Source of the DNA: Rhodamnia argentea
Lineage: Eukaryota > Streptophyta > Magnoliopsida > Myrtales > Myrtaceae
Direction: 5' to 3'
Length of the DNA: 64,000 nucleotides
Assembly: GCF_020921035.1 (NCBI RefSeq)
Contig: NC_063151.1
Location: 26,294,934-26,358,933 of the forward strand
Numbering within the stretch: the first letter of the stretch is position 1; the number at the start of each line of letters is the position of its first letter. The notes beneath the pieces were generated by a model. That model was not told where the DNA came from, did not search any database, and was given only the letters and a program-made list of their open reading frames with translations. Both the position numbers and the translations under genes were made by a program. Positions 1-64,000 of the stretch are shown here, in pieces.

Positions 1-280
1 TACAAATGCTACACCGGCGCATGCAACTCCTAAGCAAGTTTATATTATGTTTATTTCTTGAAAAATGAATGATTTAAAAAAAAATTTTTCTAAAATCAAT
101 GGCTTCCATCATTTACCAAAATGAAGGAACTATTTTTTTTATTATTAACGGACATGTTTAGTCATAAATTGTTTTCGATAATAAAACCATTCTTCATTTT
201 AAACAAGACAAACGTTCCTTTTTAGGAAAATATTTTTCAAATCATTCCTTTTTCCACTAAATAAATGGAGCCTTAGTTCA
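1..280. mobile_element. Small MITE-like inverted-repeat element (probable hAT type)
   Basis: Two AT-rich arms face each other. The left arm (about 45-85) reads GTTTATTTCTTGAAAAATGA. The right arm (about 225-275), read on the minus strand, begins CCATTTATTTAGTGGAAAAA and continues with a GAATGATTTGAAAAAT stretch like the one on the left. The pattern resembles the common plant hAT-type MITEs that begin GTTTNTTTCGTGGAAAA. No ORF. Exact ends and a target duplication were not resolved. Confidence 0.4.
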
Positions 281-2390
281 CCCATAAGATTGCGATATAC
301 AGAGAAAAAACAAACCATAAATCAACAAATCGAATGAACCCATTCGGTTCGACCATCAGTTTCTCAATTTTCAATGAACCGTTTAGTTCAAATTACGAGA
401 AGCCTATCGTCGATGCCCCGGATGTTAGAGCAATGGCAAACGAGCAGGGAAGATCGGGATTTTCAAACTCAACGGAATCTTAATGGGACGAAATCAAAAC
501 GTTGGATATTCTAAAGACTAATAGTCAATCGCGTTGAAGATCCGCCATGGAAAATCCGGTTCTCTTTCTTTTTTTGGGGGGGCCAAGAAACTTTTCTATG
601 TGCTTGTTCTAGGTTTTTCTTGGCCAAGAAATGAATCTCATTACTCAAAAGAGCAAGAAGATGATCTGCCCATTTTCTTTAAATAACGAAACCTAATCTA
701 CAAGTCCCTTATTTTTCCTTCTTAATAATCTAAATGGAGCAAAACCAAAAGTACATAATTTAAAAAGGGTACGAGCTTAATCCAGAGCTTAGTCTCGTTT
801 AGCCAAAGAATGAACGAGAGACCAGTCTGGTCCTTCTTGTTTGGCCCAAAAACGATAGACCCTCCTCCATTGCCGAAGACCCTTCCATTTCAATGGCGCT
901 TCTTCAGACAACGTTCTGAACAACGAACTGTCGACGCTTTTATTTTCCCTATGTGAAGTTCATGAACTGTGATTGTTCCGTGTCAGATGTTTTTCTCTTC
1001 TCTCTCGAGCTTTTTCTAGGGTTTTGTTTTCATGCTGTCCTCTTCAATGGGCTCCTCCTCCTCCTCCTCCTCTTTTCTTCCCCACCACCCACCAACACCA
1101 CCACATTGATCATCGAATGTGGTGGACCATCTCTGCACGTAAAACGCGACGACTGATGGTAAAATCTTTCGATGACAGATCTGGGTTTTTGTCACTGAGT
1201 TGATGATCATCTGCCATGGAAAGTCGTTCCCTTTTTGTTCAATCCCTTTCTGTGGTGTGCTGCACTTTTCTCTGTCTCCATATATTATCGATCTTTTTTC
1301 CATCCCTTTTTCCGCAGTCCAAAAACATAAATTTTACAGACAAATCATGCGTAGTTTCATGGAATGAGAAATGTTTACAAGGTTTTTCGGTCAGCTATGT
1401 GTAAGTTCGCAATTACACTTTATAGACAAATCATGATTAAACCTGTCAAACTGATAACCTATTTAACCCGCTTATTGTAATGCAAATTTAGTAACTCATT
1501 CTCGACCTAATCCACACTCAACGTATATCTAACCCATACTTATTCCTAAAACACTTCCATAGTTAATCCAATATAAGAAAACTCATACCAAAACCGATAA
1601 GAATGCGAAGTAAATGAACGCAAGATCAAGTAAAAGCGAGAGAGAATGAAAAGAGAGTGAATCGGGTTTAAGTAAATTGTAAACTCGTTTACAACCCATT
1701 TAACACTCATATTGTGTTAAACCTCATTTGTGATCGATTTTTACAGGTCTAATCATAATTAAGGCGATGCATTGTCGACAAAAATACACGCTTCAATACA
1801 ACATCGTAGATAGGGGCCTTAATACTGCTTGCTTGGGCAACACACATCCCCGCGGAAAAAATGAATCAACTCTAACGACTTTTCAACCAAGTATATGCTT
1901 AAAATTTCCATGGTATCAGGATTGAGTGAATTTTTTTTTTTTTTGAAAAACTCCAAAGTCTTCCTAATCAACAATGTCCGCGATTAGTTTGTTACTGGCA
2001 CAGGTCTTGACGTAGAGAAGGCATTTCGCCGTACCGATCCTACTCGACAACAATGGTCGCGATTAACTTATCATACCATACCGGCCATGCATTCGAGTTA
2101 CAAATTATTATCGGTCCAATTAATTTTCTTCTGAAGTAATTACTCTTTGCCGGCATTTTCCAACCCCTTTTGTTACGTGGTATTGTGTTTCTTTGATTAG
2201 GGTTCCATCGCGAAAGTAATCTTTTCTTGCTTGAGGAAAAACACAGACGATTTTGAGCATACATAATTTAAGTTTGGAGGCTACATGTGAAATACCGAGT
2301 GATTATGGTACATAATTATTGTCTTTATGAATATTTTGCTTTAATATCATTTTCTAAAATTTTTGTATGTGTGATATATAGCACACACAA
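281..2390. other. Intergenic region, no supported gene
   Basis: No reading frame here has recognisable protein similarity. Short frames near 950-1400 are low-complexity (CTC/CCT triplets at about 1048-1090 giving Pro/Leu runs). The pyrimidine-rich stretch around 980-1130 looks like promoter or 5' leader sequence, but no coding exon follows that I can support. Confidence 0.5.
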
Positions 2391-2391
2391 A

Positions 2392-2466
<75 letters not shown>
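2383..2466. repeat. Compound (CA)n-(TA)n microsatellite
   Basis: A short CA/AC tract runs directly into about 32 uninterrupted TA units (about 2403-2466). The frame crossing it yields only Tyr-Ile repeats and is not a gene. Confidence 0.95.
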
Positions 2467-2467
<1 letters not shown>

Positions 2468-2988
2468 CACTTGGGTGGGGAATTCCTCAGTGGGCTGAGT
2501 GGGCATGTCTAAGGTTCAACGATGTAATAATGGCCGAGAAATGATGCCGAGTGAGCTGTCGGTGCTCGGTGGTTCTGCTGTTGTACAAGCTTTCAGAGAT
2601 CTTGCAAATGACAAAGTTTGAATCAACTAAACAATGACATTGCTCCTGCTTCATTGTCAGTGCGGATACTTAATTTGAATCTCCAGCATGCATTCAATGT
2701 TTTCTGATTTTATTGAACAATTACTTCTCGATCTATTTGAGATTGCGATAACTATTGAAATGCAATACCAAGCTTCCGATCGGAAGTCACGCCTCTCTCA
2801 TAAGATGATAAAAAATTTGTCCACGGTGATAAAAATCGTCGAGGCATACAATCTTTCTATATATATATTACATTATGCCTTTCTATAGATGCGAATTCCA
2901 ATCACAAGTGTCATATTTTCTTGGCAGAGAATTTGTTAGTTTTATTTTGGTCATTTTTCTATGTGAGATGCTTCCTACATGTTTTTTT

Positions 2989-3422
2989 AGAGGGAAAAGG
3001 CCACAAAAAATCCCAGACTATATTCACTGTGACATATTTACCTCAAATTTTTATTTTATCACATAAAAAACTCTAAACTTTTACCCGCATGACACATTTA
3101 CTCTAAGTTTTTTTTTTTTGTGAAATGAAAATCCCAAACTTATATCCGTACAATACATTTACCCAAAATTATTTTTTTGTGACACAAAAAACTCCAAATT
3201 GTGGGCATATGACACGGTTTGAGATAAACGCGTCACCTGGATACAAATCTAGGATTTTTGAAGTCATACGAAAAATTTGGGATAAATGTGTTATACTATT
3301 ACAAGTATAGAATAATGTATCATGCGGACACAAGTTTGAATTTTTTTTGGCTTCACAAAAAAAATTGGGATAATGTGTCGAGTGAATATAATTTATGATT
3401 TTTGGTGATTTTGTTCCCCTCT
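2989..3422. mobile_element. Fold-back MITE with internal tandem units
   Basis: The left end (AGAGGGAAAAGGCCACAAAA) is matched in inverse orientation at the right end (AGAGGGGAACAAAATCACCA on the minus strand). The match extends about 60 bp, including a shared TATATTCACT block. Between the ends, three to four roughly 60-bp units recur, each built of ACACATTTACYCNAA followed by an A/T run and AAAAACTCNAAACTT. No coding capacity. The GGGAAAA terminus resembles the ends of the elements at 26.7 kb and 60.4 kb. Confidence 0.65.
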
Positions 3423-3962
3423 TTGTATCTATAACAAGACAATTACCAATTTCATATCGCACACGACATTCCTTTACACCCCCACACTCTTTTTCTTGGT
3501 CTCTGTTCTTTTTAAGGACATTCTTTTGCCTTAATCTATGATACAATTTGACATTTGACAGTACATCTTGAGCCAGGTGCAACTTCTTTTTCCCAGACAC
3601 AAAAATCCATCCGTCTTTTGATGCAGTGGTAAGCAAAAAGAAACAGAATAATTTAAAAAAAAAATAATCAGATTAAAGTTTTCCATAATGAAAGTTAAAA
3701 AAAAATTAAAAAAAAAATGAAATGCCAAAAAAGAAAGGGGCGCTTATAGAAAAGGTCAAAGAAGCTTCTTTTCTGTATCAACAGAGCAGACCAGCTCTCT
3801 CTCTTTTCTCTATCTCTGTGTTGAGCTAAAACCAGAGTGACTGCTTTTTCACTACTCTCTCCGTCTCTCAACAGTTTAATCCTCTGCTTCTCCCTCACAC
3901 ATCTCTTCCAAACTTTCATCTCCGCAAGCTTGGAGCTCCCTTTTCATTTTGAGGGAACTTTG

Positions 3963-6181
3963 ATGTCTACTGCACCGTTGGCACATGATTACATAGGCTT
4001 AAAAGAGCCTTCTTTAATGTCGAGGAGCTCCGAGAAGGGCTTGCCCTCTTCTTCTCCGGGTGAACATGAGAAGAAGTCCTCTCTTAACCTCAGAGAAACC
4101 GAGCTGAGGCTTGGGTTGCCTGGTTCTCAGTCTCCGGAGAGAAGGCATGCCCTTGGCGTCTCTCTGTTTGGCAAAGATTTGGAGAGCAAGAGTGGTGTTT
4201 TGGGTTTCGCTCTGAGCTCTTCGAAGAACTCGGTTTCAGGAGCCAAGAGAGTGTTCTGCGATGCCATTGATGGGTGTCCCAGCAAATGGGTGTTCTCCGC
4301 GAGCAACGGTAAATCTGAGGTTGATTTGGCCAAAGGGGGTCCTGTTTTGTTGTCTCCAAGAAGCGGCAAGGAGAGTGATAATGGGGTCCACACCCTGCAA
4401 CCTTGTGTGTCCAAACCAGCCATGAAAGAGGGTCTTGGTGGTGTTCCTCAGTCTCCAAAGCCCGAGCAAGGGGAGAGGAAGAATCAAGGTGCTGCTGGTA
4501 GCGAGCATGGCTCTGCACCAGCTGCAAAGTAATTTTCGCTCTTGGCTCTTTCCGGAGTCATACCCAGCTTTTTGGGTTTCATTAATCCCCTTTTTCATTT
4601 TCTTTAAAAGTTTTTTTTGGAGTTACGTGATCTTCTGATGATGAATAAGTTTTTACTCTATGCTTTCTGCAGGTTTTTTGTCTTTTGGTTTGTTTGTTTG
4701 TGCAAGGTAATTAGTGAAAGGATCCGTCTTAACCAGGGTTGATACCCAGGCCCATGATCTTCTTCTCATTTGGGTTTTGTTGTGTTTGAGCTTGCACAGT
4801 GTAGAATTTTCTCAGTTGTCTGCATGTACGCCTGATTCTTGGGCAAATCCCCTTCTCACTCCTCAGAGTGTCATATGGTGCAAACTGCCTTATGACCCAA
4901 ATAAGGCCATCAAAAGATAGCTGCTTGTCTTGGGATCAGCTTCTTTATAGTTTATTCTTGTGTGCACCATTTGGGTCTTTGTAATGATCACAAGAAGAGA
5001 ATTAAAGATCTTTTCTCAGTTAAAATCCTCTAATTGGAGGCTGATCATACTGTATTCGTTCACCGAGATATTCCCATCTTCGGTTTGCTCACCTGTAAAG
5101 TGTTCAGTTTTTAGTCTTAAGTGAGTGCTGAATGTGCAAGTGCAACATGCAATTCAACAGGGCACAGGTAGTAGGATGGCCACCAATTCGATCATTTCGC
5201 AAGAACACCACGGCCTCTACTTTGGCGAAGAACAGCGACGACGCGGAAGGCAAATGCCTCTACGTGAAGGTCAGCATGGACGGAGCTCCCTATCTGAGGA
5301 AGGTGGACCTCAAAACCTACAGCAGCTACTCGGAACTCTCCACTGCTCTTGAGAAAATGTTTAGCTGCTTCACCATCGGTAAAGTTTCCGACCCATTTCA
5401 TTGGAGACTACGAGAGATTTTAATGAGACAAACACAGTGGTGCTCGGTTTCAATTATGAATATGTTAACTTCACTGTCTTTCACTTCTTGTTGTCTATGT
5501 GTACACTCTGTGCGACTAAACTTTCGAACAGTCTTTGTTCTTATGAATTATCAGCGAGCTTTCATGTCTCGTTCTGGTACTTGGCTTGCCCTACTATAAG
5601 TGGATGCAAAAATGCCTTCGTTTCAGAAGGTGCTAAGATTATCCATGCCTTGACTCTGTATTGCGAATGGCAGTATCAGGGCATTGTGATTCTCATGAGC
5701 CTCTGGGGCAAGAAAGCCTGAGTGAGAGCCGTTTGGCCGACCTCCTCAATGGTTCTGAATATGTTCTCACGTACGAAGACAAGGACGGCGACTGGATGCT
5801 CGTGGGTGATGTCCCCTGGGAGTAAGCACTTCTCCTGAAATTCACTCCTGAGCATTCTCCCCTTAGGACTTGATTTTTCTGGGGCATGACTCTGATTTTT
5901 AGTTCTTGAAATGAAGAAGATCCAAGCTATCAAATAGCCTGTTTCTATTTCTTATTCTGAATCCCCTCTTCATATGCCGTCTTCAGGATGTTCACCGACT
6001 CATGTAGGAGACTAAGGATCATGAAGAGTTCTGAAGCAATTGGTCTAGGTACCGGTTCTTTACCGCACGCGCGAACAAGTTTTTATCAACTAGGAAATTC
6101 ATTTGATCTGACCTAATGTCACTGGCCAATTCTTCGCTTGCAGCTCCAAGGGCCGCAGAGAAATGCAAGAGCCGGGATTAG
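3963..6181 (+). CDS. IAA27-like: Aux/IAA auxin-responsive repressor, IAA27-like
   Basis: Five exons (3963-4528, 5161-5378, 5680-5821, 5987-6048, 6144-6181) join in phase to 341 codons. Nuclear repressor of ARF transcription factors, degraded on auxin binding by TIR1/AFB. All four domains are visible. Domain I has the EAR motif in [10 protein letters not shown]. Domain II is the degron VVGWPPIR at the start of exon 2. Domains III and IV form the PB1 fold, from [20 protein letters not shown] to [20 protein letters not shown] basic tail KCKSRD is a likely nuclear signal. The N-terminus [13 protein letters not shown] is typical of the IAA27/IAA8-9 long-linker subgroup and decides the start; the frame stays open upstream to another ATG at 3837, which I do not favour. 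The exact paralogue (IAA8, 9 or 27) is inferred. Confidence 0.95.
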
Positions 6182-7251
6182 CGGGCAAGGCGCTTAACAT
6201 CTCCTCTAAAAAGGATTTTGAGTGATATATTTCTATTGAATCCCTATATCTGTTGCTAATTGTCCCTTGAAGCTTTGGAAAGTTTCCTTGAATGGAAGTT
6301 TTTCATTTGAATCATGTCTAGATCACATGTTTGTTTTTCTGGTTCCTATGACGTTGTACGTTCGAATTCCTGTTGATGTAAATGGTCTGCTTGTTGCTTA
6401 TGAGTCTCTCTCTCTCTCTCTGTGGTACTTTCTAGTCTCTATCTACCATGAGTTTCATGGTTCATGATACATCGAGAATCATGGGAGACTACAAATGGTT
6501 GAAAATTACATGGGCTTACCTGATTTGATTTATGAAATGAGATTGATTTCGTCTACCGACCATATCCTCACACTTGGGTCAACCAAGTCCACATTTTTTC
6601 CACCGTGCCTCCACTAGTTGACTTCGTTGACCTCTTTCTTAGGTTTCCATTGCCATTTGAACATGTCTGGATTCAATTCACACGCTGGTCTTCCAGTTTC
6701 GGAAGACGGTCCCTGGTTCCTAAAACACATCTGGATAAGGATTAGAATGGAGAGGCCTGATCCTCACCTGCACCGCCGAAGGCGAAGGGCCAAGTCACGA
6801 AGGCTGAAATCTTCTGTGTCTATGTAACAAGTGTTCAAAACACATGCACAAGGACTGCACTCTGCATTACTACCATCGTACTGTTTAGATAGTCACTGAC
6901 ATTTCCATTGAATTAGGATTTCCATTCGGGTGGATAATCAGAACAGTACAGTGTCGTCTTGATGCATATCCATTTAATCTTCCAATTATTCAATCGTTCC
7001 GACGAGGATATCAACGCATTCTCCTCGCCAAATCCACAGCACCAACAAGCCAGAGAAAGAATGTTAAAGCATTTCATCGCAGCAGATCATTCCGAAAACT
7101 GGAAATAGAGAATACAACAGAAAATGAACCTGATAACTACACTGCAGCAACGTGAAAAAACCAAGCCTAACACTAGTATTAACACGAGTCTGAGTCTCGA
7201 GAAAGAAGGCAAGGCCGCCTGTCACGGTAAATTGTCTCATCAGTGTTACGA
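6182..7251. other. Convergent 3' intergenic region
   Basis: Lies between the 3' ends of the Aux/IAA gene and the minus-strand membrane-protein gene. Holds their untranslated tails and a short (TC)n run near 6404-6420. No further gene or clear repeat seen. Confidence 0.6.
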
Positions 7252-10131
7252 CTATTGTTTTGATACCTCAACATATACCATCTGAGTATACCCGTTAAAT
7301 ACAGAACGATCGAATCCCGACAAGCCAAGCCGCTGAAATAAGCGAAACCGACCATCTTCCACAATTGGAGGGCTGGTGCGAGCAGGATCATATCGGGATT
7401 GATGTGTGAGAGAAGGGCCGGCAACGGGAGGGAGCTCCCAATATACATCAAGCACTGACTCGAGGAATCGGCTGTTTTGAAAGTGCTGTGTGTAGGAGAT
7501 AGGTTCATTACTGTGGTTGAAGTTATCACGCATATTGCCTCGAACACCCCACCAAGCTTCGCCGGGACCACATAACTCATCTGTATCCACTGCCTTCTCC
7601 CAGAACTTCTTTCTCTTCGCTCTAATTCTGGCTTCATCGCTAAACTTAAAGCAGCTGTGGCCACCCCCTGAAAGACGTTGCACAACAAAGGGAATCAACA
7701 ACTAATCCTGATTATCCCCAAACTGAAGAGAACCCTAATTCACTAATTCCTTAAGAGATAAAGGAGAGCTGTAGCACCTGTAATATAAAATTGGTCACAG
7801 ATTTGTCTTAAAGAATAATGATCTCCAGTCCCAGTATCATAATTGTCCTCAAAAACAAGATGCCTGAAACCAGCTCTCCGTGCTTGCTTGAGCCTGCAAT
7901 TGAAAGATTGGTACAAGAGCAGCAATGGGTAATCCGATTGCAATGAAAAGAGTTGGCTTCACTAGCATGAATGGAACCAAAAGGTTAGGGATACAAATGA
8001 AATAAGTCAAACTATACCTTTTCAACTCATTTTGATGATCGTCAAAAAAAATAAGAACACGACTGAGATCAGTGATCCCGCGTTTCTTCATCACAGTTTT
8101 CCAGTCCATGCTTCCAAAATCAACAAAGTCCTTCCCAGCAAAGTACGTGCAGTTGCCATCAACGTAAGCAGGGCCCTTCTTTAGGTACTTCTCAGGATGT
8201 CGGGGTGAAAGTGAAATAATTGGAGTGTCTGGCATTGCTTGCCGCAAGACCCAAGTCGAATGACCCTTAAAAGCACCACTCTCTATCAGGAGATCTGGCT
8301 TAAGCCACCGTGCAATGAACCACAAGCCAAAGCTGTGATCAAAGCCCATTCCATACATATTATTCTTGATTGGTCGGGTTTCATATATAGGTACAAATTC
8401 TTCCAACCCCTTGAGCAAATCCTTGGATGTCCATTCAACATTTTTTCCGTGTTTCGATCTGCCTTTTACCAAGTAGAAAAATCAAATGACTAGGTACTCC
8501 AACTAAAGTCATCTATGAATCGACAAATTATAAAGTATAAGCGATGTGACATCGAAGATTGAATGAATTCATAAATCAAAAGCTGAAAATGAAATTATTT
8601 GCGGATCTGGGTTTCCCTAATCCCAGCTCAATTTAACCAATTTAAGTGCGATACAGGTGAATTCAAAGCACAAGATGCTTATCAAGTAAACTTATGTCTA
8701 CTTATAAATTCCCCTTAAGGTGCCTGCATTTCATGTAAATGTGTAAGAAGAGATGCAGGTTTACCAATGACTACTGATGCATAGCAACGGACTGGCAGCA
8801 TAGACCTTCTATATCATAAATTCCAGTTTTGCATATTCCATCAAATGCCAGAACACTAAATTCAATGCTGAGGTTCCGGCCAAAAAGATAAAAAAAAAAA
8901 ATCAATGCTGAGGATGACATTTTTCACACTTCATCAGTCAATTCTTTAGAAGCTCCTGAGCAGTAAGCAGCAGAGAGGAGTAGCACCTTGATTGCTATTG
9001 TTATAATAAACTAATATAAACTTTGGCATAAAAATTTATTTACCAAATTCAGCAAAAACGGAATAGTGGTGTTTACAACACAATCAATCGAGATACAAAT
9101 TTTACAAATCCATATCCAATACTGCACAATAATACCGAGCAAGAGATTCGCAATGAAACTGAAACGGAGCTACCACACCAAAGCATATTACATCAAGCTT
9201 CAAAGACATCAATTTCTCTCATTACAGCAAATTCATGGAAACCTCAGCAGATCCAGCTAATCTAATTAAGTTCAGTTTAGATGTGATGACAGTAGATATC
9301 GCAGACATGCAAATAATCAAGACCAAACCTCCTCCATTGTTCATGTGTGCACAGAAAATACCTTGGGCACGATATTCATAATGATGAAACAACAGAGGCA
9401 AAAGACAGTTCAACGACCAGGGGCACTACTCGGACATTTCAACAATTCATTTCTCTATCATCTTCCAAGCCACATTTCGCCCATTTGGAAAACAATTTAC
9501 CAAGAACGCCTTGGAGGAAGGGCATTTTCTAATTAAATTGAGCTCACTCAGAGAGCCAAAAAGTCATGTATTACCTTGCTCTTAGATTCAGCAATCAAAC
9601 CAATCCCAATGTCTACACTCAAAAAGTGAAAAGCTAACAAAACCAAATTTCATTTCAGCTCAAACACGAGACCGAAGCAAGTTCCGATCCAAATTCAAAT
9701 AAACCAGATCCAATCCCGCAATTTCTCCCTAATTGCGTCCCTCACAAGGCTAAAATCCATCAAAACAGGAGAAACTTACACCAAGGAACGCCGAGCGAGC
9801 CGAAATCGGACTCGAGGCCGTCAAATCCGAAGAAGCGGGCGCGGGAGACGGGGTCGTAGGGGTCGGAGATGCAGACAATGTTACGGGAGTGGCGGATCGC
9901 GGAGGGGATGAGGAAGAGGACGAGGAGGCAGATGAGGACGCAGGGCCAGGGGCAGACGTGGTTGAGCTTGGAGAGGTTGGTGATCCTGGCGACGAGGATG
10001 GAGACGTGGTTCTGCTTCTTGGTCTTGGACTCGTCGGCGGAGAGGGAGGCGGCGTCCCCGTCGCCGCCGCCGCCTTCGCCGTCGTCGGTGTGCGGCGAAG
10101 GTCTGCGCATGGAGAGGACTCTCTCGAGCAT
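7252..10131 (-). CDS. Plant membrane-anchored protein with Rossmann/SAM-methyltransferase-like domain
   Basis: Four exons on the minus strand (10131-9780, 8462-8018, 7893-7778, 7667-7252) join in phase to 442 residues. The Ser/Gly-rich, polar N-terminus is followed by one hydrophobic segment (CPWPCVLICLLVLFLIPSAI, about residues 60-79), as in a type II membrane protein of the secretory pathway. The large C-terminal domain contains LLIESGAFKGHSTWVLRQAM, which resembles motif I of class I methyltransferases, then IISLSPRHPEKYLKKGPAYV and VLIFFDDHQ. Exon 1 to exon 2 rebuilds GVPWCRSKHGKNVEW, which fixes the acceptor. I recognise the protein as conserved in plants and usually annotated as a SAM-dependent methyltransferase superfamily or uncharacterised protein; no substrate is known to me. 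The start at 10131 is the first ATG after a GA repeat; MRRPSP seven codons on is an alternative. Confidence 0.85.
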
Positions 10132-10203
10132 CGGAGCGAGAGAGTGAGAAGTGAGCGATGCGAGTGTGCGAGGGTCACCCGGTGTTTTCAGATTGTTTCA
10201 ATT

Positions 10204-10230
10204 TCTCTCTCTCTCTCTCTCTCTCTCTCT
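10204..10230. repeat. (CT)n microsatellite just upstream of the membrane-protein gene
   Basis: Uninterrupted CT run, reading (GA)n on the strand of the gene that starts at 10131, about 75 bp before its ATG. GA repeats in 5' leaders are known binding sites for plant BPC/GAGA proteins; a role here is inference. Confidence 0.85.
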
Positions 10231-10231
10231 A

Positions 10232-12527
10232 GATTGTTTCAACCATCTTTATCTGAATTTTAAATCAAACCCCAAGATTTATCTAAATCGCATACTTGGA
10301 CGAGAATTCGTACCTTTTAACATTTCAATCCCGCCTGTATTTAATATAATCACATGCCTTTTTCTGAAAAAGCTCCATCTTTAACTAAACATTTTTATCG
10401 AAATTTTTTGCTCAGTGCACTAAAGAAATGAACGAGAATTCGTATCTTATCTTCTTAACATTTCATTCCCTGTTTCTATTAAAGATAACCACCACACGAA
10501 TGAATCCGTTTACCCAATTCAAATACAAAAATGCGATTTTTTCATCTCGGTACGAACTCGAGATAGACTGTTTGTAGTGAATTAATCCGGAAATGAAAAT
10601 CCCCCGATTAGTAGGCAATCTATTATATGTTTTATACAGTAATGTTGAGTTTTGTGTAGTGGAAGAAAATAAAATGGAAAAAAAAATGAAATGGAATGGA
10701 AGGGTTGGGAATAGATATGGCCAGATGGAATCGAAGGCCCAAAATTGGTTCGGAACCGGCCCATTGACCAGGTCCACGGTTCCGACCTTTTTTTTTTTTT
10801 TTTTTAAAGGGGGAGGCTGGGGGGAAAGAGCCGTTGGGCTGGAACCGCGATTCTTACCGAATCAATCGGTTTGTATTTTTTATAAAATAGGCCCGCCACG
10901 TCTAGTTGGGAATGATGATTTCAATATCTTGTTTGGTAAATTGTGAGAATGGAATGAAATGACTCTTGGATTCTTGCCTTTGGTTTACAAGCAAAAATGT
11001 CATGGGAATAGGAGTCAATGAGGAATTTTTAGTAAATTTATTTTACACCGCTTTTGTGTTATAGTAAAATAATCGAATTCTTAATCAACAATTATTTAGT
11101 AATAATCATAATATACATCACTCATATTTAATTGATTGTAACAAGAAAATAAGTATTTATCACAGATAATTTAAAAGTAGAATTATCGAAACTTAAATTA
11201 TAATGATTGATTTTCAATATTGATCATCCTACTCATCAATCATATTGAATCGGCTATTGCTAACTATTTACTATAGTTGAAGTATAATAATTCAATCGGA
11301 ATTCTTAAATAGTCAATCCGAATCATATTGTTCATTCACTAGTCAATCCGAATCATATCATTCATGCACTATAACCTAATATAGAAAAAAATATCTTAAT
11401 GAGATATTCAAATACTATACTTAATTTATTATTAACTACTATGACGATTTCTTAGTTGCATTAATTGGAATGGTGATTCCAACTTCTAAGGAGGTGCATG
11501 AAAACGTTTTAGAAATAGAATTTTTGTTCCAAACCTATTTCTAAAATAGGTTTGGAACATAAACTAGTTTGGTAACGCAATTCTATTTTTCTATTCCTGA
11601 AACAAAAAGTTATTCTAGGAATAGATTTGAATGAGAAATGAGCAAAAAATAATTTTTTAGTTCTCCGAAAAACAGAAATAGAAATCTCACTTTTTCTCGA
11701 ATACCCGCCATCACTAACCACCGTTTGCTACCGGCCGGTCATTGCTTCTCGCCGCCATCGGCTAGGCGTTGCATTTTCTAGAAGTAAAATTTTTTAACTG
11801 TTGTCAAACAAATTTCTATTATAGGATCAAAAATTTTATGCCGTTATCAAATGTATTTTTTTGCTCAAAAACTCATCCGGAAACATAAATAGAAAAAACA
11901 ATTTTTAGTCAGAAATCTATTTCTGGAATATAATGGTTATCATTCACTCTCTAAATGTCCACCAAACATTAAAAAAGGGAATCATAGCCATTCTCGTCCT
12001 TTCAATTTCATTTAACCATATATAATACCTACACTACTATATTAATATTGTCTTTGTGATTTTTTTATACTAATTAGTTCATATGTAAATTGATAATTTG
12101 ATTCTATTGTATCTTTTGCAACCGATGATACCTTAAGATAATCAAGTCCTTAATGCTAAAAAGTTTTCCCATTCCATTTCAAATGTATTTTGGTACGATA
12201 ATCTACGCTAATTTCACTTTTATCAAATCTAATTCATATCTGAGACTGTGTTTATTTGGCTTTGTATGATTTATAAATATTTTTTTAAAAATTATCCCTT
12301 ATAAAAATAAATAAATAAAAAATGTTGTCATTATTTATTAAAATATCTAGACATATGATTAATTTTTTTTTTCGGTGGAACAACAATCCGAATCCGCCCA
12401 ATCAAAAATCGCCATGGAAATCCTTTGAACATGGCACGTGAGCGACACCTGCCGCCACCGTCATCCTCCGCCTCCTCCTGCCTTGCCTTTTTCCAAGTCG
12501 GAGAGGAAGGCACCGAAGACTTCAGGA
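10232..12527. other. Intergenic region between divergent genes
   Basis: AT-rich DNA separating the minus-strand membrane-protein gene from the plus-strand ASCC1-like gene. Contains a T run at 10791-10808 and the probable MITE described separately. Small ORFs are spurious. The upstream region of the ASCC1-like gene (about 12300-12527) probably holds its promoter and leader. Confidence 0.55.
11490..11950. mobile_element. Probable MITE
   Basis: The left arm contains AACGTTTTAGAAATAGAATT and the right arm, inverted, AGAAATAGATTTCTGACTAA. A short palindrome (CCAAACCTATTTCTAAAATA and its inverse) lies near 11530-11560. This resembles widespread plant MITEs rich in AGAAATAGAAATTT, but the arms are degenerate and the ends are approximate. 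Confidence 0.35.
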
Positions 12528-15500
12528 ATGATCGCTTGCTGTTCCAGGTCTCTCGCGCTCTCTCGGTAATCATCAGTTCCCCGTTCCGTTTCAAATTTTT
12601 GTTTTTTTTATGAAATTAGGAACGACCCACGTTATTCTTGACCGGAAAAACGTGATCTTTACATCGTCGAATGATAGTTAACGGAGGATTTCACTCTGCT
12701 AAGTTCAGTCCCACATATGTTTGGGAAGGGATTTGAATGAGGAATGATAGGCGCTCGATTTTTGTTTTGCGCCCTCTAGCTGGATATAGATAAGTGCTGC
12801 ACTCGAAATCTGAGTAAAGTTTCTTCATTTTGTGCTTTGATAACTTCACAGTTCCAGCTGTGCCTTTTCGGTTCATCTATTTGAAAGTACTGCACATGGT
12901 TTATTTCTTGTTTCCGCAGATTGGATCGCGCACTAAAGCTCACGAGCTCATATGTGGTATCACGTCCTGTGAATATTTTTGAGGTACAAATGTCTTTACT
13001 CTTTGTTCGTTCCTTGATATTGGGGAAAAAGTTATGATGCTTGACAGAAGCTGGATAGTGGGTGATTATTTTTAACTGATAGGAGGGAGTGAATTTCATG
13101 AGTAGTAACATTTGTCACTGCAGAGCGCAGATCTTTGAAATGTCTGTTTATTGATGTTTCTCGGGACAAAAGTTCTGTCAACGGAAGGAAATGCAGGAAT
13201 TGTACTTCTTTATGTTCAGTTACCTCGTCTTAGTTGGGGGATGAATCGACGTACGTTAACTAAATTTCTGCTTAACCCAACTGCACGCATCAAAATGTGG
13301 AAGCTTGTATCCAAGATTGTAGCAGGGGCACTTATGTATGCATAAGTTATATACTTCATCTCCGATTTAATTTGTCTTAACCACATCCTGCTTATCATTT
13401 TATGTTCTGGGTAAATCTATGTTTCTCTGCTGCAATTCTTGAGTTTCTAATGCCAATTGATGGAATTACATACAGTTTGCTTATCACGGTGTGAGTTGCA
13501 ACTGGACAATGGACAAAAAGGATTCACAGAGTTCTGTGGAGCAGAAAAAGAAGCTGAAAAAAATTGACCTCGCATGGAGACCAATTTCTACTCAAGCTAC
13601 TTGTTTTGAAGGTTAGTTCTTTACTGGAAATGTTGTTTCATTTGATTTGGTATGCAATGGTTGATTTTGTTTTGGATAAGCTGAATGAAGAACCTTTGGC
13701 TCTCAAAAGTAGTCAGAATTGACTTGTCCTTTGCAACTCTTTCCGACCATTACATTATGTGGTTTCCATTCATTAAAGTTTTGATAACTCAAAGTGTGCA
13801 CCATTCTTGCTATAACAGTCTCACGATAATTTGACTGTGTTGTGAAGTCTATGTTACAGGAATATCAGCACATAAATCTGGCATGGGTATTTAGTAGGGA
13901 GTAGGCTCTGAAGGTAATACTGACAATCTTTGTCGATGCTTATCTCCTTGAATTCACAGCTAAAGATGCGACAATCAAGTCGGAGGGTACTACTCAAGTT
14001 CAAGAAGTACATGGGAGCATAATTGGCCCAGCTTCAATTGCTGAGAAGGACGTAGCTGAAGCAGAAATTGATATAACTAAATCAGTTATCAGCTCTAGCA
14101 TTCCAGGTGTTGGTGCAGATACAGAGCCTGTCCTTTATCCGGAAAAGCATAGTATTTCAGTTGAGGCAAGTTTTGTTAATTAGCTCTTATCTTTGCAAGG
14201 CATATTTTGTCTTTCATGCTTTCATACATCAAACGGCATCTAGTGTTTCCTGCTAAAATTAGGATGTAAGGTTCACATGAGCTGTAGCACAACTAAGTTA
14301 CACTAAGTTGAATATCTTAGGACTGTTTGACAGAACTGTGAGGTGTATATTTCTGCAAGTCTTTCCATGGGAGATGCAATGGGCCAGAGTTGCAAGTGTA
14401 CATTTATCCTACAAGATCCTTGGCCTGCAAAATCCTGTGCCAACTTAAGGAAGAGAAAGTGCTGACAGAATGAAATGGTTGTTCTGTCTCTATCTTCATT
14501 TATCGACTGGTTTTGTTTGCTTAGCTCAGTATTAAGCGTTGACGTTTGCAGGATCCCCGTATTTAAGAAGGTGATTTGAGCCAATAAAAAAAATGGTGGT
14601 GGACGCCACTAGGAGATAATTACAAACTTTGCCATCTTCATTCCTTTGGCTGCTTGCAGAGTGTAAGACTGATGTCTTTAAACCTGGACTGGTCAAAGAA
14701 CCGGTCTAGGTTCTGGTTCGCAGGTCAACTGGTTGAACTTCCAGGTCAATAAAGTTAGAGAATTTACAAACAAATTTACAATCTGTCATGCTGATTTACA
14801 CAAACAGCAATGACTACTCCAGTGGAAACGGCATTCTCTTACCTACAATGGTCAGGGGATGAACACTATATTTTTTCACCAAGTCAATAAATTGGCCAAA
14901 GATCTGGGCAAACCGTTCCGGTCTAGGCTCTGGTTACACTAACAGCAATGCCTACTTCAGTGGATATGGCATTCTCTTACCTACAAGTATTGGGGCTGAA
15001 CACTTTATATTTTTTCACCAAGTCAATAAATTGGTTAAAGATTCGGGGTAAACAAAAAGGACTGGTCTGGACTGGACCGGACCAGACCATAGTCCGGTTT
15101 CCTGTCCAACCGGTGGAACCTACTGGTCTGTCCTGGTATGAAAACATTGATTTAGACTATATAGCGTTAAGGAGTAGTAATGGTTCTTACAACAACCTAG
15201 TCTATTTTATTAGATGCGGTTGGCCACCTGATCATTCACTTATTGCAGCAAAAAATGAAATGCCTTGCATATAAAAGTTCTTAAAAGAATTATTGAAGCT
15301 GTAAAAACTTGAAAACCATTTGTTGTCCATGGGATTATTTTTTTGGTGAACCCAAACTTAATATTGGATCAATTTTTTCTTTTTTGGGTTGCCCGGGGGG
15401 GTGGGGTTTATATTTTCGTGATAGTAGAGCCCCAAGTACACGAGTTCCCCATGAGTGCAATAAAATGTACCTAGTAATCCATCACCATCAATGTGGCTCC

Positions 15501-18500
15501 AGACCTCTTTACCTTTTGAGGGCATTTCTTAAAGGTAATATCTAATGATTTAGCTAGGGGTTAAGCAAGGGCGTGTGCAATTATCCTATTCAAAGTCAAT
15601 GCTTTGCAATTGACAAATTATAAAAATACGTCTGTCGGTCATGTCAAAGCTAAAGTCGAAAAAAAAAATACTTGTTTGACATCATGTAGTTGGAAAGATA
15701 CTTCTTTTGAGCTGATTTAGTCGGCGATATAACCATCTGTCATGTTAGTTTGTCCAAGAACATGCATCTAAAGATCTTGTAACCATTTGTCTTTTATTTT
15801 GACATGTCATCTCATCGCTACATTTTCTATACAGGTAGGTTCTTCACTAATGCATTTCATAAAAGGAAAAGGGTACAGATTTATGATTCATGATTGTTTC
15901 AAATTAAACTCGTGGCCTTAGTCCCTTATGATTTTGTATTTCATTCATCAGAGGATTTACTCAGAAGAAGATTGAGGAGGAGATGAAAGTTGATATTATA
16001 TTTCCTTCATCAAGGAAGGATGATCACATTGGTAAGATTTTGGTTCTAGATAGAATGGATGCACAACCTTGTTCATACTTCCTTGAGCTCTCGAAGAGAT
16101 ACTTATCTTTAATAGTTTGGGTGCATATGAGTAATTCTGTCTCGGAATGCATTTCATGATTGTGAATTCTTATTGTCTTCTAATTGTACTTTGCTTTATA
16201 ATATTTGGTAATGCCCCAAGGTTGCTTGATACAGTTATTGAAGGAGATTCCAGAGAAGCTGTGAATAGTGCATTGGAGAAGATTCAAACTATAATTGGTG
16301 AGGTAAGTAGTGGTGGTGATTCTAACAGAGTTTCAGATTTTTTTGAGTATAACTGTATTCCTTAGTAACTAATCCACGAAAGCAAGCATCTATTAAATAT
16401 GTCCAAGTTTTGCCTCTTATTAGCACTCTCAAACTTCTAGCGGGATGTTGGATCAGTTTCATTGAAGTTGACTGGCCAAGTTAGCTGTAAAATTTTTGCT
16501 TATTAGTTCCATCAGCAGGTGATGTGCTTTTGGGAATAGCTTTAGGAGCCTAAGCATTATGCCACTAGTCTTTAAAGAACTTTGTGTTTATGTGACTTGA
16601 GAAAATCTGTGAAGTTTGAATATTATTCTGTTCTCCATTTCAATGGATGTAATCTTCAACTCCAAATGATGAAACAACGTGACGTCCTTGAATGTTTATT
16701 AATAGTTCCTCAGTGAAAAAGCTACACAAATTTGTACTTTTTGACATTTATTTGCTACTCCATCTTAAGTAAAATTACTTTGCTCAGTTCTTTTTTATTA
16801 ATAGTTAGTGTCTTAGTACCCAAATTTTGTAAGTTAGTCCATAGACTTTGTATAATGCAATTGATCATCTTGTAATTCTATCTTAAAAAATGTATGGTCC
16901 AATGAGTTGGCATAGTCTCGTGTTAGGTTTTTCTTTGAATACGGAGAAATTTTTGTTTTGGGACCTTGCATGGTCGAACCTTTTTCTTATGACCACTAAG
17001 CAGATGATGATCTTTGGTATCTCCTGACATTCCCAAATTGCAGGCAGTTGAAAGCCCAAGTCTCGATTACTCTCATTTTGTTTCACTTCCTTTGGCAATA
17101 CACCCTGGATTGGTTGACAAGCTTTTCAGCTTTCAAAACTGCATACTGGGTATTAGCAATTCTTCTGCTGATGCGATCGTAGATATGGATTCAAATGAAG
17201 ACAACTCTGAAGGGGAAGACAGTGAGCAGGAGTCAAGGAATGTTGCAGTCAAGCTTGAAGTTGCAGATGGGAAGGAACAAGTTAAGGTCGACGTCACCAG
17301 CATACCAATTGTTAGTTACCCACCAAAAGCAACATCATCTTCCTCATTATCTGGTAAGGAAAAGCCTGCCACTCTTATGCTCAAGGGTCTCAGCAGTTTG
17401 AATTGGCCTTTTGTTGGGTTGTTGTGGTTATTGGCACCTCACGTTAAAATGCACATATTCATACACGTATGCCCAGAGACTCTCAGACCCCTATCATCAT
17501 GATGGGTGAAGTGATGCTATCTATCTTTCTTAATTGTGAAAATTTACTGATTTTTACACTAGTGGCTTTGGGGTCCTTTTGATATCTCCTCCTGCCTTTT
17601 ACCTTTTGCTTTTGTTTCATTGGCATATAAGACATATTTCTTAGAACTGAGTTTTACATGTTTCTTCTTCAAGTGCACATTTCTTTATCTATGATTCTTT
17701 GACTCTTCCTTGTTTCCCTATATGTTTCCCTCCAAATGTGTTAGAATTATACTCACTTTGAGCTAATTTTTCAGACTTCGGAATTGACAAATCCATATTT
17801 ATCAAGCCAAAAACATTCCACTTAACTGTACTCATGTTGAAGTTGTGGAACAAAGATCGGGTTGCTGCAGCTGCTGAGGTTTTGCAGGTATATCGTTTAA
17901 TCCAACACAATGTTTGTTAAAGTAATACTGATATTTGTTAGTGGTTAGTAGGTGAGTTTAACTAAGGTAATTGGAAAATTGGGTCTCTCTTATGCTCTTT
18001 ATATGGATCGATCTTATGTACTCCTTTGTCATGTCAATTTAGTAAAGATGTAGTCTTTATTGAGTCTCTCTGTCCCTCTTTCTTGACGTTCCTTAAGTAT
18101 ATACATGGTATCAGAGCCTTCGAGAGAAAGGACCCAAATCAAAATCCTAGATTCTGCTGCTTCTTGTCGTCGGTAAACAAAAGAAAAAAGAGTCTAATCT
18201 TCGTCAACGTCGCGCTACTGGTTCCACCTTCCTTGTTCGACACCACCATCACTGTGCCTCCCATATCCTGTTCTCTAAGTTCACCACTCATTGTCCACCG
18301 CTATCTCCCTCATCAGTCTAGGGTTTCAATCAACTCAAAATTGACCCATCTCACTCTTTCAGCTATCATCTTCTCTGTCTGAGTTGGTCACGTCACTGTC
18401 ATCATCTATCCTCAGGTCACCCAGACCTGAAGAGTTGCACCTCTTCCTCTGTTTGTCGTCATCAGGTGCAAGTAGTCCTTTGATGCTCGCCATCCATTGC

Positions 18501-20956
18501 TCATCCTTTCTCTGTCACTCACGAGCTCTGTGGTCCACTTCTCTCTAGCTGGCCACTGTTCTCCGTCATCTCCGTCTACATTCTGACGTCATCGAAGCTC
18601 ATCCTCCACCTTTGTTGCTGGCCAGCACATCCCCTGTGTTTTTCAACTTCGTTTCTATCAAGGTTCTATTGTCCATGTGATCCCAATCCACGCCTCATCG
18701 TTCATCATCAGCCTTTCTCCCATGTAGTCGGTGACAACATCGCTGTTCGTCATCAAGAGCAGTTGTTTGTTCCTCTCTGTTCACGACTCATCCGCTGGTC
18801 GAGCTCCCTTCCGTCGCGCATTTCCTTGTTATTCATTGATGTCCTTTGTTGTCCTCGGTTGTTCTCAATTGAAGCCATTGGTTTTGCTCCTCCTTAACAG
18901 TGAAGCTGTCTATTCTTGTGGGTTGCTGGTTTGTTAGGTTTGTGTCATTTTCAATTCCTTATGAGCCAAAAAAAAAAGAAGAAGAAGGAAAAAGCCACAG
19001 GAACTTGCCTTCAGCAAAAGCTCTCAATTTTAATCCGTCGAAACCTTAACAACCTCTACTGTTAATATCACCTATATCCTATAGTGAGTATCGTTGGCGA
19101 GCAAAGCAACTGTGAGTGCCGAAGTCCAGCACACTTCATCAATCTTCACATGATTTTGTCTTCATTGCTTGAGGAAGAGAAAGGTGTGAAGTTTCTTTGC
19201 TCGATTTGTCACTTCAGCGCTTCTATCCAGTCAATGTGGATTTCATTCAATTTGTCGTGTAAGGTCCGGCTTACTCAATTGTCGTTGTCTCAAATCCAGT
19301 TCAATACATCCACATTTATTATGTAGTGGAAGGTCCGGCTTACACTAAACTTTAGTCAGAGATGTCTGAAGGAAGTTGCACTTGTTATTTGCAAGCTAAA
19401 TGCTCCAGCTTGAGGGGAAGTGTTGAAGTATATCTAATTGTATTAGTCAGTGGTTATTAGACGAGTTTTGATATAGGTAATTAGAGTTTTGGGTGTCTCT
19501 TGGGCACTATAAATAAAGTCATGTTATGTACTTTTTAATAAAGTCGATTGAGTAAAGATATAGTTCTCCAAAAAATCGTAGAATATTTACAATGTTGTTT
19601 CCTAAGTTGATGTGCTTCAAGTAAATCACTCCATTTTCTATGCAGAATATCTCTTCAAAAGTCAGAGATGCATTGGATAACCGTCCCATCTTCATAAGGC
19701 TTAAGGGACTGGTAAGGTTCATTTGAAATTGGAATGGTCAATTATGCAGCCCAACATGATAATATTCTTTCGAGTATTCTTCCGACGTTCTCACAGGTCC
19801 CTTCAGTCAAAAGCATCTACTCTTATCTTAATTAATATATCATGATCTTTCTGCTAGGCCTCTTTGATTATTTATGCTGTTGGTAGCTTGCATGATGTAA
19901 ACTTAAGAATATTCATACTATTTCAATAACAGAGCTATATGCCCTTGAAAACGAATAACTGGGAATATAATTTGCGAATTTTAACCCTTTTAACTCCTTT
20001 TTTGGCATTCGAAGTACATGGTCACGGAGAACCTGTTCTTTCTGTTCCTTGTAGGACTGCATGGGAGTGGTTCTGCGGCCAAAGCCTGTGTTCTTTATGC
20101 TCCTCCGGAAGAGATCGGCAATGAGGGCAGACTTTTACGTGCCTGTCGTATCCTCCTCTGATGTGTCCAAGTGCTATCAATATATTTTCCTGTATCTGTG
20201 GCTTAGGGAATGCATGGGGGGAAATTTTGCTACCTGCTGGATGTTTTGATTGACTGCATCAGTAATTCTTTGAGTTCCCTAACAATTCTTAGAAGTTATT
20301 ATTGATGCCTATACTGAGGCAGGACTTGTGTTAGAGAAAGATGCTAAACAAAAGTTAAAGGTACTCTCTATGGCCTTTGCTTTTCTTCTGTGTGTTTCGG
20401 GGGTCTGGTGGCATGATGGATGTCTGCAATATTACCATGTTTCATCAGAGACAGGCGTACACGGAAATTTTTTCGAGTTTGTAGGGGGATTAAGCATTTG
20501 AAAAGAGTCGAAAAACATATTGCAAATCAAAGAGCTGTCAAATTTTATGTAGCTTATCCCTTGAGCACAGAGTCTTAATGCACTTGCCTCCTTGAATTGC
20601 AGTTGCACGCCACAGTCATGAATGCCAGGCACAGGAAAAGCTGGTGCGGCCATCATCCTTTTGATTTTCCCTTTTCCTTTCATAAGTTTTATGGCATCGT
20701 TTCATTAACTGTCTCCGACTTATACGCCGCTGCATCTTTTGCTAACGTGTCTATTTGGGGTTGATTCAGCAAGAGGAGGACAAGAAAGGTGGATTCATTT
20801 GACGCAAGAGGGATATTCAAACAGTACGGATCCGAGGAATGGGGGGATTATCTCCTTCGTGAGGCTCATCTTTCACAAAGGTTTGTGTTCGATGAGAGCG
20901 GTTATTATCACTGTTGCGCTTCGATTCCCTTCCCAGAAAGCATGCAGCTGGACTGA
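12528..20956 (+). CDS. ASCC1-like protein: KH domain plus 2H phosphoesterase (eukaryotic LigT/AKAP7-like)
   Basis: Fourteen exons: 12528-12565, 12921-12984, 13476-13611, 13960-14165, 15835-15872, 15952-16031, 16235-16302, 17044-17353, 17775-17887, 19646-19711, 20055-20147, 20293-20360, 20603-20643, 20770-20956, about 502 codons. The KH RNA-binding domain (VGSSLMHFIKGKGGFTQKKI, GxxG loop = GKGG) lies in exons 5-7. The 2H domain begins SHFVSLPLAIHPGLVDKLFS and has both catalytic-type motifs, HLTV (exon 9) and HATV (exon 13). Family role: human ASCC1 acts in ASCC/ALKBH3 DNA-alkylation repair; the plant protein is little studied. The intron after 14165 has a GC donor (GAG/GCAAGT). Exon 11 (20055-20147) is 1-2 nt out of frame: DCM is followed in another frame by SGSAAKACVLYAPPEE. 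The first three exons give a basic, Ser/Leu-rich N-terminus; the next in-frame ATG is 13509. Confidence 0.85.
14803..15056. repeat. Intronic tandem duplication, period 138 bp
   Basis: Two adjacent, clearly similar copies starting AACAGCAATG at 14803 and 14941, sharing ATTCTCTTACCTACAA and TTTTTTCACCAAGTCAATAA. They sit in the long intron (14166-15834) of the ASCC1-like gene, next to a GC-rich stretch with repeated ACCGG/GGTC words (about 14690-14760 and 15060-15130). Confidence 0.8.
17915..19591 (+). mobile_element. Old non-autonomous Ty1/Copia-like LTR element (fossil)
   Basis: Left LTR about 17915-18105 (TG...CA) and right LTR about 19421-19591. A primer-binding site TGGTATCAGAGCC, the usual plant Copia initiator-Met tRNA type, starts at 18106. 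A purine-rich tract (GCTTGAGGGGAAG) lies just before the right LTR. The same 5-bp ATGTT flanks both sides (17910-17914 and 19592-19596), as expected for a target-site duplication. The roughly 1.3-kb interior has no recognisable gag or pol, so it is a TRIM/LARD-like derivative. The LTRs differ at roughly a quarter to a third of positions by eye, so the insertion is old. It lies in sense orientation in intron 9 of the ASCC1-like gene. Confidence 0.8.
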
Positions 20957-21029
20957 TTCACTGTATGACTGATATTTCATTCCATCAGTTGGACTGATTC
21001 ACTGTATGACTGATTTCATTCCATCAGTA
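20949..21029. repeat. 41-bp tandem duplication across the stop codon
   Basis: TGGACTGATTCACTGTATGA starts at 20949 and again at 20990, with a near-identical remainder. The first copy contains the TGA stop (20954-20956) of the ASCC1-like gene, so the last codons and the stop are repeated in the 3' untranslated region. Confidence 0.9.
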
Positions 21030-22041
21030 GATGAGAAATCTAATGATTCTTAGGTGGTTTAGCATTCTCTTCTCGCAGTTGTTTTGGTTTTGTTCTATAA
21101 CATTCTAGTTGGTCCCTTCCAAGAGAGTCGTATGAGAAGATATCAGAGTTCGCTACCATTGCACTTAGGAACTCGCGATTCGTACGAAATGCAATTCATG
21201 GTCGTTAACAGATGGAAAAAGTCCATATGATTTCACAACACCCATACTGCGAAGATTTTTCTCACCAGAGATGAATTCGAGAAACTGCTCAAGTTCTTCC
21301 ATGTCTATCGAACAGATGCTTCATGAAACTGTGTCATGTCGCGTGGTCGTATAACCTGGATTTTAATTACCGAGTTCTCGGTTCTTGTAACGAGAATGAT
21401 TCTACTGAACACGGGGAAAACTAAATTGTTGAGCTGTAAGTACATGAGTAAATGTACGAAATTGGCCGTAGGCTACGCTTAATCCATGGAATTCATGTAA
21501 AGATCAGTTTTCTCCGTCTGGGGTTAGAAAGGAGAATACGCCTTTTGTTAATTTGAGGACTTTGAAAAATGCAAATAAGCCTTTTAAATGAAGTAGTGTT
21601 TGAAGTGTATTTTAAAAACAAAACTTTGACAAAAATGTTGTTTGTAAAATGAACTTTGTAAAATTTTTTGAAAAAAAGCGGCGGCGCAGCTCGCGCCGCG
21701 CATGCGGCGCATGGCCGGAAGCAAAGGTGAAAAATTAAAATAATAAAAATTATTGGTATTTTATTTAATGTAAAATGATAAACCTTTGCTTTCACTTTTA
21801 TGTTTTGCACCCATACGAGTAGGTCATTAGATAATATGGGAGAAAAGAAAGAAAAAAACCTTGGATTAGGATAGTTCTTTCTAAAATGATGTATGGACAT
21901 GCTGTCAATCGGTCCCAAACAATTATTTTCTAGGTCATGGAGACGTGACTCGAACCAGAGAGCAGACAACCAAAATTTCAACAAAGGGAATTATAACAGA
22001 GAAAGTTCCACAGACAACCATCGAGCAAGGCTTATTCTGAA
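21030..22041. other. Convergent 3' intergenic region
   Basis: Downstream of both the ASCC1-like gene and the WD40 gene. Contains a short GC-rich patch with palindromic GCGCGC words at 21678-21717 inside AT-rich DNA, possibly the core of a degraded fold-back element. The 163-codon minus-strand frame here has no recognisable domain and is not called. Confidence 0.45.
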
Positions 22042-23388
22042 TTAAACCTGAAGCTTTTTCACCACCCACGAGGGCGACAATACCGGACTGGCCTCAAAAT
22101 CCACACCATCGATTTGCTGATCCTCCATGGCCGAGTGTTGCGGGCTCACCTTCTCTGTGGGATAAACCTTGACTCGCCATACCTTGAACGTCTGATCCAA
22201 GCTCGCGCTGTAAACCAGCAAGCCCTTCACCGTGGCCTCCCTCTCCAGAGTTGCCGCCAGGCATTTCACCGGTCCGTGGTGCCCGTCCATGACCGCGAGA
22301 CAGGTGTGGAAGCAGTTCCCTTCCTCTCTCCTCCACACCCTGATGGTCGCGTCTTCGGAGCCGCTGAAGATCAAATCCGCCACGGCGGCCAAGCAAAGGA
22401 CCGCGAAGTGGTGACCCTGCAGGAAACCTCCGTGGTTGAACCTTCCCGAGGTCTTTTCCTTCTCCCAGAAGTTGATGATCCCGTCGGACGAGCCGGAGTA
22501 GAGGATGCACGTGCTCGGCGACGAGGACAGTGCCAAGGCGTTGACCGGCGAGAGCTGGAACTTTAGCGTCATGGTAAGGATGTGCGAGCTCTCCCCGAAA
22601 ACCCTCCTCCATATCTTCACCGAACCATCCGAGGAGCAGGTGAAGACGCAACCGTCGTCTTGGTTGATCGCGATCGCGTTGACGTGGCTTTCATGAGCCA
22701 CGAACGAATCGACGCACCGGTTTTCCAGGATTTTCCACGCTTTGACTGTTTTGTCCCACGAGCCGGTGTACAAGAGCTTCTCTTCGTGGTTGTAAGCTAG
22801 ACACGAGATGTAATCCTTATGTTTCTGATTCGAACTCTTCCTCGGAAACACGAAAAACGAGTTCTTCGGGGGTAGCGTGGCGATCTTCTTCGGCCGGAAG
22901 TTGTCCGCGGCCGAAACACCCCATACACGAACTCTGTGGTCCCCGTGTGCGGTGATCAAGATCCTCCCATAAGCTAAGATCGCCCAAACCTCTCCTGAGC
23001 TAGCTTTTATGTAACCCACTTCCCCGCAATCCGGTTGCCTCCATGCATGGATCCTACAGCTCTTGGTTCCTGTGAATATGAAGTCTTTAGATACCGCGAG
23101 AGAAAGGATGCTGCCTTCATGGCGGTGGAGGGAGGCTAGGCAATGGTAGAGAAGAGGTTGCGAAGGAGATGTGCGAATTGGCGATAACGTCCAAGGTGTC
23201 TCGGGGCTCATAGGCCGTGCCGGGATCGATGTTGTGGAAGCAGCAGAGATTCTAGCGGCCGGAAACTGCATATCATCGCGTTCGCTCGAGCTCCGGAGGT
23301 TAAGGACGCAGGGACGAGTAGGTTTCTCAACTTTCTTTGCTTCTTCGTCGATGTAGCTCCATAGCGTCATCTTCTCGTGGAAGTCCAT
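22042..23388 (-). CDS. Seven-WD40-repeat protein, JINGUBANG-like
   Basis: Intronless frame of 448 residues from ATG MDFHEKMTLWSYIDEE. Seven WD40 blades are visible by their terminal motifs: RIHAWRQ, RVRVWGV, TVKAWKI, SVKIWRR, IINFWEK, TIRVWRR and TFKVWRV. The N-terminal ~75 residues are Ser/Pro/Thr-rich (TSIPARPMSPETPWTLSPIR), followed by the family hallmark LASLHRHEGSILSLAVS. Arabidopsis JINGUBANG restrains pollen germination and binds TCP4; the family has about ten members and acts as scaffolds, so a specific role here is inference. The single exon is normal for the family. A (GA)n tract lies about 145-170 bp upstream on the coding strand. An upstream in-frame TTG is not used as the start. 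Confidence 0.93.
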   Translation of the reverse strand: MDFHEKMTLWSYIDEEAKKVEKPTRPCVLNLRSSSERDDMQFPAARISAASTTSIPARPMSPETPWTLSPIRTSPSQPLLYHCLASLHRHEGSILSLAVSKDFIFTGTKSCRIHAWRQPDCGEVGYIKASSGEVWAILAYGRILITAHGDHRVRVWGVSAADNFRPKKIATLPPKNSFFVFPRKSSNQKHKDYISCLAYNHEEKLLYTGSWDKTVKAWKILENRCVDSFVAHESHVNAIAINQDDGCVFTCSSDGSVKIWRRVFGESSHILTMTLKFQLSPVNALALSSSPSTCILYSGSSDGIINFWEKEKTSGRFNHGGFLQGHHFAVLCLAAVADLIFSGSEDATIRVWRREEGNCFHTCLAVMDGHHGPVKCLAATLEREATVKGLLVYSASLDQTFKVWRVKVYPTEKVSPQHSAMEDQQIDGVDFEASPVLSPSWVVKKLQV

Positions 23389-23533
23389 ACCGATCAAACC
23401 CGAAAGATCTGTGAGATTTCTTTCTAGGATTGGAGTTCGGTTGGAGCTCTTGGGATGGTTGGTTTAGGCAAGTAGGGAACTTCAACTGTGAGTGCACCTT
23501 CTTCAATGTCGTGAACAAACATCAACTTTTGTT

Positions 23534-23560
23534 CCTCTCTCTCTCTCTCTCTCTCTCTCT
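23534..23560. repeat. (CT)n microsatellite in the 5' region of the WD40 gene
   Basis: CT run reading (GA)n on the coding strand, about 146 bp upstream of the ATG at 23388. Same arrangement as at 10204-10230. Confidence 0.85.
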
Positions 23561-24180
23561 TAATCAAGCCATGCTGATTGCATGCAGTCAATATCATTTC
23601 AACACAAGATCCGGAAAAGGCAAGTGAAAAACTCAAGAAATCAGCTAATAAGCAAAAGGGAAATTCTTCCCTGGTAGTACTATTAAGAACGGTATAAATT
23701 CAATTTAAGATCCATGCACCATCACCGCATGTTTTGCATAAAATACTTATTGGTTAGGAGATCGTGTGGTCAGAAATACTGTCGGGCCGTCAGGCTACCA
23801 GTTTCTTAAACATAATCACTAACAAATCAGATTGTAGGCAACCAAGAGACAGATCTTTGGGTTTTGGCTGAAAGTTGGAACATTGAAGTGGGAAGGTGTG
23901 CGTGAATGCAGCATCTTTAAGGCCAATAAATTGGTAATGGTTTTCATTTTTCTTTTCACCGACTTTTCTTCTAATCAAATAATGGCGTAACCTACCACTT
24001 ATTTACAAGGGAGATGGTTAGCAGACAGCTAGATCAGGGGGACAACTCACAGTGTGTCTAGCTTCACTTCATTTTCGGACTCGGACACCAACCAAAGCAC
24101 TCATTTCAGAGGGAAGAGAGACAGTTGAGTTAGATGCCCTCTAGTCCTCACCAACCACACCCCCCGCCCCTCTTCTTTTT
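23561..24180. other. Intergenic, upstream of the WD40 gene
   Basis: Promoter-proximal DNA for the minus-strand WD40 gene. No other gene, RNA gene or clear repeat seen. Confidence 0.5.
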
Positions 24181-24183
24181 TCG

Positions 24184-24967
24184 GTAAAAGTACAGCAGAA
24201 GATTCACTTTAGTGGAAATATATGTTTTTTGGACCACTTAAATGCCAATTATTTTTTAAAAACGATTATTTCAATGCCAAACTCCAGCGAGTTTCGCCGG
24301 AACTTCCAAGTTAGCAATAAAAAAAAAAAGCAAAAAGTTGAAAACATTAAAAAAAATAAAAAATAAAATGAAAAAGAAAAAAGAAAGAAGTCTAGTGCAG
24401 CGACGAGGGCTGCCCTCACCGTTGTCGCCCCCACCATCGCCAGCAACTGTCGGTGAGGGGTGGGGGATGGCCGAGGCGGGTTGCCGAGCCCCGGCGACCC
24501 TCACTAGGGTCGGTGAGGCCCTGCTGTTGCCGGCCTCGCAAACCCACGGCGAGGCCGACCTCTCCATGGCGGCGTGCGGCTTGCCTCGCCTAACGATGGC
24601 CATTGTCGGCGATGGTGGGGGCGATAGCCCTCGCCGGTGCAAACTCAAGTTTCCCTTTTTTTTAGGCTATTTTTCTGTTTATTTTTATTTTTTTTTTTAA
24701 ATAATTATTTTTAAATTTGAACAACCCACATGGACGCCACGTGGGTTGATTTTTTTTAAAAATTGACACGTAACATTAAGAATTTAATAAAAAAATGTTA
24801 CGTGTATTGTTTGGCTGGAATTAATACTTAAATAATCATTTTTGGCCGAAATTGACACTTCGGTGTTCGTTTTTTCTCCGATTTGACACTTAAGTGATCC
24901 GAAAAAAAATATTGGCACTAAAGTAAGCGCCGTACACAAATATTGGCACTCATGCTGTACTTTTGCA
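24184..24967. mobile_element. Fold-back TIR element with GC-rich core (copy A)
   Basis: Terminal arms match in inverse orientation: left AAAAGTACAGCAG...CACTTTAGTGGAAATA...GGACCACTTAAATGCCAA; right, read on the minus strand, AAAAGTACAGCATGAGTGCC...ACTTTAGTGCCAATATTT...GGATCACTTAAGTGTCAA. The core (about 24400-24640) is GC-rich and itself partly palindromic, with GGCGAGG/CCTCGCC words. Frames of 120-125 codons on both strands are by-products of that core. Most likely a non-autonomous Mutator-like element. The flanks are T-rich, so the target duplication is ambiguous. Confidence 0.7.
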
Positions 24968-25574
24968 TTTTTTTTTCCTTTTGAAACTGTTGCTGTTAAA
25001 CAACATATGGTTCGACCCTCTTCGCGCTACTTCGACAGCCGCCGGATGGTGAACAATTTCCTTTCGCTGCTTGTCGGCATCAAAATCCAAGGGACAAATA
25101 CCATCAGTCGGAGTTCATCTTTCCTCAAGACTTCTGTTTGTCCCGGTGTTTCCGTGCACGTACTTGTTAACGTAACTGATGCAAGCGCCATGCTGTAATC
25201 ACTAAAACAAGGACAAAATTTTGCTAGATGGTCTCTCGACGATCGTGGAACATGCTTTCTCTTAATGAGATGGGCAGATCAGCAAGCGTCATCTGGTGAG
25301 CAATGATGTGACGATACCAACTACCATGAACCATAAAAGGACTTGAGGGTATAGCTTGTGGTTCATAAATGGGAATGTGATTCGATCTCAGAAGATGGTT
25401 GATGGCACGGTTTGCCTCTATAACTTGGGATGAAATGGGGGGGGATCAAAAGTGTGCTGTTGAAGAAGTCAGCTAAAAGCCCAATAAGGCCGCAACCTAG
25501 GGTTTTTCTTTAAGTCAAGTATCCAAACCATGGCCCAAATCTTGCGGTTTGCCTATAAATGAGTTACTAAACAC
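24968..25574. other. Intergenic spacer between two related elements
   Basis: No gene supported. The 63-codon frame at 25007-25198 shows no recognisable domain. Confidence 0.45.
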
Positions 25575-26506
25575 ATGGAATGATAATATTTATATATGGA
25601 GCTCATTTTGGTGCCAATAAATTTTTTTGGATCACTTAAGTGTCAAATCGGACAAAAAAAGATCACTTTAGTGCCAACGGCGAAATATATCGGCCAAATA
25701 GTACATGTGTCTTTTTTTTGATTAATTTTTTAACATTACATGGATTTTTTTTTAAAAGTCAATCCAAATGGCATCTATGTAGCAGATTTCTTTGAAAAAT
25801 CAGTCCATGTGGATGTCACGTGGAATTTTGACTTTTTATAAAATGAGTGAAAATATTTTTAGAAATTAAATTAAAATTTAAAAATAAGCCAAATACCTAA
25901 TAAAAATTTAAAAAATAAAATAAAATAAAAAGAGAGGAAAATGCCAGGTTGCAGCGATGAGAGCTTGCAAGCTCTCATCGCCCACCATCGTTGGCAATGG
26001 CAAGCAAAGGGTGGGGATGGCTAGTTAGGCCTTGCTAGGGTCGGCGAGGCCTTGCCGTGGTTGGACAAGGATGACCTCACCTAGCGACGACCGGGCCTCA
26101 CCCTCGCTAGGGTCGGCGAGGCTTGGCCATGGTTGGACCTCGCAGAACTAGGCAATGTTGAGACTCGCCGACCTTGGCGCGACCTTGCTTGCGCTAGCCA
26201 CTCGACAACTCTCACCGACCATTGTTGGTAATGGTGGGCGATGGCGGGGAGGGATTGCAACAAAACATTTTCATTTATTTTTTAGTTTTTTAGCCAATGT
26301 TTTGGTTTTTTAATTTTTGACTTTTTTTTATTGCTAACTTGGATCTTTTGGCGTGCCACGTAGATGTCATGTCGGATTTCCAGTGAAACTCACTTGAGTT
26401 GACACTGAAATAATCTTTTTTTTCAAAAAATTGGCACTTAAATGATTCAAAAAAATATTGGCACCAAAGTGAATGCCGTACACAAATATAATCACTCAAA
26501 ACGTCC
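25575..26506. mobile_element. Fold-back TIR element with GC-rich core (copy B, same family as copy A)
   Basis: The left arm (TTTTGGTGCCAATAAATTTT, GGATCACTTAAGTGTCAAAT) pairs with the inverted right arm (ACTTTGGTGCCAATATTTTT, TGAATCATTTAAGTGCCAAT). The outer right sequence GCCGTACACAAATAT is shared with the right end of copy A (GCCGTACACAAATATTGGCA), which shows common descent. The core, about 25950-26240, is GC-rich with repeated GGCGAGGC / GCTAGGGTCGGC words. No transposase. Confidence 0.7.
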
Positions 26507-26687
26507 TTTTGCCATTACTAAACAGTTTTATTTATAGCGAATTTTGTGCTTAAGACATCGTGTTAAGATAAAACTAGATGTCACCATTTGGAGTAAGATT
26601 AATGGTTATGCTCTAGTCGACTTTATATTCTTTTGCTCAAAACAGGACTCACTTCTTAAAAAACATTGTGAAGTTTTGATGGGTCGT

Positions 26688-27251
26688 GGGAAAATTACCA
26701 AAAAAATCTTAAACTTATTTTTTTTTTTGGTTGAAACCTAAGTCTTGTGTCAATTCAATTCTACAATTTTGTTTTGCCGATTCACTGCTACACTATCACA
26801 ATTGTGTCATTTCAGTCTATCCGGTCAATTTTTCCCGATTGGAGTTGATATGGATGTCGACTGGCGACATAATATTTAATTTTTTTAATTTTTTTAATTT
26901 TTTTTGTTTTTATTTCTCTCTTTTTTCTTCTTCTTCCTTCTTCTTCCTCTAGTTGATCCGGCCATAGGCAATGGTTGGCGAGCTCGACCTCAAGTGAAGT
27001 TCGCCCCCTCCGATCAATGGCGAGGGTGAGCCTTGTCGTCGCCGGGTAGAGGAAGAAGAAGGAGAGAGAAGGAAAAAAAGAAGAAAAAATTAAAAAAAAT
27101 TAAAGTATTATACCTTCAGCTGGTCAAAATTAGCCGAATGACCTGAATTGACATGATTACAAAAGGTTTATAATTGAATCGGTAAAAAAAAGAAGTTTAG
27201 AATTGAATTGATACAATTACGATAAATTTAAGATTTTTTTATGATTTTCTC
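26688..27251. mobile_element. TIR element with GGGAAAA termini
   Basis: The left end GGGAAAATTACCAAAAAAAT pairs with the inverted right end GAGAAAATCATAAAAAAATC, and both continue CTTAAA[CT]TTAT. The subterminal arms also pair (AATTGTGTCATTTCAGTCTA against the AATGACCTGAATTGACATG region). A short GC-rich core lies at about 26950-27050. No coding sequence. The termini resemble the Mutator-like element at 60362. Confidence 0.65.
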
Positions 27252-29440
27252 AGGCCAGCATCTACTCGATGCGTTCATGTCCAACTCCACTATGGATCCA
27301 CGCTCTCATGGAAAGGATGTTGTCACAGACAAAAGCATGCCAGTGACAATGCCTGGAACACCTAAATCGTGCATGTCGATTTTGGTTTTAAGAAGTTCGA
27401 CGTTGTGTAATTGTCTTACCTACCCGTCAACTTTATAACGAAGTCGATCACGTAGAAAATTATCCATCATGTGCTGACCACGTTAATTAAAGCAGGTTGA
27501 GCTGTTTAGAGAAGTGATTTCTTTTATGATCGTCTATGTATCTTCTCTTATTAATTATTATTTTTTGGTATTTTCAGTGTTGTCCAGTGGATATTTTTCG
27601 TTCTAAAATAATTTTCCTAAATTAAAGCAATATCCGAATTTCCTAAAAGCACCTATGCTTTGCACTTGTTGTCCCAGAAAATTTCAAAATGCATTGTGAG
27701 TGGTTCCTTTATTGTGTTAATTATCCAATTAGAATTTGCCTTGGAATGGTACGTCCTAAACTTCGAGCATGTCGATTATTGGTTTTAAGCTAAGTTCGCG
27801 AGGTCATGACCATTGGTCCCATGAATTGTCTAGTAGGCTGGCGCCTCTTGGCGGGTCGCCAGTCCTTGGCCGGCCCTTAACAACAAAAACAGAAAAAAAA
27901 AAAAAAAAAATTTATGTGCCAACCATGTCACGTAAGACGGCTGACATCCATGTTATCAATTTTCGGCCAAAATTTGGCCGAATGAAATCAATTGGAAAAA
28001 TGTTAAAAAGATTTAGGACTCAATTGGCATAATGGAAAGGTTTAGGATCGAAAGGTTTTTGTAATTGTCCCTCCAAACTAAGCACTGCGACTGGTGATTT
28101 GAAAATAATAGGAAGGAGCTCACTCAAAATCATTTTATTGTTGATTAGTGGATTAAGCTTTATCATACTACAGAAATCATTCGTGGCCATCCAGCCACTG
28201 ACTTTGTCTTCCAGTTTTGTGCAGATTATGTCATTCCTCAAAATACTCTAGGACCCCACTTAATCCCAAATCACATTCCCATTTTCGTAAGAAGTAAGTG
28301 GCGGGATGAGTTAATCATCAAGTTGAAAATTTAAAACATAAGGTTAAAGCCAAAACCATGGTGAATAGATAACGGAAGAAAGCTCAAGACCGCCGTCGTC
28401 TTCTGCAGAAAGCTGGTCTGCTTTGAATGCCGAAACCAGCCAAGATTATCTTCAAGATTCCTCCCTACCGATCTCTACTAAGCCAGCTAAATCCCTTGCA
28501 TGTGATCTTGATCCCATTTTTTGTATAAGTAGAGACGAGAGACCAGGAAAAAAAGGGTTGGTACCAAAAGAACAGATCATTACATAGAACGATGAGTTAG
28601 CACGATTACGACAACCCCACAAGAATTATGAACGTGACCTAGCAATCCTATCCACACAGTCCAAGCATCAACGACGCACACAGTTCCATCACGACTTGTT
28701 ATGCTAATAATCTGTGGTCGGTGCATCATGTGGACCAAACTCACTCTCTCGCTCCTATCACGCCATCTTTTCTTTATCGTTCTTCTTTCTCTTTCTGTTT
28801 TTTTTTTCGTTTGCCGCTTCAACTCACGACCCCATCGATGTTTCCGGGCAAATGTTTGGCCAAGTCACATGGGAGAATCATTGATGAGCTTCACGACACT
28901 TTCATAAAAGCATGTTGATGACAGCGAGGATACTGATGAATAACAATATTTTTGTTGGGGGTTGCGATTTATACCTCCCTCGATAGAAAAATACAGAGAT
29001 CTTGCTCCTCGATGAGCGAGCAGAGATCCGTGGAAGCGGTCTCGACAAGGGTCTCAAGGGGGCAGCATTCTCTGGACGTCATAGGGTTTTTATAGTTTAT
29101 TGTGCTAATTATATTATTTCTTCCGCTGGATATAACCCTAGTTTAAAAGTGAATCGGGATAAATCTTGTGTCTCGATTACTCTTTCTTGTTTTTACGCTC
29201 AATTTTATTGTGGTTGTGCGCTGAATTCTACCATAATTTAAGTCAAAATCTAAGATATAAAAGAAGACAAAACACGGGGTGTGGGCTAAAATTTGGATAT
29301 GCATGGACATGTCCGCATGGGCATATTCCCTCTATCCGCTCATGCATTATTCTGAAGCATAGGATAGGATTATGCTGAAACTCGTCCTCCATTTAATAAA
29401 GCTTGTTTTTATACTCATTAATACGCCACAAGTGCTCCAA
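27252..29440. other. Intergenic region upstream of the aquaporin gene
   Basis: No gene supported. At about 27740-28072 there is one good arm (GGACTCAATTGGCATAATGG, TTTTGTAATTGTCCC) resembling the right arm of the 57.4-kb TIR element, so this is probably a damaged relative. A short stretch GCATGTCGATT...GGTTTTAAG...AAGTTCG occurs twice (about 27370-27403 and 27768-27801). An A run lies at 27892-27910. Confidence 0.45.
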
Positions 29441-29447
29441 GTGTCAT

Positions 29448-29455
29448 TATATATA
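29448..29455 (+). promoter_or_regulatory. TATA box of the TIP2 aquaporin gene
   Basis: TATATATA, 127 bp before the aquaporin ATG. Spacing fits a leader of roughly 95 bases starting about 30 bp downstream. Prediction from sequence only. Confidence 0.6.
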
Positions 29456-29581
29456 CATGTGGCCTGGAGAATGACTTTTTTTTGTGCTATCTGAAGCATC
29501 AGCTTTCGCCTTCCTTCCATCTTTTGTTCATCTCACTCTCTCTTCCTTTGATTTGGCCCTCTCTTTACAGTAGCAAGAAAC

Positions 29582-31050
29582 ATGGCAGGGATTGCGTTTG
29601 GACGGTTTGATGACTCGTTCAGCTTCGGCTCCTTGAAGGCCTACTTGGCCGAGTTCATCTCCACCTTGATCTTTGTGTTTGCTGGTGTTGGCTCAGCCAT
29701 TGCTTATGGTCAATCACACTCGACCCCCTCTTCCAAAAAGCTTTACTTGCTTTCATTTCTTCCATTCAAAAGTTCTTTTTTTTTTCATTTGGAGTCGAAA
29801 CATCAGATTTAGCTATGGCGATTACAGCGTCAAGATACCCTAAAAAGAAAATGACCCAGTAAGCAAAACATTAGAAAAAAGAAGAAAAAAAAGTGCAGAA
29901 CAAGCAAGTGACCTTCTGGTTTTTCCTTGTTCTTTGAGTGGAAAATAACATGTTCTGTTTTGGTGGATTGTGCTGTTACAGATAAGTTGACATCAGATGC
30001 TGCTCTTGATCCATCTGGGCTAGTGGCAATAGCAGTTTGCCATGGGTTTGCTCTCTTTGTTGCAGTGGCAGTGGGTGCAAATATCTCTGGTGGCCATGTC
30101 AATCCAGCTGTCACTTTGGGGCTGGCCCTGGGTGGCCAGATCACCATCCTCACAGGCATCTTCTACTGGATTGCCCAGCTTGTTGGCTCCATTGTTGCTT
30201 GCTTGCTTCTCAAAGTTGTCACTGGAGGACTGGTAATTACTTCACTTGCATATAGTTTGGACTTGTAAAATTAACCTAATGAAAGTGCATTTGACTGGTT
30301 GTGCTGCGAACAATGTCCTCAAACTAGGCAGAGTCGTGTTGATTTTGACTGAGACTATTTGGTTTGATAACTTAATGACATGCTATATTCCATTAAGGTT
30401 CCCTTGTTGTATAGTTTTCTTTCATTTTTATAATTTTGTGCTATGCTAGGGAGTTTTTTTCGGGTACATTAATCATGAAAGCAGTTTGTGCAAGCAGACT
30501 AGCTTGTACCATTTCTTTCTTTAAGAAGAACTTTCACTGTTCTCTGTAAAGCCAAAGATGTACCCTTCATATTGTTGTAAGGCCAGTGCAAGCTAATGAT
30601 TCATATTCGGTTTAATTGATTTGTTGTTGTTGTTGTTTTTTTTTTTTTGGTTTTAAACACTTGGTTTAAATTATTTTGCAGGCAATTCCTGTTCACAGTC
30701 TTGCAGTTGGAGTTGGAGCGATCGAAGGGGTGGTCATGGAGATCATAATCACCTTTGCATTGGTCTACACTGTGTATGCCACAGCAGCTGACCCAAAGAA
30801 GGGCTCATTGGGAATAATTGCCCCCATAGCCATTGGCTTCATCGTCGGCGCCAACATCTTGGCCGCCGGCCCGTTCTCCGGCGGGTCCATGAACCCAGCC
30901 CGTTCCTTTGGGCCCGCCGTGGTCAGTGGAGACTACCACGACAACTGGATCTACTGGGTCGGGCCCCTCATCGGAGGTGGCCTGGCGGGACTCATCTACG
31001 GAAACGTGTTCATGCACTCGGACCATGCACCTCTTGCCAACGAGTTCTAA
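29582..31050 (+). CDS. TIP2;1: Tonoplast intrinsic protein, TIP2 (delta-TIP) aquaporin
   Basis: Three exons (29582-29708, 29982-30232, 30682-31050) give 248 residues, the normal TIP length. Vacuolar-membrane channel for water, and in TIP2 members also ammonia. The N-terminus [20 protein letters not shown] is the TIP2 signature. NPA motif 1 is in [12 protein letters not shown] and motif 2 in [12 protein letters not shown]. The His in CHGF, the Gly before GGSMNPARS and the Arg of the second NPA fit the TIP2 His-Ile-Gly-Arg selectivity filter. Six membrane segments are evident. The C-terminus HAPLANEF is also typical. The gene converges with PNSB3. TIP2;1 versus TIP2;2 cannot be settled by eye. 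Confidence 0.96.
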
Positions 31051-31990
31051 GTTAATCAAATTAAACCATGTGTGCGCTTACAATCCCACTGTTCTTGTAA
31101 TAAAAGAGAGAGGAGCAGATTCTGCTGCTCTTTCTTTTCTTTTTTCTCTTCTTTCTTTGTTTTCAGCTTTCTCTGATTTGGTTGTTGTAAAGCCTTGTGT
31201 TGTGGTCCATTGTCTTGTCAAGAAAATGAATGAAGTTGGTGAGCTGTGGAAAAAATGTCCTTTTCTTCTTGTGACTTGCTTTTTGATTTCCTTTTGCTTG
31301 TGATAATGGGGGGTGAGACCATCTGCGAGAGAATGGCTTCACATGGTTTGGACACATGCAAATTATTGATGGAGTTGACAGCTTTTTGGATCTAGGATGC
31401 TCTCAGTTTCCTGCTATGTGACCTTTTCTTTTTCCTTTTTCCAATTTCCATGCTCACAGGACATGCCATTATGAGATACTAGGATGATTCTTTACCTTGG
31501 AGTGAAGTGAACACTGATCCAATTCAAGGAAAAATGGAGGAGCATCTATCCTGATGAAACAAGATGCATTTTGGTCATACTTAGTAAAGATTTATCAGAT
31601 CGCTTATCCTACAATAGTAAAGACATAAATAGCTGGACAAGTAAGCTTCTAAAAGACCGTCGTCATAGTCTATTCACACTTCCCCTTATTAGTTCACACC
31701 TTGGAGAAGCGAAAGATGTCTTAGTTGAACTTTTCGTTAATCCCCTTTGTACAGGGAAAAGTTCTGCGTACAAGATTAACTAGTTTCCAAATTATGTACA
31801 GCATATAAATTTTTTTCTACCCATTGCTGATAAACCTTTTATAGACACAAATTATATAAACTGCAACAGGAAATTCATTTCAGTTCAATAGATTGTGAGG
31901 AACTATCCGATAGTCTCGTAAAAAAAAAAAAAAAAATAAAAATAAGAATCGAGCTTGCCAATTCACGATGCAGTACATACAAAATACGTA
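31051..31990. other. Convergent 3' region between TIP2 and PNSB3
   Basis: Contains the TIP2 3' UTR (pyrimidine-rich around 31120-31165) and the PNSB3 3' side, with an A run at 31920-31938. No gene supported. Confidence 0.6.
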
Positions 31991-33772
31991 TCATGAAGAC
32001 TCCGAAAGTGACACTTTCTCATATTTCCATTCATGAGCCTTCCACTCAGGCAATTGTTGTATGACAACCTACGAGAGAATGAAAGAGGATCCATTTTGTT
32101 TATGAATATCCGATTGAAGAATAGTTAATAAGATAGTGAAACTTTCGAAAGTAGTTGCTCTAAATGTAGAAAACATGAGGAAAGACATCTTTACCAGCCC
32201 TCTAGAATCTGGTTTACCAACTGTTGTTTGACATGCAAGCCTATAATTTTTTGGTTTCTGCAGAAAATACACGACATTAAGCATCAGAACAACGACTGAT
32301 GATTACATTTAATCCACCAAAACAAGAAAAACAGCTCATAGTCCCTTAAGGATTCATGGATGCTTCTCTCCGGCCCCATTGGACAGGACATAACACTTGA
32401 AATAAAGTCCCATTAAGCATAGAAATAGTTTCTAGTCCTAGTACATAACTTGGGAAAATCAACAAAGATCAAGGGAGATGCTTATTGCATTATTGAATTC
32501 ATGTTTATTATAGACTAAAAAGCTGGAATTCCTGTGATTTGCGATTTGAGTGCCACAGCTGGTGCCAAGTTGCCACAATGAATTAGTTGATGTAGATCGT
32601 AAATGCTGCGTTGGCAAGTTGCTCATCTAAACAATCGGAACACATATTGCTTACCTTTTTAAGCTTTTCCTTCTCTTTGTCCGTGACAGGGCTTAGTAGC
32701 TCTTTTCCTTCAACAACCTAACACGAGAACCGAAAATTCCATGTCAGGGATCCTGTTTCCTCATCACCTTAAATGAGTCACTCGAATCGTGCAACACGGG
32801 CACATTTCTATTAGGCTTTGTTGATGTCATTTCGAAAGTAAGCACTGTTAGGCAGGTGACAACTGCAGAGAACCAGTTCACTTCCTCAAGCTCTATCTCA
32901 CCAAGGAGACTAATTGAATGGGAAGCTAGTCCAAACAATTTATGGAGTAGTTATCATTAGGACCAGATCCAAGCATCTATAAGGCATTACAGCAACAAAT
33001 GTGTTAGTATTGATATTTCATTCGACCCTGTTTGGTTTTTAATTCTTAAAGTTCACTGGTCTATACAGTTCATTAACTTTCTGTAACCAAACTCGAACCC
33101 ATGAAACTGTTTTCAGAAACCATAATCTAAGGAGAAAGATGCGAAGGAAAAAACCGACCTCAACCATACAAGTTGCACAAGTTCCTCCCCCAGCACAATT
33201 CAACAAAGGTCTAGCCTGAAGATCATCACAAAAAACCAACATCAGATCAGCCCAGACTCAAACACATAAAAATGCTAGAACATTTGCCAAAAATGGTCCA
33301 CTCATGCTTACATAGGGACCATACAACTCAATGTTGGAATCCAACATGATGTCCCTCAGTTTTTGCCCGCCACACGCCGTGCGAAGATGAACGTCTGGAG
33401 TCCCATCCGGAAGCAAAACCGACTGACAAAAGTTTCCACCAACAAACACATTCAACCTCAAATGGGCAATCTCAAGTTCTCAACTTTAACAGAAAAATCA
33501 CCTTAGAAAACGTGAATATCTTCAATTCCCCTTTTTCCCCTTTTGGGACTTACGCTGACAAATGCGAAGTTCACACGCGGCGGTTCCTCTGGAGCTGCAG
33601 TTTCAGAGCCGCTCTCGGGGACGGTTCCAACTGCTCTGATCCTGCTTCTTGAGAAGCTCGTCTGGCTCCTGAAAGGTTCGAGGTGGTTCCGTCGAGGGCG
33701 TGAGCGATGGCTGAAGCTGGGAGTGAGAGAGAGAGAAGCTAAATGGGACGAGTTCAATTGGACGCTACCCAT
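31991..33772 (-). CDS. PNSB3: Photosynthetic NDH subunit of subcomplex B 3, chloroplastic (2Fe-2S)
   Basis: Six exons on the minus strand (33772-33554, 33422-33312, 33215-33159, 32717-32655, 32257-32195, 32068-31991) encode 196 residues; every intron is phase 0. Subunit of the lumen-opposed B subcomplex of the chloroplast NDH-PSI supercomplex, for cyclic electron flow. Residues 1-50 are Ser/Arg-rich, a chloroplast transit peptide. The mature part has VLLPDGTPDVHLRTACGGQK, then NCAGGGTCATCMVE with Cys spaced Cx5CxxC, and a fourth Cys in RLACQT, as in ferredoxin-fold 2Fe-2S domains. It ends with VVIQQLPEWKAHEW. ATG 33772 begins MGSVQLNSSHLASLSL; the frame is open further upstream but that part does not look like a transit peptide. 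Known in Arabidopsis as NDF4/At3g16250 (recalled). Confidence 0.95.
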
Positions 33773-35650
33773 TGCTTGAAGAAGAACGAAGAGGTTCTCC
33801 GACTGTTTGGGGGTCTGCTTGATATTTGCATGGAGATTGGTTTTGGGTTTTGTGGTGATGATACCTGTTCGCCTTATCCAATGCAAAAACCTGGGGATAC
33901 GAGGAAACAACAATCTGGTTTCTACGTTACACCCCAACTGTCTCATAGTTGAAATTTCACTGGCCGGGCCCGGAACTTCGGTGTATCGCCGGTCTCTCCA
34001 CCGACATCGTAATGGAGTTTATGATGATGGGCTCAGCCGTCGGACAGTTGGTATTTCCTTACGTCTCAAAATCCGACTCCATTTAAATATTAGAAACTCA
34101 AAAAGATAAAAAGACGTATGAAGCTCGGTTCGTTAGATACGTAACTGAAATCCTTACTTCACTATCCTCATAAATACGTTCGTTAAATTGAACAGTATTC
34201 AATTTCAATCGAGATAGAATCATCTAATTTTAACTTTGGCCAACAAACTATTAGTATTCTACTCGAATATTTTTGAGGTGCTAACCTTCATTTATCAAGC
34301 TCAATCGAAATTGAATTTTTTTTTTTTAATTTGCACAATCAACTCCTAAACTTTTACTCGAGAGTACAACCGAGTATCCGATCATATTGAAAAAAGTGCA
34401 ACTTCAAGCCTCATTTAGGCGACTATAAGTAATTTTATTGATATCTTTTAATTGTGTTGTTTTTTTTTTTATAAAGGGATAGGATTTGATTTGTGATACT
34501 TTTTCATTTTTGTTATCATAAGAACTGGATTGTCTTAACTTACAAGTTTTATTTAGACGTGTAATTTTGGGTCCACGGCAATCAATTACAGACTTGTTGG
34601 AGACTTGGAGTAGGAAATATTTATAAAAAATAAAAATATTAAAACTCGCATAAATTTATCAGAAAGGTTTGTAGCAGTCCGTTGGGTTTTTGCAAGCCGG
34701 ATGTTTGAAATGCTATTGTACTTTTAACTCGGACCGGTCGGGTGAGTAGGTTCATCCGGTTAGGCCCCATCATGGGCCGACTTGGGACTTCTAACCTTTT
34801 AGGCTAAGTAGCATCGACATCCACACGTGATAGGCAACACGATACGACACGACACGCCGACACGTCATTTTTTAAAAAATAAAGAATTTCGATAAATTAG
34901 GACACATTTTATATTAAATGTATATTTTTATAAATACATAATAAATTACTATATATAAAAATATCAACTGTGAGTTTTTTCTTCTGTTAGAGATTCACGA
35001 TTAGGTAAGGTTGGGTATGTATATTAATTTTGGAATGGCATAGTATATGAAAATTTACATTTTGCCCATAATTAATTGAAAATGCTTAAAATTGACTCGT
35101 CCGTGTCGAAATAGTATGTCGGGATGCTAGACTCGCGTGTCTGAAACGCTGATTACGTGTCAGTCGCATGTTAAAAAGTGTCGAGAGAGTATTGGATACG
35201 ACATGAAGGCCCTGAAGAGGGTCGGTGCTTCCTAGCTTCCAGGCCGATCCCGACCGGGCCCGAACAATGAACCGGTATCCGCTAATTTGCGCGCGACTGT
35301 AGCCGGTTCGGCGTTGCAGCTCCAACGGGCAACGTGGTCCACACGCGTCGGCGACTCACTGCGCTCACCACCACGCACCTGTTTCTTCTTCTTCTTACAT
35401 CTCTCGCCGCACCTCGGAGTCGCGTCGTGATTCACATGGAAGTCTCGATTTGATTCCCCTCGAATCAAATCAATGCACATCGCTGCTAATTCCCATATAA
35501 CCTGTCAATCTAGCACTTGAACCTTCTCGCGAGATCGGATTTGACTGATCGGCTGACGTCGGTGACGGAATTTATTCATCCGATTCGGCGTGAATTCGCT
35601 TGTGTTCCTACGGATATTTTCCCCTTTTCTTTTGGGGGAGTTGAGCTGAG
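33773..35650. other. Divergent promoter region, PNSB3 / MTV1
   Basis: About 1.9 kb between two divergently transcribed genes. No gene is seen; in Arabidopsis a tRNase Z gene (At3g16260, recalled) lies at this position. Around 34830-35200 there are repeated GACACG/CGTGTC words (for example GACACGACACGCCGACACGT) around an AT-rich core, probably a decayed dispersed repeat. Confidence 0.5.
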
Positions 35651-38600
35651 ATGGATTCGAGCAGGAGAGCGGTGGAGTCGTACTGGAGATCGCGGCTGAT
35701 CGACGCCGCGACCTCCGATGAGGACAAGGTCACGCCTGTTTACAAGCTTGAGGAAATCTGCGAGCTCCTGCGTTCTTCTCACGCCAGCATCGTCAAGGAG
35801 GTTTCGGAGTTTATATTGAAGCGGCTCGATCACAAGAGCCCCGTCGTCAAACAGAAGGTAGGTGATCGGAGTGTTGCTTTTCTGATTGGTTTGCTTTCGT
35901 TTCATTTCACGTTTTGTATGTGTGGAGCTGATCATGCACCCGGTTAGTCCTGCAGAATCAATGAGAGTTTGAATCTTGAAGGAACCTTGTTCACGCGAGT
36001 GAAGAAAAAAAATGGTTGCAATGGATCATTTTCAGGAAGTCAATTAGACACAAGCATGTAAAGTATTAAGTACTGGATCTCCTGATTTTAGTTCTGCGAT
36101 ACATAAGAGATTGTCGTGGCATCTTAAGCTGTCTGAAGACTAGACCATACATATATCTTAAATTTATGAAGGTGGATCAGATCAAGAGAGTAGGCAGCAT
36201 CTAACTTTTGAATGCTCTTTTTCTAAACAAGTGTGGGGGGTTGGGAGGAGGATTAGTTGAACTAAAGTAGAGTTCCGAGAGTTGTTGGTGGTTGGAGCTC
36301 TAAGTTTGTTTGGGTTCTGCAACAGTTGAAAGGTAAAGCATTTGTGAGGACACTTGTGATATTGGCCTGGAAAAGATCAATTTACTTGATTTGGAAAGAG
36401 AGGAGTGTTGTCTTCCATAATGGAGATGCAGATATCAATACATGGAAGGGGGCCTCCGTTTGATTCAGATAGACTTCTTCTTTGTGATCAATGGAGGATT
36501 CCTGCGGTTTAGTACCTGAGTTGAGCTATTGGTTTGCTTATTAGCTTCTTGGGATATGTTTGTCTAAGCTTGTTTGAAGGGGAAATAGTTACTAGTTGGT
36601 TCTCCTGGTTTGAGTGATTTTCTTGCTATGAGTATGATAGTGCTCCTGAATTTGTAATACTGAAGGGCATGTAATGGGTGTGCTCCTCCCACAATCGTTT
36701 CGAAGTCTTGAAATCGTTTACTTTATCCAAAAACAAAAGATTATGAAGGTGTGGATAATTATGAGAACAAAGGGAATTTCTCGTGTTGAATCTTTTGACT
36801 GACCATGAGAGTGCTAGATTATTGAACGCAGCGAATTGCAATCAGGACGTTCACTTTTCAGTACGAGTTTATGGGGTGTGTCTTAGAAGTAAGGAGAAAA
36901 GGTTTTACCTCTTGCAGGTTGTGTGTGTTGTTTAGCTGACATGCTGGAGCACAGTCAGCTCTACAAGCTCTGTTATCACGCTGTGTTGTTCCTCGAATGT
37001 CTATAACTAACTCAAATCAGAACAAAATTAAATATGACTGAGACCGATAACATTTGCACGGCGCCCCATTCTTTTTCTGTGGACATAATATCCATCCCTG
37101 CATATTAGGCGTCTGTCAACTCAGATTTATCACGATATCTCCCTGCAAATAGGCATGTCTCTTGTGCAGGTTAATATTAGAAAAAACTTGTCTGTCTGCA
37201 GCTTTGTGTATATCATGTGATTTAATTTGGAGCTGTTTCATTTCTTTTCCTAGTCCAACATACTTGGTGAGGTGATAAATTATCTAAAGCACCTTCAAAT
37301 GCTTAGGAGCTACTATGTCTGACTTCTGCACATCCTGGACCAAGTTGAATATCTCTTCCGTTTCTCGTGTCTTTAATAAACTATAAATAGCGCATAGGAA
37401 GTTTTAACTCTGACACAGATGAATAACCAGTAAATGGCTTCTGCAGGCTCTTAGGTTAATTAAATACGTGGTTGGAAAATCTGGTTTGGAGTTTCGCAGG
37501 GAGATGCAAAGACATTCTGTTGCAGTTCGACAATTATTCCATTACAAGGGGCATCCAGATCCTCTTAAGGGGGATGCTCTGAATAAGGCTGTGAGGGACA
37601 CAGCTCATGAGGCAATTTCTACCATCTTCTCTGAACAGGACAATAAAGCAGCACCCACTGAGGATCTTAATACAAGAATTCAAGGATTTGGAAACACTAA
37701 TATTGAAATGCCATCAGAAGACAAGAAATCATTTCTCAGTGAGGTAGTTGGGCTTGGAAGTGCATCCATCAAGCAAGGACTCGATAGTCTCACTCAGGGG
37801 CAGTCATTTAGAAGGAAAGAAAATGGCAGTTATAGAGGTCCGAATCTTCAGAGATCTTTGACAATAGAAAGTGATGACACAAATAAGTATGAACCAGTTG
37901 AAACAGGCAATGAGGCTCGGTTGGGGATCTCAACAAAACGGGCCAGTGGTTCCTGGAATCCAGATATGAGAGTGGCAAATACAGAATGGACCAATGGGAA
38001 TTCTACTTCCAGTCATACCGAGAACAAGACTCGTGAAGAGCGGTTGTTGGAAACTATCGTAACATCTGGTGGTGTTCGTCTACAACCCACTCGAGATGCT
38101 ACTCATGTTTTCCTTGTGGAGGCAGCAAAATTGGATCCAATGGCCATAAGCCAGGCCCTTGAAACAAAGCTTCAGTCTCCTCAATGGCAGGTATTCATTT
38201 TGGATTATTACTTTCGTGTCATTGAGGCAGTAAGAATTAGAGATGTAGAAAACCACTGGTGGCCACAGTAAAAAAAGGTTAATTTCCCATAGTTGTAATC
38301 TTAAAACAGCCATCTAGAAGAAAATCGGCTAAAAGATTCCTGGATATAGGATCACTCAAAAGTGTATGGATCGGGTCGGGTCCGGTCTCGAGTCCGGAGC
38401 GTGGATGGATCTCTCATGATCAACTATCAGTTAGTCTTCTTCGTGAAATAAGGTCCAGGATGTTGAAACATCGGTGTGGCCCATGAAAGCTGTTCAACAG
38501 GTTGTAACATATGAGCAACAAAAACTGCCACTCAGCTATAAAATGATAACTCTTTTTCCGGCATGTAATTGTCCTTTTTTTTCCATCTGGCTGCCAAAAA

Positions 38601-40786
38601 GACAAATTATACTTTCATCATAAATATACTTCATGAATTAGTTGCTTTTCAGGTTCGTGTGAGAGCTATCTGCGTGTTGGACTCCATTGTGAGGATAAAG
38701 GACAATGAACCCTTCTCAATTGTGGCTTCTTATTTCAGTGAAAACAAAGAACTTTTGATTAGATGTTCTTTGTCTCCGCAAGCTTCTTTGAGGGAAAAGG
38801 CAAATAAGGTACCCATCCTTCTATTATTTTGAGATCTTCTGTAGTTTCTTTCCATGTCTATGGTGTCAATTTATGGGAAGGAAAAAGGCAATTGTTTACT
38901 TTTGGTGTCATCATGTGCAATGCGGTTGATCTATTTGGCACCAAAATCTTAATTGAGTGTCATACGTGTTGAGCTAGAGCTCTGTATTGTGAGGTGAGAG
39001 ACAGTGGAAAGTTGTAGACTCCATCTATGCAAACCTCTTGAGTAAATTGTGAGAGTGAATTGATGCTTCTTTTAGCTAGTTAAATGAAGATAATATTTCT
39101 TCGCGTAATGATTATCAAAGCTCAACATGTATCAGGGAGTGCTTCTTACTCCTTTTGGTTTTATCATGACTATTAATCTCTTTTGCATAATGGAAAAGGT
39201 CAAGTGCCACTTATTTTTTTATGAGTATGATCATAAGAGAAGAGACTGTACTCTAGCCTTACCATCGCTATATTTTACTGTTTCATTCCATATGGGGAGA
39301 ATTCCAGTACTTTTTTAATGTTATTTCTGTTACCAGTTAGTCTGCGGACTCAAATGATATATGAGGTAGCACACATCCTCCTTACATCTAGATTCTTGCA
39401 ACTAGTTTTGTCAATATATGTTTAGCCCAAAACTTCTACAGTATGAGATTGATTGCTCGGCATTATGGCTTTTCTTCACTCATGCATTTATATAATAGCA
39501 TTATGGTAAAATCCTGATGTATAATGTTTGTTTGCCCTGTTGCAAACAGGTCCTTAGCTTTTTGGATGGAGAACGGGTAGGTTCTTTGGCAATTGGTTCA
39601 GGTAAGCCAGTGAAGGCTGAGACTGCTACTGCAGTTCAGATGCCTGATCTAATAGATACTGGCGAATCCGATTACATAAATGGAACAAATGATTTAACAT
39701 ATATGCAAGGTGCTGCAAACACTGGAAGCTTGACCAAAGAGGTGACCCCTTCCATCTATGATTTGCTCGGAGATAATGTTGGGTCTGGTGTGAGCACCAG
39801 TGAAGAAAGAAATGATGATGATCCCTTTGCCGATGTCTCTTTTCACAGTGGCCAAGGTCAAGACTCTACTGATGATATCTTTAAGGGGATGACTATTGAT
39901 GATAAGCATGGTGTTAATCAAAACCATGTAACAATCAACGAAAATAGGCCTGAATTATTCGATATTTTTGGGTCTTCTGACATCTCTTCAGAGCAGGTAA
40001 ATCAGAGAAATGATGTCAATGCTTTGATGGCTGGCTTGTCTGTGAATGAGAGTGAGGTGAAAGGAACTCCTGCAATGCTATCTGAAGCCATAATGTCAAA
40101 TTTAAAAAGCAATCCTGGCTATCAGGTCTCTATTGATACATTGAACAGAATTGTTGAATCTCAAATGACTGGCATCAGTCCCAATGCCATGCCTCTCTCC
40201 TAGCAGCCTGCCATTTAGCATACCTCCTGGGATGATGTTTAATCCTGCTTTTCCATCACAATCCATAAATTATGTTGGGATGGGGAATTTTCTCGCTCAG
40301 CAGCAAATTCTAGCAAACACGTCTAACTTCCAACTTAATGGGAATATGAATGCTCAGGGCGTTGGCACCAGTCATGTTACCCGAGCTAATGGCAGTCATT
40401 CACCACCCTTCCCTGATATTTTCCAGGCAAATTTTCCCACTCAGTCTCCTAATATGATGGGGAGCAACTTGAAGAAAGAGGGGACAAAAGCATTTGATTT
40501 TATCTCGGTAAGTATTTTTTCTCGTATGATCTTCTTGATAATCATTTTCATTGACTGGCTACTTACTTTGACCTTGAAGTCTCTGAGTGAGAGGAATTGT
40601 ACGCTTGTTAAAGTCATCTTTTGGATGGTGAAGGTGGATTCTTAGTAAATTTTGGTTGAGTTGCTTTGACTTATTCTATTCATGCTGGAGATTTCAAATG
40701 AAGGTAATTTTTGGATGGTCGTGTGCTTGTGTCTTCTCTTGCAGGATCATCTTGCTGCAGCTAAAGATTCAAAAAGGACACTTTAA
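35651..40786 (+). CDS. MTV1: ENTH-domain adaptor, MODIFIED TRANSPORT TO THE VACUOLE 1 (MTV1)
   Basis: Five exons (35651-35857, 37447-38190, 38653-38808, 39550-40507, 40745-40786), about 700 codons. Adaptor on the trans-Golgi network that works with AP-4 and clathrin in vacuolar sorting; relative of animal tepsin. The ENTH/VHS-type helical domain spans exons 1-2 (MDSSRRAVESYWRSRLIDAA to about residue 130), and a second helical VHS-like part covers exons 2-4. The linker is acidic with peptide motifs DDPFADV, DIFKGMTIDD (close to the tepsin AP-4 motif LFxGMxL) and LFDIFGSSD. The C-terminus AFDFISDHLAAA is conserved. Exon 4 is one base too long for the frame: near 40190-40200 (CTCTCC) reading moves from ISPNAMPLS-stop to PSSLPFSIPPGMMFNPAF, which is clearly the same protein. 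Probably a consensus error, but truncation at 40201 cannot be excluded. Confidence 0.9.
36180..36640 (+). mobile_element. LINE 3'-end fragment in MTV1 intron 1
   Basis: Translation of 36197-36240 gives QHLTFECSFSKQVWG, and about 36352-36430 gives LVILAWKRSIYLIWKERSVV. These are the two hallmarks of the zf-RVT region at the C-terminus of plant L1-type LINE ORF2. In-frame stops lie between and after them, so it is a dead fragment. It is in sense orientation within the intron 35858-37446. Confidence 0.65.
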
Positions 40787-41620
40787 GGATTTTGAGCGTA
40801 ACATTTCTCAGAAAGCACTTGCCAATACGTCAAAATCGCCTCGTAAAGCTTGAGAAGGTGACCAAAGCAGCTATCTACTTATAGAGATGGTCATACGTCC
40901 CTTTCATCAGAATACCATTAACATGCACAGCAAGTACGACTTGGTGACAGATTTGAGTGGAAGTCACAAGCAGAATGACCATTAACCAGTGAGGAGCTAT
41001 TTCAAATTGCTTGCATAGTTTTGTAATGTAAATTCTGGTTGTAAATGTTGGTTGTTCAACAGTATGAAAGGCATGAGTCATCTATGGCAGTTATCGACTT
41101 GTCAAGGTCGTAATGCCGTTGAGGTACGTAAATGAGCAAAGTGCAAATTGTCTATTCTGAGCCGGTGAATTACCCATTTGTGTGTTTGAGTCGGTCTCTC
41201 TTGTACCATTGCATTTCTCTGCCTCAAACCAATAAGCGGGTCTTCTCTCCAGTCATTGATCGTTCTCAACTTTGTCCTGATCATTTTCCTAAGAAGTTGC
41301 ATGCCTACGCGAGGAAAGGTTCATGTTCTCCTCGTCTCATTCCTTTGGATTTCCATAATTGCATGATGCAGAAGAAAACATTCTAGCCAAACAAAAGTTG
41401 GCCACAACACCGGTTCAGGACCCAATAAAATCGTTGCTGCTGTGTAGTGTTTTGGATGCAACGAGGCATCAGAGATGCAACGAGATGAGAGATTACATAA
41501 CTCCATGGAAGTAGCATAAGCTTTGAATTTTGATGAATTGATCTTATTACTTTACAATATTTCAGATAATTCATGTTTATGTGTGGCATATACGGCATGC
41601 TTCGTGCAGCAAGTCGCATC
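40787..41620. other. Convergent 3' region between MTV1 and the LETM1-like gene
   Basis: MTV1 3' UTR followed by intergenic sequence up to the LETM1-like stop codon at 41621. No gene supported; short ORFs on both strands lack domains. Confidence 0.55.
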
Positions 41621-44600
41621 CTAGGTTATCTTTAGGGAGGAGTCTTCAAGGTTGCTCCACAAACGGACTTCCATCTTCTTAGTCCTGTTTAATTGCTTGA
41701 CAATGTCCAGACGTTCTTTTGAATATGGAGAAGGGATCTGGTCACAGCAATCGAAACATTATTATTAGAGCGTGGCAAAGAAAAAAGGCATTAGCGAAGA
41801 GAAAGATCGGTATGCATTACCAGTGAAGGTATGTACTTCTTGATGGCGGCTAACATGGCAGCATGACCCACAGCAGATACCTGGCGAAGTCAAACATACA
41901 AGTCAGGACCAAAAAAGGCTAATAATAGAAGTTACATGGAGGAAAATGACCGAAATCTCAGCAGCATTTCCCTTTATGCGATTGTTCATGTCATCCAGAT
42001 GATGTAGCAAATGGCCTTTGTTTGAATGTTCAAGCCAAGTTCAGAAGCACCAATAGCAGCGGAAGGGATAGGAATGGCCGCCCGGGTGTGCAGCCGGGAG
42101 CCCACATGCATGCATGTTTATTATGCACATTTTGTCCGTTATATGAGTCATTTGACTTAGAAATTCGAGAATGTTATGCTGCTTATAGTTACCTACGATA
42201 GCTAATCATAACTAGTAAATGATGCACCGGATTTCATAAAGCAGAATCATTAGGAACGAAGGCAGTCGAGTCTCCTTCCCTCTCGTATTCCATTTTGCAA
42301 GCCTAAATGTGGCGCTCAGCTCACAATTTTTACGCAGAGAAACGAGAGAGCAGAGAGCTGAATTGGTACTCACTGGGATTAGCATCAGTATGGTGACTGG
42401 AATGAGTGTTGCAATATCTTGTAACGTTCTCTTTACCTTCTTCCTCTCTCTCGTTGTGATATTGTGGCCCCGCATTTGCTTAAGGAGAAGCTCGAGCGAC
42501 AGTGTGATGTCTATCCAGAGTAGCTGGGTGCCCATCCCTATATTCTGCCAGTGAGCATGAGATTATATCAGAAGCTATTCGCTCACGACGATGAGCTTGC
42601 ATAGGCATCATGGGGCTTACATTACTGGCAGAGACTAACTTGATGCCAAACTTCCTGCAGAAGCCTTCATCCCGGGCATTGGTCTTAGCATCTCCCACCC
42701 TGTCAACAGTGGCTATGGCAACTGTCATGTTTGAGCTACTATCCTGCAATTTGTTGCCAAGACAGGTATATCAAATAGGATCATGATGTCGACGGAGGTA
42801 ATGTTTGGAATCCAGAGCTAAAATGAAGGTGTACACCGCAAGCTGAAGCCAACATCATGGATCGTTAGACCAAATAATGTTTCCGTATCAATCCAAATAT
42901 GTTGTTAAGAGGGTCGGAGAGTCTTTGGTAAACATTCCATTGCTGCATCCAAAGGAAATGATGCCATTCTTACTAAAACAGTAAGGTTTATTCCAAGTAT
43001 TACATCATTTCTTCTTTGGTAAGTTCTTCCCAGTCTCCACATCATTCGGAAATATTCAGATTGTCGACATTTTCTTATTGAAATTGTATGTTGAATCTTT
43101 GCTTCTTTCTGTTTGGTCTAGATGTTATGATCCTGGCTGATCGGCCCACTTCCATGACCATGATAACAAAAGAGTTTTCCCCCACTATCCCTCGTGGATT
43201 GTCAGAACTAAAACCAATTCCTTCTATGGACATCTTGAGATCTTTGCAGAGGAAAAAGGAAGTAGACACAGTTATGACTTGTGTTAATTGAAGGGATAGG
43301 GCATACCTTTGTCGATCTGGGTACATGCTGAGACTCGCTCTCAAAGTGTTCTTGCGTCATTGACACGCTTGCTTCATGCTGTGCCTCCAGCACTGTTGAT
43401 AACGCCTTCCGCTTAGCTGCTGAAGTCAATGTGGGGTCCGATGCACCAGTTTCTGCTGCCTTAGAAGTTTTGCTGAAAACGCCCACATTTTCAGAAATAA
43501 GTAGGTTTCATTTGCTTCAAGAAATAACGGACAAGACCACTAGCATAAATAGCTTACCTGGATCTATCATATACCACCCAATAATCTTCTAGACAAGCAC
43601 TCAGCAGGCTTTGGCTGCAAAGTTAATCACAGACAATTTCAAAGTCGGTTTATCGCTAGAAATTTAGGAGGAAAAGCAAGAAGCCAAAATGATGGATTCA
43701 CTGATCTAGATTACCTCCTGAGTAGAAATGCCAGCAATTCTGAATCTAAGGGTTGCAATGTTGAACGGCTGAAATGAGCGAAACCAGAGAAAACATCATA
43801 GCAAGTGGTAAACACCCGAGACAGAATAATCTCTGTCTCCGCCTGGATGACATGCTGTTTGGATCTCTTCCTGTCTGGACTGCTTGCATGTGAAGCATAA
43901 AAGTCAAGCCATCCGATTTCATCAATTATCAACTGGGGAAAGAAGAGAGAGAAAGATTTCAAACATTGAAATGAACATCTCTTCCCATTCTGAACTAGGG
44001 TTTATGGAATCTGACCTCCATAAAAATCTGATACATCTGCACCGAAGAAAATCCGGGGTATATGAAGATGATTCCACACTCCAAGTAACTACACAGACAT
44101 GAAATCTTTTCTGAATGGGGAACACCGAAAAGCATGTGAAAACGACCCTATAGCTTTCTAGTGAAGCAACACATACCTGAGAAAATCCTTAACCTGCTCA
44201 TCCACTTCTCTTATGCCCATTTTAGTCAAGTATAGTCTAGTTCTTCTTCCCAAATATGCAAATAGCCCAAGAATTGCTAAATTCTCCGCTTTGACCTGCC
44301 ACATAGTTATGAACCAAACCCGAACTCCAGTCTTAAGTATGAGACTCATTTTCAAAGGGACTGACATTATTCACCAGGACTGATATTGTTCACCAACCCA
44401 AAGTTTTTAATCATCATAACAATTGTTTCCATCCCTAAGAACTTTCCTAGAATTACAAACTGAGATTAAGGTGGATAATGTTACTGAAGCTCCTGCTACT
44501 CGACCTAAAAATAGTGATCTCAGTTTCAAAGTCATCTGTGAAATTGAAGCGCTAACCTTGTCACGAGAGTCTTCCATGCACGAAACAAGAGGTTCTTTCT

Positions 44601-46866
44601 GAAATGCAAGTGAAAGCTTCTTTTGAGCGAGACCAATCCAAAATTCAAGCTCTTCACTCTCCTCGCTGGGAAGGAACTTCCTCCCAAAATGTGTCAAGAA
44701 GTCCAATTCAAAACCAGCTTCAGTTGCTAATTGATGCCCTTTTTCCACTGACACAAGGCCCCGAGAAAGTTCCATGAGCTCAAGCAAAATAGCATCGATG
44801 GACATTGAAAGCATGCGGCAGCTTGACTGCCGGGGACCTAATTTCGCCACTGCCGAACAGCAACTTATTGCAATAACAATTCCTGCTACACCACTGGAGA
44901 ATAATCTTTTAGGATCATATTTAGCATCATAGAATAGCCCCTTTTTCAAGGTTCTTGTAGTATGTTATCCATGGATAGCTGCGGAACAAAAGTTGTGCAA
45001 CAATGGAGTCCACGACCATACTTATGAGAACGTTACAACTCTATTTCTTAATAAGCAGAGAGGTAAGATTGGAGTTACAGTACATTTTCTAACAGGAGAA
45101 ACTTAGGCTTCTCAAGGAATAAACAGAAAAGGCAACACTTGGAGATTTTTTTGCACTAACCTTCCTGCATATTCCACAGACCACTTCTTCAACAGAGGAA
45201 TGAAAAATCCAGCTACCCGTGGCAATTCAACCTCCCTAAACCATACTACTAGTTCGGTGTGCTGTTCGCTCAATTGACTTTCTATGCACTCCTTTATCAA
45301 GTCCAGCCTCGGGCTCAAGCTGATGGATGTGAGATGTAAAAGTCAGATACTGGACTAGCGGCGAAATATAATGAGGAGCAAGTAACTAAGTAAAGCTGTC
45401 CAAACAAAATTTTACAATGTTAACAACTGTACCATTGACCAAAAGATAGATTCTTTGGAGACAAACTGGCTTTAACAACTTGATAAGATCTCATTGACAA
45501 AAATACATGGTGGACCAGCAAGGGCAACAATAGACTTCCATCGACTCCAAACATACTGGTTCGACTTTGATTTAGGACCTGAAACTTTGAATCGCTGCTT
45601 CCTTTTTGCTCTATAGAAGTATGGTAGAGCATGATGGCATGAAAGTGAAAGAATCAAGACTCACATCTCCCTGACAACCGAAGGATTGTTGCTACGCTCA
45701 TGAGAGAGCAAAATCTCCACCTCGACTGCCGTCGTTAACATACCATAAACTGCTACCTGTACGAGATTTACAAATGATGATCCTTCCAAAGAATGCAACC
45801 CCTCTATTCAAACTAAACCACCACTTTTAAGATATTGTTAAGAAGTTATGGACACATGTATAGATAGGTGATTGGGTATACACACTGAGAAGACACATCT
45901 GAATAATCACAGGTATAGCTAATAAGTGGGCTGGAGATACCTGATAAGAAATCCTTTTATGCCACTGGTGCACATCCTGCCCGAGCCAAGCCATCGAAAT
46001 CTCGGCACTGCTTCCCTCCAATTCGAGGGATTCAATCGCAGCAGAGAAGCTCTTAGCGGATTCGTGGAGCACCCACACAAGACAATTTACCCGGTTGAAC
46101 TCCATTTTCTTACTTTGACTTTTCACAATTTGACCCCAGTTCTCAACGATGGTCTCATCAGTGGACAAGGAAGCCACAGATGACAGTGCCTCCAAGGAAA
46201 ACTCCCGTGGAGAAGGGTGATACGCAAGGAAGAATTTCGAAGAACTGAAGTTGTTTGAGCAACCATAATTCTCACGGTCCTTCCTAATTAATTTCGACGG
46301 ATTCAATGCAGTGGCCTTAATCTTTGGTTTCTTGTTTGAATGAAGCGATTTTCTGTGAAAACCCTCAAAGGACAAAAAAATAATCACAAAAACAAAAATC
46401 GTGATTTACCAGTCACAACATGATCACCATCATGAAAAGGTCAAAAAAAAAACACAGGATGAACATACAGCATGAGAAAGCCACATCTACCCACGTACTT
46501 TCAGCCTTCAAAGTTCATAACTTTTTAGCAGTTTTTCAAAGATCAAACATTTATATTCAAGTCATATAGGCAAAATAAGCAATCCCCTATGATTTATCCA
46601 CCTCTATGTTTGTTTTCTATAAACACATTGAATAGGTATCTAGCCAGTCACCAGCACACCACAAGGTTCACATCCCATTTCCTTTCTTCTTCCTTTTCTT
46701 CCTTCTTTCTGGTCCATAATCACATCAAAAAGCTATCTTCCCATGCCAAATATGGGTCACACAACCGCATGGGTACGATGGTATACAATGAAGTTTTGAG
46801 TCAAAATGAGAGAGCTTACGAGTTGCTGAGAGGCTTGGGGAGTTGCAGACACAAATGAGAAGCCAT
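41621..46866 (-). CDS. LETM1-like protein, predicted organelle-targeted
   Basis: Fourteen exons on the minus strand: 46866-46820, 46352-45941, 45756-45665, 45319-45161, 44978-44557, 44295-44177, 44088-44016, 43932-43715, 43614-43558, 43472-43307, 42743-42621, 42544-42374, 41880-41821, 41737-41621; about 745 codons. Start MASHLCLQLPKPLSNSKSLH is basic and Ser-rich like a plastid or mitochondrial transit peptide. Helical middle: AEISMAWLGQDVHQWHKRIS, REILSPRLDLIKECIESQLS. LETM1-type segment: LRGHN-like MRGHNITTRERKKVKRTLQD, then IATLIPVTILMLIPVSAVGH and AAIKKYIPSLIPSPYSKERL. Resembles Arabidopsis At3g11560/At5g06220 (recalled), annotated LETM1-like with no settled function. In exon 5 an A5 run (about 44943-44948) breaks the frame: YYKNLEK and KGLFYDAKYDPKRLF lie in different frames, one extra base. 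An extra exon between 43307 and 42743 is possible but not needed for phase. Confidence 0.83.
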
Positions 46867-49800
46867 TAAACACGAAGTGAACAAAAGGAGCAAACATTGT
46901 AGTGTCTCCCCCAATATATGCGACGAGGATATGCCTCAGCGAAGCCATCGAGGTGCAAAAAACAATTAGAAATAGGGGTCTTCTTTTTTGCGCTCCAGGA
47001 TTTTGGAAATTTAAGAATATGTTAACACTGTGAGCCAAAACCAAGACTCTTTCTTTTCTTGTTTTTAAACCAGATGACCAGGAAGAGCTTATCCACAGAC
47101 ACGGAAGGTGTTCAATGTTTGTGTCGAATTGATGTTCATATGCGCCACTTGGGTTACAGATGCCTCGTCATGAGATATTGCAGCATAGGGAACTTCCATG
47201 TAGAGTCATCCATCACACTTGTCAAACCTTGTCCGTGTGTTTGATAATCTCAAAGCAGTGTCGACAAGAAAAAACCAAGAAGTTCCCACAGAAAAAAAAA
47301 TAGAAAAAGGAAGAAACAAGAGGGAATTCTCGAGGAAAAAGCGATTTGGGTCTTGTTGGACTTCAAAGTTAACGAGAACTGGAAAGAAAAGGTCTTCAAA
47401 ATTTAAAAGACTTGACTTGCTTCTTGCCTTATCAAGTTTTCAGCTTGGCAAGATGTTCCGCCAAAGGAGGTTTGGTACTTAGGAGTATGTGTTGTTTGAT
47501 GTTCGATGAACCAGTTCATCGATGAATTGTTTAACAAGACACGGCTTTTCTGCCTCTTTTCAGAACTTAGCAGATTAGCATCAAGTGCAAGGCTTGTCCT
47601 CGTTGCTTTAGGAGGACTGAGTATATTGCCCGGATCTTCCTAATTGCTCCAAATACTTCACGCCTCCAAATACTTGTACTCAGAGGGGTTTCCTCAAACA
47701 AAAAGCTGATTCACGCAATAAAGTTATCTGTTCAACCGGAAATCATAGCAATCAGAACATGCTAGGACTTGGTTTGAAGTTAAGATCGAGGGTGTGAGAC
47801 CCGCACTAGCTCACGGCACCTACCATTCCCAAAGAGCATTGCTAAGAATCAGCTAATATTCCATAATCCAAGGAAAACTGTAAAAAAGATGAGTTAACAA
47901 GCACCCGGGTAAAGAGTTCCCAAAAATTTTGCCATCTCATTGACTTCTGTCTGTAGATCATTGTTCAGAGAGAAATCGATTAGTGTACCTATGCACAAAC
48001 CATCCTGTCAAAATCACAGCAGCAAGATCCCTCTATACATCCCTGTTGATTCATTTCTGGTTTTTTCTTTCCAATCACCTGTAGAAACAGCATTGTTACT
48101 GCTGCTTCAGTTTCGCAAGGACTTGCCCGGAGTCGCGACCTTGGTAAATGTTCCTTTCTGTATAGTCCATCCATAAGCCAGCAACTGGAGAATCACCCAT
48201 CGATCCTCTTAGATTCATTCTCTGCTGGAGCTTCGGTGCCAGTTTCCTTTCCAAATCCTAGTTCTGACATGTCTTGCCTTGCCATCAAGTTCCTAGAGAA
48301 TCCAAACAGCACACTCGTGAGCTCAATATCAAAAACCACTTTATTTATTGAAGCTGGGTATGGGTACCCATTGCATTATAACCACATCTGTAGACATCCA
48401 TTCCATCTCCGCATCATCAGGAAATTACTAATCCACACATTACAATCCTTTGTGCAGTCAAATTGGTAGTTGTGCTGCTCAGTTGAGTCCACAAGGCAAA
48501 TCAGTCTTGGGAGAAACTTGTTTAGTAGTCGGAATGAGTTGACTTACTCTTGAGGCACTTCGAGTAGCTTGTAATACTAAAACTCTAGAATGATATCATT
48601 CAAGTGACATAGTAATACCCCGTCAAGAAACTTTATTCTATCACAAAACTGGAAAATACAACTACTATAATCATATAATTCAGAAATGAACAGAAGCCCC
48701 TCATTCACGTTAGATTTTAGAATCAAGGAAACTGCGAGGAGGCAGATCATAACACCGTGTAAATCAACGTTTCTACAAGATTTCCCTAAGTTTTGCAACT
48801 CTTAAGTAGATGAAGAACCACGGAGATGGAATCTTTGCAAACAACAGCAGATATACAACAACACAAAAGTGATCCATTTTACAAGGCTTACTCACTTTGC
48901 CATACGACACTCCAAATACTTTTTTGAGAAGTGTCTACATTTGTCAGATTGATGACTCGAAGATTTGAGGCAACTGAGATAATCCTTCTTCTCCTGAAGC
49001 ATAAAGAGCCACGAACATGATTAAGAACAAACTGAAAGTCGAAAACACACCCAACTGTCAATCAAATATTCCCAAGTGATACAGGATTCTGGGATATCTT
49101 TCTTGTCAAAAGCGCAAAAGAAGTACCACGTCACATTCGTGCATGTGATCCAAGGGGAAGACACCTTTCTCTGGAGGTACTGGTCGCAATCCCCTGTTCC
49201 CTCCAAATGCACCGCCTGCGAGGATTGCAAGTCACAGATGAATGCAGCCATGTATAGGTGCTTCTTCTCCACCACCCCAGAGGAAAAGTATCTTGTAATA
49301 TAAAAAAAGGGTACTGTTTTTGCAGTAATTGCAGTACATCGTGCCAGATTGCGAGTACTATCCTACTCCTAATGCAACCCCTACCGCCACCGCCGCCACT
49401 CCTATCATCGCCTCAAACACCATTAGTTCTAGTGACACCACTAACTGCCGACACCACACCCGCCACTACTGATTGTTCAAAAAATCTCTGTGAAAAGGGC
49501 CTGAACTACTTATGACCAGTTTAGCTAGTGATTGGAGAAGACCAGCTACCCCAAGGCAGCTTTGCAATCTTCTTCTTCAAACAATAGCAGGTATTGGCAC
49601 TTATAAACTAATCACCAAGTTAGCTTCTTCTTGTTCTGGGAAAAAGACTTCGCTTTTCTCATGCCCAGCTGAAATAGTCTATGCAACGCACTTTAAAGGT
49701 AAAACATGGGCTCAATTCACCAACTTGGTTCGTTCCATCCCATAGAACAGATTAAGCCACTAACAGCAGCATTCAAGAACTCGTCAAGAAACCCCACCAC

Positions 49801-50130
49801 AATACAAAACGAAAAAGATACCCCAAACAGAAAAAAAAAATAAGAAAAATAAACAAAAATGCACAAGTTCAGTTATAAAGAACATGCAAGAAAAAGCAAT
49901 GGAGAAAATTACAGAAATTGAAGTAGAAGGAAGAAAAATTGGAATGAATAGCTAGGAGTTCCAGAAGCTGGCTGTCAAAAGCTCAAGCGCCAAATCCTCC
50001 AGAAATGCTTGTGAAAAACGAAGATGACGTTACCTGCACTCATTGCAACTTGGGATATCCGCCGAAACTTTGGCAGATCAGTTGTGCTTCGACGCGACGT
50101 CAATAGCAGCGTAGAGAGAGAGAAGAAATC
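46867..50130 (-). other. 5' leader and long leader intron of the LETM1-like gene
   Basis: A good donor (GCAG/GTAACG) at 50034/50033 follows a pyrimidine-rich leader (about 50034-50130). The matching acceptor is probably near 46937 (GCTGAG/GCATATCC). With this splice an ATG at 50043 (ATGAGTGCAG) stays in frame with MASHLCLQ, so the protein could be longer at its N-terminus or the leader could simply be open. The roughly 3.1-kb intron has no gene that I can support; short frames such as 49021-49275 (-) have no known domain. Confidence 0.5.
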
Positions 50131-50234
50131 GAGAGATCTCCCTCCCCGCTAGACCGGGCCAATAGGATGGCCCGGCCCAAAGTTACACCCCTTCGGGCCG
50201 GTTCTAGGCCTGTAATGGGATGCGAATTGTACAA

Positions 50235-51210
50235 AAGACAGTCATAGGGAGCTGTCGCGGAGAAACATTATGCTAACAAGAGATCCAGAGCTCCATATTC
50301 AGAAAGCTGACGCTCATTCTTCATCATCATTTCAGCCACCCCAGAAGCTGTGGAACAGAATTTGGCATACGAATTCCCCCGAGAATCAGAATTTTTACAT
50401 GGAATGTCTGTCAAAATGCAATTCCATCATGCGAGAACTTGTTCAGAAGGAAAGTTTTACCTGAAGCCATATGCCCAATATGCAAACTAGAGCCAGAGTC
50501 AGTGGAACATCTGTTTTCCGTGGACATCTGAAGTCTGGTCCAACCCTGCACTACGAATCAACATATCAAGAAGGGGTTTATCCAGAATTGAAGAATGGAT
50601 ACTCAAATTCGAAAGAAATTCGATCCAAATACCGTCCTTCGAATTAGTAACTGCAGTTATGTGGGGTATTTGGAAAAACGAGGAACGAACTCATTTTTCG
50701 AAGGTGTAAACCTGAGGCGGCAAACATCGTGGAATCAGCAAGGCAACTACTCAGGAATTGGTGTAAATGGAACGTGAAAAGGCGAGATCTTGACTCAGCC
50801 CCAGAGGATTCACATGGTGTTTGGATCCCTCCAAAGGGACGAGCTTCAAATGCAAACTTTGACGCCTCTTTTGCCGAAGGTTCGTCCTCAGCCTCTTGCC
50901 TGTGTCATCCGAAACGCATCTGGAGCTCTGGACGGACTGGCTGAATCGGCTCCGGCGTCTTATTACAAAGTGGTTGAACTGGAGTCAGATTGTCTGAAGC
51001 TTTTCTCTCTGGTCCATTGCTCTAGGCAAGCTAACCGTGTAGCGTATTGGGTCTGCAAAGCCCATAGATCTAGATCTTTATTTCTTGTTTGGATTGCTAA
51101 TCCCCAAATTTCTTTGGGATCTTCTATGTTTTGATGCCCCTAGACTGGGCTCTGGTGTTTAAGTTTCACTTCAATTCAATAATACTTCTTTTGTCAATAA
51201 AAAAAAATAA
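50235..51210 (+). mobile_element. 5'-truncated LINE, 3' end with RNase H-like part
   Basis: Successive frames give zf-RVT and RNase H-type remains of plant L1 ORF2: PICKLEPESVEHLF (50474-50515), NPALRINISRRGLSRIEEW, LVTAVMWGIWKN, SARQLLRNWCKWN, GVWIPPKGRASNANFDASF, ACVIRNASGAL, VVELESDCLKLFSLVHCSRQ and ANRVAYWVCKAHRS. Several frameshifts separate them, so it is inactive. It ends with TTTGTCAATAAAAAAAAATA (about 51193-51212), a typical plant LINE tail. Lies just upstream of the LETM1-like promoter. No target duplication was found by eye. Confidence 0.85.
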
Positions 51211-51214
51211 CAAT

Positions 51215-52133
51215 TAATCTCACGCTTTTGAATGTTTATTGATGCACCGATTGTTTCTTTCGTGAGAAATAAATAATTTAAAAATATTTATCTAAAAAGG
51301 AGTTCTTGCGTAAATTAATCAAAAGGAAATATTTTCAAAGATCGATAACATTTTATTTTAGCTGACCAACGTCACGGGTGTTCTACTTTGCTAAAAAGAA
51401 ACCAACCTACTCTAAGCGAGTCATGCAACTGAGGTCGCTGTGTAAAAGTAGAGATCCTCATTCTCCACCGGCGAAAAACGAGATCTCGTAGCCAAAGAGT
51501 AGAGAGCTCAAGACATTGATTGAGAGATTAAGGCTGCTTATCCTCTCTACATACGCAGCTCTAATCAGGTAAATCAGAAAAAGAAGAGAAAAGAATATAC
51601 AGTTTCCCTGATTGGGCTGTAATTAGCTACACCAGGGGATGACAGCGAATCGTCGCCGTTCCTTGGCCCCTTCCTCTGCTCTTCTACAGAGGGGAAATGA
51701 AAAAAAATCCGGCTGAGAAGTAGACTCTAGTCACCATATAAACACCCCGCTTGAACTCTGGCAATTGTGCAGAGCTCTGGTCTATTCCCGTGAGCTCATA
51801 ACCACACGCATATACTCGCAAGGACTCGGCTACTCGAAGCCACTAACACGCCTGCGCTTGCAAAGGCTTGTCGGGATTTGTAAGCCGGTGCGGGTGGGGA
51901 TGCTGAATCACGACAAGAATTGAATCCCTACAGCTCTTGTCGCCGCAAAGGGAAGCTGGCTACATTAACACAGACATACTTGGTCAGTAGAAAGAATGTT
52001 GGATACTCTTCATTAATTTCCAAAAGGGTTAGGTAGGACTTTAAGGGGGAAGGGTTCACTAAGAGAAAAAAGGCACATACTAACATTCACCGTAAGCTAG
52101 AATAAAACCGAGAAAACAAACAAGATTTCTGTA
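51215..52133. other. Intergenic / 3' region of the seven-helix protein gene
   Basis: No independent gene seen. May contain a last exon of the minus-strand membrane-protein gene (for example a frame beginning KSRGRGQGTATIRCHPLV near 51660, after an acceptor CCTCTGTAG), which I could not confirm. Confidence 0.4.
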
Positions 52134-55100
52134 TCAGCTAACACCGAATCCAAATAAGCAAATGCTTAAAGACTTGGTTATGTTGTTTAAGTTTGAGCTG
52201 CTTACTATTCCAATGTGCCACTTGTGACGACTGAAATCTTTAAAAGTAGCTGCATCCATTTCCTGGAACAAGTGTTAATCATTAGCTGAGAAGATGTCGT
52301 TATTGATCAACAGTCTAGCAAAGCTTAAAAAACAAAAGAGGGGCTCAGTTAATTTGCGGGAGAGATGTCCCTATCTTTCAGGAAGCATGCAGACGATACA
52401 TGTGAGTTGAGGGAACCAAACAATGAGAGCAGATGAACTATTTGCCTGCCTTTTGATAAGATTAAGAATGTACAGTTTAAATAAAAGTTAATGTCATGAG
52501 GAAGCGAAACCTTTAATAGGTTCTTGTGGTGAACTTATTAAGCTCAAGTTTTAAAGGAGAGAAAAGCCAAGATATTCGCACATTTACGTCAAGGTAAACA
52601 TCTTATGTATTTCCACGATCAATTGAAACTTTAGCAACAACATTTATTTGAACAGAAATTACACAACTAAGGCCAACTATGGGACAACAAAGAACAAGCG
52701 CTACACCTTTAACCCAGAAAATTGAACGGCAACCAAAGGCTCCTCAGTTTTCTAAGAAGATAATGTAATGAATCCAAATACAACGTAGCGTTGGAGTAAT
52801 CACAATGGTCTCCAAAATGAGATAACTTACAATACTGTATATAGGAGGAATGACCATGCTGCCTTTAGATTTAACAGTTGGCATGACTGTGAAGCGTGGT
52901 GCCAGGTCTTGTGATCTGAAAGTCCACCTATGACCAACATGAACAGAATCAGCAATTCCATATAGTTGAAGTCTTTCCATTTTTTATGGTAGGCTTTCAT
53001 GGACTCAGAAGAGGCATATTTGATAAGGGAAACCTTCATAAACTTGAATATTACTTACCCGATGTACAAAAATATGCAGAATATTGCCCATTCTCGAACT
53101 AACAGCCGAAGCCAGTAATTAGTTGATGAGTCGTCAATGTTTACATATATCTGTAAATAAATGCCAAGCCATCTTAGAAATTATACTCCCTACCTTGCCC
53201 ATAAAAAAAGATCATAATATTGACGCAGACATATAATATACTTGCCACTATTTCGGCCATGGCCACAATTTGCATTGCGCTCTGAAATTTCCTGTATGGA
53301 CCAAAAGAAGAGCAAATCAAATTCAATCTTTGGTAGTCCAAAAGAGAGAGGGGTAAAAACCCAACAATGCTCATAGGACTGGGGTTAAAGACAGATAGGG
53401 CACCGCGTACTTGAACATGATGTACTTCATTAATACAGCATCATGCATTGCATGAACATCCTCGTCTTCTATATAGTTCAACTGCTCCCTCAGTGCTGAT
53501 AGATTTTGAGATATGTGGTAAAAGATTGTATAGAATGATACAAAATAATTAATCAACAGAAGTCCCTGCACCAGAATGCATTATACGTCACGAGTTCCGC
53601 TCAGGAAGAGATGCATATCTCCAACAAAGACTCCGCCTAAAAAATTGCCGGGAAATTAAAAAATGAAACCAACACACACTAGCTTCATGAAGCTCACCGT
53701 AAAATAAGGAACAGAAGCTCTGTAACCAACAAGAGTCAGATAAAACACACTCCCAAGTACAGCTGTTGTACGACGCTCACTTATGGATAGGCGCTCACAG
53801 GTGATGCAGTATCCGTGAGAAATAAGCAAGAAGGATATAAAAGAAGCTGTCTGAAAGAGCACTCCAGTTACATAGACTCCAAAAGACATCCATAAAGAAC
53901 ACCTCTGAAGATAAAAGCACGAATACCTGCAAAAGGCACCATGTTTGCTGGATCAAATTTTCAGGAAAAGAGGCAGTTGATAAGTAGTGTTTACAGAAGG
54001 ATATAAGCACCTACATTGTGTAACCTTTCACCCCAACCTGAAACAGTAATTAGTGCCACTAAAGGATATAACCTGACTTTAGATTACAGATATAACCTGA
54101 ATTTCGATTACAAGTCTTGGCATTGTAAGTACATGTATCAACTGCTCTAGAAAGGTATACAGTTTTTCCTGTCTGCGATATTACCCCACGATAATTAGCA
54201 ATTAATGTGGGAAAGCAATACTGAGCATAAATAAACATGCTTCTTAATTCATCACTTGGTTTAAACAAGCAGTCCTTTTTCGACATGCTTGTAATTACCT
54301 ACCAGCTCCATTGTTCGAAAGATTAATACTTGATTATATTATCTGAAGGAAAAAGCATGACACTGTACTGTAATGCAGAGTTTGTAAAATCAGAACACAT
54401 CACGATGTCCCAAGGAGGAAACAGGGGGCAAAAAAGAAAGAAGCTCCATTTTGGACTCAAATGATCAAAACGTCAACCACCTCCACTCCACTCCATCCTA
54501 TCATAGATAATTGGCGAAAAATGAAAAACAAAAATAGCTTACCAGAAAAGGAAGGAGAGCATAAGTTGCAAAGCCTTGATCAAAGGAACAGATGCTAGCG
54601 TCCACTGCAAATTACTTGTCTGCTCTAGGATAAGAATAGACAACGAAAGACGAAAGAGAAAATCACTTCCAAGGAAAAGATGTATCGTCACGAAAAGAAT
54701 CCCACTCCTCCCCCTCCCCCCAAAAAAACAAAGGAAGAAGGAAAAACAAAAGATAATCGACATGCCTGGAATTAAAGATGGAACGATCACCAGAGATGAT
54801 AGCTACATAGATGTAAAAATGAAGCGATTATCTACATTACCCAGGAAGAAAAGCGACTTCACTGAGCCAGGGAATGTGAATGGCAACACTGGACTATACA
54901 ACTTGTACACGACAAACAATCAAAGCGTTCCCTTAAGCAATACAAACAACCAATCAGGCAACACAGCATTCGTGTTCGATATGCTGTGTTAACTAATATG
55001 CTCACGAAGAAACAGAGAGAATGACATCGAAACTACGAGGATGTTCACAACGAGGGAAAGTCTTCACTAAATTCAGCGGAACCGAGGGAACCATTTCCAG

Positions 55101-55366
55101 TAATAACCGCAGCTGACGAGAGACAGAACAATCAATTCCCCACTTGAACGCAGCGAACCCGAGCTGAAAAGCGGCTAACGAAACCAAAGAACGGTCGACG
55201 GAGGGGAGGAGGGAGAGTGGAGAAGCAGGACCTGAAAGTGGGCGTTGCGGTAGGTGTTGAAGGTCCAAGAGCAAGCGGAGACGAGCCAGATCGCGAGGAA
55301 GGCCAAGTACACCGAAGGTAGCGGCCGGTAGGACTCGTCGACGCCGAGGCGGTACGGCGCGTCCAT
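52134..55366 (-). CDS. Seven-transmembrane protein of the IRP/GPR180-TMEM145 type
   Basis: Eight exons on the minus strand (55366-55232, 54619-54543, 53926-53698, 53565-53411, 53291-53246, 53150-53059, 52927-52831, 52262-52134) join in phase to about 319 residues. Seven hydrophobic helices: VYLAFLAIWLVSACSWTF; VPLIKALQLMLSFLFW; MSFGVYVTGVLFQTASFISF; AVLGSVFYLTLVGY; GLLLINYFVSFYTIFYHI; AMQIVAMAEIV; LVREWAIFCIFLYIGWTF. It lacks the long lumenal N-terminal domain and signal peptide of animal family members, starting MDAPYRLGVDESYRPLP. Family is usually placed in Golgi or endosomal membranes; no function is inferred beyond that. The intron after 53246 uses GC (GTG/GCAAGT) or, three bases earlier, a weak GT (ATA/GTGGCA). 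The C-terminus is uncertain: a GTAAGC donor at 52205 could splice to another exon. Confidence 0.8.
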
Positions 55367-56898
55367 CTCCAGAGGAGCTTCTGCTCAAACGGAGCAGGAG
55401 ATTCCCGCAACACCCGAGTTTCAGACTTTCAGTTGCAGAGAGAGACGACTGTCCGCGGGGCTATTTATACTCTCATACGGTTGGAACGCGCTCCACGTGT
55501 CGGCGCGTGCAAGCAGTTCGATTTTGGGCTCCACGCAGAGACAAAATAGAAAAATCAAATTTCCCAGTTTCAAAATGTGATATTCTGGTTGGAATACGCA
55601 CAATTATCGGAAATAATCTCGAACGGAATTACTTCGAAAATGAATTTTTCATTTTCTGCAAAAACATAAATTATTTTCCTTTTCTGGCTTTTTTTCGGGC
55701 AAAGACGGTGTCGTTTTATTTTAACAAAACCCATCCCACTCCGGTCGTGCTCTGTGTGATCCGCCCCGATTTCAGGACCGGTTCTGGGCACGATTTCCAC
55801 ACCAACTTTGGTCATTCAAAGATCGTTTCTGTGTCTCCTGCGCGGCGGGGCTCAAGAAACTGACGTAGTAGAGCTCAGCACAAGGATCGAATGCTGGTTG
55901 TGGTCCTAAAAGAGGGACGTGCTTGTCGCGACCGACGGAATCGATCGTATATCGGGCACGCCAATGCGGCTTCCGTGACCATGGAGCTAAACCCTGTCGG
56001 TCTCGAGCGAGCGACGTTCCTGCCTTTCAAAGCACGCAACAGCAAGTGCGCCTTTTCAATATCGTCATGAACGGTGCGACTTAGTAATCTCGTATGTCAT
56101 TTATCCACGTGGAAAATTGTCTAGAAAATCATAAACTTATTACCCTTTTTCCCCTCTGCATATTAAAGTACAGAAAAGATCAAAGGTTGAACAACTTAAC
56201 GCAAACTCGAGCTACGGTACAAGGAGGGAATGTATGTGCCGATCTATTGGACCAACCACTCTGGAAATCGTCACGCAATGGCCTGGAATTGGACTCGTTA
56301 GGAAGTTTTTTGGGGAGCTGCCCACACCATTATGAGCACATATTAGGTGAACAAACTCAACACCATAACCAGTTCCCCTACAATCCTACTCCATTCTCAA
56401 CAGCTTGGAAAATATTATTTATCTCTCCCCATTGCTTTCCTCGTCAAGGTCCAAGTATCTATACGGTCCATATCAATTCCATGCTTTCAAGCGTCGCGGA
56501 AAGCGACCGGAGATTAACGGAGGAAGCAACACGTTGGAATTTACGTGGTTCGGTCCCACCGTCGGAATTTATGAAGCCGCATGTGTACGACGGAGATTAC
56601 TAGCTCTGATCAAGAGCTCCCTCGGATCGCGAGCGCGATGGATCGTCGCCTGGCGTTTCCACCTTCGAGAGGAGGAACTTTGCCTCCTAGCCACTTTTCC
56701 AGACTTCGATCCTCAATCGATTCATTGGTCAAAACTCGAGACATAACTAGAGCGAACCGTGGGCTCCACGGCGGATCAGGTATCAACCCGAGAACTTTAA
56801 TTAGTTTCAACTTGGGCCTGGGGGCGTGGACGCGACCCGGCCCTATAAAGATATTCGGCCTAATTTGAGGAGAAACATGGCCCATAAATTCAGGCCCA

Positions 56899-56938
<40 letters not shown>

Positions 56939-57397
56939 GCCCCATCGGTCTGCCCCTCCATCAGTTTGTCATTTGCTTCGTGGCCTCGCACTAGTTCCAG
57001 TCTTGTCATGTTATCGAGTCAAGCTCGTATTCCTTTCCATGCAGAGTGTGGGTGACATCCGAAAATGAAAATAATCTTACAAAAATATTTTTGTAATTAG
57101 ATTAAATCCACTTCTTCGATATGGCAACGTAAATATTTGATTGAATATCTAAAGTTACATCCTCGCTTAGTAATCTAAAGATGTGGATTAGGAAGGATTG
57201 ATCGGCGAAATATGAATCGGGGACCAAATCTTTTTATACCTTGTAATCAATAGAGGAAGAGAAGTTGGAAAGGCAAGCAGAAGGTAAATGACTTTTTTAA
57301 TCAAGAAGGCAATATTCTTCGTAGTGTACAAGAGTCCACCTCTAATATTTAAACCTACTCAATGTCACGCCGTCATGTTACTGATCAAGCCAAGTCG
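55367..57397. other. Intergenic region upstream of the seven-helix protein gene
   Basis: Leader and promoter DNA for the minus-strand gene to about 55500, then unassigned sequence. The 169-codon frame at 56094-56603 and its neighbours have no recognisable domain. A (TC)n run of about 17 units lies at 56903-56937. Confidence 0.5.
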
Positions 57398-57998
57398 TTA
57401 GGGATAATCGTCAACAAAGTCGTAAACTTATTGTATAACAGTCAATTCAGTCTTGAACATTTCGATTGTATCAATTTAGTCATAAATATTTTGGCGATTT
57501 GTCAATTCGATCCTTCCGGTCAATTTTGGCCAAAAAGTCTTGACGTGGTGATGTCCATTTGCGTGGCACGGCCAGCGGTGACATGATCAATTTTTTTTAT
57601 TTTTTCATTTCTTTTCTTTAGAGTTTTCCCTGTGGCTGGCTATTGGCCACAGGTGAGGGCATTGCGGCCCTTGCCAACCATCCCTCACCCAAGCTTGCTT
57701 GTCGCTGGCCACCGCCGGCCACACAAAAAAAGGAAAAGAAAGTAAAAAAGAAAAAAAGAAAGGAACAAATCAAAAAAGTAATAAAAGAAAAAAAAATACA
57801 AAAATTGTCCACATCGATTACGATCGTGCCTTGTAGAACGACCAACATCTATATCAGCATTTTTTAGCCAAAGTTGGCTGAAAGGATTACATTGATAAAT
57901 CATCAAAAGATTAATAACTGCATTGGCACGATTGAAAATTTTAAAACTCAATTAGTTGTCGAGCAATAAATTTAAGACTTCGTGGACAATCATTCCCA
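57398..57998. mobile_element. TIR fold-back element
   Basis: The left end GGGATAATCGTCAACAAAGT pairs with the inverted right end GGGAATGATTGTCCACGAAG; both continue TC.TAAA[CT]TTATTG. The subterminal arms (CGGTCAATTTTGGCCAAAAA against the AGCCAAAGTTGGCTGAAAGG region) also pair. The short GC-rich core at about 57640-57720 has GGCCA/TGGCC words. Non-coding. Flanks AAGTCGTTA and ATATAGTTA could be a decayed 9-bp target duplication. Confidence 0.65.
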
Positions 57999-58084
57999 TA
58001 TAGTTAATTTATAAGTTTGTCTTTCAAGAGATTTAAGCGGATGTCATCTATAGTATCAAATATGTAAATCATAAAGTTAATATT

Positions 58085-58950
58085 GGTTGTATTTAGGAAG
58101 GGCTTTCCCAAGGAGCTTTGGGCTAAAGTCTAGGTGTTTGGTAAATTTTTTCAAAACATCTTTAAGCTAAAATGAGCTTTCAAAATATTGAAAGCCCAAG
58201 ATAGGGTTGCCTTAGCTTTCCAACATTCTCGGCAACGTCCACTCCTGCAAGCACCTCGCCTCCCAGATCTGCGACGCCTGCTCCTCTGAGCCCGCCTCCA
58301 CCTTCTGCTCCACCGAGGACCTTGCCCTCTGCCGCGACTGCGACCTCGATGGCCACGGTGGCAGCTCCGCCTGCTCCTCCGAGCTCGCCTCAGCCTTCTG
58401 CTCCTCTGAGGACCTTGCCCTCTGCCACGACTGCGACTCGATGCCCACAGCGGCTGCTCCGCCTTCCAGATATGCGATGCCTGCTCCTCCAAGCCCGCCT
58501 CCACCTACTGCTCCGCCAAGGACCTCACCCACTTCCATGACTGGGACCTCGATGCCCACAGCGGCTACTCTGCCTCCCACATCCGTGACCCCTCCGAGGG
58601 CTTCTCCGATTGCCCGTCCTCACTCGAGCTCGTGTCGCTATGGGGCCTGGACTTGGAGACGTGGTTCGCATTCAAGAAATGACGGTGCCGAACGAGAAGG
58701 TATCGAAGAGCTGTAGAGGCTTGCGAGCTTGCCGATGTCGGAGAACAACAGCCATAGGGACGGTGGAGCCGAGTTGGATCCAAATCCGAAGGATTTCTCC
58801 CCGTGGCTAGGATTTTTTCCCGAAACCTTAAATAACTTTCCAAATATATATTTACCAAACAATTTTTGCATTTCACCAAATCTCTTCAGACTAAAGGCAT
58901 TTGCATTTTCCCAAAGGCTTTTCCCAAAAGTTTTTCCAAACACAACCATT
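58085..58950. mobile_element. TIR element that captured B-box zinc-finger gene fragments
   Basis: Ends: left GGTTGTATTTAGGAAGGGCT, right (minus strand) GGTTGTGTTTGGAAAAACTT. Both arms also carry TTTGGGC/TTTGGGA, CTTTAGTCT-like words and TTTGGTAAA about 60-100 bp in. The plus-strand body codes for a B-box finger, CDACSSEPASTFCSTEDLAL then CRDCDLDGH, with exact Cx2Cx8Cx7Cx2Cx4H spacing (about 58262-58343). A second, shortened copy follows (ACSSELASAFCSSEDLALCH), and a third (CDACSSKPASTYCSAKDLTH, about 58468-58540) runs on to GFSDCPSSLELVSLWGLDLE and a stop at 58679. One base is missing between copies 2 and 3 and key residues are lost in the third. Source is likely a CONSTANS/BBX-type gene. No transposase is present. 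Confidence 0.7.
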
Positions 58951-59164
58951 AAACAATCAACTAAATTGGCAAATGAAGATCATACCCTATGGGATTGACG
59001 GACATATACAAAATAACCGCGAAGAGCGTAAGAGCTTGGTAGGTCTTGTCCCGCGGAAAGACAGATAGCTCCTACACTGGCGAGAGCTAGATTTTAATTT
59101 ATCTGGAAATTCCCAAACGACTAGTGAAAGTGTCATTTCTTTTGATCATGTACCAACATTTAGG
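58951..59164. other. Short intergenic spacer
   Basis: AT-rich, no gene or repeat recognised. Confidence 0.4.
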
Positions 59165-59815
59165 GTCCATTCATTTCGTGAAAAACATACATCTTCCAGA
59201 AAAATGTTTTTTGAATTTTTCGACGTTCAGTTCACAGAAAATAAATTATTCAAAGAAAATATTTTCCGTCAATGGAAAAAATACCTTCAAAAGTAGCGCA
59301 AATGATTTCCTTTTTTTGTATAGAGAAAATCGTTTTCTGTAGAGACCAATCTCTCTTTTCTATTTCCTCTATCTACATGTTTCGAGTTTTTTAATAATAT
59401 TTTATTTAAATAGCTTTTCATTTTTATTTTCTTATTTTCTGTCTTTTTCTTTTTTTTCTTTCTATGCCCGACGATGGCCAGCAGCCAAGCAAGCTCAACC
59501 TCGAGCTCGCCAACGATCGGTCGTGATGGAGGAAGCAGGAAAAATAAATAAATAATAAATAATAAATGATAAAAATAAATAATAAATAAAATTCGACTCT
59601 TTTACAAAAAATAAACGAAAAAAGAAAATAAAAAAGGAATTATTAAAAGGAATGCACGGAGAAAAATCAAATTCGATTTTCCATACTAAACAGTAAAAAA
59701 TATTTTTCAGTTCATTTTCGGGTTTCAAGTGAACACAAAAAAATATTGTCATTTTCCTGAAAAAAACTTCCCGAAAAACATTTCTTAAAAACATCACATA
59801 CTTTCACGAAGGAAG
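59165..59815. mobile_element. hAT-like MITE/TIR element
   Basis: The left end GGTCCATTCATTTCGTGAAA with CAGAAAAATGTTTTTTG pairs with the inverted right end CTTCGTGAAAGTATGTGATG with AGAAATGTTTTTCGGGAAGT. The theme (GTTCRTTTCGYGAAAA and GGAAAAT words) matches abundant plant hAT-type MITEs. The interior is A/T-rich with a small GC island at 59465-59525. No ORF of meaning. Confidence 0.55.
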
Positions 59816-60352
59816 TCTTAATAATTCGGGTTTCAATTAGGGCGTGAACATGTCAACTCTAATCTTCTCGATTCCCATCACAACGAACACCTCGTTCGTC
59901 CCGGGGACCCTAACGACACCAATGCAAGAGGGACACAGACGATCCCCGGAACTTTTGACCTATGATTCTTTGCCTAATCTTGAGATTACTCTAATCTTCA
60001 AATGCTTTCGATGTTCACTCCGACCTAAACATTTTTTGTCCTTAAACCGTAGTTGACCTGAAACTCCGAATGTATATTCGTGCGAAGTGTCGAGTGAACA
60101 AGTCTACTTTGTTTCCATTGGGCCACACCTTTCATAATTAATTAAAAAAAAAATTGGAAGATCAGATTGCACATGGGCTGACTAATTCAGCCATTGGTCG
60201 ACTAAAGAGGTCCGAATAATCATTTTTAACTCATCAAGTGAAATGGAATATCGACCTTTCTATCTCTTTGTTAACAAAGCAATTATTCTCAGCGGAAACA
60301 TCTCCTTTTGATAATATTAAGTTAAAGGAGATGGCTCCTCAGGCAGGTGACA
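59816..60352. other. Intergenic spacer
   Basis: No gene or repeat supported. Confidence 0.45.
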
Positions 60353-60361
60353 ATTTGTTGA

Positions 60362-61372
60362 GGGAAAAATTCAAAAAAGGGGCTGAAGTCCTCTTGATTT
60401 TTCAAATAAGGCACCAAAGTGAATTATGTTTCAAATAAGGGCTCGAAGTAATATAGTACGTTTCAATTGAGGCCTGAAGTGGTTATAATGTTTCAAAAAG
60501 GGTCTGGCTTTAAGGGTATTTTCGTTATTTCACATTTTAATTTTTTTTATTATTTTTTTTCTTTTTCTTGATTAAAAAAATATATGCACAGGCGGGAGGG
60601 CTGCCCTCCCGCCTGTGGCCGCCGGCCCGCCGCTGGTGGGGGTCGGCGGGCGCGGCGAGGCCGGCGGGGTCGCCGGCGACCCCGGCGACCCCGGCGGCCC
60701 CGCCGGTCAGAGGCGAGGGCCTCTGGCCCTCGCCAAACCGGGAGAGGGTCGGGCCCTCTCCCGGATCTGGGCGAGGCCGGCGGTCCCCGCCCAGATCGGG
60801 GTCGCCGGCCGTCGCCCGTCGCTGGTGGGGGTCGCCTGGTCAAGGCGACCCCGGCCCAGTCCCGGGCGACGGCCGGCGACCCCGATCTGGGCGGGGACCG
60901 CCGGCCTCGCCCAGATCCGGGAGAGGGCTCGACCCTCTCCCGGTTTTGGCGAGGGCCAGAGGCCTCGCCTCTGACCGGCGGGGCCGCCGGGGTCGCCGGG
61001 GTCGCCGGCGACCCCGCCGGCCTTCGCCGAGCCCGCCGACCCCCACCAGCGGCGGGCCGGTGGCCACAGGCGGGGGCAGCCCTCCCGCCTGTGAACGTAA
61101 ACTTCTTCCTCTGTTTTTTTTTTTTTTTTTTTTTGGAAACAGATAACAAAATTTATAATAAAAAAGAAAAAATTAAATAAGTAAAAAGACTAAAATACCC
61201 TTGAATCAGGCCCTTTTTTGAGATTTTAAGGTCATTTCAAGCCCTTATTTGAAAAGTGTTCACTTACTTTCTATTGAGAAAATATGAGGACTTCTCTTTT
61301 TGAAACAGTATTCACTTAGGGCCCTTATTTGAGAAAACATGAGGACTTCGGGCCCCTTTTTGAATTTTTCCC
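60362..61372. mobile_element. Non-autonomous Mutator-like fold-back element, whole, with 9-bp target duplication
   Basis: Terminal repeats: left GGGAAAAATTCAAAAAAGGG; right, inverted, GGGAAAAATTCAAAAAGGGG. Both sides carry a perfect 9-bp duplication ATTTGTTGA (60353-60361 and 61373-61381), the Mutator-type length. Almost the whole 1011 bp is one imperfect palindrome: the AT-rich arms (GAAGTCCTC, CAAATAAGG words) and the very GC-rich body (about 60590-61095) pair with each other, e.g. GCGGGAGGGCTGCCCTCCCG at the left of the body and the matching GGGGGCAGCCCTCCCGCCTG at the right. The long overlapping frames on both strands of the body are by-products of GC-rich symmetry; none has a transposase. 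Confidence 0.88.
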
Positions 61373-61381
61373 ATTTGTTGA

Positions 61382-63110
61382 TTTTTGAAATGGAAAAGAA
61401 AACCGACAGACTTGTAAATAACCGATAAAGTAAATTGTATGAGTGAGCATGATTTCAGGGTGAAACCTGAAACTTGGTACCGAACAGTGCGGAACATGTC
61501 CAGTTTCGGGTTCCAAATATGCAAGACAAGTTTCGGGTTTCAAAAATTGAGAAACCTATTCCGACGGATAGGTTTCAAGTAGATAGAACCCGAAACCTAC
61601 AATATTACTTGTAATAAATTTTTGTGTTTTTCATAGTATATCACTATAGCATCCAATGACAAGTGTGTAATACGGAACAATAAGTCCGAACCTCCATTTT
61701 CGGCGATATTTATGAATTAGATTTTTACTTCATTAATATTTTATATTTATTCATTTGTCTAAATATGAGTTATGGTCGGTAGATTATAGCAATAAATGAT
61801 GGTCATTAAAAGTGATGATTCAATCATTCAATTAAGAATATAGGCGGAACCTATATAGAACGTGGAATCGACCCCGGAACTTGTGAAATAATTTGTTCCA
61901 AGGTATGGAGAGTAGGTTCTAAGTTCCCAAAAATGATTAATCTTTTTCGACGGGATAGGTTCCGGGTTCCATATGGAACCTCTATGAAACCTAGAATCGC
62001 TCATCTCTAACAAAATTGCACATCGTTTTCCCCTTATTCTCCATCAATTAGTTGAGATGTTAATGTCCGCATAGGTCAAATGCTCGTATGCATTTTAATC
62101 ACAAAATAGATTGCACCTTTCGAGACTTAAAAAATAGGAAGTATCCACGCAGGGTATAATCCTGTGTCGTCTATCTACTTGCGCATGTGAGAGCAATGCG
62201 CATTCTTTTATTCATTTCCTGCATTGAACCAGCAAGAGTTGGGGGTAAGGGGTACATTATCATCAATTATTACACGATTTCTAACATGGTCAGATCTCTT
62301 CATGCCTGGTCAGATCAATTGGTTGGGTGCCAACTTTAGAATTTATTATCTTCACTGTAAATGCGAAGATTTCAAAGCATTCAACAATTGACATAGCGCA
62401 AATTGCTTTTGCACCTCCTCTTCGACAGATGAGCGTTTGTCCCCAAAATTTTTGCACGGCAGTAAACAAATCACATCAAGAATACACATTAAAGAATGTC
62501 GAGCTACGCGAGGGAGCTGGCCCAATTTAAGCTGACAAAGGGTATAATAAACCTACCTCTGGATTTTTCTTTATTTCTTTTGGAGTTTCCAAGTAGACTC
62601 GGATGAAAGATTATTTGCGATTAGTCTAAATACCATTTTTTTTTTGGGAAACAATTTGGTAATATTTCTTTCCAATCATAGTATTTTTCGGGCGATAAGA
62701 AGGGTTAATACTCATCCTTTACCCACATAAAAAAATGTTCCCATCAATTAGACAGACCTGGGAAACGAAATCAGTAGGTACAAGTACGTGAAACCCTAAA
62801 GCACAATAATTGGGGGGAGAGATAGAGGGGATGCAATAGAAATCTTTGAATGCCCCCACATGCCCCGTCAAAGGGTACACGACTCTATGTTTTGGCTTTC
62901 TTCTTCCTTGTTGATTTTTTTTCTCTTTTTTTTTTTTTTGGACCTTTCTTCTGTCTTTAGATAAAAAAAATTAGTTCCAATACATTAGCTTATCTAGTGT
63001 TTAATAGCACAAGATATTACATAAGGAGGGGGAGAAAAAGAAATTCGATGGGATTATGCTACCATCTATTCCGAGTATCTTAATTTTTTGCGTCGAACAT
63101 CATCTCATAA
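61382..63110. other. Intergenic region
   Basis: No gene supported. Some repeated words around GGTTTC/GAAACC (GAAACCTGAAACTTGG, GAACCCGAAACCTA and ACCTATATAGAACGTGGAAT) between 61440 and 62000 suggest another decayed repeat. T run at 62929-62940. Confidence 0.4.
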
Positions 63111-63114
63111 ATGG

Positions 63115-64000
63115 CCAAATCCCCAAAAAAAACTCCAACTTTAACATTTGTAACAATTATATCCAAAACTTTTTTTTGTCTCGTAAAAAATTCTAACTTT
63201 TTTTTGTCCTAATTCTACCCCAAACTTTTACTTTTGTCCATATTCTACCGACCTAGTACCAAATAAAACCCTCAATATTAGCATATGTCCCATTATATCC
63301 AAAAAAAAATTTGTCTCATAAAAAATCTCCAACTTTTACTTTTGTCTCAGTTCTACCAATGTTAACTTTCCGTCCATAATCACCTATAGTTAATCTTACG
63401 TGGTATTTTCACGTCATTAATGAATTACACCTCGGAAAAGGCGACAAGAAAAAATTCTCGAAATTCTCTTATGTTGTTTGCTTCATGTACATATTGCCGG
63501 GAGATACAGAGTCATTCAAGATGATGTGATCAAAAAAATTTCCGTCCATAATCACCTATAGTTAATCTTACGTGGTATTTTCACGTCATTAATGAATTAC
63601 ACATCAGCAAAGCTGGCAAGAAAAAATTTTCGAAATTCTCTTATGTTGTTTGCTTCATGTACATATTGCTGGGAGATATAGAGTCATTCAAGATGACGCG
63701 TTTCGTAATCTCTTCGGCACTCGATAGCTAAAGAACGACTGGGCATGGAGATATTTGGACGAACGATGTGAAATATCGTCGTTTCTGAGACATATTATTT
63801 CTAAATTTTGAAGATTCATGGGTAAGTTTGGCGAGAAATTTAAGCCACATAGGATTAACTAACGGTGCTTATGGACGTAAGGGCGACGGTGGTAGAATTG
63901 TGATAAAGTAAAATTAGGGATTTTGTTTGAAACGACAAAAAGTTTCGGATATAATTAGGACAAATATTAAAATTGAGGGTTTTTTTTTTTTGTATTAAAT
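63115..64000. mobile_element. TIR element with internal tandem repeats, at window edge
   Basis: The left end (about 63120) CCCCAAAAAAAACTCCAACT followed by TTTAACATTTGTAACAATTATATCC pairs with the inverted right end (about 63990-63920) ACCCTCAATTTTAATATTTG and CTAATTATATCC. Inside the left arm, units of about 100 bp (TTTTTGTC..AATTCTACC) recur. The right end lies within 10-20 bp of the window edge, so its boundary is uncertain. Non-coding. Confidence 0.6.
63367..63697. repeat. Tandem duplication, period 172 bp
   Basis: TTTCCGTCCATAATCACCTA begins both copies (63367 and 63539). The two run nearly identical for about 160 bp, through GGTATTTTCACGTCATTAAT and GTCATTCAAGATGA. Differences are few, so the duplication is younger than the surrounding element arms. 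Confidence 0.92.

Follow-up and report, generated by a model that had tools for sequence, protein, structure and literature searches.

A probable fossil Pack-PIF element carrying fragments of a CONSTANS-like gene and an ARM-repeat gene in Rhodamnia argentea

Introduction

B-box zinc-finger sequence enclosed by terminal inverted repeats (TIRs) raises the question of what such a locus represents: a gene, the remains of one, or gene fragments carried by a transposon. Here, this question is addressed for a locus of Rhodamnia argentea located in a stretch of 64,000 nt, which was analysed as a whole and is referred to as the window. The genome searched was the window's own (346.7 Mb in 74 contigs; contigs and loci are cited by C and L numbers). 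Taken together, the results point with high probability to a degenerate, non-autonomous Pack-type PIF/Harbinger element (Pack-PIF) that holds captured pieces of two genes and persists as a fossil carrier.

Anatomy of the element

The element spans 863 bp of the window (58085-58947) and is flanked by ATT on both sides. Its left end starts at 58085 with GGTTGTATTTAGG and its right end closes with CCAAACACAACC at 58947. Read on the opposite strand, the right end is GGTTGTGTTTGG, an imperfect counterpart of GGTTGTATTTAGG, with 12 of the first 15 bases in agreement. An earlier note on this DNA had described a TIR element with three B-box copies at 58085-58950, and the TIRs, the ATT/ATT flanks and three direct repeats were indeed found. 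The start holds, whereas the end has to be drawn back to 58947, as 58950 includes the putative 3-bp duplication. The body of the element is GC-rich, and its parts are as follows.

58082..58084, no strand: putative left target-site duplication ATT, 3 bp, identical to the ATT at 58948-58950 and not the canonical TTA/TAA
58085..58947, forward strand: very probable non-autonomous Pack-type PIF/Harbinger element, 863 bp, recognised by its TIRs, by terminal-region matches and by a 4.8-kb relative with transposase ORFs
58085..58229, forward strand: 5' terminal and subterminal region, 76%, 81% and 84% identical to the 5' ends of L002, L006 and L022 over ~104-142 nt
58230..58371, forward strand: captured BBX/COL fragment, copy 1 of the B-box 2 segment, 88% identical to the parent gene (L004:1476-1618), breakpoint placed by eye
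58372..58463, forward strand: copy 2, shortened and with a 1-nt deletion, 89% identical to the parent over element positions 284-384, breakpoints placed by eye
58464..58700, forward strand: copy 3 and exon tail GFSDCPSSLELVSLWGLDLE, in a different frame from copies 1-2, 86% identical to the parent (L004:1501-1744)
58704..58814, forward strand: second captured fragment, exon of an ARM-repeat gene (plant U-box-like ARM), 87% identical over 111 nt to L009:1501-1611
58821..58947, forward strand: 3' terminal and subterminal region with TIR, 76-91% identical to other genomic copies and 84% to L080 and L081, which have transposase ORFs
58948..58950, no strand: putative right target-site duplication ATT, matching the left ATT

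The terminal regions match at least 37 other places in the genome (among 40 scored of 199 candidates), and the terminal repeats bound many genomic copies, as the earlier transposon reading predicts. At 863 bp, the element has no transposase of its own, and a Pfam scan of five translated frames returned B-box families only. Scans of the whole window with Rfam and for tRNAs (the latter with the bacterial code) gave 0 hits each.

Source of the B-box copies

A repeat search located three direct copies of 116 nt starting at 58257, 58350 and 58460, of which the second shares 65% and the third 82% identity with the first. The exact Cx2Cx8Cx7Cx2Cx4H spacing that had been claimed for copy 1 is indeed present there (CDACSSEPASTFCSTEDLALCRDCDLDGH). 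The 166-aa stop-to-stop frame covering copies 1 and 2 is recognised by the Pfam zf-B_box model (E=2.6e-9, 37.5 bits with a cut-off of 24.1), and its first 75 residues resemble the CONSTANS B-boxes of solved structures (E=1.4e-6). The shortened second copy and the third copy are also present as described, both diverged and with ligands lost, and the CONSTANS-like tail corresponds to the parent exon sequence after B-box 2 (PAEGFSGCPSSLELASLWDL).

The BBX source gene that had been proposed exists in the same genome. Outside the elements, the best match of the B-box part in the genome search is C1:33249191-33249434 (86% over ~244 nt, E=6.2e-73), and an identity of 86% is, as a DNA match, far above chance. 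In this parent gene (L004, C1:33249012-33249442), one reading frame encodes two B-boxes and contains SQICDACSSEPASAFCSAEDLALCHDCDLDAHAGCSASHARDPAEGFSGCPSSLELASLWDL, and the CCT domain lies 2.2 kb downstream at C1:33251653-33251733. By its motifs the gene resembles the COL13/14/15 group, and a paralog more distant than the parent is located at C6:24036861. The window copies are 86-89% identical to the parent by BLAST and 85-89% in the alignment. All three align to a single parental stretch (L004:1476-1744) consisting of B-box 2 and what follows, which argues that they are the product of an internal duplication and not a natural B-box pair. A reading of the copies as the parent's B-box 1 plus B-box 2 is ruled out, as each of the three matches the B-box 2 segment. 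The COL part is confined to one exon of the parent, the first. Elsewhere in the genome B-box domains are clustered, with six listed at C9:14170069-14213075 and four at C8:11370717-11393505, a pattern that suggests tandem arrays of B-box genes.

A second captured gene and the sister elements

The description of the feature as a plain TIR element with a BBX capture was right about a gene-capturing TIR element, but incomplete in that the PIF/Harbinger affiliation and a second capture had been missed. Window positions 58704-58814 are 87% identical over 111 nt to C9:25765016-25765126, part of an ARM-repeat gene at C9:25764995-25765630 (L009). The next exon of this second source gene encodes Arm repeats (PF00514, E=1.4e-32) and matches the plant U-box ARM region PF25598 (E=2.2e-20).

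Six other elements share the capture, the sister counts from DNA searches being lower bounds. Four of them are COL+ARM chimeras with a common junction, namely L002 (C1:32384.5k), L003 (C9:14548k), L005 (C1:15572k) and L006 (C2:11614k), and two carry the ARM part only, namely L022 (C9:3675950-3676613) and L075 (C9:~3688k). In 5/5 COL-carrying elements the COL piece is followed by ARM position 1501 (1508 in L005). The chimera is found at five genomic loci with related PIF/Harbinger ends on one or both sides, one recognisable end being missing in L003, L005 and L006. The two ARM-only elements lie ~12 kb apart and share an ARM breakpoint at gene position 1640, a spacing that local hopping or segmental duplication would give.

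The fullest sisters retain more of both sources than the window copy. COL sequence is kept from 17 bp upstream of the parent start codon in L002 and L006 and from 14 bp inside in L003, and the ARM exon, the intron end and the next exon are kept in L002, L003 and L005. The intron remnant of L003 ends with TTTTGCCTCAAG, and that of L005 is near-identical (splice sites by reading). The intron sequence kept in the sisters shows that capture of the ARM part was from DNA; for this part, capture via spliced RNA is ruled out by the intron end and acceptor in L003 and L005. The window copy begins at B-box 2 and ends within the first ARM piece, and is therefore best read as an internally deleted descendant.

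The B-box 2 segment is single in L002, L003 and L006, whose COL deletions measure 27 nt, 11 nt and several times 25-28 nt, respectively, while L005 keeps the exon tail only and is thus uninformative on B-box 2 copy number. Triplication is found in one of the four elements able to show it, so that the internal amplification claimed earlier applies to the window copy and is seen only there; the sisters with a single segment could have lost other copies. In L002, a stretch of the sequence that separates the COL piece from the 5' TIR (L002:1171-1297), also found in L006, is 85% identical to C3:11909272-11909395 (L079). This locus is at most a possible third captured source, there being no clear coding gene at L079, and the segment is absent from the window copy.

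Coding state and possible activity

Several features distinguish the window copy from a functional BBX/COL gene: there is no upstream in-frame ATG, the frame is broken, ligands are lost and no CCT domain was detected by Pfam in the scanned frames of the element. The 166-aa frame has its first Met at residue 76, downstream of the B-boxes, and the frame of copy 3 (ORF 58410-58682, 90 aa) is devoid of an ATG. In copy 1, the last His of the parental HAGCSASH is gone. Copy 2 has lost its first Cys and has a 1-nt deletion ahead of its His, which places copies 1-2 and copy 3 in different frames, and in copy 3 two zinc Cys are lost, with HFHDW where the parent has LCHDC. At the ORF level, the combination expected of a B-box microprotein, a start codon and an intact B-box in a short ORF, is absent from the window copy. 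Due to the missing upstream in-frame ATG, the frameshift and the lost ligands, it is unlikely that the window copy makes a working B-box peptide, and the B-box-like peptides envisaged in the earlier note are not borne out.

It is very unlikely that the captured BBX copies give rise to B-box micropeptides or small RNAs acting on the parent COL gene. Such a role would fit the 86-89% identity to the parent and the reported action of the B-box microproteins miP1a/b on CONSTANS in Arabidopsis (PMC4807768). It would also fit L002, the sole sister seen with an ATG-led frame carrying an intact first B-box, in which a new ATG opens a frame of 84 codons (L002:1280-1597). However, the parental ATG of L002 is lost, and its B-box, which scores 25.4 bits in the genome search, reaches 23.7 bits when the frame is scanned alone, with a cut-off of 24.1. 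In the window copy, the lack of an upstream in-frame ATG, the frame break between copies 2 and 3 and the loss of ligands argue against a peptide. Furthermore, its repeats are direct and the repeat search, done without folding, listed no long inverted repeat in the body, leaving no evident hairpin precursor for small RNAs. Still less credible is a broader scenario in which the Pack-PIF family yielded candidate single-B-box frames, transcribed copies would serve as dominant-negative microproteins or siRNA sources directed at the parent COL gene, and the duplications of 93 and originally 111 nt would be relics of coding constraint. Most likely, the window copy has no activity at the protein level and survives as a fossil mobile carrier of gene fragments. 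For annotators this is a warning that a fragment above the Pfam B-box cut-off is transposon cargo here and not a BBX gene.

Assignment to PIF/Harbinger

The TIR pattern gave 295 matches in comparison to 101 for a reversed control. The transposase domain search covered PF13359 (DDE_Tnp_4) only; this domain occurs within 2 kb on the inner side of 10 of 83 TIR sites (≤1 mismatch) and on the outer side of 0/83, with a chance expectation of ~0.0009 PF13359 domains per TIR site (calculated from 150 listed domains). A relative of 4.8 kb, L081 (C9:5354070-5358869), has both ends (GGCTGCG.../...CGCAGCC) and encodes DDE_Tnp_4 (E=4.4e-10) and the Myb/SANT-like domain Myb_DNA-bind_3 (PF12776, E=2.6e-21, L081:2849-3295). 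Its termini match those of the window element in 5' pieces of 45 and 30 nt (82-87%) and over 113 nt at the 3' end (84%). A TAA stop (C9:5355128) falls within the first DDE half of L081, which may be defective. L080 has transposase ORFs and a related 3' end, and no far end was found for it in 5.9 kb. The locus at C2:768k (L076 and L026) was rejected as a complete transposase-bearing partner, with no matching far end in ~5 kb.

PIF/Harbinger elements create a 3-bp target duplication, usually TTA/TAA. The 3-bp flanks are TTA/TTA in L022, TAA/TAA in L081, ATT/ATT in the window and GTA versus TTA in L002, and among apparent relatives AAT/AAT (L015, L016, L029), TAT/TAT (L018) and TAG versus TAA (L028). 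The flank match of the window copy is only 3 bp and could have arisen by chance. In rice PIF sets, TTA/TAA accounts for only 52.4% (PMC8903248). Judged by its termini and the transposase domains that accompany them, the element family is PIF/Harbinger.

Membership of another TIR superfamily (hAT, CACTA or MULE) is more improbable again. The ATT of the window is non-canonical for PIF, and AAT/AAT and TAT/TAT surround several apparent relatives, but termini of this type enclose elements that have DDE_Tnp_4 and Myb/SANT-like ORFs together with TAA/TAA flanks, the flank pairs match over 3 bp and not 8-9 bp (by eye), and the TIR does not start with CACTA. Least probable of all is a decayed BBX gene duplicate, segmental or a retro-pseudogene, with TIR-like sequence nearby by chance: although the body alone is B-box pseudogene-like and above the Pfam B-box cut-off, it is a partial exon only, fused to an unrelated ARM gene, the junction recurs at five dispersed loci, where one end or both have related termini, and the ARM intron remnants in sisters argue against a spliced-RNA origin of the ARM part.

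Age, drift and origin of the repeats

The history of the Pack-PIF element was approached with a COL distance table and tree of nine rows (the parent, the C6 paralog, the three window copies, L002, L003, L005 and L006), from which L022 and L075 are absent, having no COL sequence. The ARM distance table comprised the gene and six elements, with L075 left out, and pairs sharing fewer than 60 sites were unscored in the distance tables. In the tree, 89% support separates the COL pieces of the elements from the parent and its paralog, and the branch leading to the parent is a short one of 0.013 substitutions per site. Support at nodes near the window copies is 33-50%; with the element group this poorly resolved, the order of duplication and spread and a single post-capture origin of the three copies are what we infer. 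COL distances are 0.11-0.17 to the parent and 0.16-0.27 among the three window copies, and by this comparison the duplications appear to date back almost as far as the capture itself; the triplication would thus be old.

Changes in the window copies at codon positions 1/2/3 number 11/14/12, 5/4/4 and 5/4/5. In the four sisters no third-position excess is significant (p 0.066 to 0.88), with L002 (19/43, p=0.15) and L003 (19/40, p=0.066) leaning towards third positions. The seven element rows thus give no significant codon-position bias that would indicate selection on the captured frame, in a test of low power in which the presumably constrained C6 paralog is unbiased as well (24/23/29, p=0.39). 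As the paralog shows no bias either, the test lends weak support to neutrality. C-to-T or G-to-A accounts for 34 of the 64 substitutions that the window copies show, a share that fits methylated, silenced DNA and that a GC-rich source would also be expected to give.

Judged by eye, the repeats are joined at CTCCGCC-like motifs, which occur repeatedly in the exon, and the shared sequence measures ~3 bp at one join and ~6 bp at the other. The copies are spaced by 93 and 110 nt, and as the second spacing includes the 1-nt deletion, both repeat units were probably multiples of three. Such frame-preserving units could result without selection from codon-phased motifs in a GC-rich exon.

The most probable course of events would begin with a single capture of the COL and ARM pieces, in line with the 89% split of the element COL pieces from parent and paralog, followed by spread via transposase supplied in trans. 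An internal deletion would then have shortened the window copy. Early in the life of this copy, its B-box 2 segment would have been duplicated twice in tandem at the short GC-rich CTCCGCC-like microhomologies, with drift after the duplications.

Neighbouring features of the window

A GC-rich foldback is located at 60587-61093, with arms of 168 nt (60658-60825 and 60856-61023) that are 91% complementary across a 30-nt spacer, extended by arm pairs of 62 nt and 20 nt. The long open frames on both of its strands are probably compositional. Around the foldback, outer inverted repeats of 19-22 nt (60365-60447 and 61206-61294; 81-95% complementary, ~0.8 kb apart) may mark the two ends of a further small inverted-repeat element. 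Beside the Pack-PIF element, 57405-57999 and 59160-59815 look like small transposons by eye, with weak terminal inverted repeats; the repeat search found mainly A/T-rich inner pairs in both, which makes them putative transposons only.

Comparison with known systems

The locus provides a clean, traceable example of a PIF/Harbinger family that has captured two genes in a plant genome of 347 Mb. Both sources, their common junction, an intron remnant, the five chimeric copies and a relative that carries transposase ORFs have been identified. A limited literature search established no precedent for transposon capture of a BBX gene, which does not prove that there is none. Pack-TYPE elements occur across TIR superfamilies, PIF included (PMC8903248), and the same paper reports a cluster of Pack-PIF elements in maize that contain pieces of one or two genes (Zm-Pack-PIF cluster 18; Gisby and Catoni 2022), so that the word unusual in the earlier note was too strong. 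The maize cluster is likewise non-autonomous PIF/Harbinger, holds fragments of one or two unrelated genes and is present in many copies (PMC8903248). It comes from a different plant, however, and averages 402-535 bp with 97-98% identity to its sources, whereas the elements here measure ~0.7-1.4 kb (L022, the window copy, L002), are 72-91% identical to their sources by BLAST and older, and include one copy with part of the captured exon triplicated. Within the genome itself, L081 has related termini and a 3-bp A/T duplication, but differs in its DDE_Tnp_4 and Myb/SANT-like ORFs.

The long TIRs and 9-11 bp duplications of MULEs contrast with the element family here, which has 3-bp duplications and DDE_Tnp_4. 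Capture of gene parts and transduplication are shared with Pack-MULEs (PMC8903248). The same source describes captured sequence present more than once per element in Os-Pack-Mariner cluster 217 group BB; there the whole smaller element is repeated and explained by fusion of neighbours, whereas here ~93-110 bp of exon are repeated in tandem. Its capture model, in which neighbouring insertions fuse, would be compatible with the COL+ARM family (PMC8903248). The window element is an older Pack-PIF with an intra-exon triplication, of a kind already known and mostly ordinary.
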